Origin: Burkholderiaceae bacterium
GTDB lineage: Bacteria > Pseudomonadota > Gammaproteobacteria > Burkholderiales > Burkholderiaceae_E
Length of the DNA stretch: 64,000 nucleotides
Reading direction: 5' to 3'
Assembly: GCA_024637395.1 (NCBI GenBank)
Contig: JAGXFG010000027.1
Span: 1 to 64,000, forward strand
The notes beneath the pieces were generated by a model, which was not told where the DNA came from, ran no database searches, and saw only the letters and a list, made by a program, of their open reading frames with translations. The position numbers and the translations under genes are program-made. Of the stretch, positions 1-64,000 are shown one piece after another. How positions within the stretch are numbered: the stretch's first letter is position 1; every line of letters starts with the position of its first letter.

Positions 1-2
1 GT

Positions 3-797
3 GCCGGCAAGAGCACGACCCTGCGCCTGATGCTTGGCCTGCTCGATCCCGACGAAGGCTCGGTCCAGATGCTGGGCCAGTCAGTGTCACGCCATGGCCG
101 TGAACTGCGCGCCCGGGTGGGCGTGGTCCCGCAAGCCGACGCGCTCGACCCTGATTTCTCGGTCGCCGAGAACCTGCGGGTTTTCGGGCGCTACTTCGGG
201 ATCGAGCGCTCGCTATTGGCCGGCCGCATCGAGCAACTGCTCACTTTCGCCGGCCTCGAGCACAAGCGTGACGAGAACCTGGCAGCGCTCTCGGGGGGCA
301 TGCGCCGGCGCCTGACGCTCGCGCGGGCTTTGATCAACGATCCCGAAATCCTGTTCCTGGACGAGCCGACCACCGGGCTGGATCCACAGGCCAGGCACCT
401 GATCTGGGAGCGCCTGCGCAGCCTGCTGGCGGCCGGGAAGACGATAGTGCTGACCACCCACCACATGGAAGAAGCAGAGCGCCTCTGCGACCGGGTCACG
501 ATCATCGACCACGGCGTGAGCATTGCCGAGGATTCCCCGGCGCGTCTGGTCGCGCGCGAGATCGAACCGCAGGTGGTCGAGGCCAGCGGCGAGGGCCTCG
601 AGCAGTGGCTGCGCGACGCCCTGCCCGGAATGTGGGACCGTGCCGAACTGATCGGCGACACGGCCTTTCTCTATTGCAGCGACGGCTCGGCAGCGGCGCG
701 CGCGGCGCGCGAAGACGCCGGGCTGCGGGTTCTGCTGCGTCCGGCCAATCTTGAGGACGTCTTCCTCAAGATGACCGGCCGCGACCTGCGCGACTGA
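3..797 (+). CDS. nodI: ABC transporter ATP-binding protein, NodI type (5' end cut by window edge)
   Basis: This is the ATPase of an ABC-2 exporter. The reading frame is already open at base 3, where the end of the Walker A loop (AGKSTT) is visible, so roughly the first 40 residues lie outside the window. Further on are a Q-loop (VVPQAD), the signature LSGGMRRR, Walker B LFLDEP and the H-loop TTHHMEEAE. The C-terminal 80 residues form the regulatory tail seen in NodI and DrrA relatives. It is followed 13 bases later by its membrane partner. The rhizobial NodIJ pair exports lipochitooligosaccharides. Non-symbiotic proteobacteria carry NodI/NodJ-type pairs with unknown substrates, so the family call is firm but the substrate is not. 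Confidence 0.9.
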   Translation, partial: AGKSTTLRLMLGLLDPDEGSVQMLGQSVSRHGRELRARVGVVPQADALDPDFSVAENLRVFGRYFGIERSLLAGRIEQLLTFAGLEHKRDENLAALSGGMRRRLTLARALINDPEILFLDEPTTGLDPQARHLIWERLRSLLAAGKTIVLTTHHMEEAERLCDRVTIIDHGVSIAEDSPARLVAREIEPQVVEASGEGLEQWLRDALPGMWDRAELIGDTAFLYCSDGSAAARAAREDAGLRVLLRPANLEDVFLKMTGRDLRD

Positions 798-810
798 TCC
801 CGGGGACACC

Positions 811-1590
811 ATGGCCAGGTTCCTGACCGCTGCCGTCTCGTTGCGCTGGGTCGCGGTTTATCAGCGCAACCTGCTGGTCTGGCGCAAGCTCGCTGTCGAG
901 AGCCTCCTGGCCAATATTGCCGACCCCCTGATCATGTTTGTCGCCTTTGGCTATGGCCTGGGACGCCTGGTGGGAGAGGTCGGCGAGATTTCCTACATTG
1001 CCTTTCTGGCTGGCGGGGCGATACTGATGAGCGCGGCGATGGCGGCAAGCTTCGAGTCGCTGTACTCCGCGTTCTCGCGCATGCACGTGCAGCGCACCTG
1101 GGAGTCGCTGCTCAACGCGCCGCTCGAACTCGACGACATCTTCATTGCCGAGTGGCTCTGGGCTGCTACCAAGGGAGTCTTTTCGGGCCTTGCGATCCTC
1201 GCCGTGGCCTGGGCACTGGGACTGTCGCATCACTGGAGCCTGCTGGGGGTGTTGCCGGTGCTGGTACTCACCGGGATGTGCTTCTCCGCCATGGGGCTGT
1301 GTTTCAACGCACTGGCACGGGGCTATGATTTCTTTGCCTACTATTTCACCGTGATCCTGACACCGATGACCTTTCTTTCCGGCGTTTATTTTCCGGTCAG
1401 CGCGCTGCCGCAATGGCTGCAGGTGATCGGGCGGGCGCTGCCGCTTGCGGCAGCGGTTGATCTGGCGCGGCCGCTCGCGCTCGGCCAGGCACCGGCCGGG
1501 GCAGTGGGCAGCACGGCGCTCCTGCTCGGCTATACCCTGGTGGCGCTCTGGGCGGCGCGGACCCTCACCCACAGGCGATTTGCGACATGA
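811..1590 (+). CDS. nodJ: ABC-2 type permease, NodJ family
   Basis: This 259-residue integral membrane protein has about six hydrophobic segments. It has the NodJ/DrrB-type layout: a cytoplasmic N-terminus (about residues 1-35, with RWVAVYQRNLLVWRK), then helices, then a late FLSGVYFPVSALP segment typical of ABC-2 permeases. It should form the channel of the exporter powered by the preceding ATPase, with which it is co-transcribed. The stop codon overlaps the cutA start by four bases (ATGA), so the next gene is probably coupled. The transported substrate cannot be deduced from the sequence. Confidence 0.88.
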   Translation: MARFLTAAVSLRWVAVYQRNLLVWRKLAVESLLANIADPLIMFVAFGYGLGRLVGEVGEISYIAFLAGGAILMSAAMAASFESLYSAFSRMHVQRTWESLLNAPLELDDIFIAEWLWAATKGVFSGLAILAVAWALGLSHHWSLLGVLPVLVLTGMCFSAMGLCFNALARGYDFFAYYFTVILTPMTFLSGVYFPVSALPQWLQVIGRALPLAAAVDLARPLALGQAPAGAVGSTALLLGYTLVALWAARTLTHRRFAT

Positions 1591-1937
1591 ACGGCAAGCC
1601 TGGCGCAGATGCTGTCGTGGTGGTCCTGACCACTTTGCCTGACGCTGCAAGCGCTGCGCTAATCGCCGAGACCGTGGTTGGCGAGCGGCTGGCGGCATGC
1701 GCCAATATCGGGGCAAGCGGCACGTCGATCTACCGCTGGCAAGGCGTCATCGAGCGGGCCACCGAGGTGTCGGTGCTGTTCAAGACGTGCGCCGCAGTGC
1801 AGGCAGCGTTGATCAGCCGGCTCGGGGAATTGCATCCCTATGAAGTTCCCGAGATCCTGGCGTGGGCTCCCGACCAGGTTGCGCTCGACTACGCGCACTG
1901 GGTGCGGTCGCAGACCGGCCCGGAGCCAGGACAGTAG
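1587..1937 (+). CDS. cutA: Divalent-cation tolerance protein CutA
   Basis: This 116-residue protein is the size of CutA1, a small trimeric protein with a ferredoxin-like fold linked to copper and other divalent-metal tolerance. Family features include VVLTTLPD near the N-terminus, the ERLAACANI segment (about residues 33-41), YRWQG and the conserved HPYEVPEILAW stretch near residue 87. The start overlaps the stop of the permease gene (ATGA), so it is probably translated as the last gene of that operon. In many betaproteobacteria dsbD follows cutA. Here a convergent corA gene follows instead. Confidence 0.93.
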   Translation: MNGKPGADAVVVVLTTLPDAASAALIAETVVGERLAACANIGASGTSIYRWQGVIERATEVSVLFKTCAAVQAALISRLGELHPYEVPEILAWAPDQVALDYAHWVRSQTGPEPGQ

Positions 1938-1959
1938 GCGCGGGGTCTACCCGGCCGCG

Positions 1960-3012
1960 TCAGCCCTTGTGGCGCTGGTGCTTGCGGGGATTCTCCGACA
2001 GGTAACGGCGCGTACGGAAGTACCCCAGCAGCGCCAAGGCGATGACGACCATCGCGGTGATCGTGATCCAGAAACCCAGCGGCGAATGCAGGCCGGGAAT
2101 CGCCTCGAAGTTCATGCCAAAGATGCCGGTGATCAGCGTCAGCGGCAGGAAGATCGCGGTGATCGTGGTCAGCGTTCGCACCACCTCGTTGGTCCGGTGT
2201 GCCGTCAGCGAAAAGTGCAGCTGCACGGCCGACTCGACCGATGAGCCGAGCCGCCGGGCGTGCACCAGGATCCGCTCGATGTGCTCGATGAGGTCGTTCA
2301 CGCGCACCTCGAGGACGTCGTTCAGTGGTGAGAAACCGGCGGTGCGGGGGGCGGCGCCGCGCTCCAGCCGCTCGTCCAGCCACTCCTGGATGGCCGCGCG
2401 CTGTTCTTCGCAGAGCTGCTCGAGGCGGCGCGCCTCCCTGCGGCCGTCGAGCAGCGTCAGCCAGTCGTTGAACGGACGGCGCGGGTCGAGCAACTCCCGC
2501 TGCCAGCGCTCCAGCTGATCGCTGAGCGGCTCGCGCAAATCGAGATAACGGTCGACCATGGCACTGAGGATGCGCAACAACAGATCCTCCGGTCTGGACG
2601 GCAGCGGCTGCCCGGGCGTCATCAGGCGCTCGTGCAGTGCCGGGACGATCCGGCTGTCTACCGAGCGGACGGTGACCAGGCAGCGCGGAAAGAGGAAGAA
2701 GACGCTGGGGCTGGTCCGCAAACGGATCACGGTGGTGTTTTTCTCCGGATCCGAGCGCGTCGTCAGCCCCCGGAAAACGATCATCTCGTAGTCTTTGGTG
2801 GAGTCGAAAAACGAGCGGTGGGTGAGGTTCTCGAGGTCCGAGAGATGGTTGTCCAACACCCGCGTGCCGGTGACGGCCGAGACCGGCTCGATCCACGACC
2901 TGGTGTCGTCACGGTCACAGTCGACCCACAGGAACGCGCCTTCGGGGGGGGCGGCGAATGGGGGCGTGACGACCTGCGCCACGCCCCCTGACAGGAGCAG
3001 GCCGCGGATCAA
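1960..3012 (-). CDS. corA: CorA family magnesium/divalent cation transporter
   Basis: This 350-residue protein has the CorA layout: a large soluble N-terminal domain (about residues 1-280, rich in charged helices) and two C-terminal transmembrane helices. The pore signature GMN (in GIFGMNF) ends the first helix near residue 300. It should form a pentameric channel for Mg2+ or a related ion in the inner membrane. The chosen start is TTG, one base after the hemB stop and preceded by an AGAAGG-like ribosome site. An internal GTG about nine codons in is the alternative. It is the last gene of a tight engB-hemB-corA series. ZntB is a close relative, but the GMN motif favours CorA proper. Confidence 0.88.
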   Translation of the reverse strand: MIRGLLLSGGVAQVVTPPFAAPPEGAFLWVDCDRDDTRSWIEPVSAVTGTRVLDNHLSDLENLTHRSFFDSTKDYEMIVFRGLTTRSDPEKNTTVIRLRTSPSVFFLFPRCLVTVRSVDSRIVPALHERLMTPGQPLPSRPEDLLLRILSAMVDRYLDLREPLSDQLERWQRELLDPRRPFNDWLTLLDGRREARRLEQLCEEQRAAIQEWLDERLERGAAPRTAGFSPLNDVLEVRVNDLIEHIERILVHARRLGSSVESAVQLHFSLTAHRTNEVVRTLTTITAIFLPLTLITGIFGMNFEAIPGLHSPLGFWITITAMVVIALALLGYFRTRRYLSENPRKHQRHKG

Positions 3013-3013
3013 G

Positions 3014-4030
<1,017 letters not shown>

Positions 4031-4756
4031 TTATTGCTCCGTTGTTGGTGGCCCGGATCGGCCATTGTCAGTGTCCGACGGCGCGCGATCTTCGCCGGCC
4101 GCACCGGAATCCGCCTCGCCGCCGTCTATTCCCAGTATCCAGGAACTGATCTGGGAGGCGGCATCGATCACACCGGTGCGCTTGAGTGCCGAAAACAGAA
4201 CCAGCTTGGCCCGCTCCGGGGTTATGCCGAAATCGGCGAGTTCGCGCCGAATCGTTTCACGATTGGCCCACTGCTCGGCTCGACCGAGCTTGTCGGCCTT
4301 GGTGATCAACACCAGCAGCGGGGTCGCGGGCGGCAGGTATTCGATCAGCGCCTGATCCCGATCCGTAATCATGCGCCGGATATCGATGAGCAGCACTACT
4401 GCGCGCAGGTTGCCGGAGCCGTGGCGCAGATAGTTGCCGCCCAGTTGATCCCACTCGGCCTTCACTTCCCCGGGCACTTTGGCGAAACCATAGCCGGGCG
4501 TGTCGACGAGGAATCCAACCGGTTCCTGATCAGGGTTGCCGAGCGCGTAATAGTTGAGGGCCTGGGTGCGTCCCGGGCTCTTGCTTGAGAACGCCAGCCG
4601 CTTGCGCTGGCACAATACGTTTATCGCCGAGGATTTGCCGGCGTTGGAGCGACCGACGAACGCAACTTCCGGCAGTTGGCCCCGCGGCAGTTGCGCGAGT
4701 TTGGCTACTGTCGTATGGAATCGCGCAGTGTGGAGGAGCTTCGGCAAGTTGCTCAT
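4031..4756 (-). CDS. engB: Ribosome biogenesis GTP-binding protein EngB/YsxC/YihA
   Basis: EngB is an essential TrmE-Era-EngA-like GTPase needed for large-subunit ribosome assembly. Motifs in order are the G1 loop GRSNAGKSS (about residues 35-43), the G2 threonine in SPGRTQALNYY, G3 DTPGYG (about 85-90), G4 TKAD and a late SALK G5. I use the ATG giving MSNLPKLL. An in-frame TTG nine codons upstream is possible but less likely. The last 40 residues are acidic and low complexity (GGEADSGAAGEDRAP), extending past the usual end of about 200 residues. The gene is divergent from cytochrome c4 and leads the hemB-corA series. Confidence 0.95.
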   Translation of the reverse strand: MSNLPKLLHTARFHTTVAKLAQLPRGQLPEVAFVGRSNAGKSSAINVLCQRKRLAFSSKSPGRTQALNYYALGNPDQEPVGFLVDTPGYGFAKVPGEVKAEWDQLGGNYLRHGSGNLRAVVLLIDIRRMITDRDQALIEYLPPATPLLVLITKADKLGRAEQWANRETIRRELADFGITPERAKLVLFSALKRTGVIDAASQISSWILGIDGGEADSGAAGEDRAPSDTDNGRSGPPTTEQ

Positions 4757-4822
4757 GGTCTTCAGAAACCGTGTATTGTACAAGCCGCGCCGTTTGGCAG
4801 AAGGGCAGCGAGGGTGGGGACA

Positions 4823-5488
4823 ATGTCAAGATTGAAACTGATTGAGGGATTATTCAGGGATGCGGTTGGTGTTGCGGCATTGACACTGCTCCTGGGCGCA
4901 CCAGCGCACGCCGCCGCGGCGGCCGAGCCAGCCGCGGCGCCAAAGTCTCCGCCGGCGATCGTGACCCAGGTCTGCGCGGGCTGCCACGGTCTCGATGGTA
5001 ACTCGACGGCGCCAGCCAATCCGAAGCTGGCTGGCCAGAGCCAGCAGTATCTGCTGCGCCAATTGCTCAGCTTCCGGGTCAAGGATGGTGGTGGCGCTGC
5101 CGACCGGCAGAGCCAGCTGATGGCCGGTTTCGCGATGATGCTGACCCCCGAGATGATGAGCGAAGTTACCGCTTACTACGCTTCGCAGAAGCTCCAGCCG
5201 GCCGCGGCCAAGAACAAGGACCTGGCCATACTGGGGCAGAAGATCTACCGCGCCGGGATCGCGGCCAAGAACATTCCGGCCTGTTCGGGCTGTCACGGGC
5301 CGAGCGGTGCCGGCATTCCGGTCCAGTACCCGCGCCTGGGCGGCCAGTTTGGGGAATACGTCGCGGCGCAGCTGGTGGCGTTTCGGCAGGGCACGCGCAA
5401 CAACAGTGCGCAGATGAGTGCGATCGCGGCGCGGATGTCGGATGCCGAGATCAGCGCGATCGCCGACTATATCGCCGGCCTGCGCTGA
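4823..5488 (+). CDS. Diheme cytochrome c4
   Basis: This 221-residue exported protein has two covalent haem sites, CAGCH at residues 51-55 and CSGCH at 154-158, in the two tandem domains typical of cytochrome c4. A signal peptide with hydrophobic core VGVAALTLLLG and an AHA cleavage region precedes the mature protein. I chose the ATG at 4823 because it immediately precedes this signal and has a GAGGGTGGGGA ribosome site; a longer frame starting further upstream adds only non-homologous residues. Cytochrome c4 shuttles electrons from the bc1 complex to terminal oxidases such as cbb3, and a cbb3 oxidase is encoded at 32-40 kb. The resB/ccsA genes I would expect next in Burkholderiales are absent here. 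Confidence 0.93.
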   Translation: MSRLKLIEGLFRDAVGVAALTLLLGAPAHAAAAAEPAAAPKSPPAIVTQVCAGCHGLDGNSTAPANPKLAGQSQQYLLRQLLSFRVKDGGGAADRQSQLMAGFAMMLTPEMMSEVTAYYASQKLQPAAAKNKDLAILGQKIYRAGIAAKNIPACSGCHGPSGAGIPVQYPRLGGQFGEYVAAQLVAFRQGTRNNSAQMSAIAARMSDAEISAIADYIAGLR

Positions 5489-5530
5489 CGGCCGGGGGCC
5501 GACCCGCAAGCGCGGCCTGACCGGGCGCGG

Positions 5531-5566
5531 GGCGACGGCGGTAGTCCTGCCGCCATGTCGCCCTTT
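5531..5566 (+). terminator. Possible terminator hairpin after cytochrome c4
   Basis: The outer arms GGCGAC and GTCGCC (5531-5536 and 5557-5562) and the inner arms GGCGG and CCGCC can pair around a short loop, with a two-base bulge. They are followed by only three T residues. The position, about 45 bases past the cytochrome c4 stop, suits a terminator, but the T-tract is weak. Confidence 0.4.
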
Positions 5567-5665
5567 CGGGTGCTGCCGGTTGCCGAGCGTATCTTAGGCC
5601 TGCCGGGCCATTTCTGATCCGCCCGGCATCAACGCACACCCAAGTCAGCCGACGGAGCCCAGGGC

Positions 5666-6637
5666 ATGAGCGACAATTCCAGGATCGGGCGGATTGCGCC
5701 CGCTCAGATCACCCCCCGCCACCTCTTCGAGAATCGCCGCGCGCTCCTGCGCGCCGGGGCCGCGGGACTGGCCTATGCGCCGCTCGGCCTGGGCGGGATC
5801 CAGGCCGCGCTGGCCGCGACCGCCGGTGACCGAACCAAGCTGGCCACGGCGCGCAGTGTGCTCTCGAGCATGGAGCGGCCGACGACCTATGCCGATGTCA
5901 CCAGCTACAACAATTTCTACGAATTCGGCACCGACAAGGCCGACCCGGCGCGCTATGCCCATAGCTTGAAGATTCGCCCGTGGACGGTCAGCGTCGAAGG
6001 CGAGGTCAACCGGCCGAAGGTGTTCGATATTGACGAACTGCTGCGGCTCGCGCCGCTCGAGGAGCGGATCTATCGCCTGCGCTGCGTCGAGGGCTGGTCG
6101 ATGGTGATCCCCTGGGTGGGGTATTCACTATCCGAGATCATCCGCCGCGTCGAGCCGCGCGGCAACGCGAAGTTCGTCGAGTTCACCAGCCTGGCCGATG
6201 CCCGCCAGATGCCGGGACTGGGATCCGAAGTACTGCAGTGGCCCTACGTCGAGGGACTGCGCATCGACGAGGCCAATCACCGCCTTACCATGCTGACGCT
6301 GGGCTTGTATGGTGAAACGCTGCCGCGCCAGAATGGCGCCCCGGTGCGCATCGTGGTGCCGTGGAAATATGGCTTCAAGAGCGGCAAATCGATCGTGCGG
6401 ATCCGTTTCGTCGAGCAGCAGCCGGTCACCAGCTGGAATCGCTCCGCGCCCTATGAATACGGGTTCTACTCCAACGTCAACCCCGAAGTGGACCATCCCC
6501 GCTGGTCGCAGGCCCGCGAGCGCCGGATCGGGGAGGATGGCTTCCTGCAGAACCGCCGCAAGACGCTGATGTTCAATGGCTACGGCGCTGAAGTGGCTGC
6601 GCTCTACACCGGCATGGACCTGCGCCGGCAGTTCTGA
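5666..6637 (+). CDS. msrP: Protein-methionine-sulfoxide reductase, catalytic molybdopterin subunit MsrP
   Basis: MsrP (YedY) is a periplasmic Mo-molybdopterin enzyme that reduces oxidised methionines in envelope proteins. The 323-residue protein starts with a twin-arginine-type export signal (RR at residues 24-25, then [15 protein letters not shown]). The molybdenum-ligand cysteine is C140 in RLRCVEGWS. The later stretch [12 protein letters not shown] is characteristic of the family. Its membrane haem partner MsrQ follows 69 bases downstream on the same strand. Confidence 0.96.
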
Positions 6638-6706
6638 GGACTGTGCCGATGTTCGTACTCCCGTCGCAGGCGCGGCTGCCGACGGCCCGGGCCGGCTGAG
6701 CGGGAA

Positions 6707-7348
6707 ATGCGCCTTCCCACGAGTTCCATCAAGGCGGTCGTGTTCGTGGCCGCGCTGCTGCCGCTCGTCCGGCTGCTGGTGCTGGGCCTGACCAATCAGC
6801 TCGGCGCCAACCCGGTCGAGTTCGTGACCCGTTCGACCGGCACCTGGACGCTGGTCATGCTGCTCGTCACCCTGGCGGTGACGCCGCTGCGGGTGCTGTC
6901 GGGATGGAACCGGCTGGCAGTGCTGCGCCGCATGCTGGGACTGTTCGCGTTCTTCTACGCGACCCTGCACTTCACGACCTTCGTGTGGTTTGAGCACTGG
7001 TTCGATCTGGCCGAGATGCTCTCCGACGTCATCAAGCGACCCTTCGTCACCGCCGGGATGGCCGCCTACCTGTTGATGAGCGCGTTGGCCGCGACCTCGA
7101 CCAACGCCATGATCCGCCGGCTCGGCCGGCGTTGGCAGACCCTGCACCGGCTGGTTTACGTCATTGCGGTGCTGGGCGTGCTGCACTTCTGGTGGCTCAA
7201 GGCGGGCAAGAATGATCTCGCCGAGCCCCGGATCTACGCGCTGGTGGTCGTGGCGCTGCTCGGTTTCAGGCTCGTCCAGTACGTCCGCAGGCGGCGCGCA
7301 CGGGCCCGGCTTCAGGCTTCAGGCGGCAGTCGCCGCTCCAGCGCATAG
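6707..7348 (+). CDS. msrQ: Protein-methionine-sulfoxide reductase, haem-binding membrane subunit MsrQ
   Basis: MsrQ (YedZ) is a six-helix b-type haem protein that passes quinol-derived electrons to MsrP. The 213-residue sequence has multiple hydrophobic helices and the conserved histidine-containing segments LHFTTFVWF, WQTLHRLVY and LGVLHFWW. The ATG is preceded by GAGCGGGAA. Its 3' end overlaps the convergent lysA gene by 37 bases. The pairing with msrP is the standard operon. Confidence 0.95.
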   Translation: MRLPTSSIKAVVFVAALLPLVRLLVLGLTNQLGANPVEFVTRSTGTWTLVMLLVTLAVTPLRVLSGWNRLAVLRRMLGLFAFFYATLHFTTFVWFEHWFDLAEMLSDVIKRPFVTAGMAAYLLMSALAATSTNAMIRRLGRRWQTLHRLVYVIAVLGVLHFWWLKAGKNDLAEPRIYALVVVALLGFRLVQYVRRRRARARLQASGGSRRSSA

Positions 7349-8586
7349 AGCGATTCCAGGGTCTCGCGGTGGCGCACCAACAGGGCGCGGTCGCCATCGA
7401 CCAGCACCTCGGCCGCGCGCGGCCGGGAGTTGTAGTTCGAACTCATCGTCATCCCATAGGCCCCGGCTGATTCGATGGCCAGCAGGTCACCCGCCTGCAC
7501 CGCCAGTGGGCGGTTGCGGGCCAGCCAGTCACCGGACTCGCAGACCGGGCCCACGACGTCGTAGATAACCTGCGCGCTGTCGCGCCGCAGGACCGGCAGG
7601 ACCCCGTGCCAGGCATCGTAGAGGGCTGGGCGCATCAGGTCGTTCATGGCCGCGTCGACCACCGCGAAGTCCTTGACCGGAGTCGACTTGAGGTATTCGA
7701 TCCTGGTTAACAGCACTCCGGCGTTGCCGACGATTGCGCGGCCGAACTCGAACATCAGTTCGTAGCGCCGGCCGAGCGGGTGGGCAGCCACCCTGGCGAA
7801 GATCGCAGCCAGCAGGTCCCGCCGTGACGGCGGCTGCTCACCCTGGTAATTGATGCCCAGGCCGCCACCGAGGTCGAGGTGCGACAAGGAAATCCCCGCC
7901 GCCTCGATCCGACCGGCCAGTTCGAGCAGCTCGTCGAGCGCTGCCAGGAATGGCGCGATCTCGGTGATCTGCGATCCGATGTGGCAGTCGATGCCCTGGA
8001 CCTCGAGATGGGGCAGGGACGCGGCCAGTTCGAAAGCCGCCAGAGCGCGCTCGTGGGCGATGCCGAACTTGTTCTCGCGCAGGCCGGTCGAGATGTAGGG
8101 ATGGGTGCCGGCGTCGACGTCGGGATTGATGCGCAGCGATATCCGCGCCCGCTGCCCGGTGGTCCCGGCAATCGCGTTGATGCGCTCCAGCTCGGGCTCT
8201 GATTCGACGTTGAAACAGCGCACGCCGGCCGCCAGTGCGGCCCGGATGTCAGCCTCTGACTTGCCGACGCCGGAAAAAACGACCTTGGCGGCATCGCCGC
8301 CGGCAGCCAGGACACGCGCCAGTTCACCCGCCGAGACGATGTCGAAGCCCGCGCCGGCGCGGGCCAGCAACTCGATCACCGCGAGATTCGAATTGGCCTT
8401 GAGGGCATAGCACACCAGCGCCCGGCGTCCCTCGGCGGCGAGGGCGAACTCGCGGTACGCTGCAAGGATCGCCGCTTTCGAGTAAACGTAGGTGGGAGTG
8501 CCGAATTCGGCGGCCAGTTCGGCCAGCGGGACGTCTTCAGCCAGGAGCTGATCGTTGCGGTAGCGACACCACTGCATGGTGGACAT
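7312..8586 (-). CDS. lysA: Diaminopimelate decarboxylase
   Basis: LysA makes L-lysine from meso-diaminopimelate using PLP in an alanine-racemase-like fold (group IV decarboxylase). The PLP lysine lies in VCYALKANSN near residue 60. HIGSQ, the glycine-rich LDLGGGLGI and CESGDWLA are the other family landmarks. I use the ATG at 8586, just downstream of a GAGGG; the ATG at 8577 is an equally plausible start. That gives 424 residues, a normal length. The start region lies inside the end of lptM in another frame, suggesting translational coupling. The 3' end overlaps msrQ on the opposite strand. Confidence 0.95.
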   Translation of the reverse strand: MSTMQWCRYRNDQLLAEDVPLAELAAEFGTPTYVYSKAAILAAYREFALAAEGRRALVCYALKANSNLAVIELLARAGAGFDIVSAGELARVLAAGGDAAKVVFSGVGKSEADIRAALAAGVRCFNVESEPELERINAIAGTTGQRARISLRINPDVDAGTHPYISTGLRENKFGIAHERALAAFELAASLPHLEVQGIDCHIGSQITEIAPFLAALDELLELAGRIEAAGISLSHLDLGGGLGINYQGEQPPSRRDLLAAIFARVAAHPLGRRYELMFEFGRAIVGNAGVLLTRIEYLKSTPVKDFAVVDAAMNDLMRPALYDAWHGVLPVLRRDSAQVIYDVVGPVCESGDWLARNRPLAVQAGDLLAIESAGAYGMTMSSNYNSRPRAAEVLVDGDRALLVRHRETLESLYALERRLPPEA

Positions 8587-8722
8587 CAGCCCTCGAAGGT
8601 TCGGAGTTCGAACTGCGCGGCGGCAGCTTTTGAGTCGGGTCCTTGGGATCCGGCAGATACAGCGGCCCGCGCTGGCCACAGGCCGACGCGGCCAGGGACA
8701 AGGCTAGAATTGGGGCGAGCAT
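8537..8722 (-). CDS. lptM: LptM (YifL)-like small lipoprotein
   Basis: This is a 61-residue lipoprotein reading MLAPILALSLAASACGQRG at the start. It has a short signal peptide, a lipobox ending at the cysteine, and the family hallmark CGQRGPLYLP followed by DPKDP. LptM assists disulfide maturation of the LPS transporter LptD in Escherichia coli. The position between cyaY (divergent) and lysA is the conserved location of this gene. A GTG five codons upstream (8737) is an alternative start. Its last 50 bases overlap the beginning of lysA in a different frame. The C-terminal 30 residues beyond the motif are not conserved-looking. Confidence 0.85.
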   Translation of the reverse strand: MLAPILALSLAASACGQRGPLYLPDPKDPTQKLPPRSSNSEPSRADVHHAVVSLPQRSAPG

Positions 8723-8752
8723 CCAGCGGCTATTCACCGGGGGCAGTCTAGC

Positions 8753-9076
8753 ATGACCGAACAGGGCTTTTTGAGCAGATGTGACCAGTTGCTGGAGAGG
8801 ATCGAGGACGCGCTCGATGGAGCGGGAGTGGACGCCGATTCGATGCGCTCTGGCCATCTGCTGGAGATCGAATTCGACGACGGCGCCAAGATAATTGTCA
8901 ACGGCCAGGCGCCGTTGCGCGAAATCTGGTTGGCCGACCGCAGCGGTGGATACCACTTTCGTGACGTCGACGGCAGGTGGTGCGATACCCGCAGCGGCGA
9001 AGGCCTGGCGCAGGTGTTGTCGCGCTGCGTGAGCGCGCACTGTGCGGCGCCGGTAACGCTGGTGCTCGACGACTAG
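8753..9076 (+). CDS. cyaY: Iron-sulfur cluster assembly/iron donor protein CyaY (frataxin)
   Basis: CyaY is the bacterial frataxin, an acidic iron-binding regulator of Fe-S cluster assembly through IscS. The 107 residues match the family length. They show an acidic first helix (CDQLLERIEDALD), the beta-sheet segment LEIEFDDGAKIIVN, the signature REIWLADRSGGYHF and the closing LSRCV helix. It is divergent from lptM-lysA with about 30 bases between the starts, and its stop overlaps the end of the convergent PBP1A gene by four bases. Confidence 0.96.
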   Translation: MTEQGFLSRCDQLLERIEDALDGAGVDADSMRSGHLLEIEFDDGAKIIVNGQAPLREIWLADRSGGYHFRDVDGRWCDTRSGEGLAQVLSRCVSAHCAAPVTLVLDD

Positions 9077-11421
9077 AACAGTTGGTCGCGGATGGTCTCG
9101 GCGTTGGCTCCCGAGGCGACCCCGCCGTCGGTGAGCCCCAGCGATGCGATGCCCTGTCCCGGAGTGGTTTCGGCGTAATAGTAGTCCCCGTCGACCGTGA
9201 CCACGCCATCGGGCACTGGCAGGGCCTGCTCGGGGACTTTTGCCAGCGCTTTGGCCATGTAACCCATCCAGATCGGCAATGCCAGGCCGCCGCCGGTCTC
9301 GCGGTTGCCCAGCTTGTGGGGCTGGTCGAAGCCGACCCAGGCCACGGCGGCGATCGACGGCTGGTAGCCGGCGAACCAGGCGTCATAGGCGTCGTTGGTG
9401 GTGCCGGTCTTGCCCGCGAGGTCATGGCGCCGGAGGGCGCGCGCCGATCTTCCGGTGCCCGTCTCAACCACGGAGCGCAGCAGCGAGTCCATCAGGAAGG
9501 AGTTGCGCGCGTCGATGGCCCGTAATGACTCGTCACCCGCCTGCCTGGGCCGGGCCTGCGCCAGGACATGACCGTCTGAATCGGTAATCCTGCTGACCAT
9601 GTACGGTTCGATCCTGAAACCGCCATTGGCGAATATGGCGTACGCGCCGGCCAGCTGCCAAGGGGTCACCTCGCCGGCCCCGAGCGCCATGGTCAGGTAG
9701 GGCGGGTGGCGGGCTGGGTCGAATCCGAACCGCGTCAGGTAGTCCTGCGCGTACTGCGGGCCAATGCTCTGCAGTATCCGGATCGACACCATGTTCTTGG
9801 AATGGGCCAGCCCATCGCGCAGCTCCATCGGCCCTTCATACTTGCCGTCATAGTTCCTCGGGTCCCACAACTGGCCACCGGTCAGCGCCGGGTCGATCGA
9901 CACCGGGGCGTCATTGATTACCGTGCTCACCATGAAACCCTTTTCGAGCGCCGCCGAATAGATGAACGGCTTGAAGGCCGAACCCGGCTGGCGCCAAGCC
10001 TGGGTCACGCGATTGAACTTGTTGCGGGTGAAATCGAAGCCGCCGACCAGCGCGCGCACGCTGCCATCCTGGGTGTTGAGCGCCACCAACGCCGCCTCGA
10101 CCTGCGGCAGCTGGGTTATTTCCCACTCTCCGTGGCTGTCCTTGATCACCCTTACCACCGCACCGCGGCGCAGCTTGCGCGCCGCCGATGCCCGCTCGCT
10201 GAGGGACTTGGCAACGAACTTGAGCCCACCGCCTGAGACTTCAATCAGTTGCCCCCGGCCGCGGCTGAGCGTGACCTTCTTCGGACTGACGTCGAGCACT
10301 ACCGCGGCCAGGAAGTCGTCGACATCGAGCGCCTCCGATACTGCAGCCTCGATCTGGGTGTCGGCGAGTTCGCCGTCCTTGTCGAGGTCGATAAAGGACG
10401 ATGGCCCCCGGTAGCCATATTTGCGGTCGTAGGCAAGCACGCCCCGGCGCACCGAATCGTTGGCAGCCTGCTGGTCAGCCGAGAGGATGGTGGTGTAGAT
10501 GTTGATGCCGGCCGAGTAGGTCTCATCATGGTAGCGCTCGACGGCAATTTGCCGGGCCATCTCGGCCACGTAGGGAGCATTGACACGGTAGCCGGAGCGG
10601 GCCAGGACGTAGTGCAGCTCCTGCTTGAGTGCGGCGTCGTATTGCTCCTCGGTAAGCGACCCGGCTTCGCGCATCCGCCGCAGGATGTAGCGCTGGCGTT
10701 CGACCGCGCGCTTGGGGTTGACCAGCGGGTTGAAGCGCGACGGCGCCTTGGGCAATCCTGCAAGCATCGCCGCCTCGGCAGCGGTGATCTGTTCCAGCGG
10801 CTTGCCGAAGTAGGTCTTTGCCGCCGAGGCGAAACCGTAGGCCCGCTTGCCGAGGAAGATCTGGTTCACGTAGAGCTCGAAAATCTGTTCTTTGGAGAGG
10901 CTTTCCTCGATCTTGAAGGCGAGCAGGATTTCCGTGAGCTTGCGGGTATAAGTCCGCTCGGGTGAGAGGAAGAACTCTTTTGCCAGCTGCATCGTCAGGG
11001 TGCTGGCGCCCTGTTCGGTGCCGCCGGCGACGAAGTTGACGAGCGCCGCCCGCGCCACGCCCACCAGATCGACCCCGGAATGTTCGAAAAAGCGGGCATC
11101 CTCTGCCGCGAGCAGGGCGTCCTTGAGCACCGCCGGAACGTCGGCGAAGCGCACGAAGGTGCGGCGCTCCTCGCCGAACTCGCCGATCAACACGTTGTCC
11201 GCGGTGTAGACGCGCAGCGGGATCCGCGGCCGGTAGTCAACCAGGACGTCGAGCGGCGGCAGGCGATCGTTGGCCAGCAACACTGCCAGCGCCCCGACCA
11301 GCAGCGCTGCCACCGTTGCCGCGACGGCGGCAGCGAAGGCGAGCGCCAGCAGCCCCGGCAGGCCGGTTCCTGATTGGCGCCGACCGATGGCCGAGCTGGA
11401 AGATCTTGGGACTATTGGCAT
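9073..11421 (-). CDS. mrcA: Penicillin-binding protein 1A, bifunctional transglycosylase/transpeptidase
   Basis: This class A PBP polymerises and cross-links peptidoglycan. The 782-residue protein has a membrane anchor at about residues 22-52. The GT51 glycosyltransferase domain follows, with catalytic Glu107 in EDARFFEH and GASTLTMQLAKEF. Next come an OB-like insert (about 320-430) and the transpeptidase motifs SxxK at S481-K484 (SAFK), SxN at 541-543 (SKN) and KTG at 671-673. All catalytic residues are present. It is divergent from pilM, sharing a 220-base AT-rich intergenic region. PBP1A beside pilMNOPQ is a conserved pairing linked to septal or polar wall assembly of pilus machines. Confidence 0.96.
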   Translation of the reverse strand: MPIVPRSSSSAIGRRQSGTGLPGLLALAFAAAVAATVAALLVGALAVLLANDRLPPLDVLVDYRPRIPLRVYTADNVLIGEFGEERRTFVRFADVPAVLKDALLAAEDARFFEHSGVDLVGVARAALVNFVAGGTEQGASTLTMQLAKEFFLSPERTYTRKLTEILLAFKIEESLSKEQIFELYVNQIFLGKRAYGFASAAKTYFGKPLEQITAAEAAMLAGLPKAPSRFNPLVNPKRAVERQRYILRRMREAGSLTEEQYDAALKQELHYVLARSGYRVNAPYVAEMARQIAVERYHDETYSAGINIYTTILSADQQAANDSVRRGVLAYDRKYGYRGPSSFIDLDKDGELADTQIEAAVSEALDVDDFLAAVVLDVSPKKVTLSRGRGQLIEVSGGGLKFVAKSLSERASAARKLRRGAVVRVIKDSHGEWEITQLPQVEAALVALNTQDGSVRALVGGFDFTRNKFNRVTQAWRQPGSAFKPFIYSAALEKGFMVSTVINDAPVSIDPALTGGQLWDPRNYDGKYEGPMELRDGLAHSKNMVSIRILQSIGPQYAQDYLTRFGFDPARHPPYLTMALGAGEVTPWQLAGAYAIFANGGFRIEPYMVSRITDSDGHVLAQARPRQAGDESLRAIDARNSFLMDSLLRSVVETGTGRSARALRRHDLAGKTGTTNDAYDAWFAGYQPSIAAVAWVGFDQPHKLGNRETGGGLALPIWMGYMAKALAKVPEQALPVPDGVVTVDGDYYYAETTPGQGIASLGLTDGGVASGANAETIRDQLF

Positions 11422-11644
11422 CCTGGGCAGCGGCCGTGGCGGCCTTGAAGGGGGCCATTATACGGCTCTGTCCGAGCTACCGGCCGGATGGTCGTTCGAA
11501 AGCGACGGAAGGCCGGAGACAGGGTTGCCGCCAAGGAAAAAAGGTTTACAGTTGGTAAACGTTGTTGGTACGATCTCATGCAATTTTGCTGAAAAGTTAC
11601 GTAAACCCTTAGATTCTAAGAGTTTTTTACTAGCCGAGGCCACT
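11422..11644. promoter_or_regulatory. Shared PBP1A/pilM intergenic region with inverted repeat
   Basis: This 223-base divergent promoter region is markedly A+T-richer than its surroundings, especially from 11530 to 11635. At 11544-11560 lies a perfect inverted repeat, GTTTAC and GTAAAC around the five-base spacer AGTTG. A second GTAAAC follows about 40 bases later, within TTACGTAAACCC. These look like binding sites for a dimeric regulator. I see no convincing -35/-10 pair with proper spacing. Confidence 0.45.
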
Positions 11645-12727
11645 GTGGCATTGACACTTCCGAGCCTGTTCCGACGTGCGGCACAACCGCTGGTTGGAAT
11701 CGACATCAGTTCGTCCAGCGTCAAGCTGGTCGAGCTTCGCGCCGGCTCCAAGACTGCCATGCGCCTGGAGCGTTACGCGATCGAGCCGATTGAGCGTGGC
11801 GCCATGGTCGAAGGCGTAATCGAGAAACCAGAGGTTATCGCCGACGCGCTGGTACGGGCGTTGCGCAAGGCCTCATTCAGCGCCCGGGAGGCGGCATTGG
11901 CGCTGCCGTCGCGGGCGGTGATCACCAAGCGGATCACCCTCACCGCGGGCTTGAGCGAAGAGGACTACGAGTTCCAGGTCGAGTCCGAGGCCAGCCAGTA
12001 CATCCCGTTCCCGATCGACGAGGTCAATCTCGACTTCCAGATCCTGGGACCAAGCGCGCAGACCGCCGACGAAGTCGAAGTGTTGCTCGCCGCCTCGCGC
12101 AAGGAGAAGGTCGAAGAGCGGGTGATGGTGGCCGAGATGGCCGGCCTCAAGCCGGTGATCATGGATGTCGAGCCCTATGCGGTGCGCGCGACCGTTGAAC
12201 ACGTTGCGAGCTTCCTTCCCAATAACGGCGAGGGGCAGGTAATTGCGGTGGTGCTGGTCGGCGATCAGCAGACCTACGTCACGATCATTCTCAATGGGCA
12301 GGCGATCTTTGAACGCGAGCAGGGCTTTGGCGGCGTCCAGTTGACCCAGGACATCGTCCGCCTTTACGGCCTGTCCTTCGAGGAAGCAGAGCAAAAGAAG
12401 CGGGCCGGCGACCTGCCCGACAGCTACCATGAAGACCTGCTGAAACCCTTCGTGGCTCTGGGCGCTACTGACATCAGCCGGGCGCTGCAGTTCTTTTTCA
12501 CCTCGACGCCGTTTACCAAGGTCGATCAGATCTTCCTGGCGGGGGGATCGTCGGTCGTGCCCGGTTTGTGCGAGGCGGTCGCCGAGCGTACCCAGGTGGC
12601 GACCGAGCTGGTAAATCCGTTCCGCGGGATGGAAATCGCGGATACGATCCGTGAGCGCCAATTGCGCATCGACGCGCCGTCGCTGTTGGTGGCCACCGGA
12701 CTGGCGATGCGGAGGTTCGAGCCGTGA
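11645..12727 (+). CDS. pilM: Type IV pilus inner-membrane assembly protein PilM
   Basis: PilM is an actin/FtsA-like cytoplasmic ATP-binding protein that binds the N-terminal tail of PilN in the pilus alignment complex. The family start LVGIDISSSSVKLVEL is visible, with the phosphate-1 motif GIDISSSSVK, and a later GGSSVVPGL adenosine-type motif. I use the GTG at 11645, which follows GAGG by five bases, giving 360 residues, typical for PilM. Longer frames upstream run into unrelated sequence. It opens the pilMNOPQ operon, overlapping pilN by four bases. Confidence 0.95.
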   Translation: MALTLPSLFRRAAQPLVGIDISSSSVKLVELRAGSKTAMRLERYAIEPIERGAMVEGVIEKPEVIADALVRALRKASFSAREAALALPSRAVITKRITLTAGLSEEDYEFQVESEASQYIPFPIDEVNLDFQILGPSAQTADEVEVLLAASRKEKVEERVMVAEMAGLKPVIMDVEPYAVRATVEHVASFLPNNGEGQVIAVVLVGDQQTYVTIILNGQAIFEREQGFGGVQLTQDIVRLYGLSFEEAEQKKRAGDLPDSYHEDLLKPFVALGATDISRALQFFFTSTPFTKVDQIFLAGGSSVVPGLCEAVAERTQVATELVNPFRGMEIADTIRERQLRIDAPSLLVATGLAMRRFEP

Positions 12728-13368
12728 TCCGAATCAACCTGCTGCCGCACCGCGATATCCGCAGGGAAGCGCGCAAGAAGAATTTCATCTCGGAGATGGT
12801 CCTGTCCGCGGTGCTGGGTCTGGGCGTCGCGCTGATCGGGGGTGTGATCATCAACCAGATGATCTCCAACCAAACCCAGCGCAACGATTTCATCGCTCGC
12901 GCCAATGTCGTCCTCGACACCCAGATCAAGGAAATTGCCACGCTGAAGGCCGAACTCGACGGCCTCAAGGCGCGCCGGCAGGCCGTCGAGAACCTCCAGC
13001 GTGATCGCACCATCCCGGTCCATCTGCTCGACGAACTGGTCAAGCACACGCCCGAGGGCATCTATCTGAAAAGCATCAAGCAGAAGGCAGCCAAGGTCGT
13101 CCTCAACGGCTACGCGCAGTCAAACGACCGGATCTCGGAGCTGTTGCACAGTCTCGCTACCGAGACGCCGTGGCTGGCGCATCCAGAGCTCAACGAGATC
13201 AAGGCGGTCGTGGTGTCCAATGGCACCAATGCCAAGGACGGACGGAAATTCTTCGAGTTCACGCTCAATGCCCTGCTCAAGGTGACCGAGAATCCAGCTG
13301 ACGCCGCGGTCGGCGCCAAGCGGCCGTCGGCGGGGGCGCGGCCCGGTAAGCCTGCGCCCAAGGGTTAG
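12724..13368 (+). CDS. pilN: Type IV pilus assembly protein PilN
   Basis: PilN is a bitopic inner-membrane protein. Its N-terminal IRINLLPHRD motif docks into PilM, and that motif begins at residue 2 here. One transmembrane helix follows at about residues 24-45, then a coiled-coil stretch and a ferredoxin-like periplasmic domain that pairs with PilO. The 214-residue length is normal with a slightly extended basic, Pro/Ala-rich tail. It overlaps pilM by ATGA-type coupling and is 8 bases upstream of pilO. Confidence 0.95.
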   Translation: MIRINLLPHRDIRREARKKNFISEMVLSAVLGLGVALIGGVIINQMISNQTQRNDFIARANVVLDTQIKEIATLKAELDGLKARRQAVENLQRDRTIPVHLLDELVKHTPEGIYLKSIKQKAAKVVLNGYAQSNDRISELLHSLATETPWLAHPELNEIKAVVVSNGTNAKDGRKFFEFTLNALLKVTENPADAAVGAKRPSAGARPGKPAPKG

Positions 13369-13376
13369 GGGACATC

Positions 13377-14054
13377 ATGGCATTCAACATTGATTTGAGC
13401 GGCATCGGCGGTCAGTTCAAGGGCCTGCAGGGGCGCCACCCGGGGATGTGGCCGGCAGTGCCGCGGATAACCCTGCTGACAGCGCTCTTCGTGGTCTTGC
13501 TGGTCCTTTCCTACCTGCTGTATTGGCAGGGCCTGTTCGATGAACTCCAGGCCGGCGAGCGCAAGGAGGCGCAACTCAAGGCCGAGTTCCAGGAAAAGAT
13601 GAAGCTGGCGGTGAACCTCGAGGTGTTGCGCGAGCAGAAGGCCCTGGTCACCAAGTACGTCAGTGGTCTGGAGAAGCAGTTGCCGAGCAAGGCCGAGATG
13701 GATGCGTTGCTGTCGGACATCAACCAGGCGGGCGTGGGCCGGTCGCTGCAGTTCGAACTCTTCAAGCCCGGCCAGGTGGTGATCAAGGATTACTACGCGG
13801 AACTGCCGATCAACATCCGGCTCAGCGGTAGTTACCATGACCTCGCCGCGTTCACCAGTGACGTTTCCAACCTGTCACGGATCGTGACTCTCAACGACCT
13901 GTCTATCGTCTCCGCCGACCGGAGTCCTACGGACATGCTGACGCTGGAGGCGACCGCGAAGACCTATCGTTACCTCGATCCCGAGGAAGTGGCCGAACAG
14001 CGCCGCCAGACCCAACTGAAGAATGCAAAATCGAAGAAGAGAGGTGCCAAGTGA
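13377..14054 (+). CDS. pilO: Type IV pilus assembly protein PilO
   Basis: PilO forms heterodimers with PilN and links the inner-membrane PilM platform to PilP and the secretin. The 225-residue sequence has a short cytoplasmic region, one helix (about residues 30-52, LLTALFVVLLVLSYLLYW), a coiled coil (about 53-110) and a periplasmic domain with YYAELPINIRLSGSYHD, typical of PilO. The C-terminus is lysine-rich. It overlaps pilP by four bases. Confidence 0.95.
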   Translation: MAFNIDLSGIGGQFKGLQGRHPGMWPAVPRITLLTALFVVLLVLSYLLYWQGLFDELQAGERKEAQLKAEFQEKMKLAVNLEVLREQKALVTKYVSGLEKQLPSKAEMDALLSDINQAGVGRSLQFELFKPGQVVIKDYYAELPINIRLSGSYHDLAAFTSDVSNLSRIVTLNDLSIVSADRSPTDMLTLEATAKTYRYLDPEEVAEQRRQTQLKNAKSKKRGAK

Positions 14055-14587
14055 TCCGCAAGGCACTGTTCCTCGCAGCCCCGCTCACGGCGCTAGTGCT
14101 GGTGCTTGGTGGCTGTGGCGACAATCACGAGGAATTGCGCGCCTGGATGGAGCAGGTGCGCAAGACCACTCCGCCCACGGCGCAGAAGGTCGACGAACCC
14201 CGGCGTTTCGAGCCGTTCCGCTATGATGATGCCGCCCAGGTCGATCCCTTCTCGCTCGCGAAGATCAACGCCATGATGGAGCGGGCCGGGCTCGTCAAGG
14301 GTGGGCTGGCGCCTGACCTGCGGCGCCCGCGCGAGGCCCTCGAGAGTTTCGGGCTCGACCAGATCAAGCTCGTCGGCCACTTGCGTCGGGCCGGCAAGGA
14401 GACCGCGCTGGTCCAGGTGGAAAAGTTGGTTTACCAGGCGCGGGTGGGTAACCATATCGGGCAGGATTTCGGACGGATTACCAGAATTACCGAGAACGAG
14501 GTCACCTTGAAGGAATTGGTTCAGGACGCTTCGGGTGCGTGGGTGGAGCGGGAGACCGTGCTGCAACTTCAGGAGAAACAACCATGA
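14051..14587 (+). CDS. pilP: Type IV pilus assembly lipoprotein PilP
   Basis: PilP is an inner-membrane lipoprotein that bridges the PilN/PilO dimer to PilQ. A signal peptide ends in the lipobox LGGC (Cys at about residue 21). A flexible proline-containing linker follows, then a beta-sandwich domain with FGLDQIKLVGHLR and VRVGNHIG-like sequence (here ARVGNHIGQDFGRI). The 178 residues match the family length. Its stop overlaps the pilQ start (ATGA). Confidence 0.95.
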   Translation: MIRKALFLAAPLTALVLVLGGCGDNHEELRAWMEQVRKTTPPTAQKVDEPRRFEPFRYDDAAQVDPFSLAKINAMMERAGLVKGGLAPDLRRPREALESFGLDQIKLVGHLRRAGKETALVQVEKLVYQARVGNHIGQDFGRITRITENEVTLKELVQDASGAWVERETVLQLQEKQP

Positions 14588-16836
14588 AAAACGGGCCAGA
14601 CTGGAGCTCCAGCCAGCTGCCCGGGATGGCGTCTCGTCTGGGCATGACTGCGCTGTGCGCATTCATTGCCGCGATGCTGACGATTACCGTCTCCGTGCAG
14701 GCGCAGACCGCAAATTCGATCGAAGCGGTTGCCAGTTCACAGCAGGGCAACGCCACGCAGTTGAGAATCAGCCTGAAAAGTGTGCCGGCCGCAGTTCCGC
14801 CCAATTTCACGATTTCCAATCCGCCTCGCCTGGCGCTGGATTTCACCGACACCGCCAATGCCTCGGGGAAGAATCGCTTCGAACTCGGGCAGGGTGACGT
14901 GCGCTCAGTAGCGATCGTCGAGGCCGGCAACCGCTCCCGCTTGGTGATGAACCTCAAGCGGGCGATGACGCACACCATCGCCATCGATGGCCGTGACATC
15001 GTGGTGACGCTGGATCCGGTCGCGGCTTCGACCGACAACGCGACCGCGCAGGCCCCATACGTGTTTGCGCGCGGCGACCAGAACACCACTCACGCCTTGC
15101 GCGACGTCGATTTCCGCCGCGGCAAGGAAGGCGAGGGCCGGGTAGTGGTGCAGCTCTCGAGCAGCGGCGTGGGCGTCGACATGCGTCAGCAGGGGGATAC
15201 GCTGATCGTCGATTTTCTCAATACCAAGCTGCCTGACAACCTGCGCCGCCGCTTCGACGTGGGCGATTTCGCGACTCCGGTACGCGAAGTGCGGGCATTC
15301 CAGCAGGGCGACAACACCCGGCTGGTGATCGACTCGCACGGCCTGTGGGAGCACAACGCCTACCAGAGCGATAACCAGTTCGTGGTCGAGGTCAAGCCGC
15401 TGCGCGAGGACTCGTCCAGGCTCTCGCAAGGCAAAGGTTACAAGGGTGAGCGCCTGTCGCTGAATTTCCAGGCGATCGACGTCCGGGCGCTGCTGCAGGT
15501 AATCGCCGACTTCACCAATCTCAATGTCGTGACCACCGACTCGGTCACCGGCAGCCTGACGCTGCGGCTCAAGGACGTGCCCTGGGACCAGGCGCTGGAC
15601 ATCATCCTGCAGTCGAAGGGCCTGGGAATGCGCAAGAACGGCAACGTGATTGTCGTTGCCCCGAGCGAGGAGCTGGCCGCCAAGGAGAAGCTCGACCTCG
15701 AGAACCGCCAGCAGATCTCGGAGATCGAACCGTTGCACTCCGAGGTGTTTCAGCTCAACTACCAGAAGGCCGAGAACCTCCAGAAGCTGCTCTCGGACCC
15801 GAAACAGCGCGTGCTCTCGAAACGCGGCAGTGTCGTGGTCGACGCGCGCACCAACAAGCTCTTCGTGCAGGACGTTTCGACGAGCCTGGATGCGGTCCGC
15901 AAGATGATCACCCAGATCGACATCCCGATCCGGCAGGTTCTGATCGAGGCGCGGATCGTCGAGGCTGACGACCGGTTCTCGCGCAACCTGGGCGTGAAAC
16001 TGGGCTACAACGACATCTCGACCACGGTTGCTAACGCCAGCAGCTACATCGATCCGGTAACCGGCACGCCGACCGCGATCAATGTCCCGGCCTTCAATCC
16101 GGGCACCAGGGTGCTCGGCGCGTTCGGGACGATTTCGGGCACCCTCAGCGGCGCTGCCGACCTCTCGTCGCAGCGCGGCAGCACCCTCTCCGGCACGAAT
16201 GCCGTCGGACTGGGGCGGCTGACCACGATCGACAACACGCAGTTCGTGAACCTGCCCGCCGCCCCGATCTCGGGTGCCCAACCGGCAAGCTTCGCAATCA
16301 GCCTGTTCGGCTCGCGCTTCACGCGCTTCCTGAACCTCGAGCTATCGGCGCTTGAAGCCGACCAGCGTGGCAAGGTGATCTCCAGCCCGCGGGTGCTTAC
16401 CGCCGACCAGCACAAGGCGGTGATCGAGCAGGGCACGGAACTCCCGTACCAGGAAGCGACTTCGAGTGGTGCCACGTCGATCTCATTCCGCAAGGCGAAC
16501 CTGAAACTCGAGGTCACGCCGCAGATCACCCCTGACGGCAACGTTATCCTTGCGGTCGAGGTCAATCGTGACGCGGTCGGCCAGCTGACGCCGTCCGGAT
16601 TCGCGATCGACACCCGCCGGGTGCAGACCCAGGTGCTGGTCGAGAACGGCGGCACGGTGGTGATCGGCGGGATCTACGAGCAATTCGAGCGCGACCGCAC
16701 CAACAAGGTGCCGTTGCTGGGCGACATCCCGGTGCTCGGTTACCTGTTCAAGGACAACCAGCGCACCAACGACCGGACCGAATTGATGGTGTTCATCACC
16801 CCGCGCGTGGTTACCGAGACCGCGGCGGCGCGCTGA
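14584..16836 (+). CDS. pilQ: Type IV pilus secretin PilQ
   Basis: PilQ forms the outer-membrane ring through which the type IV pilus passes. The 750-residue protein has a signal peptide (residues about 18-40), two AMIN-type peptidoglycan-binding domains (about 45-260) and an STN/N0 domain (LNFQAIDVRALLQVIADFT). An N1 domain follows, then the secretin core ending with VVIGGIYE and VPLLGDIPVLGYLFK. I chose the ATG overlapping the pilP stop. The operon ends here with a strong terminator. Confidence 0.96.
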   Translation: MKNGPDWSSSQLPGMASRLGMTALCAFIAAMLTITVSVQAQTANSIEAVASSQQGNATQLRISLKSVPAAVPPNFTISNPPRLALDFTDTANASGKNRFELGQGDVRSVAIVEAGNRSRLVMNLKRAMTHTIAIDGRDIVVTLDPVAASTDNATAQAPYVFARGDQNTTHALRDVDFRRGKEGEGRVVVQLSSSGVGVDMRQQGDTLIVDFLNTKLPDNLRRRFDVGDFATPVREVRAFQQGDNTRLVIDSHGLWEHNAYQSDNQFVVEVKPLREDSSRLSQGKGYKGERLSLNFQAIDVRALLQVIADFTNLNVVTTDSVTGSLTLRLKDVPWDQALDIILQSKGLGMRKNGNVIVVAPSEELAAKEKLDLENRQQISEIEPLHSEVFQLNYQKAENLQKLLSDPKQRVLSKRGSVVVDARTNKLFVQDVSTSLDAVRKMITQIDIPIRQVLIEARIVEADDRFSRNLGVKLGYNDISTTVANASSYIDPVTGTPTAINVPAFNPGTRVLGAFGTISGTLSGAADLSSQRGSTLSGTNAVGLGRLTTIDNTQFVNLPAAPISGAQPASFAISLFGSRFTRFLNLELSALEADQRGKVISSPRVLTADQHKAVIEQGTELPYQEATSSGATSISFRKANLKLEVTPQITPDGNVILAVEVNRDAVGQLTPSGFAIDTRRVQTQVLVENGGTVVIGGIYEQFERDRTNKVPLLGDIPVLGYLFKDNQRTNDRTELMVFITPRVVTETAAAR

Positions 16837-16880
16837 GCGCGCATTCCCGGCAGGCGACAGCCTGTCTGAAGCGTTATCCT

Positions 16881-16913
16881 GACGGGCCGGAACCAACCGG
16901 CCCGTCCTTTTTT
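16881..16913 (+). terminator. Rho-independent terminator of the pilMNOPQ operon
   Basis: There is a perfect ten-base-pair stem, GACGGGCCGG with CCGGCCCGTC, around the loop AACCAA. A cytosine and then six T residues follow. It lies 45 bases after the pilQ stop and separates the pilus operon from aroK. Confidence 0.88.
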
Positions 16914-16961
16914 CGAAGCTCAGGCCCGGTGCCGGTTGTCCAGCCAGGATTGCAAGGCAAC

Positions 16962-17519
16962 ATGACGCTTGAACCCGACACCCCCATCGTGCTGATCGGC
17001 ATGCCCGGCTCCGGCAAGTCGACCATCGGCCGCCGCCTGGCGGCCACGCTGGACCGGCGGTTCGTCGACTCCGATCGCGAGATCGAGCGCCATTGCGGGG
17101 TATCGGTGACGACGATCTTCGAGTACGAGGGCGAGGAGGGCTTTCGCCGACGCGAGGCGGCAATCATCGCGGAACTGATCCGGGATCCCGGGACGGTGCT
17201 GGCCACCGGCGGTGGTTCGGTGGTGTCGCAGGACAATCGCGAGTTGCTCGCGGCCGAAGGCTACGTGGTGTTTCTGGATGTTTCCCTGGCCGAGTTGTGG
17301 CGGCGCGTGCGCCGCAACCGCAACCGGCCCCTGCTCCAGGCCAGCGACCCGCATGCACGGCTTGCGCAACTGTGCGCCGAGCGCACGCCGTTGTACCGCG
17401 GAGTCGCGGATCTGATCGTCTCCGGCGCACGCCAGCCGGCGGCGCAGATGGTGGCCGATATAATCGCTCAGCTACCCGCACCTCTGCAGCGCTCCGCTGT
17501 GGAAGATGGATCGCCATGA
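16962..17519 (+). CDS. aroK: Shikimate kinase
   Basis: AroK phosphorylates shikimate at the 3-hydroxyl in aromatic amino acid synthesis. The P-loop GMPGSGKST lies at residues 13-21, the substrate-binding VDSD at about 35-38, the GGG shikimate loop at 83-85 (LATGGGSVV), and the lid region RNRNRPLL near 125. The 185-residue length is normal. I use the ATG preceded by AAGG rather than an upstream GTG. aroB follows after 12 bases. Confidence 0.96.
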   Translation: MTLEPDTPIVLIGMPGSGKSTIGRRLAATLDRRFVDSDREIERHCGVSVTTIFEYEGEEGFRRREAAIIAELIRDPGTVLATGGGSVVSQDNRELLAAEGYVVFLDVSLAELWRRVRRNRNRPLLQASDPHARLAQLCAERTPLYRGVADLIVSGARQPAAQMVADIIAQLPAPLQRSAVEDGSP

Positions 17520-17531
17520 AGGGGGCTGATT

Positions 17532-18626
17532 GTGGAGAATGACTTGGTGCGCCAACTGACCGTTGCTCTGGGCGAACGCAGCTATCCGGTGATGATCGGA
17601 GCCGGCCTGGTCGATGGTTGCCCGGAGCTCACGGAGCTCGCTGCCGGCCGCCAGGTGGCGGTGGTCACCAACGACGTCGTCGCGCCGCTCTACAGCGCGC
17701 GCCTCGCGCGCTGGCTGCGGCCCGCGAGCGCCGAGTTCATCGAGGTCGTCCTGCCCGATGGCGAGCAGCACAAGGACTGGCCAAGCCTGCAACGGGTCTT
17801 TGATGAACTGCTGGCCCGGCGCTTCGACCGCCGGTGCCTGGTGGTCGCCCTTGGCGGCGGCGTCATCGGCGATCTTGCCGGTTTCGCGGCGGCGGTCTAT
17901 CAGCGCGGTGTCGACTTCGTCCAGGTGCCCACCACGCTGCTGTCCCAGGTCGATTCGTCGATTGGCGGCAAGACCGCCATCAACCATCCGGCCGGCAAGA
18001 ACATGATCGGCGCGTTCCATCAGCCGCGGCTGGTGCTCGCCGACGTCGCCACCCTGGCGACGTTGCCGGCGCGCGAACTCTCGGCCGGGCTGGCCGAAAT
18101 GCTCAAGCACGGTGCGATTCGGGACCCTGACTATCTCGCGCAACTGGAACGCGACAGCGACCGGCTGCTGGCCTGCGACACCGCGGCTCTGAGCGCGGCG
18201 ATCGTGCGCTCCTGCGAAATCAAGGCCGAGGTGGTGGTCGCCGACGAGCGCGAAAGCGGCGTGCGGGCGACGCTGAACTTCGGCCACACCTTTGGCCACG
18301 CGATCGAAGCCGGTTTGGGCTTTGGGACCTGGCTGCACGGTGAAGCGGTGGGCGCCGGGATGGTGATGGCGGCCGATCTCTCGCGCCGACTGGGACTGCT
18401 CGATTCCCGGGCATTCGAGCGGCTGCGCGCCGCAATTGCGGCCGCGCGGCTGCCGGTTGCCGGGCCATCCTGGGATCCCGGGCGGTACCTGGAACTGATG
18501 GCGGTCGACAAGAAGGCCGAGCAGGGCATCCCGAAGTTCGTGCTGCTCGAGGGTCTTGGCCAGGCGCTGGTGTGCTCGGTGCCCGAGCCTGAACTGCGCG
18601 CCACGCTCTCGGAGTGTGTGCGATGA
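17532..18626 (+). CDS. aroB: 3-dehydroquinate synthase
   Basis: AroB converts DAHP to 3-dehydroquinate using NAD+ and a divalent metal. The 364-residue sequence has DGEQHKDW, the NAD-binding [11 protein letters not shown] (about residues 108-118), [21 protein letters not shown], the metal-ligand region EMLKHGAI and [11 protein letters not shown] with its metal-binding histidines. A GTG start after AAGGGGGC is used. It overlaps dgt by ATGA, so aroK-aroB-dgt form a likely operon. Confidence 0.96.
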
Positions 18627-19774
18627 GCGCCCGGGCCCCCGGGGCTGCCGATGGATCGGCGCTCGCCAGCTATGCCGCCAGCGTTGGCCAGCAGCGCGGC
18701 CGACGGGTATCCGAGCCCTCCGCCGCGCCGCGCAGCGAATTCCAGCGCGACCGCGACCGCATCGTGCACTCGGGCGCCTTTCGCCGCCTCGAGTACAAGA
18801 CCCAGGTATTCGTCAACCACGAGGGCGATCTGTTTCGGACCAGGCTCACCCACACCATCGAAGTCGCGCAGATTGCGCGCTCGATAGCGCGCCGGCTGGC
18901 TCTCGACGAGGATCTGGTCGAGGCAATTGCGCTCGCCCATGACCTTGGCCACACGCCCTTCGGGCACGCCGGCCAGGACGCGCTCAACGAGTGCATGGGT
19001 CCTTATGGCGGCTTCGAACACAACCTGCAATCGCTGCGGGTGGTCGACGAACTCGAGCACCGCTACGCCTCCTTCGACGGGCTGAACCTGTGTTTTGACA
19101 CCCGCGAAGGGATTCTCAAGCACTGCACGCGCGAGCGTGCCCAGGCGCTCGGCGAGGTCGGCGAGCGCTTTCTGGTCGGTGGCCAGCCCAGCCTGGAGGC
19201 GCAGGTAGCCAATCTCGCCGACGAGATCGCCTACAACAACCATGACGTCGATGATGGCTTGAGATCGGGGCTGATCACGCTCGAGCAACTCGACGAGGTG
19301 GATCTGTTCCGCGACCATGCCGCCGCGGTCCGTCTCAGCTATCCGGGAATCCAGGATCGGCGCATGATCCACGAGACCGTGCGGCGGATGATCGACGAAC
19401 TGGTCGGCGACCTGCTCGCCGAGACTGATCGGCGCATCGGGCAGTTGCGGCCAGAGACGGTCGCCGATGTCCGTGCCGGCACGGCGCTGGCCGCATTCTC
19501 CGAGGCGATGCGCCCGCGCCTTGCCCAGCTGAGGCGATTTCTGCACGCCGACCTCTATCGGCACTATCGGGTGGTGCGCATGACTGCGAAGTCGACCAGG
19601 GTGATAGCCGACCTCTTTGGCGCCTTCATCGGCGACGACCGGCTGCTTCCCGACGAACACCGCGCCCGGGCCGAACAACTCGGTGCCCGGGCGGTCTCCG
19701 ACTACATCGCCGGAATGACCGACCGCTACGCGATCCGGGAGCACCGGCGACTGTTCGACTTCGACGCGACCTGA
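18623..19774 (+). CDS. dgt: dGTP triphosphohydrolase-like HD-domain protein
   Basis: This enzyme family removes triphosphate from deoxynucleotides to balance dNTP pools. HD-domain metal ligands are visible as H77 ([10 protein letters not shown]) and H106-D107 in [11 protein letters not shown]. The Dgt-type start [20 protein letters not shown] is also present. At 383 residues it matches the type-2 deoxyguanosinetriphosphate triphosphohydrolase-like proteins rather than the longer E. coli enzyme, so exact substrate preference is uncertain. The start overlaps the aroB stop. Confidence 0.93.
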
Positions 19775-19786
19775 GCCCGGTTGCGG

Positions 19787-19823
19787 TTGACCGACCCGGC
19801 CCCGACTGCGGTATAGTCGCAGT
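19787..19823 (+). promoter_or_regulatory. Candidate gltB promoter with palindromic -10 region
   Basis: TTGACC (19787-19792) and TATAGT (19812-19817) could be -35 and -10 boxes, although the 19-base spacer is longer than ideal. The TATAGT sits inside the inverted repeat ACTGCG-N7-CGCAGT (19805-19823), which could be an operator covering the promoter. It lies about 180 bases upstream of the gltB start. Confidence 0.4.
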
Positions 19824-19995
19824 TGATATTTTTCGCTGCACTGCGCCATAAATCAGTGCGAAAATGGCTTGGAACCGGCCGGTCCGGCATTCTCGGTCTA
19901 CGCCGAAGTCGTTTTACGACGCCTGCCGAGTGCTGCTTCCGGCGGGCGTTTTTCGCCCGACCGGCCAGCAATCCGGCCGTGCCCTCGGAGACAGG

Positions 19996-24708
<4,713 letters not shown>

Positions 24709-24717
24709 GGCAAGCAG

Positions 24718-26205
24718 ATGGGAAAACCAACCGGCTTTATCGAGATCAAGCGACTGTCCGAGGCTTACGAACCGGTCGCCGACCGGGTCCGCCATTCGCG
24801 GGAATTCGTCGCGCGGCTCGACGATGCGGCGGCGGCCCTGCAGGGTGCGCGCTGCATGGATTGCGGCATCCCGTTTTGCCAGAGCGGCTGCCCGGTAGCG
24901 AACATCATTCCGGACTGGAATGACCTGGTCTACCGGGACCAGTGGCAGGAAGCGCTCGATACCCTGCATTCGACCAACAATTTCCCGGAATTCACCGGGC
25001 GGGTCTGTCCGGCGCCCTGCGAGGCGGCGTGCACGCTGAACATCAACTCCGACCCGGTCGGAATCAAGTCGATCGAGCACGCCATCATCGACAAGGGCTG
25101 GGAGATGGGCTGGGTCGTGCCCGAACCGCCGACCCGCAACAACGATCACCAGGTCGCGATCGTCGGTTCCGGTCCGGCGGGACTGGCCTGCGCCCAACAG
25201 CTTGCCCGCGCCGGATACTCGGTTACGGTGTTCGAGAAGAGCGACCGGATTGGCGGTCTGTTGCGCTATGGGATCCCCGACTTCAAGCTGGCCAAGGAAC
25301 TGGTCGACCGCCGGGTCGAGCAGATGGAAGCCGAGGGTGTGGTCTTTCGCACCTCAGTATTGGTTGGGGCTGGCACGGAAGCGCTCGCGGCCGGCAGCAC
25401 CGCGCTCGAGCAGCGCGACGCTCAGCAGATGCTCGAGGACTTTGATGCGGTAGTCCTGGCGATCGGCGCGGAGAAGCCGCGTGATCTCGAGGTGGCGGGC
25501 CGCGAACTGGCGGGCGTGCACTTTGCGATGGATTTCCTGCGGCAGCAGAACAAGGCCCTCGCCGGCGACCGGATCAGCGACCAGATTGTCGCCACCGGCA
25601 AGCACGTGATCGTGATCGGCGGCGGCGACACCGGCTCGGACTGCGTCGGAACCAGCATCAGGCAGGGGGCGGCCTCGGTAACCCAGATCGAACTGTTGCC
25701 CAAGCCACCGGAGTCCGAGAACAAGCCGCAGTCCTGGCCCTACTGGCCCAACAAGATGCGGACCTCGTCTTCGCAGGAGGAAGGCTGCCAGCGGGATTGG
25801 GCGGTGGCCACCACCGCTTTGCTCGGCAATGATTCGGGCCAGGTCGAGAAACTCCAGGCAGCGCGCCTGAAATGGCTCCGCGACGAAGCCAGCGGCCAGA
25901 TGAAGATGGAGCAGGTGAAAGGCAGCGAGTTCGAGTTGCCGGCCGACCTGGTGCTGCTGGCGATGGGTTTTGTTTCCCCGGTCCCGACGATGCTCGCCGC
26001 ATTCGGCGTGGCTCATGACCAGCGCGGCAACGCGCAGGCGAGTGTCGAGGGCGAACGGGCCTATCGTACCGATGCCGGCAAGGTATTCGCTGCCGGCGAT
26101 GCCCGCCGCGGCCAGTCGCTGGTGGTCTGGGCGATTCGCGAGGGCCGGCAGTGCGCCCGCGCCGTCGACCAGTTTCTGATGGGCGGTTCAGACTTGCCGC
26201 GCTGA
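24718..26205 (+). CDS. gltD: Glutamate synthase (NADPH) small subunit
   Basis: GltD takes electrons from NADPH through FAD and two 4Fe-4S clusters to the large subunit. The cluster cysteines lie at the N-terminus ([15 protein letters not shown] and [11 protein letters not shown]), then the FAD-binding [13 protein letters not shown] (about residues 147-159), the NADPH-binding GGGDTGSDC (about 300) and a closing [14 protein letters not shown]. At 495 residues it is full length. It is co-transcribed with gltB and converges on cpxA. Confidence 0.97.
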
Positions 26206-26248
26206 GTCTCGACTGCGACTTCGGGCGAGGTGATCGCCAATGGGCGGC

Positions 26249-27634
26249 TCAGTCCGGCGTCAGGGGCAGGGAAATTTCGACCACCAGGCCGCCACCGTCA
26301 CGGTTGGCGGCCTGGACCGCGCCGTCGTGCGCCTCAACGGCGCTGCGCGCGATGGCCAGTCCCAGGCCGAAGCCGCCAGTTGCCGGGTCGTCGCGGCCGC
26401 GGAAGAACGGCTCGAATATCCTGGCCAGGTCTTCTTCGCTGACGCCGGGGCCGCGATCGAGAACGCGCAGCGACAGCTTGTTCCCTGCTTCGTGCGACGC
26501 CTCGACCGCGATGTGTGAGCCTGGCGGCGAGTACTTGACGGCGTTGCGCACGACGTTCTCGAAGGCGCGATAGAGCAATTCGGGGTGCGCGCGCGAATGG
26601 GCTTCGCCAGCGGCGGAAAGACTCAGCGTGCGCCCGCTGGCCTCGGCCTCGAAGCTGGCATCCTCGCAGACGTCGGCAATCAATTCCATCAGGTCAACCT
26701 GTTCCCGGCGGTCGCTGTCGGATCCCGACTCAAGCCGGGACAGGGTCAGCAACTCGCCGACCAGCTGGTCGAGCCGGGTGACCTCCTGCTCGATCCGATC
26801 GAGGGTCGCCTGGAAGTGCGCCGGGTCCTGGCGGGCGAGGCCGATTGCGGCCTGGAGTCGTGCCATCGGCGACCTGATCTCGTGGGAGACGTCGTGCAGC
26901 AGTTGCCGTTGCGATTGGATCAGCGCCTGCAGGCGCTGGGCCATCCGGTCGAATTCCCGGCCGAGGTCGGCGATCTCGTCACGCCGTGCGCCCATCAGCG
27001 GGGCAACGCGGGTCTCGAGCCGGCCGAGGGCGGCTGCTGCGAACGCCCAGCGCAGGTTGCGAATCGGTTTGGACAGATACCAGGCCAGCATCATGCTGAC
27101 CACCACGCTGGCAACCAGACCGATCGCCAGCAGCTCGATTGGCGGCAATGGCCCGCTTCTCCAGCGCAGCCCGCCAAGTCCCGATTTGGAGAGCGGGACG
27201 AAGACCAGGTATGAGCGGCCGTCAAGTGCCCTGACGTGCTGTGCGGAAGGCCCTTCAGGATAGCTCTCGGCCGCCCTGTTAGCTTCGCGCAGGGCGGCTG
27301 CCGATACCGGACGTCCGACCAGATCCAGGTCATTGTCATCGACGACGAATACGTGCAGGCCACCGCGACGCTTGCGGTCCTCGAGAATCTCGCGCATCGT
27401 CTCGGTCCCGCCGTAGCGCAGGATGGCAGCGACGGTGGAAACGCCCAGCGCAGTGCGCGAACTGGTCGAGATTCCAGTCGGTGATCCGGGCGCGGGACGA
27501 TGGTAGAGCCACACCGCTTCCCCGACGCCGAGGCCGGCCAGCACCAGGGACAGCCAGAAGGCGAAGAGAAACTTCCAGAACAGCCGCCCGGGCCGGTTCG
27601 GCAGCCCCTCTTCGGGAGTGGCGAGCGGATTCAC
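26249..27634 (-). CDS. cpxA: CpxA-like sensor histidine kinase
   Basis: This 461-residue membrane kinase has a first helix at about residues 18-44, a periplasmic sensor region (about 46-164) and a second helix (about 165-188). A HAMP domain follows, then the HisKA box with phospho-accepting His251 (DVSHEIRSPMARLQ) and the HATPase motifs NVVRNAVKYS, DRGPGV and GFGLGLAI. The kinase core resembles E. coli CpxA (compare LSDISHELRTPLTRLQ), while the sensor domain is shorter. I use the GTG start that overlaps the regulator stop (GTGA); upstream residues in the same frame are antisense-like. It likely senses envelope stress. Confidence 0.9.
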   Translation of the reverse strand: MNPLATPEEGLPNRPGRLFWKFLFAFWLSLVLAGLGVGEAVWLYHRPAPGSPTGISTSSRTALGVSTVAAILRYGGTETMREILEDRKRRGGLHVFVVDDNDLDLVGRPVSAAALREANRAAESYPEGPSAQHVRALDGRSYLVFVPLSKSGLGGLRWRSGPLPPIELLAIGLVASVVVSMMLAWYLSKPIRNLRWAFAAAALGRLETRVAPLMGARRDEIADLGREFDRMAQRLQALIQSQRQLLHDVSHEIRSPMARLQAAIGLARQDPAHFQATLDRIEQEVTRLDQLVGELLTLSRLESGSDSDRREQVDLMELIADVCEDASFEAEASGRTLSLSAAGEAHSRAHPELLYRAFENVVRNAVKYSPPGSHIAVEASHEAGNKLSLRVLDRGPGVSEEDLARIFEPFFRGRDDPATGGFGLGLAIARSAVEAHDGAVQAANRDGGGLVVEISLPLTPD

Positions 27635-28314
27635 ATGGTCACCAGCTGGTAGCCCTGGCCGCGGACCGCCTGAATCCATGAGCGGCCGTCCGGTGTGGTT
27701 CCGAGCTGCTGACGAACGCTGCTCAGATGGACGTCGATGCTGCGATCGAACCGCGCGAGCGTGCGCCCCAGGCCCTGCTCCGAGAGCTCCTTGCGGCTTA
27801 CCACCTGTCCGGCGTTGAGCGCCAGGATCCGCAGCAGGTTGAACTCGGTTCCGGTGAGCGAGAGCGGCCTCCCATTCCACTGCGCGCTGCGGCGCTGCGG
27901 CCAAAGGACCAACCCGCCGACCTTGATCTTCTCTGTGCTCGGGACCGGCTCGGGCTGGGACCGGCGCAGGATGGCGCGCATGCGCGCGACCAGTTCCCGC
28001 GGGGTGCAGGGTTTGGGAACGTAGTCGTCGGCGCCCATTTCCAGGCCGACGATGCGATCAACGTCGTCGCCCTTGGCGGTCAGCATCAGCACCGGTATCC
28101 GGCTCTGCGCACGAATGCGCCGCAAGGCCTCGACCCCCGAGACATGCGGCATCATCACGTCGAGGATGACGATGGCGAAATCGCCGTCGAGCGCCGCCTC
28201 GGCGCCGCTCGCGCCGTCGTAACAGGCGGTTACCTCGAACCCCTCGTGGGACAGGTATTCGCTGAGCAGCGCACTCAGTTCGCGGTCATCGTCAACCAGC
28301 AGGACGCGGGTCAT
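27631..28314 (-). CDS. cpxR: CpxR-like response regulator, OmpR family
   Basis: The receiver domain (residues 1-120) has the acidic pair in LLVDDDREL, phospho-acceptor D52 and the KP lysine in YVPKPCTP. A winged-helix DNA-binding domain follows (about 135-227). The segments LTGTEFNLL, GQVVSRKEL and LGRTLARFDRSIDVHL closely resemble E. coli CpxR, so I read this as the CpxR orthologue. The start is the ATG giving MTRVLLVDDD. It is translated together with cpxA and is divergent from a Spy/CpxP-like gene, the classic target of this regulator. Confidence 0.93.
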   Translation of the reverse strand: MTRVLLVDDDRELSALLSEYLSHEGFEVTACYDGASGAEAALDGDFAIVILDVMMPHVSGVEALRRIRAQSRIPVLMLTAKGDDVDRIVGLEMGADDYVPKPCTPRELVARMRAILRRSQPEPVPSTEKIKVGGLVLWPQRRSAQWNGRPLSLTGTEFNLLRILALNAGQVVSRKELSEQGLGRTLARFDRSIDVHLSSVRQQLGTTPDGRSWIQAVRGQGYQLVTM

Positions 28315-28388
28315 AAGAGCAGCCTGAAGAAATGAGCGTGGCGCCATGATACGGGCACGGCGAAAGCTCTGCTTGCCGCACGCATCGG

Positions 28389-28413
28389 CTTACCACTGCT
28401 AACTAAGCTTTAC
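28389..28413. promoter_or_regulatory. Triple CpxR-box-like direct repeat
   Basis: On the minus strand the sequence reads GTAAA-N5-GTTAG-N5-GTAAG, three pentamers spaced exactly ten bases apart. The E. coli CpxR box is GTAAA-N5-GTAAA. The element lies between the divergent cpxR and Spy-like genes, where autoregulation and target activation would be expected. Confidence 0.7.
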
Positions 28414-28512
28414 GGTCGGTTGCACACTCTTGAGCCCGCCTGCGGCACACTGGGGCGGCAAGTTCGGGTCGTTGGCCCGGGGCAATCTTCACCGTTTTTC
28501 GAGGAGCAGGAA

Positions 28513-29037
28513 ATGACCAATCTTCACGCTCGACTGGTGCGCTCGGCAGCAGCCGTTTGTTGCGCAGCAGCAATTCCCTTGGCAGCACTGGCCCAGCCGG
28601 CGACGGCGCCGGGCGCGACGCGCGACGGATCTGGGCCGTCGCAGATGAGCGCCCGTTGGCAGGATCACGGCGCCAAGCGGCACTTTGGCGGCCACCGCAA
28701 GGAACACGGCTTCAGAGCCATGTTGCGGGGGCTCGATCTCAGCGAGGAGCAGCGCGACAAGGTATTTGCGGTGTTGCACGCCCAGGCGCCACAACTGCGC
28801 GCCAACGCCAAGCAACGGCGCAGCGCCATCAGGGAACTGCGGGCACTGACGGTCACCGACAATTTCGATGAGGCCAGGGCCAAGGCGCTCAGCGACGACC
28901 TGGCGCGCTCGATCGCCGATGCCGCCATGATCCGCTCGCGCTCTGCCAACGAGATCTATCAGGCGCTCACTCCCGAACAGCGCCGGCTGGTCCAGGAGCG
29001 ACTGGCGCGCCGCGGGGCGCACTTCAAGCGGGGTTGA
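28513..29037 (+). CDS. Spy/CpxP family periplasmic protein (LTXXQ motif)
   Basis: This 174-residue exported protein has a signal peptide ending near residue 28 (AALAQ). The mature part is an alpha-helical, charged domain carrying two degenerate LTxxQ motifs, LDLSEEQRDKV (about residue 78) and LTPEQRRLV (about residue 155). These define the CpxP/Spy family of periplasmic chaperones or stress-feedback proteins. The ATG has a strong site (GAGGAGCAGGAA). Its divergent position from cpxRA and the CpxR-like box between them support a role in envelope-stress response. Whether it behaves as CpxP (kinase inhibitor) or Spy (chaperone) cannot be told from sequence. Confidence 0.88.
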   Translation: MTNLHARLVRSAAAVCCAAAIPLAALAQPATAPGATRDGSGPSQMSARWQDHGAKRHFGGHRKEHGFRAMLRGLDLSEEQRDKVFAVLHAQAPQLRANAKQRRSAIRELRALTVTDNFDEARAKALSDDLARSIADAAMIRSRSANEIYQALTPEQRRLVQERLARRGAHFKRG

Positions 29038-29112
29038 GGCAAGAAAACCCCGGCAACCGCTCGACTGCGGCCCCCGGTGCGGCCTGACACGGTCTGAGCC
29101 GGGGCTTGCAGG

Positions 29113-29129
29113 GTCGTCGGCAAGACGAC
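29113..29129. promoter_or_regulatory. Inverted repeat upstream of the amidase gene
   Basis: The arms GTCGTC and GACGAC are perfect reverse complements around the five-base spacer GGCAA. The repeat lies about 45 bases before the amidase start and just upstream of CAATAT, a weak -10 candidate. It could be an operator, but nothing identifies its regulator. Confidence 0.35.
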
Positions 29130-29174
29130 AATATAGGTTCCCTGTAGCTGGTTGCAGTTGCAGCTGAACCTGGA

Positions 29175-30590
29175 ATGTCGATGACCAAGATCCACGAGAT
29201 GAGCGCCGCCGAACTCACGGCAGCTTTTCGTTCGAAGTCCCTGTCACCGGTCGAAGTGGTGCACTCGCTGCTGGCGCGCATCGCGCTTTGGGAGCCGGAG
29301 CTAAATGCGATGTACCGAATCCACAGCGATTCGGCGCTGGCAGCGGCGCGCGCCGCGGAAGTGCGCTGGCGAGGGCGAGAACCAGCGTCGCTGCTCGACG
29401 GTGTGCCGATCACGCTCAAGGAGAACCTCTACACGCGCGGGGACCCGGCCCCGCTGGGCACCGCAGCCGGCGACCACGCGCCAAAGAGCAAGGATTCGCC
29501 GCCCGCAGCTTGCGCACACGCAGCCGGGTTGGTGCTGCTCGGCAAGACCACGATGCCGGATTTCGGCATGCTCTCCTCTGGTCTATCGTCGATCCACGGT
29601 GTGACCCGCAATCCCTGGCGGCTCGACCGCAATCCTTCGGGATCGTCGGCGGGAGCCGCCGCCGCCGCCGCCGCCGGCTATGGCCCGCTGCACGTGGGTA
29701 CCGACATCGGCGGCTCGGTGCGCTTGCCGGCGACCCACTGCGGGCTGTTCGGGCTCAAGCCCAGCCTCGGCAGGATTCCGATCGACCCGCCCTACATGGG
29801 CCGGGTCGCCGGTCCCATGACCCGCACGGTGCTCGATGCCGCAATGCTGATGAATGTCCTGACCCGACCTGACCGGCGCGACTTCATGAGCCTGCCCCAC
29901 CAGGAGATCGACTACGCCAAGGGGCTCGACGGCCTCGACTTGCGTGGGCTGCGGGTCGGACTGCTGGAGACGATGGGGGTCGGTTTGGCGGTAGCCCCGG
30001 AAGTCCTGGCGGCGTCTCGCGAGGCCGCCCGGGCGCTGGAAGGAGCGGGGGCAATCGTCGAACCGATGACTTCCTTTCTCACCGCCGAGATGCTCGAGGG
30101 AATGCTGATCTTCTTCGAAGCTCGTTCCTGTCGTGATGTTCTTGCCATGGGGCACGAGCAGCGCGACCGGATCCTGCCGTTCATCGTGGAGTGGTGCACC
30201 TATCGGGCGCGGAGCTTTTCGGGTTCCGACGTGATGGGGGCGTACGGCCAGGTCATGGCAATGCGCGAGGCTGCGGTGCGGGCGGTGGGCCAGTTCGACT
30301 TCGTGCTTTCGCCGACCTCACCGATCCTCGCCTACGAGGCCGGGATTCCCTGCCCCGGGGGCGATCCTCATGACGCCCTGCCGCACATCGCGTTCACGCT
30401 CGCCTACAACATGAGCGAACAGCCCGCGGCGTCGCTGAACTGGAGCTTCAGCAGCGATGGCCTGCCAGTCGGCGTCCAGGTGATCGGCCAGCGCTTCGAC
30501 GACCTCGGGGTGTTGCGCCTGTCGCGAGCGCTCGAGGGGCTGCGTGGCCCGCAACTCAGTTGGCCCGAGCCCTCGCCAGCGCGCGCCTGA
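29175..30590 (+). CDS. Amidase signature family amidase
   Basis: This 471-residue protein belongs to the amidase signature family, which hydrolyses amide bonds with a Ser-cisSer-Lys triad. The triad residues are K82 (PITLKEN), the cis-serine in GSSAG (about 157-158) and nucleophile S181 (DIGGSVRLP). The usual GSSGG is changed to GSSAG, followed by seven alanines, but the catalytic serines remain. It is not next to gatB or gatC, so it is more likely a stand-alone amidase than GatA. The substrate is unknown. Confidence 0.88.
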   Translation: MSMTKIHEMSAAELTAAFRSKSLSPVEVVHSLLARIALWEPELNAMYRIHSDSALAAARAAEVRWRGREPASLLDGVPITLKENLYTRGDPAPLGTAAGDHAPKSKDSPPAACAHAAGLVLLGKTTMPDFGMLSSGLSSIHGVTRNPWRLDRNPSGSSAGAAAAAAAGYGPLHVGTDIGGSVRLPATHCGLFGLKPSLGRIPIDPPYMGRVAGPMTRTVLDAAMLMNVLTRPDRRDFMSLPHQEIDYAKGLDGLDLRGLRVGLLETMGVGLAVAPEVLAASREAARALEGAGAIVEPMTSFLTAEMLEGMLIFFEARSCRDVLAMGHEQRDRILPFIVEWCTYRARSFSGSDVMGAYGQVMAMREAAVRAVGQFDFVLSPTSPILAYEAGIPCPGGDPHDALPHIAFTLAYNMSEQPAASLNWSFSSDGLPVGVQVIGQRFDDLGVLRLSRALEGLRGPQLSWPEPSPARA

Positions 30591-30634
30591 TCTGCCACTG
30601 CCAGCGATGGCGTGATCGTGCGCGAAGAGCGGCT

Positions 30635-31093
30635 TCAGGGTGCGCGCAACTTGTAGATTCCCCAGCCGCGCATCGTCATTACGACTTCGCCGTTCTGGTT
30701 GATCGCCTCCTGGAGAACCTGCAGCGACCCGCGGTCCGGTTTGGACTCGGAACGGCGCGCTGCCAGGATCGTCACTCGCGCCCGCAGCCGGTCTCCGGGA
30801 CGCACCGGCACCAGCCAGCGCAGTTCGTCGACTCCCGGCGAGCCCATGCTCGAGAGCGGCGAAATGAACTCGTCGACCAGCATCTTCATCAGCGCGCCGG
30901 CGGTCATCCAGCCGCTCGCCACCAGGCCGCCAAAATGACTCTCGGCTGCCGCCTGCTTGTCAACGTGAAACGGCTGCGGGTCGTAACGCGTTGCAAACTC
31001 GATGATTTCGCTCTCCGTAACGGCGTAGCTGCCCAACTCGAAGCTCTCGCCCGCCCGGTAGTCCTCAAAGTAGCGTTCTTTGACTGCGATCAT
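30635..31093 (-). CDS. MaoC family (hot-dog fold) dehydratase
   Basis: This 152-residue protein has the MaoC/hydratase-2 fold pattern. It begins with RYFEDYRAGESFELGSYAVTESEIIEFA and the catalytic Asp-His motif YDPQPFHVD (about residues 34-42). A GLVASGWMTAG helix and a late PGDRLRA strand follow. Such enzymes hydrate or dehydrate enoyl-CoA or related thioesters. The ATG is preceded by GGAGAAGG. It is divergent from apt and stands alone, so the exact substrate is unknown. Confidence 0.88.
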   Translation of the reverse strand: MIAVKERYFEDYRAGESFELGSYAVTESEIIEFATRYDPQPFHVDKQAAAESHFGGLVASGWMTAGALMKMLVDEFISPLSSMGSPGVDELRWLVPVRPGDRLRARVTILAARRSESKPDRGSLQVLQEAINQNGEVVMTMRGWGIYKLRAP

Positions 31094-31178
31094 TGCGGCC
31101 TTCTCCAATTTCCGTTCCTGAGCCCCGCAGGGGCGAGACGCGATAGTATCCGGGGGACGAACTGCTACGGGGAATTTC

Positions 31179-31718
31179 TTGGACGACACTGACTATATCC
31201 GACGGCACATTCGCACGGTCAGCGACTGGCCCGCGCCCGGGGTCCAGTTCCGCGACATCACCCCGCTGCTGCAGAACCCCAAGACGATGAGGGTGCTGAT
31301 CGACATCCTGGTTCATCGCTACATCGACGCGAAGCTGGATCTGGTGGCTGGCATCGATGCGCGCGGGTTCATCATCGGGGCGGTCGTCGCCCATGAACTC
31401 AACCTCGGTTTCATCCCGATCCGCAAGAAGGGCAAGCTGCCGTTCACCGCGATTTCCGAGGAGTATGACCTCGAGTACGGCAGTGCCACCGTCGAGCTCC
31501 ATGGCGATGCCTGTGTGCCCGGTGACCGGGTGCTGCTGATCGATGACCTGATCGCCACCGGCGGCACGATGATGGCGGGACGCCGGCTGATCGAACGTCT
31601 CGGCGGGCACGTGGTCGAGGCCGCGGCGATCATTGACCTGCCCGACCTGGGTGGCTCCGGACTGCTGCGGGGAGCTGGTCTGGCAGTCTATACGATGGTC
31701 GAATTCGCCGGCCATTGA
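31179..31718 (+). CDS. apt: Adenine phosphoribosyltransferase
   Basis: Apt salvages adenine to AMP with PRPP. The 179-residue protein shows the Apt pattern [23 protein letters not shown], the RKKGKLP loop and the PRPP-binding motif [14 protein letters not shown] (about residues 120-133). Translation probably starts at TTG (31179) behind CTACGGGG; no closer ATG preserves the conserved N-terminus. It could recycle adenine released when methylthioadenosine is cleaved. Confidence 0.95.
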
Positions 31719-31779
31719 AAGCCGGGCGGTTATCCGCCGATCGCCGGGGTGCGCGCCGTGCGGCGGGGACCGGGAGGCC

Positions 31780-32079
31780 CTAGCGCGGCCGGTGGGCAAG
31801 AATGTAGGTCAGGGCGCTGGAGGCGGCGAGTCCGACCCAGGCCAACAGGAAACCGAGCGTATAGGCGCCCTTGGCGCTGCCGTCGAGGTAGTCGTGGACG
31901 ACCGTCAGTTCGCCGGGCGTGACCGCGGAAAAGAATATCCCGACGCAAGGAACCGCGACCAGGAACGACGGCCACAGGACCTGCATCGCGAAGCGGCCGC
32001 GGGTCACGGCTTCCTGCGGTGCCGGGACATTGGGCGAGGAACCAGGTTGCGGATGGGTGTTGGGTTCGTTGCCGGTCAT
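31780..32079 (-). CDS. Small two-helix membrane protein at the end of the cbb3 cluster (unknown function)
   Basis: This 99-residue protein has a polar Pro/Asn-rich N-terminus (about residues 1-30) and two hydrophobic helices (about 35-55 and 72-95). I do not recognise a named family. Its start overlaps the ccoH stop by four bases, so it is coupled to the cytochrome oxidase accessory genes. A role in cbb3 oxidase assembly or stability is a reasonable guess from position only. Confidence 0.75.
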   Translation of the reverse strand: MTGNEPNTHPQPGSSPNVPAPQEAVTRGRFAMQVLWPSFLVAVPCVGIFFSAVTPGELTVVHDYLDGSAKGAYTLGFLLAWVGLAASSALTYILAHRPR

Positions 32080-32588
32080 TTCGTTCCCCCCATGATCTCG
32101 ATCGGCGCGGCCAGCACCTCAGTGCCGGTCATGAGTCGCCAGCGCAATCCCGGATCCTCGACGATAACCGCCCAGCGCGAAACGCTCGGCAGGTGCTCGC
32201 CGGCCCCGAGGTAACGCCCTTGTCCCAAGGAGCGCAGCGTAACATCGCGGTCACGCTCGGCGTCGGTCGGGTGCACCAGCCGCAGCCGCAATGTCGCCGG
32301 AAACTCCGGTGGCGGCGCGGCCGCCTGCAGTTCGAGGCGCAGCCCTTCGCTGCTGTCTTCAATCCGGGCGCGCAGCCCAAGGCGAGCAGCCTCCTGATCA
32401 CGGGCGATCGTGCGATTGATCGCCCGCCCCTCGCGGTAGTAGTCGTCGACCACCAGAGCATTATTGGAGGTCAGCGCCAGCCACAGCGTGATTCCGCTGC
32501 CGACCACTGCCAAGGCCGGGATGCTGATCAGCAACCAGGGCCAGAGATAGCGATACCAGGGCTGGATGTCGGTGCGCGCGCGAGCCAT
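32076..32588 (-). CDS. ccoH: FixH/CcoH family cbb3 oxidase assembly protein
   Basis: This 170-residue membrane-anchored protein begins with WYRYLWPWLLISIPALAVVGSGITLWLA (one helix, about residues 11-40). The family motif VVDDYYREG follows, then a beta-rich periplasmic domain with RLRLVHPTDAERD. These are features of FixH, needed for assembly or stability of cbb3 cytochrome oxidase. It lies 5 bases after ccoG and overlaps the following small membrane gene. Confidence 0.88.
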   Translation of the reverse strand: MARARTDIQPWYRYLWPWLLISIPALAVVGSGITLWLALTSNNALVVDDYYREGRAINRTIARDQEAARLGLRARIEDSSEGLRLELQAAAPPPEFPATLRLRLVHPTDAERDRDVTLRSLGQGRYLGAGEHLPSVSRWAVIVEDPGLRWRLMTGTEVLAAPIEIMGGTK

Positions 32589-32593
32589 GGTGG

Positions 32594-34012
32594 TCAGTCG
32601 TCGAGAGGAATGTAGAAACTGGATTTCTCGCGCACTGCAACCCGCGGATTGTTCCGCTCGCTGACCACGAAGATCAGCTTGTTGCTTCCGGGCGATGCGG
32701 CGTGATGGTCGGCGCGGACGCGCACCGCCACCAGCCTGGTTGCAGTCGACGCGATCTCGACCTCGGCTTGCGAAGCGATGAATGCGCCCGGAATCCCGGC
32801 CACGGCAATGTCGAACGTGGTGGCGACTTCCGCGCTGTTGCTGATCTGCAGGCGGTAGACGTTTTCAATCAGGTCGTGCTCGACTTCGCGGGCCAGCGCG
32901 CCGCGATCGCGAATGACGTCGACCGAGAACGGCACCCGCAGCGCGATCTGGGTGAACAAAACGGTGGTCACGGCAAGCAGGATCGCGGTGTAGATCAGCA
33001 CCCGCGGCCGCAGCGTCCGGCGCAGCAGCTGCTTGCTGTCCCAGTTATTGGCGAGACCGTTCTCGGTGTCGTAGCGAATCAGGCCGCGCGGATAGCTCAT
33101 CCGGTCCATGATCTGGTTGCAGGCGTCGATGCAGGCAGTGCAGCCGATGCATTCGTACTGCAGCCCCTTGCGGATGTCGATCCCGGTCGGACAAACCTCG
33201 ACGCACAGCCCGCAGTTGACGCAGTCGCCCAGCCCCTGGGCGGCGCGATCGGCCTTGCGCGAGCGCGACCCGCGCGGTTCGCCGCGCTCGCTGTCATAGG
33301 TCACGATCAGCGTGTCGCGGTCGAACATAGCGCTCTGGAAGCGCGCGTAGGGGCACATGTACTTGCAGACCTGTTCGCGCATGAACCCCGCGTTGCCCCA
33401 CGTCGCGAAACCGTAGAACAGCACCCAGAACGCTTCCCACGGACCGACGCGCCAGGCGAAAATCTCCGTCCCGAGGGTGCGGATCGGCGTGAAGTAGCCC
33501 ACGAAGGTGAACCCGGTCCATGCCGCCAGCGCGATCCAGGCCGAGTGTTTCGCCGCCTTGCGCAGCAGCTTGGCACCGCTCCAAGGCTGGGCGTCGAGCC
33601 GCATCCTCTTGGGCCGGTCACCCTCGATGACGCGTTCGATCCACAGGAAAATTTCAGTGTAGACGGTCTGCGGACAGGCGTACCCGCACCACAACCTCCC
33701 CGCCACCGCGGTGAACAGGAAGAGCGACAGCGCCGAGATGACCAGCAAACCGGTCAGGTAGATGAAATCCTGGGGGTAGAGCACCAGGCCGAAGATGTAG
33801 AAACGCCGCGCCTCGAGCGCGAAGAGCACCGCCGGACGGCCGTTCCAGGTGAGCCAGGGCAGGCCGTAAAAGATCAACTGGGTGAGCCAGACCAGCGCCC
33901 AACGCCAAGCCGCGAACCAGCCGTGGACGGCCCGCGGGTAGATCTTGCGGCGCACCTCGTAGAGGTTGACTACCTGTTCGCCGCCCCCGCCTTCTCCCTG
34001 TGAACTGCTCAT
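32594..34012 (-). CDS. ccoG: cbb3 oxidase accessory ferredoxin-like protein CcoG (FixG/RdxA)
   Basis: CcoG is a membrane protein with two 4Fe-4S clusters that reduces copper for insertion into cbb3 oxidase. The 472-residue sequence has several N-terminal helices, WCGYACPQTVYTEIF near residue 110 and a second conserved CKYMCPYARFQ. The ferredoxin motifs CVNCGLCVEVCPTG and CIGCTACIDACN follow, then a C-terminal immunoglobulin-like domain. It sits between ccoP and ccoH on the same strand. Confidence 0.95.
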   Translation of the reverse strand: MSSSQGEGGGGEQVVNLYEVRRKIYPRAVHGWFAAWRWALVWLTQLIFYGLPWLTWNGRPAVLFALEARRFYIFGLVLYPQDFIYLTGLLVISALSLFLFTAVAGRLWCGYACPQTVYTEIFLWIERVIEGDRPKRMRLDAQPWSGAKLLRKAAKHSAWIALAAWTGFTFVGYFTPIRTLGTEIFAWRVGPWEAFWVLFYGFATWGNAGFMREQVCKYMCPYARFQSAMFDRDTLIVTYDSERGEPRGSRSRKADRAAQGLGDCVNCGLCVEVCPTGIDIRKGLQYECIGCTACIDACNQIMDRMSYPRGLIRYDTENGLANNWDSKQLLRRTLRPRVLIYTAILLAVTTVLFTQIALRVPFSVDVIRDRGALAREVEHDLIENVYRLQISNSAEVATTFDIAVAGIPGAFIASQAEVEIASTATRLVAVRVRADHHAASPGSNKLIFVVSERNNPRVAVREKSSFYIPLDD

Positions 34013-34039
34013 CTGTTGATGCGGCGCCTGGGCGCCTCC

Positions 34040-34960
34040 CTACTTGGCACTCCCGGATCCCTGGGGTTGCGACAGCCCCCACACGTAGGCTGCGAGCACA
34101 TGGACCTTGCCTTCGCCCAGCGAATCCTTGAATGAGGGCATCTGGTTGGTGCGGCCCAGATTTATGGTCTCGATGACCGTCGCCAGTGAACCGCCGTAAA
34201 GCCAGATCTTGTCGGCCAGTCGGGGCGCGCCGATCATCGGGTTGCCGACGCCGCCCTCACCGTGGCAGGCCATGCAGGCCACGAACTTTTCCTTGCCGAG
34301 CGCCGCCTTGACCGGGTCCGGCGCGCTGCCCGACAGTGACAGCACGTAGTTGGCGACGTTCTCGACGTCGGCCGCGGCGCCTACTGCCGCGGCCATCGGC
34401 GGCATCACCCCGGCGCGCCCTTCCATGATGGTGGTCTGGATGTAAGTCGGATCGCCGGTCCCCAGCCAGTCATTGTCGGTCAGGTTCGGGAAGCCCCTGC
34501 TGCCGCGCGCATCCGAGCCATGGCACTGGGTGCAGTAGGTCAGGAACAAGCGCTCGCCCATTGCCCGCGCCTCGGGGTCGGCCGCCACGGCAGGAATGTC
34601 CTGCGCCAGATACTTCGCGAAGAGCGGCTCGTAGACGGCGTTGGCTTTGGCAATCTCCTGCTCGTACTCGCCCCGCGAGGTCCAGCCGAGTTGTCCCTTG
34701 AGGGCGCCCAGCCCGGGATAAAGCACCAGGTAGATCAGGCCGAAGGCGCAGCCGAGGTAGAACATGTAGAGCCACCAGCGCGGCAACGGGTTGTTGTATT
34801 CCTCCAGGTCTTCGTCCCAGACATGCCCGGTCGTTCCCAGCTCCTCACCAGGGGCACGCTTCTTGGACATCGCCAGCGCGAGCGCGAAAGTGAAGGCGAT
34901 CGATACCAGCGTGGCAATCGCCACGTACCAACCCCAGCCGGAGTTCACAAAGTCAGCCAT
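34040..34960 (-). CDS. ccoP: cbb3-type cytochrome c oxidase diheme subunit CcoP
   Basis: CcoP passes electrons from soluble cytochromes to CcoO and the catalytic subunit. The 306-residue protein has two N-terminal helices (about residues 10-30 and 62-83) and the cbb3-specific HVWDEDLEEYNNPLPRWW segment between them. Two c-type haem sites follow, CTQCH (143-147) and CMACH (229-233). It follows ccoQ by about 30 bases and precedes ccoG. Confidence 0.96.
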   Translation of the reverse strand: MADFVNSGWGWYVAIATLVSIAFTFALALAMSKKRAPGEELGTTGHVWDEDLEEYNNPLPRWWLYMFYLGCAFGLIYLVLYPGLGALKGQLGWTSRGEYEQEIAKANAVYEPLFAKYLAQDIPAVAADPEARAMGERLFLTYCTQCHGSDARGSRGFPNLTDNDWLGTGDPTYIQTTIMEGRAGVMPPMAAAVGAAADVENVANYVLSLSGSAPDPVKAALGKEKFVACMACHGEGGVGNPMIGAPRLADKIWLYGGSLATVIETINLGRTNQMPSFKDSLGEGKVHVLAAYVWGLSQPQGSGSAK

Positions 34961-34991
34961 TGTTCATGCTCCCGTCAGCGGTCCGCGCTAT

Positions 34992-35168
34992 TCAGCGGTC
35001 CACGCTGTTCAGCGCGGACCGGTCGGCAATTTCGTCGTCGGCAAAGGGCAGGTGCGCGGCCTCGTCGAAGCGCTCCCGCCGTCCCGGACCGAACGCCCAC
35101 ACCACTATCCCGATGAAGGTCACGAGGCTCACCACGGTGATCAGTGAGCGCAACAGGTTGATATCCAT
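34992..35168 (-). CDS. ccoQ: cbb3-type oxidase small subunit CcoQ
   Basis: Translation of this short frame gives 58 residues beginning MDINLLRSLITVVSLVTF. It has one membrane helix (about residues 7-26) followed by WAFGPGRRERFDEAAHLPF and an acidic tail, the standard CcoQ layout. It starts 3 bases after the ccoO stop and precedes ccoP. CcoQ stabilises the CcoP interaction with the CcoNO core. The gene is easy to miss because of its size. Confidence 0.9.
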   Translation of the reverse strand: MDINLLRSLITVVSLVTFIGIVVWAFGPGRRERFDEAAHLPFADDEIADRSALNSVDR

Positions 35169-35170
35169 GA

Positions 35171-35785
<615 letters not shown>

Positions 35786-35804
35786 CGTTGATCTCCTCCC
35801 GGGC

Positions 35805-37247
35805 TCAGGCGTGCGCCGCCAGCGCGGGAATCGGCGCGTCTTCAGAGCGACCCGCGCGGATCGTCATCGCCACGTTGTAGAGCATCAGGAGCATGCCGCC
35901 CAGGAAGAGCAGCCCGCCGCCCAGTCGGATCACGTAGTAGGGGAAGGTCGCCTTGACCGACTCCACGAAGGCGTAGGTCAGGGTGCCGTCGACGTTGGTC
36001 GCCCGCCACATCAGGCCCTGCATCACGCCCGCGATCCACATCGAAGCGACGTAGAGCACGATGCCGATGGTCGCGACCCAGAAATGCGTCTCAATCAGCC
36101 GGCTGCTGTACATCGCGGTGCGGCCGTAGAGGCGGGGAATCAGGTAATACAGCGATCCGATCGAGATCATGGCCACCCAGCCCAGTGCTCCCGAGTGCAC
36201 ATGGCCGATCGTCCAGTCGGTGTAGTGCGAAAGCGCGTTGACGGTCTTGATCGACATCATCGGGCCCTCGAAGGTCGACATGCCGTAGAACGACAGCGAG
36301 ACCACCAGGAATTTCAGGATCGGGTCGGTGCGCAGTTTGTGCCATGCGCCCGAGAGCGTCATGATGCCGTTGATCATCCCGCCCCACGACGGCGCGAGCA
36401 GGATCAGCGAGAACACCATGCCGATGCTCTGCACCCAGTCAGGCAGCGCGGTGTAGTGCAGGTGATGGGGGCCGGCCCACATGTAGGTGAACACCAGGGC
36501 CCAGAAATGGACCACCGACAGGCGGTACGAATACACCGGCCGCTCGGCCTGCTTGGGAATGAAGTAGTACATCATCCCGAGGAAACCGGCGGTCAGGAAG
36601 AAGCCGACCGCATTGTGGCCGTACCACCACTGGATCATCGCGTCCTGGACCCCGGCGTAGGCCGAGTAGGACTTCAGCGCGCTGACCGGGATCGCAGCGC
36701 TGTTGACGATGTGCAGGACCGCCACGGCCAGGATGAAGGCGCCGTAGAACCAGTTGGCGACGTAGATATGGGGGATCTTGCGGCGCACGATCGTGCCGAA
36801 GAACACCAGCGCGTAGGACACCCACACCAGCGTGATCAGGATGTCGATCGGCCACTCGAGCTCAGCGTATTCCTTGCCCTGGGTGAAGCCCAGCGGCAGC
36901 GTGATGGCGGCTGCCACGATCACCAGTTGCCAGCCCCAGAACGTGAAGGCGGCCAGCGGACCGGCGAAGAGCCTGGTCTGGCAGGTGCGCTGCACGACGT
37001 AGTAGCTGGTGCCCATCAGTGCGCAGCCGCCGAAGGCGAAGATCACCGCATTGGTATGCAGCGGGCGCAGTCGGCCGTAGGACAGCCAGGCGATGTCGAA
37101 ATTCAGGGCCGGCCAGGTGAGCTGCGAGGCGATGATCACCCCGACCAGCATCCCGACCACTCCCCAGATGATGGACATCACCGCAAACTGGCGCACGACG
37201 CGGTAGTTGTAGGTCTCGGGGTGGGCCGAGACAGCAGATGAGCTCAT
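35805..37247 (-). CDS. ccoN: cbb3-type cytochrome c oxidase catalytic subunit CcoN
   Basis: CcoN is the twelve-helix, haem b/b3 and CuB subunit that reduces oxygen at high affinity. The 480-residue protein shows [19 protein letters not shown] with a haem-ligand histidine, [21 protein letters not shown], the active-site [26 protein letters not shown] region and [21 protein letters not shown] lies upstream of the ATG. I found no recognisable FNR box in the 100 bases upstream. It follows ccoS and leads ccoOQPGH. Confidence 0.97.
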
Positions 37248-37308
37248 GGGCTTGAGCCTCCCTTGGGTTCGCGTGGTGTGAAGATACTATGAAAAGGGGC
37301 CTTCTGCT

Positions 37309-37322
37309 CACTCGCGCGAGTG
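37309..37322. promoter_or_regulatory. Perfect 14-bp palindrome upstream of ccoN
   Basis: CACTCGCGCGAGTG is its own reverse complement and lies 62-75 bases upstream of the ccoN start, in the gap after ccoS. It may be an operator for an oxidase regulator. It does not resemble the FNR consensus TTGAT-N4-ATCAA. Confidence 0.4.
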
Positions 37323-37347
37323 CTGCCGTCGGCAACTTGTCGTGCTT

Positions 37348-37521
37348 TTATTCTTCCGTCCCCGGCGGGCGCGCGGCGGGCCGGTCATCGTCGAGCAGGA
37401 TGCGATGGCCCGGGCTCTCGAGATCGTCGAACTGTCCCGAGTCGCTCATGCGCAGGAACAGCCAGAGTGCTGCCGCCACGGCGAGCAGCGACAAGGGAAT
37501 CAGGAGGTAGAGGGCTTCCAC
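37348..37521 (-). CDS. ccoS: cbb3-type oxidase assembly protein CcoS
   Basis: This 57-residue protein starts at GTG, giving MEALYLLIPLSLLAVAAALW. One hydrophobic helix (about residues 4-23) is followed by the CcoS signature WLFLRMSDSGQFDDLESPGHRILLDDD. CcoS is needed for cofactor insertion into cbb3 oxidase. Its start overlaps the end of ccoI by 22 bases. Confidence 0.92.
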   Translation of the reverse strand: MEALYLLIPLSLLAVAAALWLFLRMSDSGQFDDLESPGHRILLDDDRPAARPPGTEE

Positions 37522-40067
37522 GACCACAGTGTAAGCGCGTTGCCCGCCACCAGCAGCGAGCTGCCCGCCATGCCGAGCGCCGCCAGCCAGGGCGGCACCA
37601 GGCCGCAGGCCGCCGCCGGAATCGCCACCAGGTTGTAGGCCAGGGCCCAGGCGAGATTCTGGCGCACCACCCTGAGGCAGCGCCGGGCCGTGGTCACCAG
37701 GTCGACCACGCCGTCGATCGAGGGCGTGAGCACGATGGCGTCGGCGGCCACCCGCGCCAGGGTGGTGGCGCCCCCAACCGCGACCGAGACGTCGGCCGCC
37801 GCCATCACCGGCGCGTCGTTGATGCCGTCGCCCACCATCAGCACCCGCGCCCCCTGTTGCTGCAACGTGCGCACGAACGCCAGCTTGGCGTCGGGAGTGG
37901 CCGCTGCGATCCAGCTCTCGATTCCCAGTTCGGCGGCGCAGCGTGCGACCACCGGTTCCCGGTCGCCCGAGGCGAGGTGGCTGCGCACGCCACTGCGCGA
38001 GAGCATCGCGACCAGGCCGGGCGCCTCCGGGCGCAGGCGGTCGCGCAGCGCAAACGAGGCCAGCAGTCGCGGCTGGCCATGGTCGGACGAACTGCCTGGC
38101 TCCTCGTTGCTGGCTGGCAGTTCGACCATGAAGACGGTGCTGTCGGCCTCCGGCCAGGTCGTTGCAGTTCCCGGATCCGTAGCCTTGGGCGACTCGATCC
38201 CGCACCACTGGGCGGAACCGAGCCGCAGACGCAGCCGGCGGCCGGCGCCGGTCACCAGCGTAGCTCCAACCCCCGCCCCGGGCTCGGCTACGCGCTCCAG
38301 CAGGGTGGCCGGGCTGGCCGCCGCGGTCTCGGCAAACGAGCCCGAGGCGGCTGCAAAATCCCTGATCGCCCGCGCAAACGGGTGGGCCGAGCCGTGTTCG
38401 AGGCGTGCCGCCCAGGACAGCGCGGCCGCGCGTTCGATGCCCTCGGCTAGCTCCAGCGCCACCACGCCGGGCGTGCCGGTAGTCAGTGTTCCGGTCTTGT
38501 CGAAGACGACGTCGGTGCAACTGGCCAGGGCTTCCAGCGCCGGGCCGCGGGTAATCAGCACGTGGCGGCGCAGCAGCGCGCCGCTGGCTGCAGCCAGAGC
38601 CGCTGGCGTCGCCATCGATAGTGCGCACGGGCAGGAGACGACCAGTACCGCGAGCGCGATAGGCAACGCCCGCGCCGGATCCAGCTGCCACCAGACGATC
38701 AGCACCGCCAGCGCCAGCGCCAGCAGGGCGGCAACGAACCAGCTCGCGGCCCGGTCCGCGAGTTGCGCGATCCGGGGCTTGTCCTGGGAGGCGCGTTCCG
38801 CGAGCCGCTCGATGCTCGAGAGCGTGCTCTCGGCCACCGGGCGCAACACCCGCAACGTGATTGGCGCCCCGGCGTTGAGCGCTCCCCCGGGAACTTCGTC
38901 GCCGCCCGCGCGCTGCACCGGCACCGATTCGCCGGTGAGCAGCGACAGGTCGACGCTGGTGCGCCCGGCGACGATGACGGCGTCGAGCGCGACGCGCTCG
39001 CCGCTGCCCACTTCGATCAGATCGTCGACCCGGACCCGCGCCGCCGGAACGGTCTCGGTAATGCCGCCAGGAGCTTCGCCGGGGAGCAGCCGCTGCACCT
39101 GTTCAGGAGCCGCCGCGGCCATCGCATCGAGTGCCCGCGCCGCACGGCGGCGGGCGATCCACTCGAGGTGGCGGGAACCCAGCAGCAGGAAGACGAACAT
39201 CGTCACCGAATCGAAATAGACCTCGCCGTGACCGCTGAGCGTCGCCCAGACGCTTGCGCCAAAGGCCACGGCGACGCTGATGGCCACCGGCACGTCCATC
39301 CCGGGCCGCAGCGCGCGCAGGTCTCTCAGCGCGCCGGCGAAGAACGGCTGCGCGCTGTAGAGCACCACCGGCAACGTGAGCACCAGGCTGGCCCAGTGCA
39401 GCAGCGTCGCGAAGCCGGACTCGATCTCGCCGGGGCCGGCAGTGTAGGCCGGGAAGGCGTACATCATCACCTGCATCATTCCGAATCCGGCCACGAACAG
39501 TCGGCGCAACTGTGTTCGACTGGTGCGTGCGATTGCCGCCTCGCGCAGGCGAACATCGAACGGGGTGACCTGGTAGCCGATCTCGCGGCAGCGCTCCAGC
39601 AGCCGCGACAGCGGCGTGCGTTCGGGATCCCAGCGCACCACTGCGCGCTCGGTGGCGAGGTTGACGTTGGCGCCAAGCACCCCGGGGACTCCAACCAGGG
39701 CGCGTTCGATCAGCCAGACACAGGCCCCGCAGCGCATCCCGTCAATTGCCAGCGTGGCCTCAAGGCAGGGGCCGGCGCCGGCCTCGGCGCTGCGGGTGAA
39801 GCGTTCCTGGAGCTCTGGTTCGTCGTAGATCGCCAGGCTGGCGAGTTCCGCTGGCACCACCGCAGCGCCCCGGGCCGGAGCGCTGCGATGGCGGTAGTAG
39901 TCGTCCAGGCCGGCGGCATGGATGGCTTCGGCGACCGCCGCACACCCGGCGCAGCACATCGGCCGGGCAGCGCCATCGATGACTGCGCTCCAGCTGCCCG
40001 AGCGTGGCAGCGGCTCGCCGCAGTGATAGCAGGATTCAGGGTTGGTTGGGGCGCTCACCTTGCTCAC
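37500..40067 (-). CDS. ccoI: Copper-translocating P1B-type ATPase CcoI (FixI)
   Basis: CcoI exports copper for CuB-site assembly of cbb3 oxidase. The 855-residue protein has an N-terminal cysteine-rich metal-binding region (CYHCG at 13-17 and CCAGC near 38-42). A heavy-metal-associated domain with GMRCGAC (C113, C116) follows, then eight helices with the transport motif CPC at 479-481. The phosphorylation site is D523 (DKTGTLTTG) and the hinge is GDGINDAP. The SafE-like gene overlaps its start by 32 bases and ccoS overlaps its end. Confidence 0.96.
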   Translation of the reverse strand: MSKVSAPTNPESCYHCGEPLPRSGSWSAVIDGAARPMCCAGCAAVAEAIHAAGLDDYYRHRSAPARGAAVVPAELASLAIYDEPELQERFTRSAEAGAGPCLEATLAIDGMRCGACVWLIERALVGVPGVLGANVNLATERAVVRWDPERTPLSRLLERCREIGYQVTPFDVRLREAAIARTSRTQLRRLFVAGFGMMQVMMYAFPAYTAGPGEIESGFATLLHWASLVLTLPVVLYSAQPFFAGALRDLRALRPGMDVPVAISVAVAFGASVWATLSGHGEVYFDSVTMFVFLLLGSRHLEWIARRRAARALDAMAAAAPEQVQRLLPGEAPGGITETVPAARVRVDDLIEVGSGERVALDAVIVAGRTSVDLSLLTGESVPVQRAGGDEVPGGALNAGAPITLRVLRPVAESTLSSIERLAERASQDKPRIAQLADRAASWFVAALLALALAVLIVWWQLDPARALPIALAVLVVSCPCALSMATPAALAAASGALLRRHVLITRGPALEALASCTDVVFDKTGTLTTGTPGVVALELAEGIERAAALSWAARLEHGSAHPFARAIRDFAAASGSFAETAAASPATLLERVAEPGAGVGATLVTGAGRRLRLRLGSAQWCGIESPKATDPGTATTWPEADSTVFMVELPASNEEPGSSSDHGQPRLLASFALRDRLRPEAPGLVAMLSRSGVRSHLASGDREPVVARCAAELGIESWIAAATPDAKLAFVRTLQQQGARVLMVGDGINDAPVMAAADVSVAVGGATTLARVAADAIVLTPSIDGVVDLVTTARRCLRVVRQNLAWALAYNLVAIPAAACGLVPPWLAALGMAGSSLLVAGNALTLWSWKPSTS

Positions 40068-40878
40068 TGCCGGTTAGCTGTTGGCCGCTGTGGTGGCCGG
40101 CGGTCTGGCCCATCGGGCCACGGCCGGGCAGCGGCATTCCCGTGAGACCGGTGCTGCGCACTACTCCCAGCACGCCAAACACCAGGATCAGCGCCCCTGC
40201 GGCGTGCCGCAGCCAGCCTGAACGCAGCCAGCGGGTCGAGCGCGATGCCGCCCAGCCGATGGCCAGCAGGTTGGGCAGGGTTCCGGCGCCAAAGGCGGCC
40301 GCCAGCAGTGCGCCGTCGGCGGCGCTGCCACTGGCCAGCGCCGCGACCAGCACCGCGTAGACCATCCCGCAGGGGATCAGTCCCCAGACCAGCCCAGCCC
40401 CCAGCGCCTGCAGCGGGCGGCGTCCGCGCAGGACGCGTGCGGCCAGCGGCGCCACCCGGCGCCACAGCGGCCGTCCGGCGCTTTCCAGCGCGCCCAGCGG
40501 CCGCAGGACGCCGAGCAAATAGAGCCCCATCGCGATCAGCGCGCAGCCCGCGAGGGCGAGCGCCAACTGCTGTACCGGTGCGACGTGGTTGGCGAACCAG
40601 GCCGCCGAGCCGACTGCACCGGCCAGCGCGCCCGCGGCGCTATAGCTCAGGACTCGGCCGAAGTTGTAGAACAACAGCCGCGGCCAGTCGGTTGCCTGGC
40701 CGGCGGCGGCAGTGTCGGCGGCGGCCACGATCCTGATCGGCTTTGCCGGCTCGGCCTGCCCCTGCGCGCGGCGGCCCGCCAGGACCACGGCGCCGACGAT
40801 CGGTCCGCACATTCCGGCGCAGTGGGCGCCGCCCAGCAGCCCCAGCAGGAATACCGACAGCAGAGACGCTTCCAGCAT
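40036..40878 (-). CDS. Sulfite exporter TauE/SafE-family (CcoI-associated) membrane protein
   Basis: This 280-residue polytopic protein begins with a helix and the motif HCAGMCGPIVGA (about residues 19-30), seen in TauE/SafE and DsbD-like membrane proteins found beside cbb3 genes. About six to seven hydrophobic helices follow, including ALGAGLVWGLIPCGMVYAVL. It is translated just before ccoI with a 32-base overlap. The cysteine motifs and location suggest a role in copper or thiol handling for oxidase assembly, as proposed for CcoI-linked relatives. Sulfite transport is unproven. Confidence 0.82.
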   Translation of the reverse strand: MLEASLLSVFLLGLLGGAHCAGMCGPIVGAVVLAGRRAQGQAEPAKPIRIVAAADTAAAGQATDWPRLLFYNFGRVLSYSAAGALAGAVGSAAWFANHVAPVQQLALALAGCALIAMGLYLLGVLRPLGALESAGRPLWRRVAPLAARVLRGRRPLQALGAGLVWGLIPCGMVYAVLVAALASGSAADGALLAAAFGAGTLPNLLAIGWAASRSTRWLRSGWLRHAAGALILVFGVLGVVRSTGLTGMPLPGRGPMGQTAGHHSGQQLTGSEQGERPNQP

Positions 40879-41035
40879 TGCACACGACCTTTGGCTGACT
40901 TTCCGCCGGCGCGACGGTTGCGCCGCGGAACTTTTGGGGCAGGATAGCCTAAACCGCTCGCTGATCGCGGGGCGGTGATCGGTGCCCGCACCGCGCTATG
41001 CTATGCGCTTCCGATCCGTGCTGGCGCCGCCACCA

Positions 41036-42115
41036 ATGACACCCCCAAGAACCCTCTGGCTTGACGATCGTTCCCGCGTCATGACGCTCGACCAGACCCG
41101 GCTGCCGTTCGAGCAGGTGACGATTGAACTCGATTCGCTGGAGAGTTGCCGCCACGCGATCCGTGCGATGCAGGTTCGCGGGGCGCCGCTGATTGGCGCC
41201 GTCGGCGCCTACGGGCTCGCGTTTGGCCTGCGCCGCGACGCCAGCGATGAAGCACTGCGCCAGGACTTCGCCGAGCTCCTCGCCAGCCGCCCGACCGCGG
41301 TCAACCTGCGCTGGGCGCTGCAGCGCGTGGCCGACCGGGTGCGGCCGCTGCCGCCGGGCGAGCGCTCGGCCGCCGCCTGGCTCGAGGCCGGTGTCATTTG
41401 TGAGGAAGACGTCGCCTGCAATCGTGCGATCGGCTCCCATCTGGCGGCGCTGCTGCGCGAGCAGGCGCTGCGCCGCGGCGGAGATCCGACTCGGGCGCTC
41501 GACGTACTCACCCACTGCAACGCCGGGCGCCTCGCGACGATCGCCTATGGCACCGCGCTCTCACCGTTCTATTTGCTCGACGAGATCGGTTTCCCGGTGC
41601 ACGTCTGGGTCGACGAGACCAGGCCGCGCAACCAGGGCGCCAGCCTGACCGCCTGGGAACTGGGGCAGGCCGGAGTTGCCCACACCGTGATCGCCGACAA
41701 TGCCGGGGGGCTGCTGATGATGCAGCGCCGGGTGGACGCGGTTATCGTCGGCTGCGACCGGGTCGCCGCCAACGGCGATGTCGCCAACAAGGTCGGCACC
41801 TACCTCAAGGCGCTCGCGGCGCATGCCCATGGCATCCCCTTCTACGTCGCCTGCCCGAGTTCGACGATCGATCTCGGCTCGGCTGATGCCGCGGCGATCG
41901 AGATCGAGGCGCGCGCCGGGCGCGAGCTGTCACACGTGAGCGGCCGGCTGCCCGACGGCACGATCGCCGAAGTGCAGGTGATCCCCGACGGTTCGGCCGC
42001 CTTCAACCCGGCCTTCGACCTGACCCCGGCGGCGCTGGTCACCGCGCTGGTCACCGAGCATGGTCCGATCCCGGCGAGCACCGCGGCGATCGCCGCGCTA
42101 TTTGCGGAGCACTGA
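41036..42115 (+). CDS. mtnA: S-methyl-5-thioribose-1-phosphate isomerase
   Basis: MtnA converts methylthioribose-1-phosphate to methylthioribulose-1-phosphate in methylthioadenosine salvage. The 359-residue protein has AMQVRGAPLIGAVGAYG (about residues 44-60), the catalytic cysteine in THCNAGRLAT and the catalytic aspartate in VGCDRVAANGDVANK. ETRPRNQGASLTAWEL is also typical. The start is uncertain: I use the ATG giving MTPPRTLWLDD, but an in-frame ATG at 41003 is possible and neither has a strong ribosome site. It is followed directly by a class II aldolase. Confidence 0.94.
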   Translation: MTPPRTLWLDDRSRVMTLDQTRLPFEQVTIELDSLESCRHAIRAMQVRGAPLIGAVGAYGLAFGLRRDASDEALRQDFAELLASRPTAVNLRWALQRVADRVRPLPPGERSAAAWLEAGVICEEDVACNRAIGSHLAALLREQALRRGGDPTRALDVLTHCNAGRLATIAYGTALSPFYLLDEIGFPVHVWVDETRPRNQGASLTAWELGQAGVAHTVIADNAGGLLMMQRRVDAVIVGCDRVAANGDVANKVGTYLKALAAHAHGIPFYVACPSSTIDLGSADAAAIEIEARAGRELSHVSGRLPDGTIAEVQVIPDGSAAFNPAFDLTPAALVTALVTEHGPIPASTAAIAALFAEH

Positions 42116-42116
42116 G

Positions 42117-42845
42117 ATGAGCGTAGCTGGCTTTGGCACCGGCGCCCCGGCATCGTCCCGGACCGGCCCGGAAACGGAACTCGCAGCCCGCACCGCGATC
42201 ATCGCGGCTTACCGGCGCGCCCAGGAGCTGGGCATCAACCAGGGCAGTGCCGGCAACGTATCGTTGCGCTGGCACCGTGGTGGCCTGACCGGGATGTTGG
42301 TGACACCGGCCGGACTCGGCGCCGACGAGCTGGGCGCCGCGGACATCGTCTGGCTGGGGCTCGACGACCCGCAGCCGGAAGCGGGGGCGCGCGCGCCGTC
42401 CTCGGAATGGCGGCTGCACCGCGACCTCTACCTGGCGCGCCCGGAATTCGGCGCCCTCGTTCACGCCCACTCGTCGTTCGCCGCCTCGCTGTCGTGCCTG
42501 CCGGCCGTGCAGGCGCAGGGCATTCCCGCTTTCCACTACATGATTGCGGTCGCCGGTGGCGACGACCTCAGGTGCTCGCGTTACGAGACCTTCGGCACCC
42601 AGGAGCTGTCCGCGGCCGTGGTTGCGGCGATGATCGGGCGCCGCGCCTGCCTGATGGCCAATCACGGGCAGGCCGCGGCTGGCGCCACTGTCAGCGCGGC
42701 GCTGGCGCTGGCGCTCGAAGTCGAGACGCTCTGCCGGATGTACGCCCAGGTGTGCCAGTTGGGCGCGCCGCAATTGCTCGATGCGGCTGAAATGGCGCGC
42801 GTGCGCGCGCGGTTCGCAGCACGGGCGGCAAGCGCCGGGACGTGA
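42117..42845 (+). CDS. Class II aldolase/adducin family protein, candidate methylthioribulose-1-phosphate aldolase
   Basis: This 242-residue zinc enzyme has the class II aldolase fold signature GSAGNVSLRW (about residues 43-52), an acid/base region SSEWRLHRDLY (Glu97) and zinc ligands H116 and H118 (VHAHSSFAA) plus H183 (ANHGQAA). The sequence resembles L-fuculose-phosphate aldolase more than MtnB dehydratase. Coming one base after mtnA, it could be MtnB, or the aldolase of the DHAP shunt that splits methylthioribulose-1-phosphate into DHAP and methylthioacetaldehyde. I favour the aldolase but cannot prove it. Confidence 0.8.
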   Translation: MSVAGFGTGAPASSRTGPETELAARTAIIAAYRRAQELGINQGSAGNVSLRWHRGGLTGMLVTPAGLGADELGAADIVWLGLDDPQPEAGARAPSSEWRLHRDLYLARPEFGALVHAHSSFAASLSCLPAVQAQGIPAFHYMIAVAGGDDLRCSRYETFGTQELSAAVVAAMIGRRACLMANHGQAAAGATVSAALALALEVETLCRMYAQVCQLGAPQLLDAAEMARVRARFAARAASAGT

Positions 42846-42877
42846 CGGAGCGGCGCTCGGCCGATGCCCTGCTGGCG

Positions 42878-43669
42878 CTAGGAAGCGTCGTTGGCGTTGG
42901 CGCCGAGGATGCGCATGCGCCACCAGAAGACCATCACGGCAAGCAGCAGTAGCGCGGTCCCGTAGGCGATGCTCGCCGCCACCGGAAAGCCGACAGAGTG
43001 ATCGGTGAAGGCGCCGATCATGCTGACCTGCGAGGGCATGTGCGCCGGCAGCCACTGGATCACGAACTTGTTCTTGGACTCGGTGTAGAAGATCGGGTTC
43101 TGCAGCCAGGCAACGTCAATGTTGGTGAGTAGAACGATCGACAGCACGCCTTCGAGTTCGCGATGAAAGATCGATCCTGCCAGCAGACCGTAGCAACCGT
43201 AGACTGCGCCTACCAGCGCAAACCCCAATACCACCTGCGTGAGGTGTTGGGGCGAGAAGAACGTCAGCAGCAGCGCTCCCGAGAACAGGGCCACGGCAAC
43301 GATCGCGCAGCCGAGTACCGCGAGCCGCGCGACCACGATCTCCCACGATCGGTAGCCGCATAGCAGGAGTCGGCGGCTCACTTCGGTCTGGCGGCTGATC
43401 AGGTAGAAGCCCAGGAAGGCGCTGACGAACCCGACTGCGGCCAGACCCATGAAGACGATCGCCTCTTCGCGGCGACTCACTTCGATGATGGTGTCGCCCG
43501 AGACCGCGGCGAGCGTGAATGCCACGGGCGCGTCGGTGGTGGTGATTGCGATCAGCGCGTAGAACAGTACCGGCAGCAGCACGAACAGCGTGAGTGCAAT
43601 GCGGTTGCGCAGCAGCGTCATCGCTGTCAGCACAAATGCGGTGAGCAGGCGCGGCGCGGTGTTGCTCAT
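42878..43669 (-). CDS. ABC-2 type transporter permease in the acyl-metabolite cluster
   Basis: This 263-residue membrane protein has about six helices and a periplasmic or cytoplasmic loop between helices one and two, the layout of ABC-2 permeases. Its start overlaps the stop of the ATP-binding gene by four bases, so it pairs with that ATPase. It is the last gene of a seven-gene operon and probably exports the product made by the upstream enzymes. No close named family is recognised. Confidence 0.85.
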   Translation of the reverse strand: MSNTAPRLLTAFVLTAMTLLRNRIALTLFVLLPVLFYALIAITTTDAPVAFTLAAVSGDTIIEVSRREEAIVFMGLAAVGFVSAFLGFYLISRQTEVSRRLLLCGYRSWEIVVARLAVLGCAIVAVALFSGALLLTFFSPQHLTQVVLGFALVGAVYGCYGLLAGSIFHRELEGVLSIVLLTNIDVAWLQNPIFYTESKNKFVIQWLPAHMPSQVSMIGAFTDHSVGFPVAASIAYGTALLLLAVMVFWWRMRILGANANDAS

Positions 43670-44322
43670 GGCATTGCCTCCATCAGTTGACCGTCCCGCA
43701 ACTCGATCACCCGGTCAAACTCCGACCGGTCGTAGATCAAATGGGACACCACCAGGATGGTGGTGCCAGCGGCGCGCAGTTCTCGCGCCAGGTCCCAGAA
43801 GCGCTGGTAAGTGGCCCAGTCAAAGCCGGCGTACGGCTCGTCGAGCACCAGGATTTGGGGCTCATGCAGGAGTGCCACGGCGAGGTTCAGTTTTTGCCGG
43901 GTGCCCCCACTTAGCTTGGACACGAGCTGCGCCCGGTCGGCTGCAAAATGAAGCCGTTCGAGCAGGAACTCGGCGTGTGCTCGCCAGCGCGCACTGGGCA
44001 GGCCGTAGGCCGCAGCAAAGTAGCGGAAATTTTCGTCGACCGTGAGACCGTCCACCACGAGGGCGTCCTGGGGGCAATAGCCGATGCGGCCGTAACGCTC
44101 GATGGTGCCAGTCGTTGGTTGCAACAGGCCGACCAGGATCCGGAGCAGGGTGCTCTTGCCGGAACCGTTCTCACCCACCAGCCCCACCGTAACGCCCGGA
44201 GCCAGGTCGAGATCGACCTGGCTGAGCACCTGTCGTTTGCCGAATTTCCTGGACACGCCGTGCGCGGCGAGCAGACGGCCGCCGTGAGCGGCGTTAGTGA
44301 CCATGGCGGAGGTCGACGACAT
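43666..44322 (-). CDS. ABC transporter ATP-binding protein in the acyl-metabolite cluster
   Basis: This 218-residue ATPase shows Walker A GENGSGKST (about residues 50-58), the Q-loop in GYCPQDAL, signature KLSGGTRQK (about 136-144) and Walker B ILVLDEP. The compact size suits an ABC-2 exporter. I use the ATG at 44322, behind GGGAG; ATGs at 44304 and 44358 are alternatives. It overlaps the end of the BtaA-like gene and the start of the permease, so all are coupled. Its position after the biosynthetic genes suggests product export or self-protection. Confidence 0.87.
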   Translation of the reverse strand: MSSTSAMVTNAAHGGRLLAAHGVSRKFGKRQVLSQVDLDLAPGVTVGLVGENGSGKSTLLRILVGLLQPTTGTIERYGRIGYCPQDALVVDGLTVDENFRYFAAAYGLPSARWRAHAEFLLERLHFAADRAQLVSKLSGGTRQKLNLAVALLHEPQILVLDEPYAGFDWATYQRFWDLARELRAAGTTILVVSHLIYDRSEFDRVIELRDGQLMEAMP

Positions 44323-45514
44323 GAATACTCCCGTAGATGCCGGTGCGTTCGCGGGCATACAACTCCAGCGAGCGTTCCGGGTAAGACACCAGTACGTCCG
44401 TCAGAGCTATCTCGTGGCCGTCAAGCTGGACACGAATCGGCTCAAGGTAGCGAACTTCACGCGCTGCGCTGCGGAACACAATACGCGCGCCCTTGGGGCA
44501 GCGCGCCAGGATCGCCGACCATTCCTCAGCCAGGGCCGCGGGATCGTAGCCGCTCATCCAGTCCATATGATCCAGCAGCGAGAGTTTATCCACAGGATCG
44601 CTGCTAGCGCGCAGGAAGTCGGTGAGCGTGCCGGAATGCGTGAACAGGCGATCGATCAGCCCGGCCTTCAGACGGGCAAACTCGGTTTCCTTCAGGAACT
44701 CGGGACAACATTCGCGGGTGTACTCCCCTTCGAGCACCCCGCGCCAGAAGTAATTCTCGCGCAGCGGAGTTTGCGTGAGCGCGCGCTCGAGCGCGTCGAG
44801 TGCGTGGCCGGCGACGCCCCCAGGGTGGTGCGCCTCGATTTCGCGGCGCTGCTGCCAAGGAATGCCCAGCAAACTGAGCGCCAGCGGTCGCGCCACGAAC
44901 CAGCGCAACAGCGGCGTTCCGAAGCGCTTGCGAATCTGATGGCGAGCGTAGATCTCCCGCTGATCGGCAACCGTGGTTGCGCCCAGCAGCGCTGCTATCG
45001 CGTCCCCCAGCGCACAGGTCCGGTAGGCATAGTCGCGCAGCAGTTTGTGGACCAGGCCGGCACTGCCCTGGTACAGGAAACGTCGGCGCCAGCCGCGTCC
45101 GGCGAACCACTGCATGTGTCCGTCCCAGAACGCGCGCGCGGCATCCGACAATTCGCGGCGCAGCGCATCGTGGTAGATCTCGCTCCAGCGGGGCGACCAG
45201 CCGCCGCCGAACAACGCGAAGAAGTCGTCGTGTTGCAGGCCGCGGATCGCGGCGATGCGCAGTTCGAGTAGTGCCGTCTGCAGCGGATTCACGTCCACCG
45301 CATGGACTTCCCGCGCGCCAGCCAGCAACAGGTCAAGAGAGTTGCAGCCGCCACTGGTGATTGTCACCACTCGATCGCTCGGCTTGATTTCCAGTGCCAG
45401 GCGATCAACGGCGGGATCCTCGAAGCAGGCCACGTAGACCAACTGGTTGCGATGCACCAACCGGAACAGCGAGTTGCGCCAGTTCTCGGCAATTGGTGCT
45501 GTCCGGAAAGCCAT
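44294..45514 (-). CDS. BtaA-like SAM-dependent 3-amino-3-carboxypropyl transferase (DUF3419)
   Basis: This 406-residue protein has the DUF3419/BtaA layout. Its N-terminal segment reads RLVHRNQLVYVACFEDPAVD, with a SAM-binding region VVTITSGGCNSLDLLL (GGCN at about residues 55-58) and AVDVNPLQ (about 72-79). BtaA moves the 3-amino-3-carboxypropyl group of SAM onto diacylglycerol to make the homoserine lipid DGHS and releases methylthioadenosine. No BtaB methyltransferase lies nearby, so a betaine lipid is not the obvious product. The start touches the ketoacyl synthase stop by one base. The acceptor in this operon is unknown. Confidence 0.85.
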   Translation of the reverse strand: MAFRTAPIAENWRNSLFRLVHRNQLVYVACFEDPAVDRLALEIKPSDRVVTITSGGCNSLDLLLAGAREVHAVDVNPLQTALLELRIAAIRGLQHDDFFALFGGGWSPRWSEIYHDALRRELSDAARAFWDGHMQWFAGRGWRRRFLYQGSAGLVHKLLRDYAYRTCALGDAIAALLGATTVADQREIYARHQIRKRFGTPLLRWFVARPLALSLLGIPWQQRREIEAHHPGGVAGHALDALERALTQTPLRENYFWRGVLEGEYTRECCPEFLKETEFARLKAGLIDRLFTHSGTLTDFLRASSDPVDKLSLLDHMDWMSGYDPAALAEEWSAILARCPKGARIVFRSAAREVRYLEPIRVQLDGHEIALTDVLVSYPERSLELYARERTGIYGSIHVVDLRHGH

Positions 45515-46521
45515 CAGAACACCAGATCCAAGGCGCCGAGGGTAAGGCCGGCGCCGGTGCCCAGCATCAGGATGCGCTGGCCACGCTGCACCCGCCCCGA
45601 AGCGACGGCCTCGGAGAGCGCCAGTGGGATCGACGCCGAGATGGTGTTGCCGCGCTGCGCCAAATTGGTGATGACCTGAGCCGGCTTGAACCCGAAATGC
45701 TTGGTGAGGGATCGAATGCCGATGATGCTCGCCTGATGTGCAACCACCGTGTCGTAGTCCGAACGCTGGGCGCCGACGTCGGCGAAGAAACCTTCGATGA
45801 ATCGCGGCGCGGCGCGGCGCGCCAGCCGGACGATCGCCGGGCCGTTCATGTTGAACATATTCATCTCGGGGCGCGTCGTCGGGTCGTTGGGATGATGATC
45901 GGTACCGGCGCCCACAAACTGAGCCAGGTCGGCGCCGCTGTTGAAGGTCTGGAAGGCTGCATGATTCAGGCAACTGGCTTCATTCTCAGCACTCGGACGA
46001 ATCACGGCAGCCGCGGCCGCGTCGCCGAACAACAGCGCGCTCTCCGGTTCCTTGGGGTTGAGCGAGCGCGATGCCATCTCGCTGCTCACCAGCAGGGTCG
46101 CGCGACTGCGTCCGGTGGCGACCAACTGGCTCAACAGGTGCAGGCCGACCAGCCAGCTTAGACAGGTGGCGTCGATGTCGAAGCAGAAGCTGCGACCCTC
46201 GGGGCACTGCAGCGCGCGCTGAATGAACGCGGCGGTGCAGGGAATGAGCTGCTGGCGCGAGGTGGAGGCGGCAATGATGGTATCGAGCTGATCCGCTCTC
46301 GTGTCCGCCTGCTCGAGCGCGGCGTGGGCAGCGGCGCTCGCCATGCTGACGGTAGTGTCGCTGGCGCCAGCGTAGCGGCGTTCGATGACCCCGGTGCTGC
46401 GCTCGGCCCAGTCACCATCCACCCCGAGCTCGGTGGCGAGCTGGCGGGTGGTGACGCGGCGTGCGGGTAGATACGAGCCCAGGCCCGCCAGTCGGATTCG
46501 AAGCGGGGCCGCTGCTGTCAT
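45514..46521 (-). CDS. 3-oxoacyl-ACP synthase III (FabH-like ketoacyl synthase)
   Basis: This 335-residue thiolase-fold enzyme carries the KAS III triad Cys120 (DATCLSWL), His262 (VVAHQAS) and Asn292 (RGNTISAS). The N-terminal GLGSYLPARRVTTRQLA is FabH-like. Such enzymes condense an acyl-CoA with malonyl-ACP, or acyl chains head to head. It is embedded in the cluster with ATGA overlap to the upstream adenylating enzyme, so I infer a secondary-metabolite role rather than fatty acid synthesis; no fab genes adjoin it. Confidence 0.88.
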   Translation of the reverse strand: MTAAAPLRIRLAGLGSYLPARRVTTRQLATELGVDGDWAERSTGVIERRYAGASDTTVSMASAAAHAALEQADTRADQLDTIIAASTSRQQLIPCTAAFIQRALQCPEGRSFCFDIDATCLSWLVGLHLLSQLVATGRSRATLLVSSEMASRSLNPKEPESALLFGDAAAAAVIRPSAENEASCLNHAAFQTFNSGADLAQFVGAGTDHHPNDPTTRPEMNMFNMNGPAIVRLARRAAPRFIEGFFADVGAQRSDYDTVVAHQASIIGIRSLTKHFGFKPAQVITNLAQRGNTISASIPLALSEAVASGRVQRGQRILMLGTGAGLTLGALDLVF

Positions 46522-47855
46522 ATGGTTTCCTCGGCTGGAAGGCGCCTGACTCGGCGCAGTTTCTTGGTGGTAAACCGTTGGGGTTCGCCCGCCTCAATCA
46601 CCAGATCTGCGTCGGCTATTCCTTGCTCACGCAGCCCGGCCTCGATGGCCTTGCGCACGAGTGTCGCGACCGTGTTGAGCTCTGCCCCGGAAGCGAGGGC
46701 GAGCCGCACGCGCAGCTGCGAATCGCGTTCCTGGATCACCTCGTAGTCGCGCACCGCGCCACTGGCAAGCAACACCATGCGGCGGATCGTCGCCGGAAAG
46801 ACCGAGAGCAGCGACCCGTCGCTTGCGGCGAACCGGCAGACGTCATCGAGCCGGCCCTCGATGCGCTCGATCGTGCGAAAGCCGCTACCGCAGGAGCAGG
46901 CCTCGGCTGGGCAGAGAGCGAGGATGTCGTTCAGGCGGTAGCGGATGATTGGTTGCACCTGCCGCCAGAGGTCGGTGATGATCGGTGTTACCCGCTGCGA
47001 TTCCGCCGTCGCCTCAACCGACTCGGTCTGCACGACCACGAGGTCTTCCTGCAGATGTAGTCGTCCATTCTTGCAGCTGACGCCGATCAGGCCTTCCGTG
47101 CACTGATAGATCTGGTGTACTGCGCATGCGAAGCGCTCGCGCAGTTGCGTTTCGATTTGAGGCTCCAGGACTTCGGCCACTGAAATCAGGCGTTCCGGGC
47201 GGATGCGCAGTTCACCGGCGAGCTGGCGCTCGGAGAGTGCGTGCAAGTAGCTGGGCGGACCCGCCAGCAGGTCCGGAGGGTGCGAATTCAACCGCGTCAC
47301 GGCTTCGTCGATGGGGGTGGCCAGGTTGAAGTGTTGGAAGCTCAGCCAGCCGCGCTGCAGGCGCTGGTAGAGATTGCTGCCCGACATCGAAAAGAGCGTG
47401 ATTCGTACGCCGTGACGCCGGATGCGCGGCGCGACGCGCGCGACCACTGTCCCCGCCCAGCGCGCCTGTTCCTGTTCATCGATTAGAAACAGGCCGCGGT
47501 GGCCGGAGGTGCCCGATGACAGCCCCACCGTGAGGTCTCCCACGCGCGACCGGAAGTCGCGCGAACTCTCGGCCGCGAGGGCCGTCTCGAGCGCCGTTTC
47601 AAGCTTGACCTGGCGGGTGTTCAGGGTGGATAAGTTGGCCATCATGACGGCCTTGTCGATCGTCGGCAGCGTTCGCCAGCGCGTTGCGGGCTCGGCGCCG
47701 TAGAGTGCGGCGTAGAAGGGCGAGTGGCGCCGCGCGAAGCCTACGATCGATTGCGCACGACGATCCTGGTAGTCGGCGAGCGCCGCACCGTGCAGGCGAC
47801 GGAAGTTGTGTCGGGCGAGCCAGAAGGAATGCGCCAGCGCGAACCCAGGGCTCAT
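46518..47855 (-). CDS. CapK/F390-synthetase-like adenylate-forming enzyme
   Basis: This 445-residue protein belongs to the phenylacetate-CoA ligase/F390 synthetase-like branch of adenylate-forming enzymes. The phosphate-binding loop reads VGLSSGTSGHRG (about residues 110-121). Later segments include LISVAEVLEPQIE, IYQCTEGLIGVSC and the domain-hinge aspartate in RIEGRLDD. It should activate a carboxylate as an acyl-adenylate. The ATG at 47855 forms an ATGA overlap with the upstream hydrolase gene, consistent with the other junctions in this operon. The true substrate is unknown. Confidence 0.84.
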   Translation of the reverse strand: MSPGFALAHSFWLARHNFRRLHGAALADYQDRRAQSIVGFARRHSPFYAALYGAEPATRWRTLPTIDKAVMMANLSTLNTRQVKLETALETALAAESSRDFRSRVGDLTVGLSSGTSGHRGLFLIDEQEQARWAGTVVARVAPRIRRHGVRITLFSMSGSNLYQRLQRGWLSFQHFNLATPIDEAVTRLNSHPPDLLAGPPSYLHALSERQLAGELRIRPERLISVAEVLEPQIETQLRERFACAVHQIYQCTEGLIGVSCKNGRLHLQEDLVVVQTESVEATAESQRVTPIITDLWRQVQPIIRYRLNDILALCPAEACSCGSGFRTIERIEGRLDDVCRFAASDGSLLSVFPATIRRMVLLASGAVRDYEVIQERDSQLRVRLALASGAELNTVATLVRKAIEAGLREQGIADADLVIEAGEPQRFTTKKLRRVRRLPAEETI

Positions 47856-48670
47856 CGCCGCACCCATTGGTCGCGCACCTCGGGGCAATGGGTCGGGAAT
47901 ACGCGCAGCGCCGGGTTTGCCGCACTCAAAATCCGCAGCTTCTCGAGCGACGCGCGGGTCTGGCGGACGTCATCGACGATCAGCCGGGTCAGCCAGTGCG
48001 CGTCGCGCAGCTCGCGATATCCGCGTGATACCCAGCAGGCATCTGCCGACAGGAAGATCGGCCCGCCGACGGCCGCGACATGTGCGCCGATCTGGCCGCG
48101 GGCGTGTCCCGGCAGGGCGACGAGGCGAATCCAGCCATCCCCAAACAGGTCGTAGGTGCCGCCGAACGGTTCGAGGGGGCTCGCCAGGAATGAGTCGACG
48201 AGGGTCGTTCGGCTCGCGAAATCATCGGGCAGCAGGGCCGGCAGATAGGCCCGGAGCAACCCGCCGACACCGGGGCGCTCGCACACGTCCTCGTAGGCCT
48301 GGCGGGTAGCGATGAAGCGGGCCCGGGGAAAGTCGCGCAGGCCGGCGACGTGATCGGCGTGGAAATGGGAAATCACAATCCAGCGCACGTCGTCAGGCGT
48401 AATCCCGAAGCGCGCAATCTGTGTTGCTGCTGCCGACTCCACGGGGGCCGACATCGGTGTGATCCAACGGTAGATGCGATAGGGCATCGCCGCGGTTGCC
48501 TGGAGGATGCGCGGCGAGTAGCCGGCGTCAAACAGCCCCCAGCCGTGCAGCGGATGATGCATGAGGGCGACCATGCAGGGCACGTCGATCAGCCGGCGTC
48601 GCCCACCGCTCAGCAGATGGTGTTCCCACGAGCGGCAATGACCGGTGTCTAGCAAGTGAACCGGTATCAA
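47852..48670 (-). CDS. Metallo-beta-lactamase-fold hydrolase, lactonase-like
   Basis: This 272-residue protein has the metal-binding motif SHFHADHVAG (H102, H104, D106, H107), a further ligand in LPGHARGQIG (H189), D210 in LSADACW and a final His in FPTHCPE. This set is complete for a dinuclear metallohydrolase and resembles N-acyl-homoserine lactonase relatives. Translation probably starts at TTG overlapping the reductase stop (TTGA). In this operon it may hydrolyse or remodel a thioester, lactone or ester intermediate. Confidence 0.85.
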   Translation of the reverse strand: MIPVHLLDTGHCRSWEHHLLSGGRRRLIDVPCMVALMHHPLHGWGLFDAGYSPRILQATAAMPYRIYRWITPMSAPVESAAATQIARFGITPDDVRWIVISHFHADHVAGLRDFPRARFIATRQAYEDVCERPGVGGLLRAYLPALLPDDFASRTTLVDSFLASPLEPFGGTYDLFGDGWIRLVALPGHARGQIGAHVAAVGGPIFLSADACWVSRGYRELRDAHWLTRLIVDDVRQTRASLEKLRILSAANPALRVFPTHCPEVRDQWVRR

Positions 48671-49653
48671 GCGCCGGCTCCGGCGTCGGTGGCGCCCTGG
48701 AGCGCCGCCAGACTTGCTTCGAGTCCGCGCTCGAAGGGCATGATCGGCGTGTAGCCGAGGTCGCGACGGGCGGCGGCGATGTCGTAGGTCTGGTGGCGGC
48801 CCAGAATCGCGGCCGTGTAGCGCGTGAGCAATGGCTCGCCACCCGAAATACGCGCTGACAGCTCGAGCGTGCGGCCGATGCCGAGTGCCACCGCAATTGG
48901 AATTCGCCGCAGCTTCGTGTCCAGGCCGCAGTGGGCGAGAACGCGCCGAATCACCGGCCAGAGCTCGACGTGCTCGTCGTTGGTGATCGTGTAGGTGCCG
49001 CCAACCGCACGCGGCGCGTCGAGCGCCAGCGTGATGGCGTGCACGACATTTTCGACATAGGTGAGATCTACCAGGTTACGGCCATTGCCGATCTGGGGCA
49101 GCCGGCCGGCGCGTGCCGCGCGAACGAGGCGGGGCAGAAGGGCGACGTCACCTTCGCCGAAGATCGCCTTTGGGCGCAGGATCACTGCGTCGAGTTTTGC
49201 TGCGCGCACGCATTCCTCGGCGAGTCGCTTGGACCACGCATAGCTTGATGAATAGCGCCTCGGGTAGGGAACATCTTCGCGCGCGTTGACCTGATCGTTG
49301 CCGTCGAAAACAACCGCGGGCGACGAAATGTGAACCAGCCGGCGCACTCCCTGGCGCAGGCAGGCGGCGACGACATTGCCGGTACCCTCCACATTGGTGG
49401 AGAAGAACGCGCTGCGCTGTCCAAAAGGCGCTGACAGCGCACCGGTGTGGATTACTGCGGTTGCGTTCCGGCAGGCATCCGACACCAGTTTGCCATCACG
49501 CAAATCGCCGCGCACCACTGTGGCGCCGAGCGATTCGAGCAGGTCACAGCGGCTGGGATCGCGACCAACGGCGCGCACCGGCAGGCCGCGCGAGACGAGG
49601 TTGCGCACCATCGCCAGGCCAAGGAATCCGGTTCCACCGGTGACCACAATCAT
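48667..49653 (-). CDS. NAD(P)-dependent epimerase/3-beta-HSD-type reductase
   Basis: This 328-residue extended SDR has the nucleotide-binding TGGTGFLG (about residues 5-12), the middle motif HTGALSAPFG, and catalytic Tyr138 and Lys142 in SYAWSK. NVVHAITLALDAP lies late in the chain. It resembles the 3-beta-hydroxysteroid dehydrogenase class that includes OleD, which reduces beta-ketoacids. It is the first gene of the seven-gene operon, 184 bases after uvrA on the same strand, and overlaps the following hydrolase gene by four bases. Confidence 0.86.
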   Translation of the reverse strand: MIVVTGGTGFLGLAMVRNLVSRGLPVRAVGRDPSRCDLLESLGATVVRGDLRDGKLVSDACRNATAVIHTGALSAPFGQRSAFFSTNVEGTGNVVAACLRQGVRRLVHISSPAVVFDGNDQVNAREDVPYPRRYSSSYAWSKRLAEECVRAAKLDAVILRPKAIFGEGDVALLPRLVRAARAGRLPQIGNGRNLVDLTYVENVVHAITLALDAPRAVGGTYTITNDEHVELWPVIRRVLAHCGLDTKLRRIPIAVALGIGRTLELSARISGGEPLLTRYTAAILGRHQTYDIAAARRDLGYTPIMPFERGLEASLAALQGATDAGAGA

Positions 49654-49837
49654 TGCCTTGCGCCTGATCCGGTTTGGCTAATGTCCTGGTCTTGCCGCAA
49701 CAATCAAGGCGGTCAGAGGCAGGCAACGCTGCGCCGCTGGCGTTGTTCAGTTTGCACGCATTAGGACGAGTGTGCCACAGGGAGTATGGCAGCACCAAGA
49801 TATCCAGGACCCCACCAGGTTCGGCGAGCGCGATGAT

Positions 49838-52705
<2,868 letters not shown>

Positions 52706-52763
52706 TGCGCCCTTGGTCCTTCTCGGCGCCCCGCGTGGGGAGCCCGGTCGACAGCTGGCTCAA

Positions 52764-52788
52764 CGCAGCCCGGGAAATTCGGGCTGCG
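52764..52788. promoter_or_regulatory. Perfect hairpin/operator between uvrA and the MFS gene
   Basis: CGCAGCCCG and CGGGCTGCG form a perfect nine-base-pair inverted repeat around GGAAATT in the divergent uvrA/MFS intergenic region. No T-run follows in either direction, so an operator or a leader hairpin is more likely than a terminator. Confidence 0.4.
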
Positions 52789-52856
52789 CGAGGGCAATCG
52801 ATTACTATACCTGCCAGCCCTAGCCAGCGCACGTCCCTACCCAGCAGGATCAGCCA

Positions 52857-54071
52857 ATGTCCGCCTCAGACCAGTCGATGACCAGACTCGAACTGCGTTC
52901 CAGCATTTCGCTGTCGTCGATCTTCGCTCTGCGCATGCTCGGGCTGTTCCTGATCCTGCCGGTGTTCGCCGAGCACGCCCGCCACCTTCCCGGCGGCACC
53001 AACGCGATGCTAATCGGCCTGGTGCTGGGCATCTACGGGTTGACCCAGGGAGTCCTGCAGATTCCGGCCGGCATGGCTTCGGACCGTTTCGGGCGCAAGC
53101 CGGTGATCGTGGTCGGACTGGTGATCTTCGCGATCGGCAGTTTCGTCGCGGCCAGCGCCAGCGACATCTGGATCACCGTGCTTGGCCGCGCGCTCCAGGG
53201 AGCGGGTGCGATTTCGGCCGCGGTGACCGCGCTGGTCGCCGACAGCACCAGGGAGTCGCAGCGCACCAAGTCGATGGCGATGATCGGCGGCTCGATCGCG
53301 CTGATGTTCGCCGTCTCGCTGGTGGCCGCTCCGGTGCTCTACGGCCTGATTGGCATGGGCGGCCTGTTTGCGGCGACCGGGATTCTCGCCCTGGTGGCGA
53401 TCTGGGTGACGCTGCGGATCGTTCCCGACGCCCCCCCGCCGCTCGAGCATGCTCCCGGCCTCCGGGCGCTGCGCAGCGTCATGCGCAACCCCGACCTGCT
53501 GCGGCTCAACGGCGGCATCTTCTGCCTGCACATGGTGCAAATGGCGATGTTTATCGCGGTGCCGCGGGCCCTGGTGGAGCGCAGCGGCCTGCCGTTGCCC
53601 GAGCACTGGAAGATCTACCTGCCGGTGGTGGTCGTGTCGCTCGCCCTGATGGGAGCCGCGCTGCGCCGCGAGCGCAGCGGCGGGCCGCGGGTGCTTTTCC
53701 TGGGCGCGATCGCTCTGGTGCTGGCCGTCCAGCTGGCGTTCGCCACTCACCCGGGTGGCCTAGTCGTTACTGCGGTCTTGCTGACCTTGTTCTTTACGGG
53801 TTTCAATATCCTCGAAGCGAGCCTGCCGTCACTGATCTCCAAGCTGGCGCCCGGCAATGCCAAGGGTGCGGCGATGGGGGTCTACAACACAACCCAGTCG
53901 CTGGGACTGTTTGCTGGCGGCGCGCTGGGCGGATGGGCGATGTCGCGCTACGGCGACTCTGCCGTATGGGTGGTCAATTCGCTCGCGCTGATCGGCTGGC
54001 TGGTTTTGGCTGCCGGCCAGCGGCGCTGGCAGGGCGTCGAACAGGAACTGCCTGCCGCTCCCGGCCAGTAG
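52857..54071 (+). CDS. Major facilitator superfamily transporter (YajR-like)
   Basis: This 404-residue protein has about twelve helices and the MFS signature between helices 2 and 3 (GMASDRFGRKPVI, about residues 72-84). The early segment SIFALRMLGLFLILPVFAEHA resembles YajR-type drug-efflux transporters, although the C-terminal soluble domain of YajR is missing. In Burkholderiales an MFS gene commonly lies between uvrA and ssb, as here. The substrate is unknown. Confidence 0.9.
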   Translation: MSASDQSMTRLELRSSISLSSIFALRMLGLFLILPVFAEHARHLPGGTNAMLIGLVLGIYGLTQGVLQIPAGMASDRFGRKPVIVVGLVIFAIGSFVAASASDIWITVLGRALQGAGAISAAVTALVADSTRESQRTKSMAMIGGSIALMFAVSLVAAPVLYGLIGMGGLFAATGILALVAIWVTLRIVPDAPPPLEHAPGLRALRSVMRNPDLLRLNGGIFCLHMVQMAMFIAVPRALVERSGLPLPEHWKIYLPVVVVSLALMGAALRRERSGGPRVLFLGAIALVLAVQLAFATHPGGLVVTAVLLTLFFTGFNILEASLPSLISKLAPGNAKGAAMGVYNTTQSLGLFAGGALGGWAMSRYGDSAVWVVNSLALIGWLVLAAGQRRWQGVEQELPAAPGQ

Positions 54072-54119
54072 GGCCAGGAACGGCAGGGACCGACAATCGA
54101 ATCGTAAGGAGAGACTTTC

Positions 54120-54593
54120 ATGGCATCGGTAAACAAGGTTATTGTGGTCGGCAATCTTGGCCGTGATCCGGAAACCCGTTTCATGCCCAGCGGCGGCGCG
54201 GTCTGCAACGTCTCCATCGCCACTTCGCGCAACTGGAAGGACAAATCCAGCGGTGAGCGCAAGGAGGAGACCGAATGGCACCGGGTGGTGTTCTTCGATC
54301 GGCTCGCCGAGATCGCCGGCGAATACCTGAAGAAGGGCAGTTCGGTCTACATCGAAGGGCGCCTGCAGACCCGCAAGTACACCGACAAGGACGGCGTCGA
54401 GAAGTACTCGACCGAGATCATCGCGCAGGAAATGCAGATGCTCGGCGGTCGCGGCGGCGACGACGCCGACCGGGGGGCGGCGCAGGAACGCAGCTCCGGC
54501 GGCTCGGCGCGCGGCCAGTCCTCGGCTCCGGCGGCTGCGCCCAAGCGCACGTCGACCGATTTCGACAAACTCGACGACGACATTCCCTTCTAG
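54120..54593 (+). CDS. ssb: Single-stranded DNA-binding protein
   Basis: Ssb protects single-stranded DNA and recruits repair and replication proteins. The 157-residue sequence has an OB-fold (about residues 1-110: [24 protein letters not shown]-like EWHRVVFF and [15 protein letters not shown]). A Gly/Ser/Ala-rich linker follows, then the acidic tip DDDIPF that binds partners. An AAGGAGAG ribosome site precedes it. A hairpin follows directly after the stop. Confidence 0.97.
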
Positions 54594-54598
54594 GACGC

Positions 54599-54622
54599 CC
54601 AGGGCGCCAGCAGACGCCCTGG
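54599..54622 (+). terminator. Hairpin directly after ssb
   Basis: CCAGGGCG and CGCCCTGG form a perfect eight-base-pair stem around CCAGCAGA, starting six bases after the ssb stop. The following sequence is only weakly T-rich, so it is a probable but imperfect terminator. Confidence 0.5.
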
Positions 54623-54665
54623 CAGCCATAGTTTCGTCTGGCTGATCGGTCCCTGACGATTAACC

Positions 54666-54722
54666 GGCCCGGTTGGGCAGCCCCCAAAAAGGCTGCTCAA
54701 ACGGGCCATTTGCGCTTATAAT
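54666..54722 (+). promoter_or_regulatory. Long hairpin and TATAAT promoter element upstream of fmdB
   Basis: An imperfect 17-base inverted repeat (54666-54682 with 54691-54707; 15 of 17 positions pair as Watson-Crick) surrounds the loop CCCAAAAA. Ten bases later lies a perfect TATAAT at 54717-54722. The -35 region overlaps the repeat and is poor. This marks the start of the fmdB-DUF502-aspS unit; the hairpin could terminate upstream transcription or bind a regulator. Confidence 0.45.
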
Positions 54723-54766
54723 TCAAGGTTTTCCATCACTTTTGCGTGGACTCCACGGAACGAATT

Positions 54767-55042
54767 ATGCCGATCTATGTCTACCGTTGCGATGATTGCG
54801 GTCACGATCACGAAGCGCTGCAAAAAATGTCTGATCCGGTGCTGCGCACCTGCCCGCATTGCGGCCATGACGCGCTCGCCAAGCAGGTCAGCGCCGCTGC
54901 TTTCCAACTGAAGGGCAACGGCTGGTACGCGACCGATTTCCGCGGCTCGGGCAAGCCAGCCGAGGCCTCCAAGCCAGCCGAGGCAGGTGCCGCGGCGCCG
55001 CAGTGCGCAAGCTGTCCGGCCGCCGCCGCCAGTTCGGACTGA
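54767..55042 (+). CDS. FmdB family zinc-ribbon protein
   Basis: This 91-residue protein has the FmdB start MPIYVYRCDDCGHDHE with paired cysteines CDDC (about residues 8-11) and CPHC (about 29-32), forming one zinc ribbon. It then has a low-complexity Ala/Pro tail with a duplicated KPAEA unit and a final CASC. Such proteins lie upstream of aspS in many betaproteobacteria; their function is unknown, with a regulatory role suggested. Confidence 0.92.
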   Translation: MPIYVYRCDDCGHDHEALQKMSDPVLRTCPHCGHDALAKQVSAAAFQLKGNGWYATDFRGSGKPAEASKPAEAGAAAPQCASCPAAAASSD

Positions 55043-55079
55043 TCGCTTGGACGTGAACCCCTTCGACGCGGAGGCCAGC

Positions 55080-55733
55080 ATGAACAAGGAACGCCCCAAG
55101 TTGCGCGCCTATTTCGTCACCGGACTGTTGATCTGGGTGCCGCTGGCGATCACCTTCTGGGTGCTGAGCCTGATCGTCGGGATGATGGACCAGAGCCTGG
55201 CCTGGCTTCCCGGCCGCTGGCAGTCGGAGGTGCTGTTCGGATTGCGGGTGCCGGGCCTGGGGGTCTTGCTGACACTGGGCGTGATCTTCGCGACCGGGTT
55301 CCTCGCCACCAATTTCGTCGGCGCCCGACTGTTGCTGGTATGGGAAGGGTTGCTGCAACGCATCCCGGTCGTGCGCACCATCTATTCGAGCGTCAAGCAG
55401 GTCAGCGACACCCTGCTCTCGTCAAGTGGCCAGGCATTCCGCAAGGCCGTGCTGGTGCAGTATCCGCGCACCGGTGCCTGGACCATCGCCTTCCAGACCG
55501 GCACCCCGGTGCCGGAAGTGCTGGCGAAGGTCTCGCCGCACATGATTTCCGTCTACGTCCCGACGACGCCTAACCCGACCCCGGGTTTCTTCCTGATGCT
55601 GCCGCGCGCCGACGTCATCGAGTTGTCGATGAGCGTCGATGAAGCACTCAAGTACGTCATCTCCATGGGCGTGGTCGGACCCGGCGCAGCAGCTGGCGGC
55701 AACGGCGGGACAAAGATTCAAATCGAGGACTGA
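55080..55733 (+). CDS. DUF502 family membrane protein
   Basis: This 217-residue protein has two membrane helices near the N-terminus (about residues 11-33 and 55-80) and a soluble domain with [14 protein letters not shown] and [12 protein letters not shown], the signature of DUF502. The function is unknown. It lies between fmdB and aspS, a conserved order in Burkholderiales. I use the ATG giving [12 protein letters not shown], as the family begins there. Confidence 0.92.
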
Positions 55734-55798
55734 TTGCAGGCCAGCGCCGGGCCAGGGGCCCGCGGCGCGAGCGCTGCCACAACGGAGAAATTACCATC

Positions 55799-57595
55799 AT
55801 GCGCACTTGTTACACCGGGCTGCTTTCGGCCGAGCACCTCGATCAGAGCGTCAACCTGTTCGGCTGGGTGCAGCGCAGGCGCGACCACGGCGGAGTGATC
55901 TTCATCGACCTGCGCGATCGCGAGGGGTTGGCGCAGATCGTCTGTGATCCCGACCGCGAGCAGACCTTTGCCGTCGCCGAGAAGATTCGCAACGAGTTCT
56001 GCGTGCGGGTGCGCGGCCGGGTGCGCCGTCGTCCGGAGGGCACCGTGAACCCCAACCTGAGAAGCGGCGAGGTCGAGGTGCTCTGCGAAGAGCTCGAGAT
56101 TCTCAATCCCTCGGTCACGCCGCCGTTCCAGCTCGACGATGACAATCTTTCCGAAACCACCCGCCTGACCCACCGGGTGCTCGACCTGCGCCGGCCGCAG
56201 ATGCAGCGCAACCTGATGCTGCGCTATCGGGTAACGATGGCGGTGCGGCGTTATCTCGACGCCCTGGGTTTTGTCGACATCGAGACCCCGATGCTCACCA
56301 AGTCGACGCCCGAGGGGGCACGCGACTACCTGGTCCCATCGCGGGTCAACGCCGGCCAGTTCTTCGCGCTGCCGCAGTCCCCGCAGCTCTTCAAGCAGCT
56401 GTTGATGGTGGCTGGTTTCGATCGCTACTATCAGATCACCAAGTGTTTCCGCGACGAGGACCTGCGCTCCGATCGCCAGCCCGAGTTCACGCAGATCGAC
56501 TGCGAGACCTCCTTCCTGGGCGAAGTCGAGATCCGCGCGATCTTCGAGGACCTGATCCGCAGCGTCTTCGCCAGCGTGCAGCAGGTCGAACTGCCGGCCG
56601 AGTTTCCGTCGATGACCTACGGCGAGGCGATGCACCGGTTCGGTTCCGACAAGCCCGACCTGCGCGTCAATCTCGAGTTCACCGAACTCACCGACGTAAT
56701 GCGTGACGTGGATTTCAAGGTCTTTGCCGCCGCGGCCAATCTCGCCGACGGTCGGGTGGTGGGGTTGCGCGTCCCGGGCGGCGCGCAACTGACCCGCAGC
56801 GAGATCGACGGCTACGGCGAGTTCGTGGCGATCTACGGCGCGCGCGGGTTGGCCTACATCAAGGTCAACGAGGTGGCCAAGGGCCGCGAGGGATTGCAGT
56901 CACCGATCGTCAAGAACCTCCACGACGCCGCCCTCTCGGCAATCATCGAGCGCACCGGGGCCTGCGATGGCGACCTGATCTTCTTTGGCGCCGACCGCAG
57001 CAAGGTCGTCAACGATGCCATCGGCGCACTCCGCGGCCGGATCGGGACCTCGGAGTTCGGGCGTGCCCACGGGTTGTTCGAGGCCGGCTGGAAGCCACTC
57101 TGGGTTACTGACTTCCCGATGTTCGAATTCAGCGAGGAAGACCAGCGCTGGGTGGCTTGCCACCATCCGTTCACCGCGCCCAAGGAAGGCCACGACGATC
57201 TTCTGACGACCGATCCGGGCAAGTGTCTCGCCAAGGCGTATGACATGGTGCTCAACGGCTGGGAAATAGGCGGCGGATCGGTTCGTATCCATCGCGAGGA
57301 AGTGCAGAGCAAGGTCTTTCGCGCGCTGGCGATCAGCGTCGAGGATGCCCGCGCGAAGTTCGGCTTCCTGCTCGATGCGCTGCAGTACGGCGCGCCGCCC
57401 CATGGCGGCATCGCCTTCGGTCTCGATCGGATTGTTACCATGATGGCGGGCGCGGAGTCGATCCGCGACGTGATTGCGTTCCCGAAGACTCAGCGCGCCC
57501 AATGCCTGCTGACCCAGGCGCCATCGGCGGTGGACGAGCGCCAGCTGCGCGAGTTGCACATCCGGTTGCGCAACCCGGAAGCTCGCATCGAGTGA
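55799..57595 (+). CDS. aspS: Aspartate-tRNA ligase
   Basis: AspS charges tRNA-Asp. The 598-residue bacterial-type enzyme has an N-terminal anticodon-binding OB domain (about residues 1-105), class II motif 2 [18 protein letters not shown], the bacterial GAD insertion domain (about 290-420) and motif 3 [11 protein letters not shown] near the end. It is probably a non-discriminating enzyme when asparaginyl-tRNA synthetase is absent, but that cannot be judged from this window. Confidence 0.97.
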
Positions 57596-57605
57596 GGCCG
57601 GCCGA

Positions 57606-57630
57606 CGCCCGGCGCCAAGCGCGCCGGGTG
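57606..57630 (+). other. Hairpin just upstream of the nudB ribosome site
   Basis: CGCCCGGCGC and GCGCCGGGTG can form a ten-base-pair stem (one G-U pair) around CAAGC, ending one base before the AGGAG of nudB. It could modulate nudB translation or stop read-through from aspS; no T-run follows. Confidence 0.4.
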
Positions 57631-57644
57631 CAGGAGTTGGAGTG

Positions 57645-58145
57645 ATGGCTGAGAGCACGCTAGAGCAGGGGCCCCGGTACAAGATTCCGGAGTCGGTGCT
57701 GGTCGTTATCCATACCGCCGACCTCCAGGTGTTGCTGCTTGAACGCTCCGATCATCCGGGCTTCTGGCAGTCGGTCACGGGCAGCCGCGAGGGCGCCGAC
57801 GAACCGCTGGTGCAGACCTGCCGGCGCGAGGTGGCAGAGGAAACCGGTATCGCGCCCGGAGAAGGCCAGCTGATCGACTGGCATCTCGAGAACCACTACG
57901 AGATCTTTCCCCATTGGCGTGCCCGCTACGGGCCCGGCGTGACCCGCAACGCCGAGCATGTCTTCGGCCTGTTGCTGCCGGCGCCGGTGGCGGTCCGGGT
58001 CGCGGACCGCGAGCATCTGCGCGCCCAGTGGCTGCACTGGCGTGAGGCCGCCGAGCTCTGCTTCTCATGGAGCAACGTCGAGGCGATCAGGCAATTGCCG
58101 GCGCGCGCGGCAACCGGGTGCGGCGCCGCAGTGAGTTCGCGATGA
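57645..58145 (+). CDS. nudB: Dihydroneopterin triphosphate diphosphatase NudB
   Basis: NudB removes pyrophosphate from dihydroneopterin triphosphate in folate synthesis. The 166-residue protein has the Nudix box GSREGADEPLVQTCRREVAEETGI-type pattern (about residues 42-65), preceded by FWQSVTGS, a NudB signature. A later WLHWREAAELCFSWSN matches the family. The ATG behind AGGAG is used. It overlaps the exonuclease gene by ATGA. Confidence 0.93.
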   Translation: MAESTLEQGPRYKIPESVLVVIHTADLQVLLLERSDHPGFWQSVTGSREGADEPLVQTCRREVAEETGIAPGEGQLIDWHLENHYEIFPHWRARYGPGVTRNAEHVFGLLLPAPVAVRVADREHLRAQWLHWREAAELCFSWSNVEAIRQLPARAATGCGAAVSSR

Positions 58146-59101
58146 AATCTCCCAACACGCTGCGGGTCGCGACCTACAACATCCACAAGGGGGTGCTGCG
58201 GGACTTCCTCGGCATGCGCCGGGTGTCGACGATCAACGAATTGCGCACCCGCATCCACGAGCTCGACGCCGATCTGATCCTCCTCCAGGAGGTGCAGGGC
58301 CACAACGAACGTAACTTGCGCACGATGGACGGATGGCCCGCGGAACCGCAGGACCTCTTCCTGGCGCGCTCGCCGTCGCTCAAGCGCATCTTTGAATCGG
58401 CTTACGGCAGCAACGCCCACTACTTGCACGGCCACCACGGCAACGCGCTGCTGTCGCGCTTCCCGATCGTGCGCCATGAGAATCGCGACGTCTCCGACCA
58501 TGCGCTCGAGAAGCGCGGCGTGTTGCATTGCGTGCTCGCGATCAGCAACGTCGAAGTGCATTGCTTCGTCGTGCACTTTGGCTTGCTGGCGCGCAGTCGC
58601 ATGCGCCAGACCGATGCGCTGATCGACTGGATCAAGCGCGCCGTTCCCCCCGACGCGCCGCTGATCATCGGCGGCGATTTCAATGACTGGCGCAATCGGC
58701 TCTCGACCCTGCTGTGCAGTGAGCTCGACGTGCTCGAGGTGTTCGACACCCGCAATCCCCGTTTCCATGCCGCACGGCGCGCGATCTATTTCGTCCGGGA
58801 CCGGCTCGAGGGGTTAGGCGTCAGTCTGGCCGAAGAACCGGCGTGGCTGGCGCGTCGGGTGCGCTCGGCGCGCACCTATCCGGCGGCGGCGCCCTGGCTG
58901 CGCATGGACCGGATCTACCAGCGCGGTTTCAGCGTGCGCGATGCCCAGGTGCTGCGGGGACCGGAGTGGGCGCGGCTCTCGGACCACAGCCCGCTGATCG
59001 CTGAACTGGTGGTGCAGCCGTCGCGCTCGCCCAGTGCGCCGGCATATTCGCGACGGCCACCGCAGCGCCCCCGGGCCGGCGCCGGCAAGAAGCGGGCGTG
59101 A
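58142..59101 (+). CDS. Endonuclease/exonuclease/phosphatase family protein
   Basis: This 319-residue protein has the DNase-I-like metal-dependent fold. Motifs in order are RVATYNIHKG, LILLQEV (catalytic Glu), HFGL, GGDFNDW and the closing LSDHSPL. The substrate could be nucleic acid or a phosphoester. It is co-transcribed between nudB and clsB, a conserved betaproteobacterial order. The C-terminal 35 residues are basic and proline-rich. Confidence 0.92.
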   Translation: MKSPNTLRVATYNIHKGVLRDFLGMRRVSTINELRTRIHELDADLILLQEVQGHNERNLRTMDGWPAEPQDLFLARSPSLKRIFESAYGSNAHYLHGHHGNALLSRFPIVRHENRDVSDHALEKRGVLHCVLAISNVEVHCFVVHFGLLARSRMRQTDALIDWIKRAVPPDAPLIIGGDFNDWRNRLSTLLCSELDVLEVFDTRNPRFHAARRAIYFVRDRLEGLGVSLAEEPAWLARRVRSARTYPAAAPWLRMDRIYQRGFSVRDAQVLRGPEWARLSDHSPLIAELVVQPSRSPSAPAYSRRPPQRPRAGAGKKRA

Positions 59102-59105
59102 ACCG

Positions 59106-60353
59106 ATGAGCGCAGGCCCGACCCTCGTCGCCACGCCGTGGTTCGAGAGCCTCAGGCCGGCTATGCGGGGCGGCAACGAAGTCGTGCTGCTCGAGTGTGG
59201 CTCCCAGTATTTTCCGGCGCTGGCCAGCGCGATCGATGCCGCGCAGGCGAGCATCTTTATCGAAACCTACATCTTTGCCGACGATGACAGCGGCCGCGAG
59301 ATCGCCGCGCGGCTGGCCGCGGCGGCCGCGCGCGGGGTTGAGGTGCACCTGGTCATCGACGGCTTCGGCACGCCCGGATTGGTCGGCGAGGTGGCGCGTC
59401 TGCTCGATTCCGCCGATATCGCCGTCGAGACCTTCCGGACTGAGCGGCGCCGCTTTGCTCCCGATCGGCAGCGGCTGCGGCGCATGCACCGCAAGATCGC
59501 AGTGATCGACGGAGGTACGGTGTTTGTCGGCGGGATCAACCTGCTCGACGACTATAACGATCCCAATCACGGTCGCCAGGAGCATCCGCGGCTCGACTTC
59601 GCGGTGCGCGTGCGCGGTCCGCTGGCCGCCGCCGCGCATCTTGCGATGCAGCGCCTGTGGTGGGAAACGGTGGTCGTCAACCGCTCGCTGCGCCGGCCGC
59701 GGAGCAGCGGTCAGCGCCAGCCGATGGCGCTGCAACTCCCCAATACCGTGACCAGCGACGTGACGCACTACGGCGAAACCCGGGCGATGCTGGTGTTGCG
59801 CGACAACCTGCGCTTTCGGCGCACCATCGAGCGCTGGTACTTGCGTTCGATTGCCCGTGCCCACCGGGAAGTCCTGATTGCCAGCGCCTATTTCTTTCCG
59901 GGGGTGCGGATGCGCCGTGCCCTCGTGCTGGCTGCCGGGCGCGGCGTGCGGGTGCGACTGCTGCTGCAGGGCCGGGTCGAATACCGCCTGCAACACTATG
60001 CTTCCCAGGCGCTCTACGACGAGTTGCTGCGCGCCGGCGTCGAGATCGTCGAGTACCGCAAGAGTTTCCTGCACGCCAAGGCGGCCGTGATCGACGACAC
60101 CGCCGCGGTCGGCTCGTCCAATATCGACCCTTTCTCGTTGCTGCTGGCCCGCGAGGCCATCGTGGTCGTCGGCGATCGGGTGTTCGCGGCCGAGTTGCGC
60201 GCGCGCCTGGATGCCGCCATCGCTGACGGCGGCGAGGCGATCGAATTGAAACGCCACCTGCGGCGTCCATGGCCGATGCGCATCGTCAACTGGTTTGCAT
60301 TTGCGATCCTGCGACTGGGCGTGGCGCTTAGCGGCGTGCCGGGGCGCTACTGA
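59106..60353 (+). CDS. clsB: Cardiolipin synthase B (phospholipase D family)
   Basis: ClsB makes cardiolipin from phosphatidylglycerol and related lipids. The 415-residue protein has two HKD motifs, HRKIAVIDGG (about residue 129) and HAKAAVIDDT (about residue 323), each with the downstream GG/GS N motif. There is no N-terminal membrane pair, which fits ClsB rather than ClsA. The start is the ATG four bases after the preceding stop. Confidence 0.93.
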   Translation: MSAGPTLVATPWFESLRPAMRGGNEVVLLECGSQYFPALASAIDAAQASIFIETYIFADDDSGREIAARLAAAAARGVEVHLVIDGFGTPGLVGEVARLLDSADIAVETFRTERRRFAPDRQRLRRMHRKIAVIDGGTVFVGGINLLDDYNDPNHGRQEHPRLDFAVRVRGPLAAAAHLAMQRLWWETVVVNRSLRRPRSSGQRQPMALQLPNTVTSDVTHYGETRAMLVLRDNLRFRRTIERWYLRSIARAHREVLIASAYFFPGVRMRRALVLAAGRGVRVRLLLQGRVEYRLQHYASQALYDELLRAGVEIVEYRKSFLHAKAAVIDDTAAVGSSNIDPFSLLLAREAIVVVGDRVFAAELRARLDAAIADGGEAIELKRHLRRPWPMRIVNWFAFAILRLGVALSGVPGRY

Positions 60354-61190
60354 ATGACGGCGCCGCAGCTGCTGGGAGTAGGGTTTCACGACCGGCCGTC
60401 GCCGCGGCGGCCGATCTGGGCGGCGCGCGCACTGGCGCGGGCTGACCGGGTCGATGTCGCGGGCTTCGAGGCCAGCATCGGGATGGCGCAGTTTGACCGG
60501 TTGTTGTCCGGCTCCGGGCGCTGGGTCGGGGCCTTCGATTTCCCGCTGGGGATGGCTCGTGAACTGGTGGCAGCGCGCGCCTGGCCGCAGCGCTGGGATC
60601 GGCTGGTCAGCGAGATCGAGCTCCTCGGTCGCGCGGAGTTGACTGTCCAGTTGCGGGATTTCTGTGCCCTGCGCCCCCGCGCAAAGCGTTTGGTGTTGCG
60701 CGCCACCGAGCGCCTTGCCGGGGCGGAGCCGGCAATGGGACGGCGCGGGACGCGCCATGCCCTGCGCTTCCAGGCCGGGGCCCCGCGGTTGCTGGCTGCC
60801 AGGGTCACCATCCCCGGCATTCGCAACGGCGCTGGGCCGGGCATTGCCCTCGAGGGCAATCCCGCGCTGGTGGCTGCGACCATCACCCGGGGGGTGTGGC
60901 GCAGCGGTGTGCGCAGTGGCCGCGGTGACGTGCGCGAACTGGAGCGCGAGCGGCTGGTCGACGCGCTCGAGCGCGGCCACCCGGCGCTGGGAGTGCGCTT
61001 GCGAATCGCCAGCGCCGACCGTGCCGCGGTAATTGCCGATGACGGTGGCGCTCGCCTGGCGGCCCTGTTGTGCCTGGCGCAGGCGGCGTGGTCCGAGCGC
61101 CAGCCCCGTTGGGGCCTGCCGGCTAGAGTCGACCCGCTCGAGGGCTGGATCGTCGGCGCGGATTTGCCGCTGGTACCGGCAGCGCCATAG
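60354..61190 (+). CDS. DUF429 domain-containing protein
   Basis: This 278-residue protein resembles DUF429, an RNase-H-like-fold family with predicted nuclease function. Landmarks include VDVAGFEASIGMAQFDRLL, WVGAFDFPLGMARELV and HPALGVRLRIASAD-like text near the C-terminus. It starts directly at the clsB stop, so it is likely co-transcribed. The function is unproven. Confidence 0.8.
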   Translation: MTAPQLLGVGFHDRPSPRRPIWAARALARADRVDVAGFEASIGMAQFDRLLSGSGRWVGAFDFPLGMARELVAARAWPQRWDRLVSEIELLGRAELTVQLRDFCALRPRAKRLVLRATERLAGAEPAMGRRGTRHALRFQAGAPRLLAARVTIPGIRNGAGPGIALEGNPALVAATITRGVWRSGVRSGRGDVRELERERLVDALERGHPALGVRLRIASADRAAVIADDGGARLAALLCLAQAAWSERQPRWGLPARVDPLEGWIVGADLPLVPAAP

Positions 61191-61276
61191 AATCGTAAGG
61201 CATACTTGAAGGCAAAGCTGCAGCAACAACCGGCGCCCCCGCGGGGGGGTCACCCCGCCTTGTTGGAGATGCATTC

Positions 61277-61474
61277 ATGGTTCTTCCCGCGCAGAAAGAA
61301 TTGAGCGCCGAGGCACTCAACCTCGACCCCTATTGGATGCCGTTCACGGCCAACCGGTATTTCAAGCGCAATCCCAGGATCATCGTCTCCGGGCGCGGCG
61401 CCTACTACCGCAGCGCTGAAGGCGCCGAACTGTTCGACTGCCTGGGCAAGGCCATCAGGGCAGCGTTCCGCTGA
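61277..61474 (+). pseudogene. Collapsed beta-alanine/omega-amino acid:pyruvate aminotransferase remnant
   Basis: The 65-residue frame starts [22 protein letters not shown]-like (WMPFTANR is diagnostic of omega-amino acid:pyruvate aminotransferases). It runs to ELFDCL, where the family would continue SGLW, and then ends GKAIRAAFR, which looks like an extreme C-terminus. About 370-380 internal residues are missing, including the PLP lysine. Only 13 bases separate it from mmsA, so this is not a frameshift. An in-frame deletion between similar LFD-encoding ends is the best explanation. It cannot be an active aminotransferase. Confidence 0.8.
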
Positions 61475-61487
61475 CAGGGAGCAAACC

Positions 61488-62987
61488 ATGAGTCTCTACG
61501 AAGTAACCCACTACATCGCCGGCCAGCGTGTTCCGACCAAGTCAGGACTGCACAGCGACATCTACAACCCCGCCACCGGCGAAGTCGCCGGCCGCCTTCA
61601 CCTCGCCGATCTGGCCGAGGTCAACGCCGCCGTCGCGGCCGCCGCAGCGGCGTTCCCGGCCTGGTCACAGCAGCCCCCGCTGCTGCGGGCGCGGGTGATG
61701 TTCCGTTACCTGGCCCTGCTCCAGGAACATCGCGCTGAACTTGCCGAGCACCTGGTGCGCGAGCACGGCAAGGTCTACCCCGATGCGCTGGGCGAAGTGG
61801 CCCGCGGCATCGATGTGGTCGAGTTTGCAACCGGCATTCCGCAGCTGCTCAAGGGCGAGTACACCGAACAGGTGTCGCGCGGCATGGACGCCTGGTCGAT
61901 GCGCCAGCCGCTCGGGGTCTGCGCCGGCATCACCCCGTTCAATTTCCCGGCGATGGTGCCGATGTGGATGTACCCGATCGCGCTGGCCTGCGGCAACACC
62001 TTCGTGCTCAAACCCTCGGAGCGCGATCCGTCGGCGAGCCTGCTGATGGCCGAGCTCCTGCAGGAGGCGGGCCTGCCTGACGGGGTGTTCAACGTCCTGC
62101 AGGGCGACAAGGTCGCGGTCGACGGGCTGCTCGAGCACCCCGACGTCGCGGCGGTGAGCTTCGTCGGCTCGACCCCGGTGGCCCAGCACATCTACGCCAC
62201 CGGCAGCGCCCACGGCAAGCGGGTGCAGGCGCTGGGCGGCGCCAAGAACCACATGGTGGTGATGCCCGACGCCAACATGGACCAGGTCGTCGACGCGCTG
62301 ATCGGTGCCGGCTACGGTTCTGCCGGCGAGCGCTGCATGGCGATCTCGGTGGCGGTGGCGGTGGGCTCGGTCGCCGACCCCCTGGTCGAACGGCTCGCGG
62401 CGCGTGCCGCTGCGCTGCGCATCGGCGAGGGTCACGAGGACGGCGTCGAGATGGGACCGATCGTCACCCGGGTCGCGCGTGATCGCATCGAGACGCTGAT
62501 CGGCGTCGGGGTCAAGGAAGGCGCGACGCTGGTGGTCGACGGCCGCAACTGCAAGGTGCCGGGCTACGACAACGGCTTTTTCACGGGCGGCACCTTGTTC
62601 GACCATGTGACCCCGGAGATGACCATCTACCGCGAGGAGATTTTCGGGCCGGTTCTGTGCGTGGTGCGGGTGCCCGACCTGGCCGCCGCGGTCGGGCTCA
62701 TCAACGCCAACCAGTACGGCAACGGTGTCGCGGTGTTCACCAGCGACGGCGGGGTGGCGCGCGAGTTCGTGCGCAACATCCAGGTCGGCATGGTCGGCGT
62801 CAACGTGCCGATCCCGGTGCCGATGGCGTTCAACAGCTTCGGCGGCTGGAAACGCAGCCTGTTCGGCGACCACCATGCCTACGGCCCCGAGGGCGTGCGT
62901 TTCTACACCCGTCACAAGGCGGTGATGCAGCGCTGGCCGGACAGCATCGCCAAGGGTGCCGAGTTCAGCTTCCCGCAAACCCGCTGA
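61488..62987 (+). CDS. mmsA: Methylmalonate-semialdehyde dehydrogenase (CoA-acylating)
   Basis: MmsA oxidises malonate- or methylmalonate-semialdehyde to acetyl- or propionyl-CoA in beta-alanine, valine and inositol breakdown. The 499-residue ALDH-fold protein has [29 protein letters not shown], the catalytic Cys in [12 protein letters not shown] and [11 protein letters not shown]. It normally follows an omega-aminotransferase gene, which here survives only as a remnant, so semialdehydes must come from elsewhere. Confidence 0.96.
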
Positions 62988-62995
62988 ATCGGCGA

Positions 62996-63021
62996 CCGGC
63001 GCCTCCCCGGGAAGGCGCCGG
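62996..63021. terminator. Convergent hairpin between mmsA and the membrane protein gene
   Basis: CCGGCGCCT and AGGCGCCGG form a perfect nine-base-pair stem around CCCCGGGA in the gap between two convergent genes. No T-run follows on either strand, so termination is inferred from position and stem strength only. Confidence 0.45.
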
Positions 63022-63068
63022 CCGGACAAACTGCAGCCCGGTCCGCGGCGGGATGGTTCCCGCCCGGT

Positions 63069-64000
63069 TCAGTCGCGGCGCAGTTTGGAGAGCCAGTGTT
63101 CCATCAGTTTGCCCGCCGCCTCGCGTCCGCCGAGACCGAATGAGAGCGCCACCGCAACCGCTATCGATCCGAGCGTCAGGCCGAAGGCGAGGTCGACGAT
63201 GGTGTCGGCGATACCCATCGCCCGCAGCCCCATCGCTACCACCAGGCCGATGATCACTACCCTGACCAGGCCGGAGAGCCAGTTCGAGCCGCTGCGATCG
63301 CCCTTGCTGACCGCCTCCGAGACCAGATTGGCCAGCCAGAAGCCGATCAGCAAGACCACGGCCCCAAGCAGCACGTCGGCGCCGAAGCCGATGAAGTTGG
63401 AGACCAGGTCGCGGACCTGCCCGAATTCCAGCCGATTGGCCGATTCGACGACCGCGAACAGCATCGCGAAGAACATCACCAATCGACCGACCACCTCGGA
63501 GAGCTTGAGCTCGCCGAAGACCTGTTGCACGCTGAACTTTCCGGGCAGCGCGTCGATGCCGATTCCCGCCAGCAGCGTGGTGATGAGCGCCGCCACGAAG
63601 CGTGCGACGTAGAACGTGATCGCCAGGATCAGGGCGGCCGCGAGCACGTGCGGCAGTGCCTCGACCAGGTCGTTGAGCAGGTTCGTGGCCGGGCCGGAGA
63701 TCGCTTCGATGCGCAGCGCATCGAGTGCCGAGATCAAGGCCGGCACGAAGATCAGCAGGAACACGATGGTTCCGGACACCTTGGGCAGGTTCATCTGCTC
63801 GCTGATGCCCAGGCGCTGGGCCACCGACTGGGCCCGGGTGGCCTCCATCAGGTTGACTACGATGCCGCGCGCGATTCGCGCCACCAGCAGCCCGACCACC
63901 CCGATCACCACTGCCGCGATCACGTTGGGCAGGAAGGCCAGCAGCGCTGCCACCAGGTCTTCGACCGGCTCGAGCAAGCCGTGCAGGTTGAGCGCCGCCA
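63069..64000 (-). CDS. CmpX/MscS-like conserved-TM-helix membrane protein (5' end cut by window edge)
   Basis: This protein (over 300 residues in the window) has repeated glycine-rich helices, such as VIAAVVIGVVGLLVARIARG, LLGAVVLLIGFWLANLVSEAV and a final GLGGREAAGKLMEHWL. That pattern is found in MscS-related conserved TM helix proteins such as CmpX. It lacks a typical MscS beta domain. The frame remains open to base 64000, so the true start lies outside; a TTG inside should not be taken as the start. A role in osmotic or envelope sensing is plausible but unproven. Confidence 0.82.
   Translation of the reverse strand, partial: AALNLHGLLEPVEDLVAALLAFLPNVIAAVVIGVVGLLVARIARGIVVNLMEATRAQSVAQRLGISEQMNLPKVSGTIVFLLIFVPALISALDALRIEAISGPATNLLNDLVEALPHVLAAALILAITFYVARFVAALITTLLAGIGIDALPGKFSVQQVFGELKLSEVVGRLVMFFAMLFAVVESANRLEFGQVRDLVSNFIGFGADVLLGAVVLLIGFWLANLVSEAVSKGDRSGSNWLSGLVRVVIIGLVVAMGLRAMGIADTIVDLAFGLTLGSIAVAVALSFGLGGREAAGKLMEHWLSKLRRD

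Follow-up and report, generated by a model that had tools for sequence, protein, structure and literature searches.

We identified an operon of seven overlapping genes (A to G) in a Burkholderiaceae bacterium that was acquired horizontally, whole and as a single block. Four of its genes, encoding a KAS III (D), an OleD-like reductase (A), a metallo-hydrolase (B) and a TIGR02304 adenylating enzyme (C), form the conserved unit, which we refer to as the core. The seven genes probably build an unusual fatty molecule, furnish it with an amino-acid head group and export the product. The reading of the locus that we favour, with a confidence a little short of even, is that of a horizontally acquired operon whose proteins synthesise a modified acyl compound and export it.

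Structure and acquisition of the operon

The operon lies on the minus strand at positions 42878-49653 of the window, by which we mean the whole 64,000-nucleotide stretch of DNA that was analysed. It begins with A (48667-49653, 328 aa), an OleD-like short-chain dehydrogenase/reductase of the 3-beta-HSD family, followed by B (47852-48670, 272 aa, TTG start), a metallo-beta-lactamase-fold hydrolase, and C (46518-47855), an F390-synthetase-related or PaaK-like adenylate-forming enzyme. C has 445 aa when read from the ATG at 47855, and an alternative, longer reading from a TTG start at 47888 is possible. D (45514-46521, 335 aa) is a KAS III of the MxnB/CorB group and E (44294-45514, 406 aa) is, with its function taken from its family, a DUF3419 or BtaA-like SAM-dependent 3-amino-3-carboxypropyl transferase. 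The last two genes encode an ABC transporter ATPase, F (43666-44304), and an ABC-2-type permease, G (42878-43669, 263 aa).

The original prediction of seven ORFs that share one strand and overlap throughout was borne out, and Pfam and NCBIfam agree with the families that it had assigned to them. All six junctions overlap, by 4, 4, 4, 1, 11 and 4 bases in order from A to G, so that the recomputed coordinates reproduce the predicted pattern of four 4-base overlaps, one 1-base overlap and a longer one at the ATPase. The start of F is uncertain (candidates are the ATGs at 44304, 44322 and 44358) and therefore so is the size of the E/F overlap, where the 11 bases become 29 or 65 with the other starts. 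The counterpart of F begins at the first base past E in the genome G001 and shortly past E in locus L033. A promoter scan found no sigma-70-like promoter (0 vs 1.0 expected).

Two genes outside the system flank the operon, a class II aldolase gene on the left (42060-42845, plus strand; PF00596, 150.1 bits) and uvrA on the right (49838-52705, minus strand; NCBIfam UvrA, 1464 bits, cut-off 1147). In five relatives the matches to these flanks are 20-140 bp apart, and here the seven genes occupy the interval. Moreover, in a genome of the same genus the aldolase-uvrA site is empty and the operon is found on another contig. In comparison with G003 and G001, whose sites are empty, homology on the left reaches about 42830-42839 and on the right it restarts at about 49844-49851. 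Since the gap is filled here and empty in relatives, A-G were gained as a unit.

Recurrence of the operon and its core

The complete A-G set was also found in two further genomes, G001 and an acidobacterium, and the order A-B-C-D-E-F-G on a single strand is thus common to three genomes from two phyla (window included). Among the 80 loci retrieved using C, the adenylating enzyme, the core is complete in 72. The co-occurrence check that had been set in advance therefore came out in favour of the prediction, and a chance run of unrelated genes was rejected because the arrangement recurs in other genomes and the core is complete in most of these loci. The core loci span eight phyla as labelled and include many cultured species of Paenibacillus and Brevibacillus, whilst Ktedonosporobacter rubrisoli carries a bare four-gene version. 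Apart from the window, however, only two of those 80 loci carry a BtaA-like gene with an ABC-2 exporter, and we accordingly do not regard the seven-gene unit as widespread. The unit of seven families proposed originally does recur, in the two genomes named, but the general unit is one of four genes to which E and the exporter are a rare addition.

Other genes are found around the core, with an ATP-grasp gene near it in 59 of 83 loci (a direct count, in which a GNAT-like neighbour protein was kept separate) and a glycosyltransferase in two. The candidate head-group genes, whether ATP-grasp, glycosyltransferase or E, differ around a constant core. Among 321 genomes of the class, a sample that did not include G001, the G profile found matches in the window's own genome only. 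The other strong matches to the E profile, where inspected, were DUF3419 genes with none of A-D nearby.

Trees of A, B, C and D each show the same two-way split, one side of which holds Bacillota together with loci of the window's class from outside the window's genus. The D tree unites the three seven-gene operons (support 96/95). For A, B and C, a single clade of the three is not recovered but is compatible with the data (p-AU 0.502, 0.379 and 0.606, respectively).

The NCBI models for parts of the core carry the names 'F390 synthetase-related protein' and 'beta-ketoacyl-ACP synthase III', and that for the associated ATP-grasp gene is named 'hypothetical protein'. The original prediction knew of no characterised pathway with such a make-up, and our literature search, which covered few subscription journals, found no operon of this kind either. 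With the same coverage, searches on TIGR02304, on DUF3419 gene clusters and on sets of F390, ATP-grasp, KAS III and MBL genes returned no description. For gene clusters combining BtaA with ketoacyl genes, nothing resembling A-G was among the matches listed, PMC10491745 included.

The core enzymes

The predicted catalytic residues, described as intact in the original prediction wherever they could be checked, vary little or not at all among related loci. A matches PF01073 (153.9 bits) and its best NCBIfam model is OleD, at 247.7 bits and under the cut-off of 580; OleD is also the best model for A in two other lineages (253.8 and 265.1 bits). Ser110, Tyr138 and Lys142 of A are invariant in 77/77 proteins. 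C matches TIGR02304 at 377.3 bits, above the cut-off of 251.9, and its sole Pfam match is below cut-off (21.6 vs 29.9 bits). Its P-loop, YQxTEG, TD and RxR..D motifs and C-terminal Lys are kept in 77-80 of 80 proteins.

The Pfam matches of B are all of the metallo-beta-lactamase fold (PF00753, 53.1 bits) and its best NCBIfam model is an AttM-type lactonase, at 83.9 bits against a cut-off of 390. The acyl-homoserine lactonases (AttM, AiiA, GcL) are its nearest curated relatives and are among the nearest solved ones by profile. B holds the full zinc-binding set of these enzymes, the ligands HxHxDH, His, Asp and His being kept in 77-78 of 78 proteins at each position (HxHxDH in 78/78). It differs from them in scoring under the family cut-offs and in the lactonase Tyr that follows the Asp of DAxY, a residue present in the four solved chains compared with B. 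In 74 of the 78 B proteins this position, Trp213 here, is Trp, and Tyr is found in the other four.

The nearest solved relatives of D by sequence are MxnB (304.6 bits) and CorB (300.8 bits), in that order, compared with 137.4 bits for PqsD. D and MxnB/CorB group apart from 12 FabH rows with support of 100/100, and the group holds at 90/86 after the addition of eight distant KAS III rows. MxnB/CorB are nested inside D (94/93), although a single D clade is not rejected (p-AU 0.181). D shares the CLS and HQxS motifs with MxnB/CorB. The position of OleA E117 and PpyS E105 is never Glu in D (Ile in 57, Leu in 17 and Val in 1; n=75), and MxnB/CorB likewise carry a hydrophobic residue there, Val (PMC4578411). 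Of the OleA proteins aligned in PMC7064751, all but two have the catalytic Glu. A Foldseek search with the D model placed CorB and MxnB on top, with 32% identity over the alignment and PqsD also among the structural matches, but by a small margin (query TM 0.88-0.91 vs about 0.85-0.90 for FabH). Cys120-His262-Asn292 is invariant in 75/75 D proteins; because FabH-type enzymes share this triad, D could still use malonyl-ACP. In the biosynthesis of myxopyronin and corallopyronin, MxnB and CorB each fuse a pair of acyl chains and work within modular polyketide assembly lines. D, in contrast, is found in a four-gene cassette with a reductase, a hydrolase and an adenylating enzyme.

The core resembles OleABCD in combining a condensing thiolase-fold enzyme, an OleD-type reductase (OleD being the best NCBIfam model for A), an ATP-using acid activator and a hydrolase. 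However, D is without the OleA glutamate, A scores far under the OleD cut-off and C is PaaK/F390-like. C may or may not be a homologue of OleC; the NCBIfam models that it matches include none for Ole proteins. OleB is an alpha/beta hydrolase. None of the seven genes encodes a homologue of it, B being of the metallo-beta-lactamase fold and the other six belonging to other families. A canonical OleABCD or lipstatin-type cluster was rejected on the missing glutamate, the missing OleB-type hydrolase and the low OleD score.

The predicted transferase and exporter

E, scanned in its longer ORF reading, matches PF11899 at 324.2 bits (cut-off 28.2). This is the DUF3419 family, which we take to be that of BtaA. 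Against a comparison set of DUF3419 proteins, none of them a characterised BtaA, E shares 42-47% identity with those from its own order, and behind most of these the next ORF encodes a methyltransferase. In its nearest clade a methyltransferase gene adjoins the DUF3419 gene in 10 of 14 loci, as scored with an automatic rule plus visual inspection, and four of these were confirmed by Pfam. This likeness to the BtaA-BtaB system of DGTS synthesis has its limits. Beside E in the seven-gene operons there is no BtaB-type methyltransferase and an ABC ATPase gene instead follows directly (3/3); moreover, E falls outside the clade of btaAB-like relatives from the same order (97/94). Support for a single clade of the three operon E proteins is not firm (52/67), and E may therefore have entered the operon on more than one occasion. 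With the E model, Foldseek gave nothing at E 0.001 or better, and a weak resemblance to SAM methyltransferases.

In its shortest reading, F matches PF00005 at 103 bits. The sole Pfam match of G, to PF12698, is weak and under the cut-off (23.3 vs 31.6 bits), and G shares 63% and 43% identity with its counterparts in the other two seven-gene operons. The pair of ABC ATPase and ABC-2 permease is kept in all three. Pairs resembling F-G were found in 9 of 251 Chloroflexota genomes, with neither the core nor E nearby in the seven wider stretches read. At L205, one of the other two Chloroflexota loci, there is a weak SDR match nearby.

A proposed pathway and its alternatives

From these families we infer every reaction of the following pathway, together with its order, substrates and exported product. 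C would convert a carboxylic acid to its adenylate, and D would carry out a Claisen condensation with this activated acid or another acyl thioester, giving a 3-oxoacyl chain, probably through chain-to-chain fusion. The OleD-like A would then reduce the 3-oxo group to a hydroxyl and B would free the chain, by thioester cleavage or by opening a lactone. No carrier-protein gene is found within the operon. E would put a homoserine head on the acyl product, a hydroxyl acceptor being our guess, and F and G would pump the finished compound out. E could also act on diacylglycerol, as BtaA does, instead of on the product of the core.

The same enzymes could follow a PQS-like route, in which C makes a starter thioester (on CoA or a carrier), D extends it by decarboxylative condensation with a malonyl thioester, B acts as a PqsE-like thioesterase and A reduces the product. 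What E would tailor and F-G export is then no fused-chain lipid but a small signal or antibiotic. PqsA is an acid-activating ligase, and the adenylate-forming motifs of C, the KAS III and the MBL-fold hydrolase match PqsA, PqsD and PqsE in kind; PqsD is also among the structural matches of D. PqsE is an MBL-fold thioesterase (PMC9241726). We nonetheless consider such a route unlikely, given that D scores far nearer to MxnB/CorB than to PqsD, that lactonases lead the 37 sequence matches of B and no chain named PqsE is among them, and that the operon adds a reductase and a SAM transferase and is without a counterpart of PqsB/PqsC. The lactonases are also the best curated models of B, which would fit a catabolic or quorum-quenching operon. 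In such an operon the acyl-homoserine lactones would be opened by B, and the fatty acid set free would be activated by C and broken down by the other gene products. That is most improbable: the lactonase Tyr is replaced by Trp in nearly all B proteins, a condensing enzyme and a reductase beside B suggest building rather than degrading, E would by its family spend SAM on adding a group, and ABC-2 systems are of the exporter type.

The operon might also consist of two halves that are merely co-transcribed. In that case E would be a standard BtaA with diacylglycerol as its substrate, F-G would flip or export the homoserine lipid and A-D would make an unrelated compound. The identity of E to DUF3419 proteins that mostly adjoin a methyltransferase is in keeping with this, as are the Chloroflexota exporters without the core and the 78 of 80 loci retrieved by C that are without E and G. 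The A-to-G order on one strand in three genomes and two phyla, the gain of the block as a unit, the placement of E outside the btaAB-like clade and the lack of an adjoining methyltransferase gene all speak against it, and we regard two such independent halves as distinctly unlikely.

Returning to the favoured reading of a modified acyl compound that is made and exported, a bolder version of it is possible, if doubtful. Here the core would be an undescribed widespread pathway in which a two-chain fusion of the MxnB/CorB type, followed by reduction, gives a branched hydroxy-acyl skeleton that receives lineage-specific heads: ATP-grasp enzymes would attach an amino acid, glycosyltransferases a sugar and the BtaA-like enzyme homoserine. 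The window's operon would then produce homoserine lipids of a new, phosphorus-free class, and in MxnB/CorB we would see a specialised offshoot of this pathway that was recruited into antibiotic synthesis. We found no known product for this four-gene cassette of many bacteria. Among the proteins compared here, its KAS III stands closest to the ketosynthases that make the RNA-polymerase antibiotics myxopyronin and corallopyronin. If our proposal for the window's operon is true, a lipid without glycerol would receive its homoserine head from SAM.

Gene content of the operon

The window, contig C67 of a 3.46 Mb draft genome, carries seven genes on one strand, as originally predicted: the ORFs were found at the positions proposed for them, all on the minus strand (42878-49653). 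The prediction that every junction is an overlap likewise held (A/B, B/C, C/D and F/G 4 bases, D/E 1 base), as did that of a longer overlap at the ATPase, where E/F share 11 bases (29 or 65 with two alternative F starts). A (48667-49653) is a 3-beta-HSD-type SDR whose top NCBIfam model is OleD (247.7 bits against a cut-off of 580), whilst B (47852-48670) is a metallo-beta-lactamase-fold hydrolase (Pfam, NCBIfam). C (46518-47855) lies above the NCBIfam threshold of TIGR02304, 'F390 synthetase-related protein' (377.3 bits against 251.9), and D (45514-46521) is a KAS III (Pfam, NCBIfam). E (44294-45514) belongs to DUF3419, the BtaA family (Pfam, 324.2 bits). F (ending at 43666) is an ABC ATPase (Pfam, NCBIfam) and G (42878-43669) resembles an ABC-2 permease, although its Pfam match falls below threshold.

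Recurrence of a four-gene core

All seven genes recur, in the same order and at 50-64% identity, in the same-genus genome G001, and at 37-52% identity in locus L033 of the Acidobacteria MAG palsa_289. Scanning contigs with an alignment of C gave at least 563 confirmed loci, of which the best 80 were analysed; sampling was by C, and its presence in these 80 is therefore not counted as evidence. One locus, L020, is wholly contained in L015, the contig being part of G001. A, B, C and D were all present in 72 of the best 80 loci. A contig edge beside the core accounts for five of the eight incomplete loci (L030, L035, L040, L043 and L048), B was undetected in two (L056 and L064) and L032 holds C as its only core gene. 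Complete loci among the best 80 carry eight phylum labels, namely Chloroflexota, Thermomicrobiota (sometimes classed within Chloroflexota), Armatimonadota, Acidobacteriota, Gemmatimonadota, Deinococcota, Bacillota and, via L020, the window's own phylum. E and G were each found in 2 of the best 80, the same two loci for both. Therefore, the seven-gene set that was predicted to co-occur does recur, in G001 and L033, but it is the four core genes that form the general unit, the seven-gene form being rare in this sample. Whole-genome searches with TIGR02304 covered 61 relatives, 369 genomes of the window's class and 297 of L033's phylum. Five genomes exceeded the cut-off (G000, G001, G242, G429 and G496), all with A-D nearby. 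Three more had sub-cut-off matches: G424 has the core, and in the stretches fetched from G006 and G401 other operon genes were not found.

The genes around the core vary. The order D-A-B-C without intervening genes is seen in Ktedonobacter-type loci (L021-L023) and at the G242 locus, and a glycosyltransferase sits between C and D in two Herpetosiphon loci. On the same strand and within 3 kb of the core, an ATP-grasp gene occurs in 54/57 Bacillota loci (59/83 of all loci), a GNAT-like protein in 34/57 (35/83) and a short-chain dehydrogenase in 33/57 (34/83). The common Bacillota order, from Pfam on examples, is D, ATP-grasp, A, B, C, followed by the GNAT-like gene, the dehydrogenase or both. 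In locus L042, the ATP-grasp protein and D exceed the cut-offs of NCBIfam PRK06849 ('hypothetical protein') and PRK07204 ('beta-ketoacyl-ACP synthase III'), names that give no hint of the product. In a Deinococcales MAG the core-associated ATP-grasp and GNAT-like genes form a single 766-residue ORF (L039, 5894-8194), a fusion suggesting that the two proteins act together. Moreover, in an Armatimonadota locus an ATP-grasp-like domain and a PLP-dependent (PALP) enzyme form one ORF inside the core, between B and C (L031, 7224-9983), possibly another head-group variant.

The core enzymes

A single-sequence search of solved structures placed D closest to MxnB and CorB, the chain-fusing ketosynthases of myxopyronin and corallopyronin (174.5 and 171.1 bits against 142.4 for the best FabH), and a profile search agreed (304.6 and 300.8 bits against 248.3); OleA scored near 125 and PqsD 137 bits. 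When 22 D proteins were placed in a tree with MxnB, CorB and 12 FabH rows, D and MxnB/CorB split from FabH at 100/100, and the group was kept at 90/86 after eight more distant KAS III rows were added. MxnB/CorB fall inside D, next to the Bacillota type (94/93); constraining D to one clade was not rejected (p-AU 0.181). An AlphaFold model of D (12 sequences, mean pLDDT 87.0) gave CorB and MxnB as the first Foldseek hits, with FabH close behind. D, MxnB and CorB share the active-site motifs [TS]C[LIM]S and HQxS (Ser in 73/75, Asn in two), whereas in the two FabH chains used for comparison these read C[AS]G and HQAN. Where OleA and PpyS carry their catalytic Glu, D has Ile (57), Leu (17) or Val (1; n=75). 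PMC4578411 reports Val there in MxnB/CorB and locates both within the FabH clade, and the review PMC4901931 describes the chain-fusing reaction for CorB as well. These data support, but do not prove, that D is a fusing ketosynthase, since the Cys-His-Asn triad is common to fusing KAS III and FabH types. The alpha-pyrone-forming MxnB/CorB (PDB 4v2p, 4yuc) branch within or beside the cassette KAS III (D of L016, L042, L070 and others), and may have been recruited from this widespread cassette.

The other core enzymes also appear intact. B keeps all zinc ligands in 77-78 of 78 sequences, and the ANL-family motifs of C (P-loop, YQxTEG, TD, RxR..D and C-terminal Lys) are each conserved in 77-80 of 80. 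A has the SDR catalytic Ser-Tyr-Lys in 77/77, and OleD is also the top NCBIfam model for A of L070 and L021. As OleD reduces the OleA condensation product (PMC7064751), it makes chemical sense for a fusing KAS III to have an OleD-like partner.

Trees of A, B and C show the same two-group split (SH-aLRT 100, 97 and 100), rows below the score threshold being left out (L018 from A and C, L064 from B). One group holds Bacillota and window-class loci from other genera (L016, and L018 in the B tree); the other holds the window, G001, Chloroflexota, Armatimonadota, Acidobacteriota, Gemmatimonadota and Deinococcota. The D tree has this split too, with MxnB/CorB on the Bacillota side (94/95 and 94/93), as joint inheritance of the four genes predicts. 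In these trees the window's core genes sit apart from the copies found elsewhere in its class.

Putative tailoring and export genes

Outside the operon, E is closest to DUF3419 proteins from the same order (42-47% identity), whose label 'BtaA-like' rests on family and neighbours in a comparison set without a characterised BtaA. A methyltransferase-like ORF directly follows the DUF3419 gene in 10/14 loci of this nearest clade (automatic rule and by eye; Pfam-confirmed in four), as expected of BtaA-BtaB, and by the same automatic rule in 7/17 rows of a second, more distant group. The E proteins of the seven-gene operons fall outside the nearest same-order clade (97/94), and in 3/3 the next gene is that of the ABC ATPase. 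Modelled with AlphaFold (mean pLDDT 89.7), E had no PDB match at E 0.001 or better. E-type DUF3419 matches above 350 bits were seen in 17/300 genomes of the order, the window's own excluded (L149-L168). A methyltransferase-like ORF is next in 10 of the 13 such loci examined, and homoserine or betaine lipids may therefore be commoner in the order than assumed.

ABC ATPase and permease pairs with about 50% and 30% identity to F-G were also observed in Chloroflexota (L203-L211, L214-L220). A G profile found such pairs in 9/251 genomes, F being beside G in all nine, and seven wider stretches around them contained neither the core nor a BtaA-like gene. As the pairs stand alone there, the exporter represents a module open to recruitment.

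Insertion between aldolase and uvrA

The operon is flanked by a class II aldolase gene (42060-42845, plus strand) and, on the opposite side, uvrA (49838-52705, minus strand). Both proteins were searched in twelve genomes, the window's own included. In 7 of the 11 others the matches lie tail-to-tail on a single contig without room for the operon, spaced by 140 bp (G003), 54 (G001), 20 (G005), 82 (G006), 123 bp (G008), and 1.1 and 2.0 kb (G010 and G013). They are on separate contigs in G002 and G012, and the window's aldolase found no match in G004 and G015. Against the empty sites in G003 and G001, nucleotide homology ends at ~42830-42839 and restarts at ~49844-49851, and thus about 7.0 kb was gained between these points. 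The operon is an inserted block. No junction repeats were seen in this alignment, and block GC (0.64-0.68 against 0.63-0.73 around it) carries no distinct signature. In G001 the site is empty on contig C123 and the operon lies on a different contig, C63. At E 1e-30 or better, TIGR02304 matched nothing in G002 or G003, which belong to the same genus.

Adjoining the operon, together with the aldolase, is mtnA (40982-42845 for the pair, plus strand), encoding S-methyl-5-thioribose-1-phosphate isomerase (TIGR00512, 381.9 bits, cut-off 279). MtnA helps to salvage methylthioadenosine, which would be the by-product of E; the adjacency may be coincidence, since aldolase and uvrA are also neighbours in relatives without the operon there. 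Left of mtnA (37500-40878, minus strand) lie the genes of a heavy-metal P-type ATPase (TIGR01525, 483 bits) and of a membrane protein that matched no NCBIfam model; the pair may be cytochrome cbb3 oxidase assembly genes.

Proposed function

Most likely, A-G jointly build and export a homoserine-headed acyl product, although we infer the order, substrates and product. C would activate an acid, D would condense two acyl units, A would reduce and B release the product, E would add the homoserine head and F-G would export it. E-F-G accompany the core in the window, G001 and L033; as no BtaB lies beside E, its head group is predicted to be plain homoserine. B probably acts on a thioester or lactone, and PqsE offers a thioesterase precedent (PMC9241726). 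The main rival is a PQS-like small molecule. The second rival is that E-F-G make an ordinary homoserine glycerolipid independently of A-D. A role in degrading acyl-homoserine lactones is unlikely. The nearest relatives of B are AttM-type lactonases (83.9 bits against a cut-off of 390), but B has Trp in 74/78 where lactonases have Tyr.

The open-licence literature yielded no published description of the core or the seven-gene set, which does not prove that none exists. Every enzyme falls in a known superfamily; what is new is how the genes are combined, how widely the combination occurs, the relation of its KAS III to MxnB/CorB and the insertion of the operon as a block.
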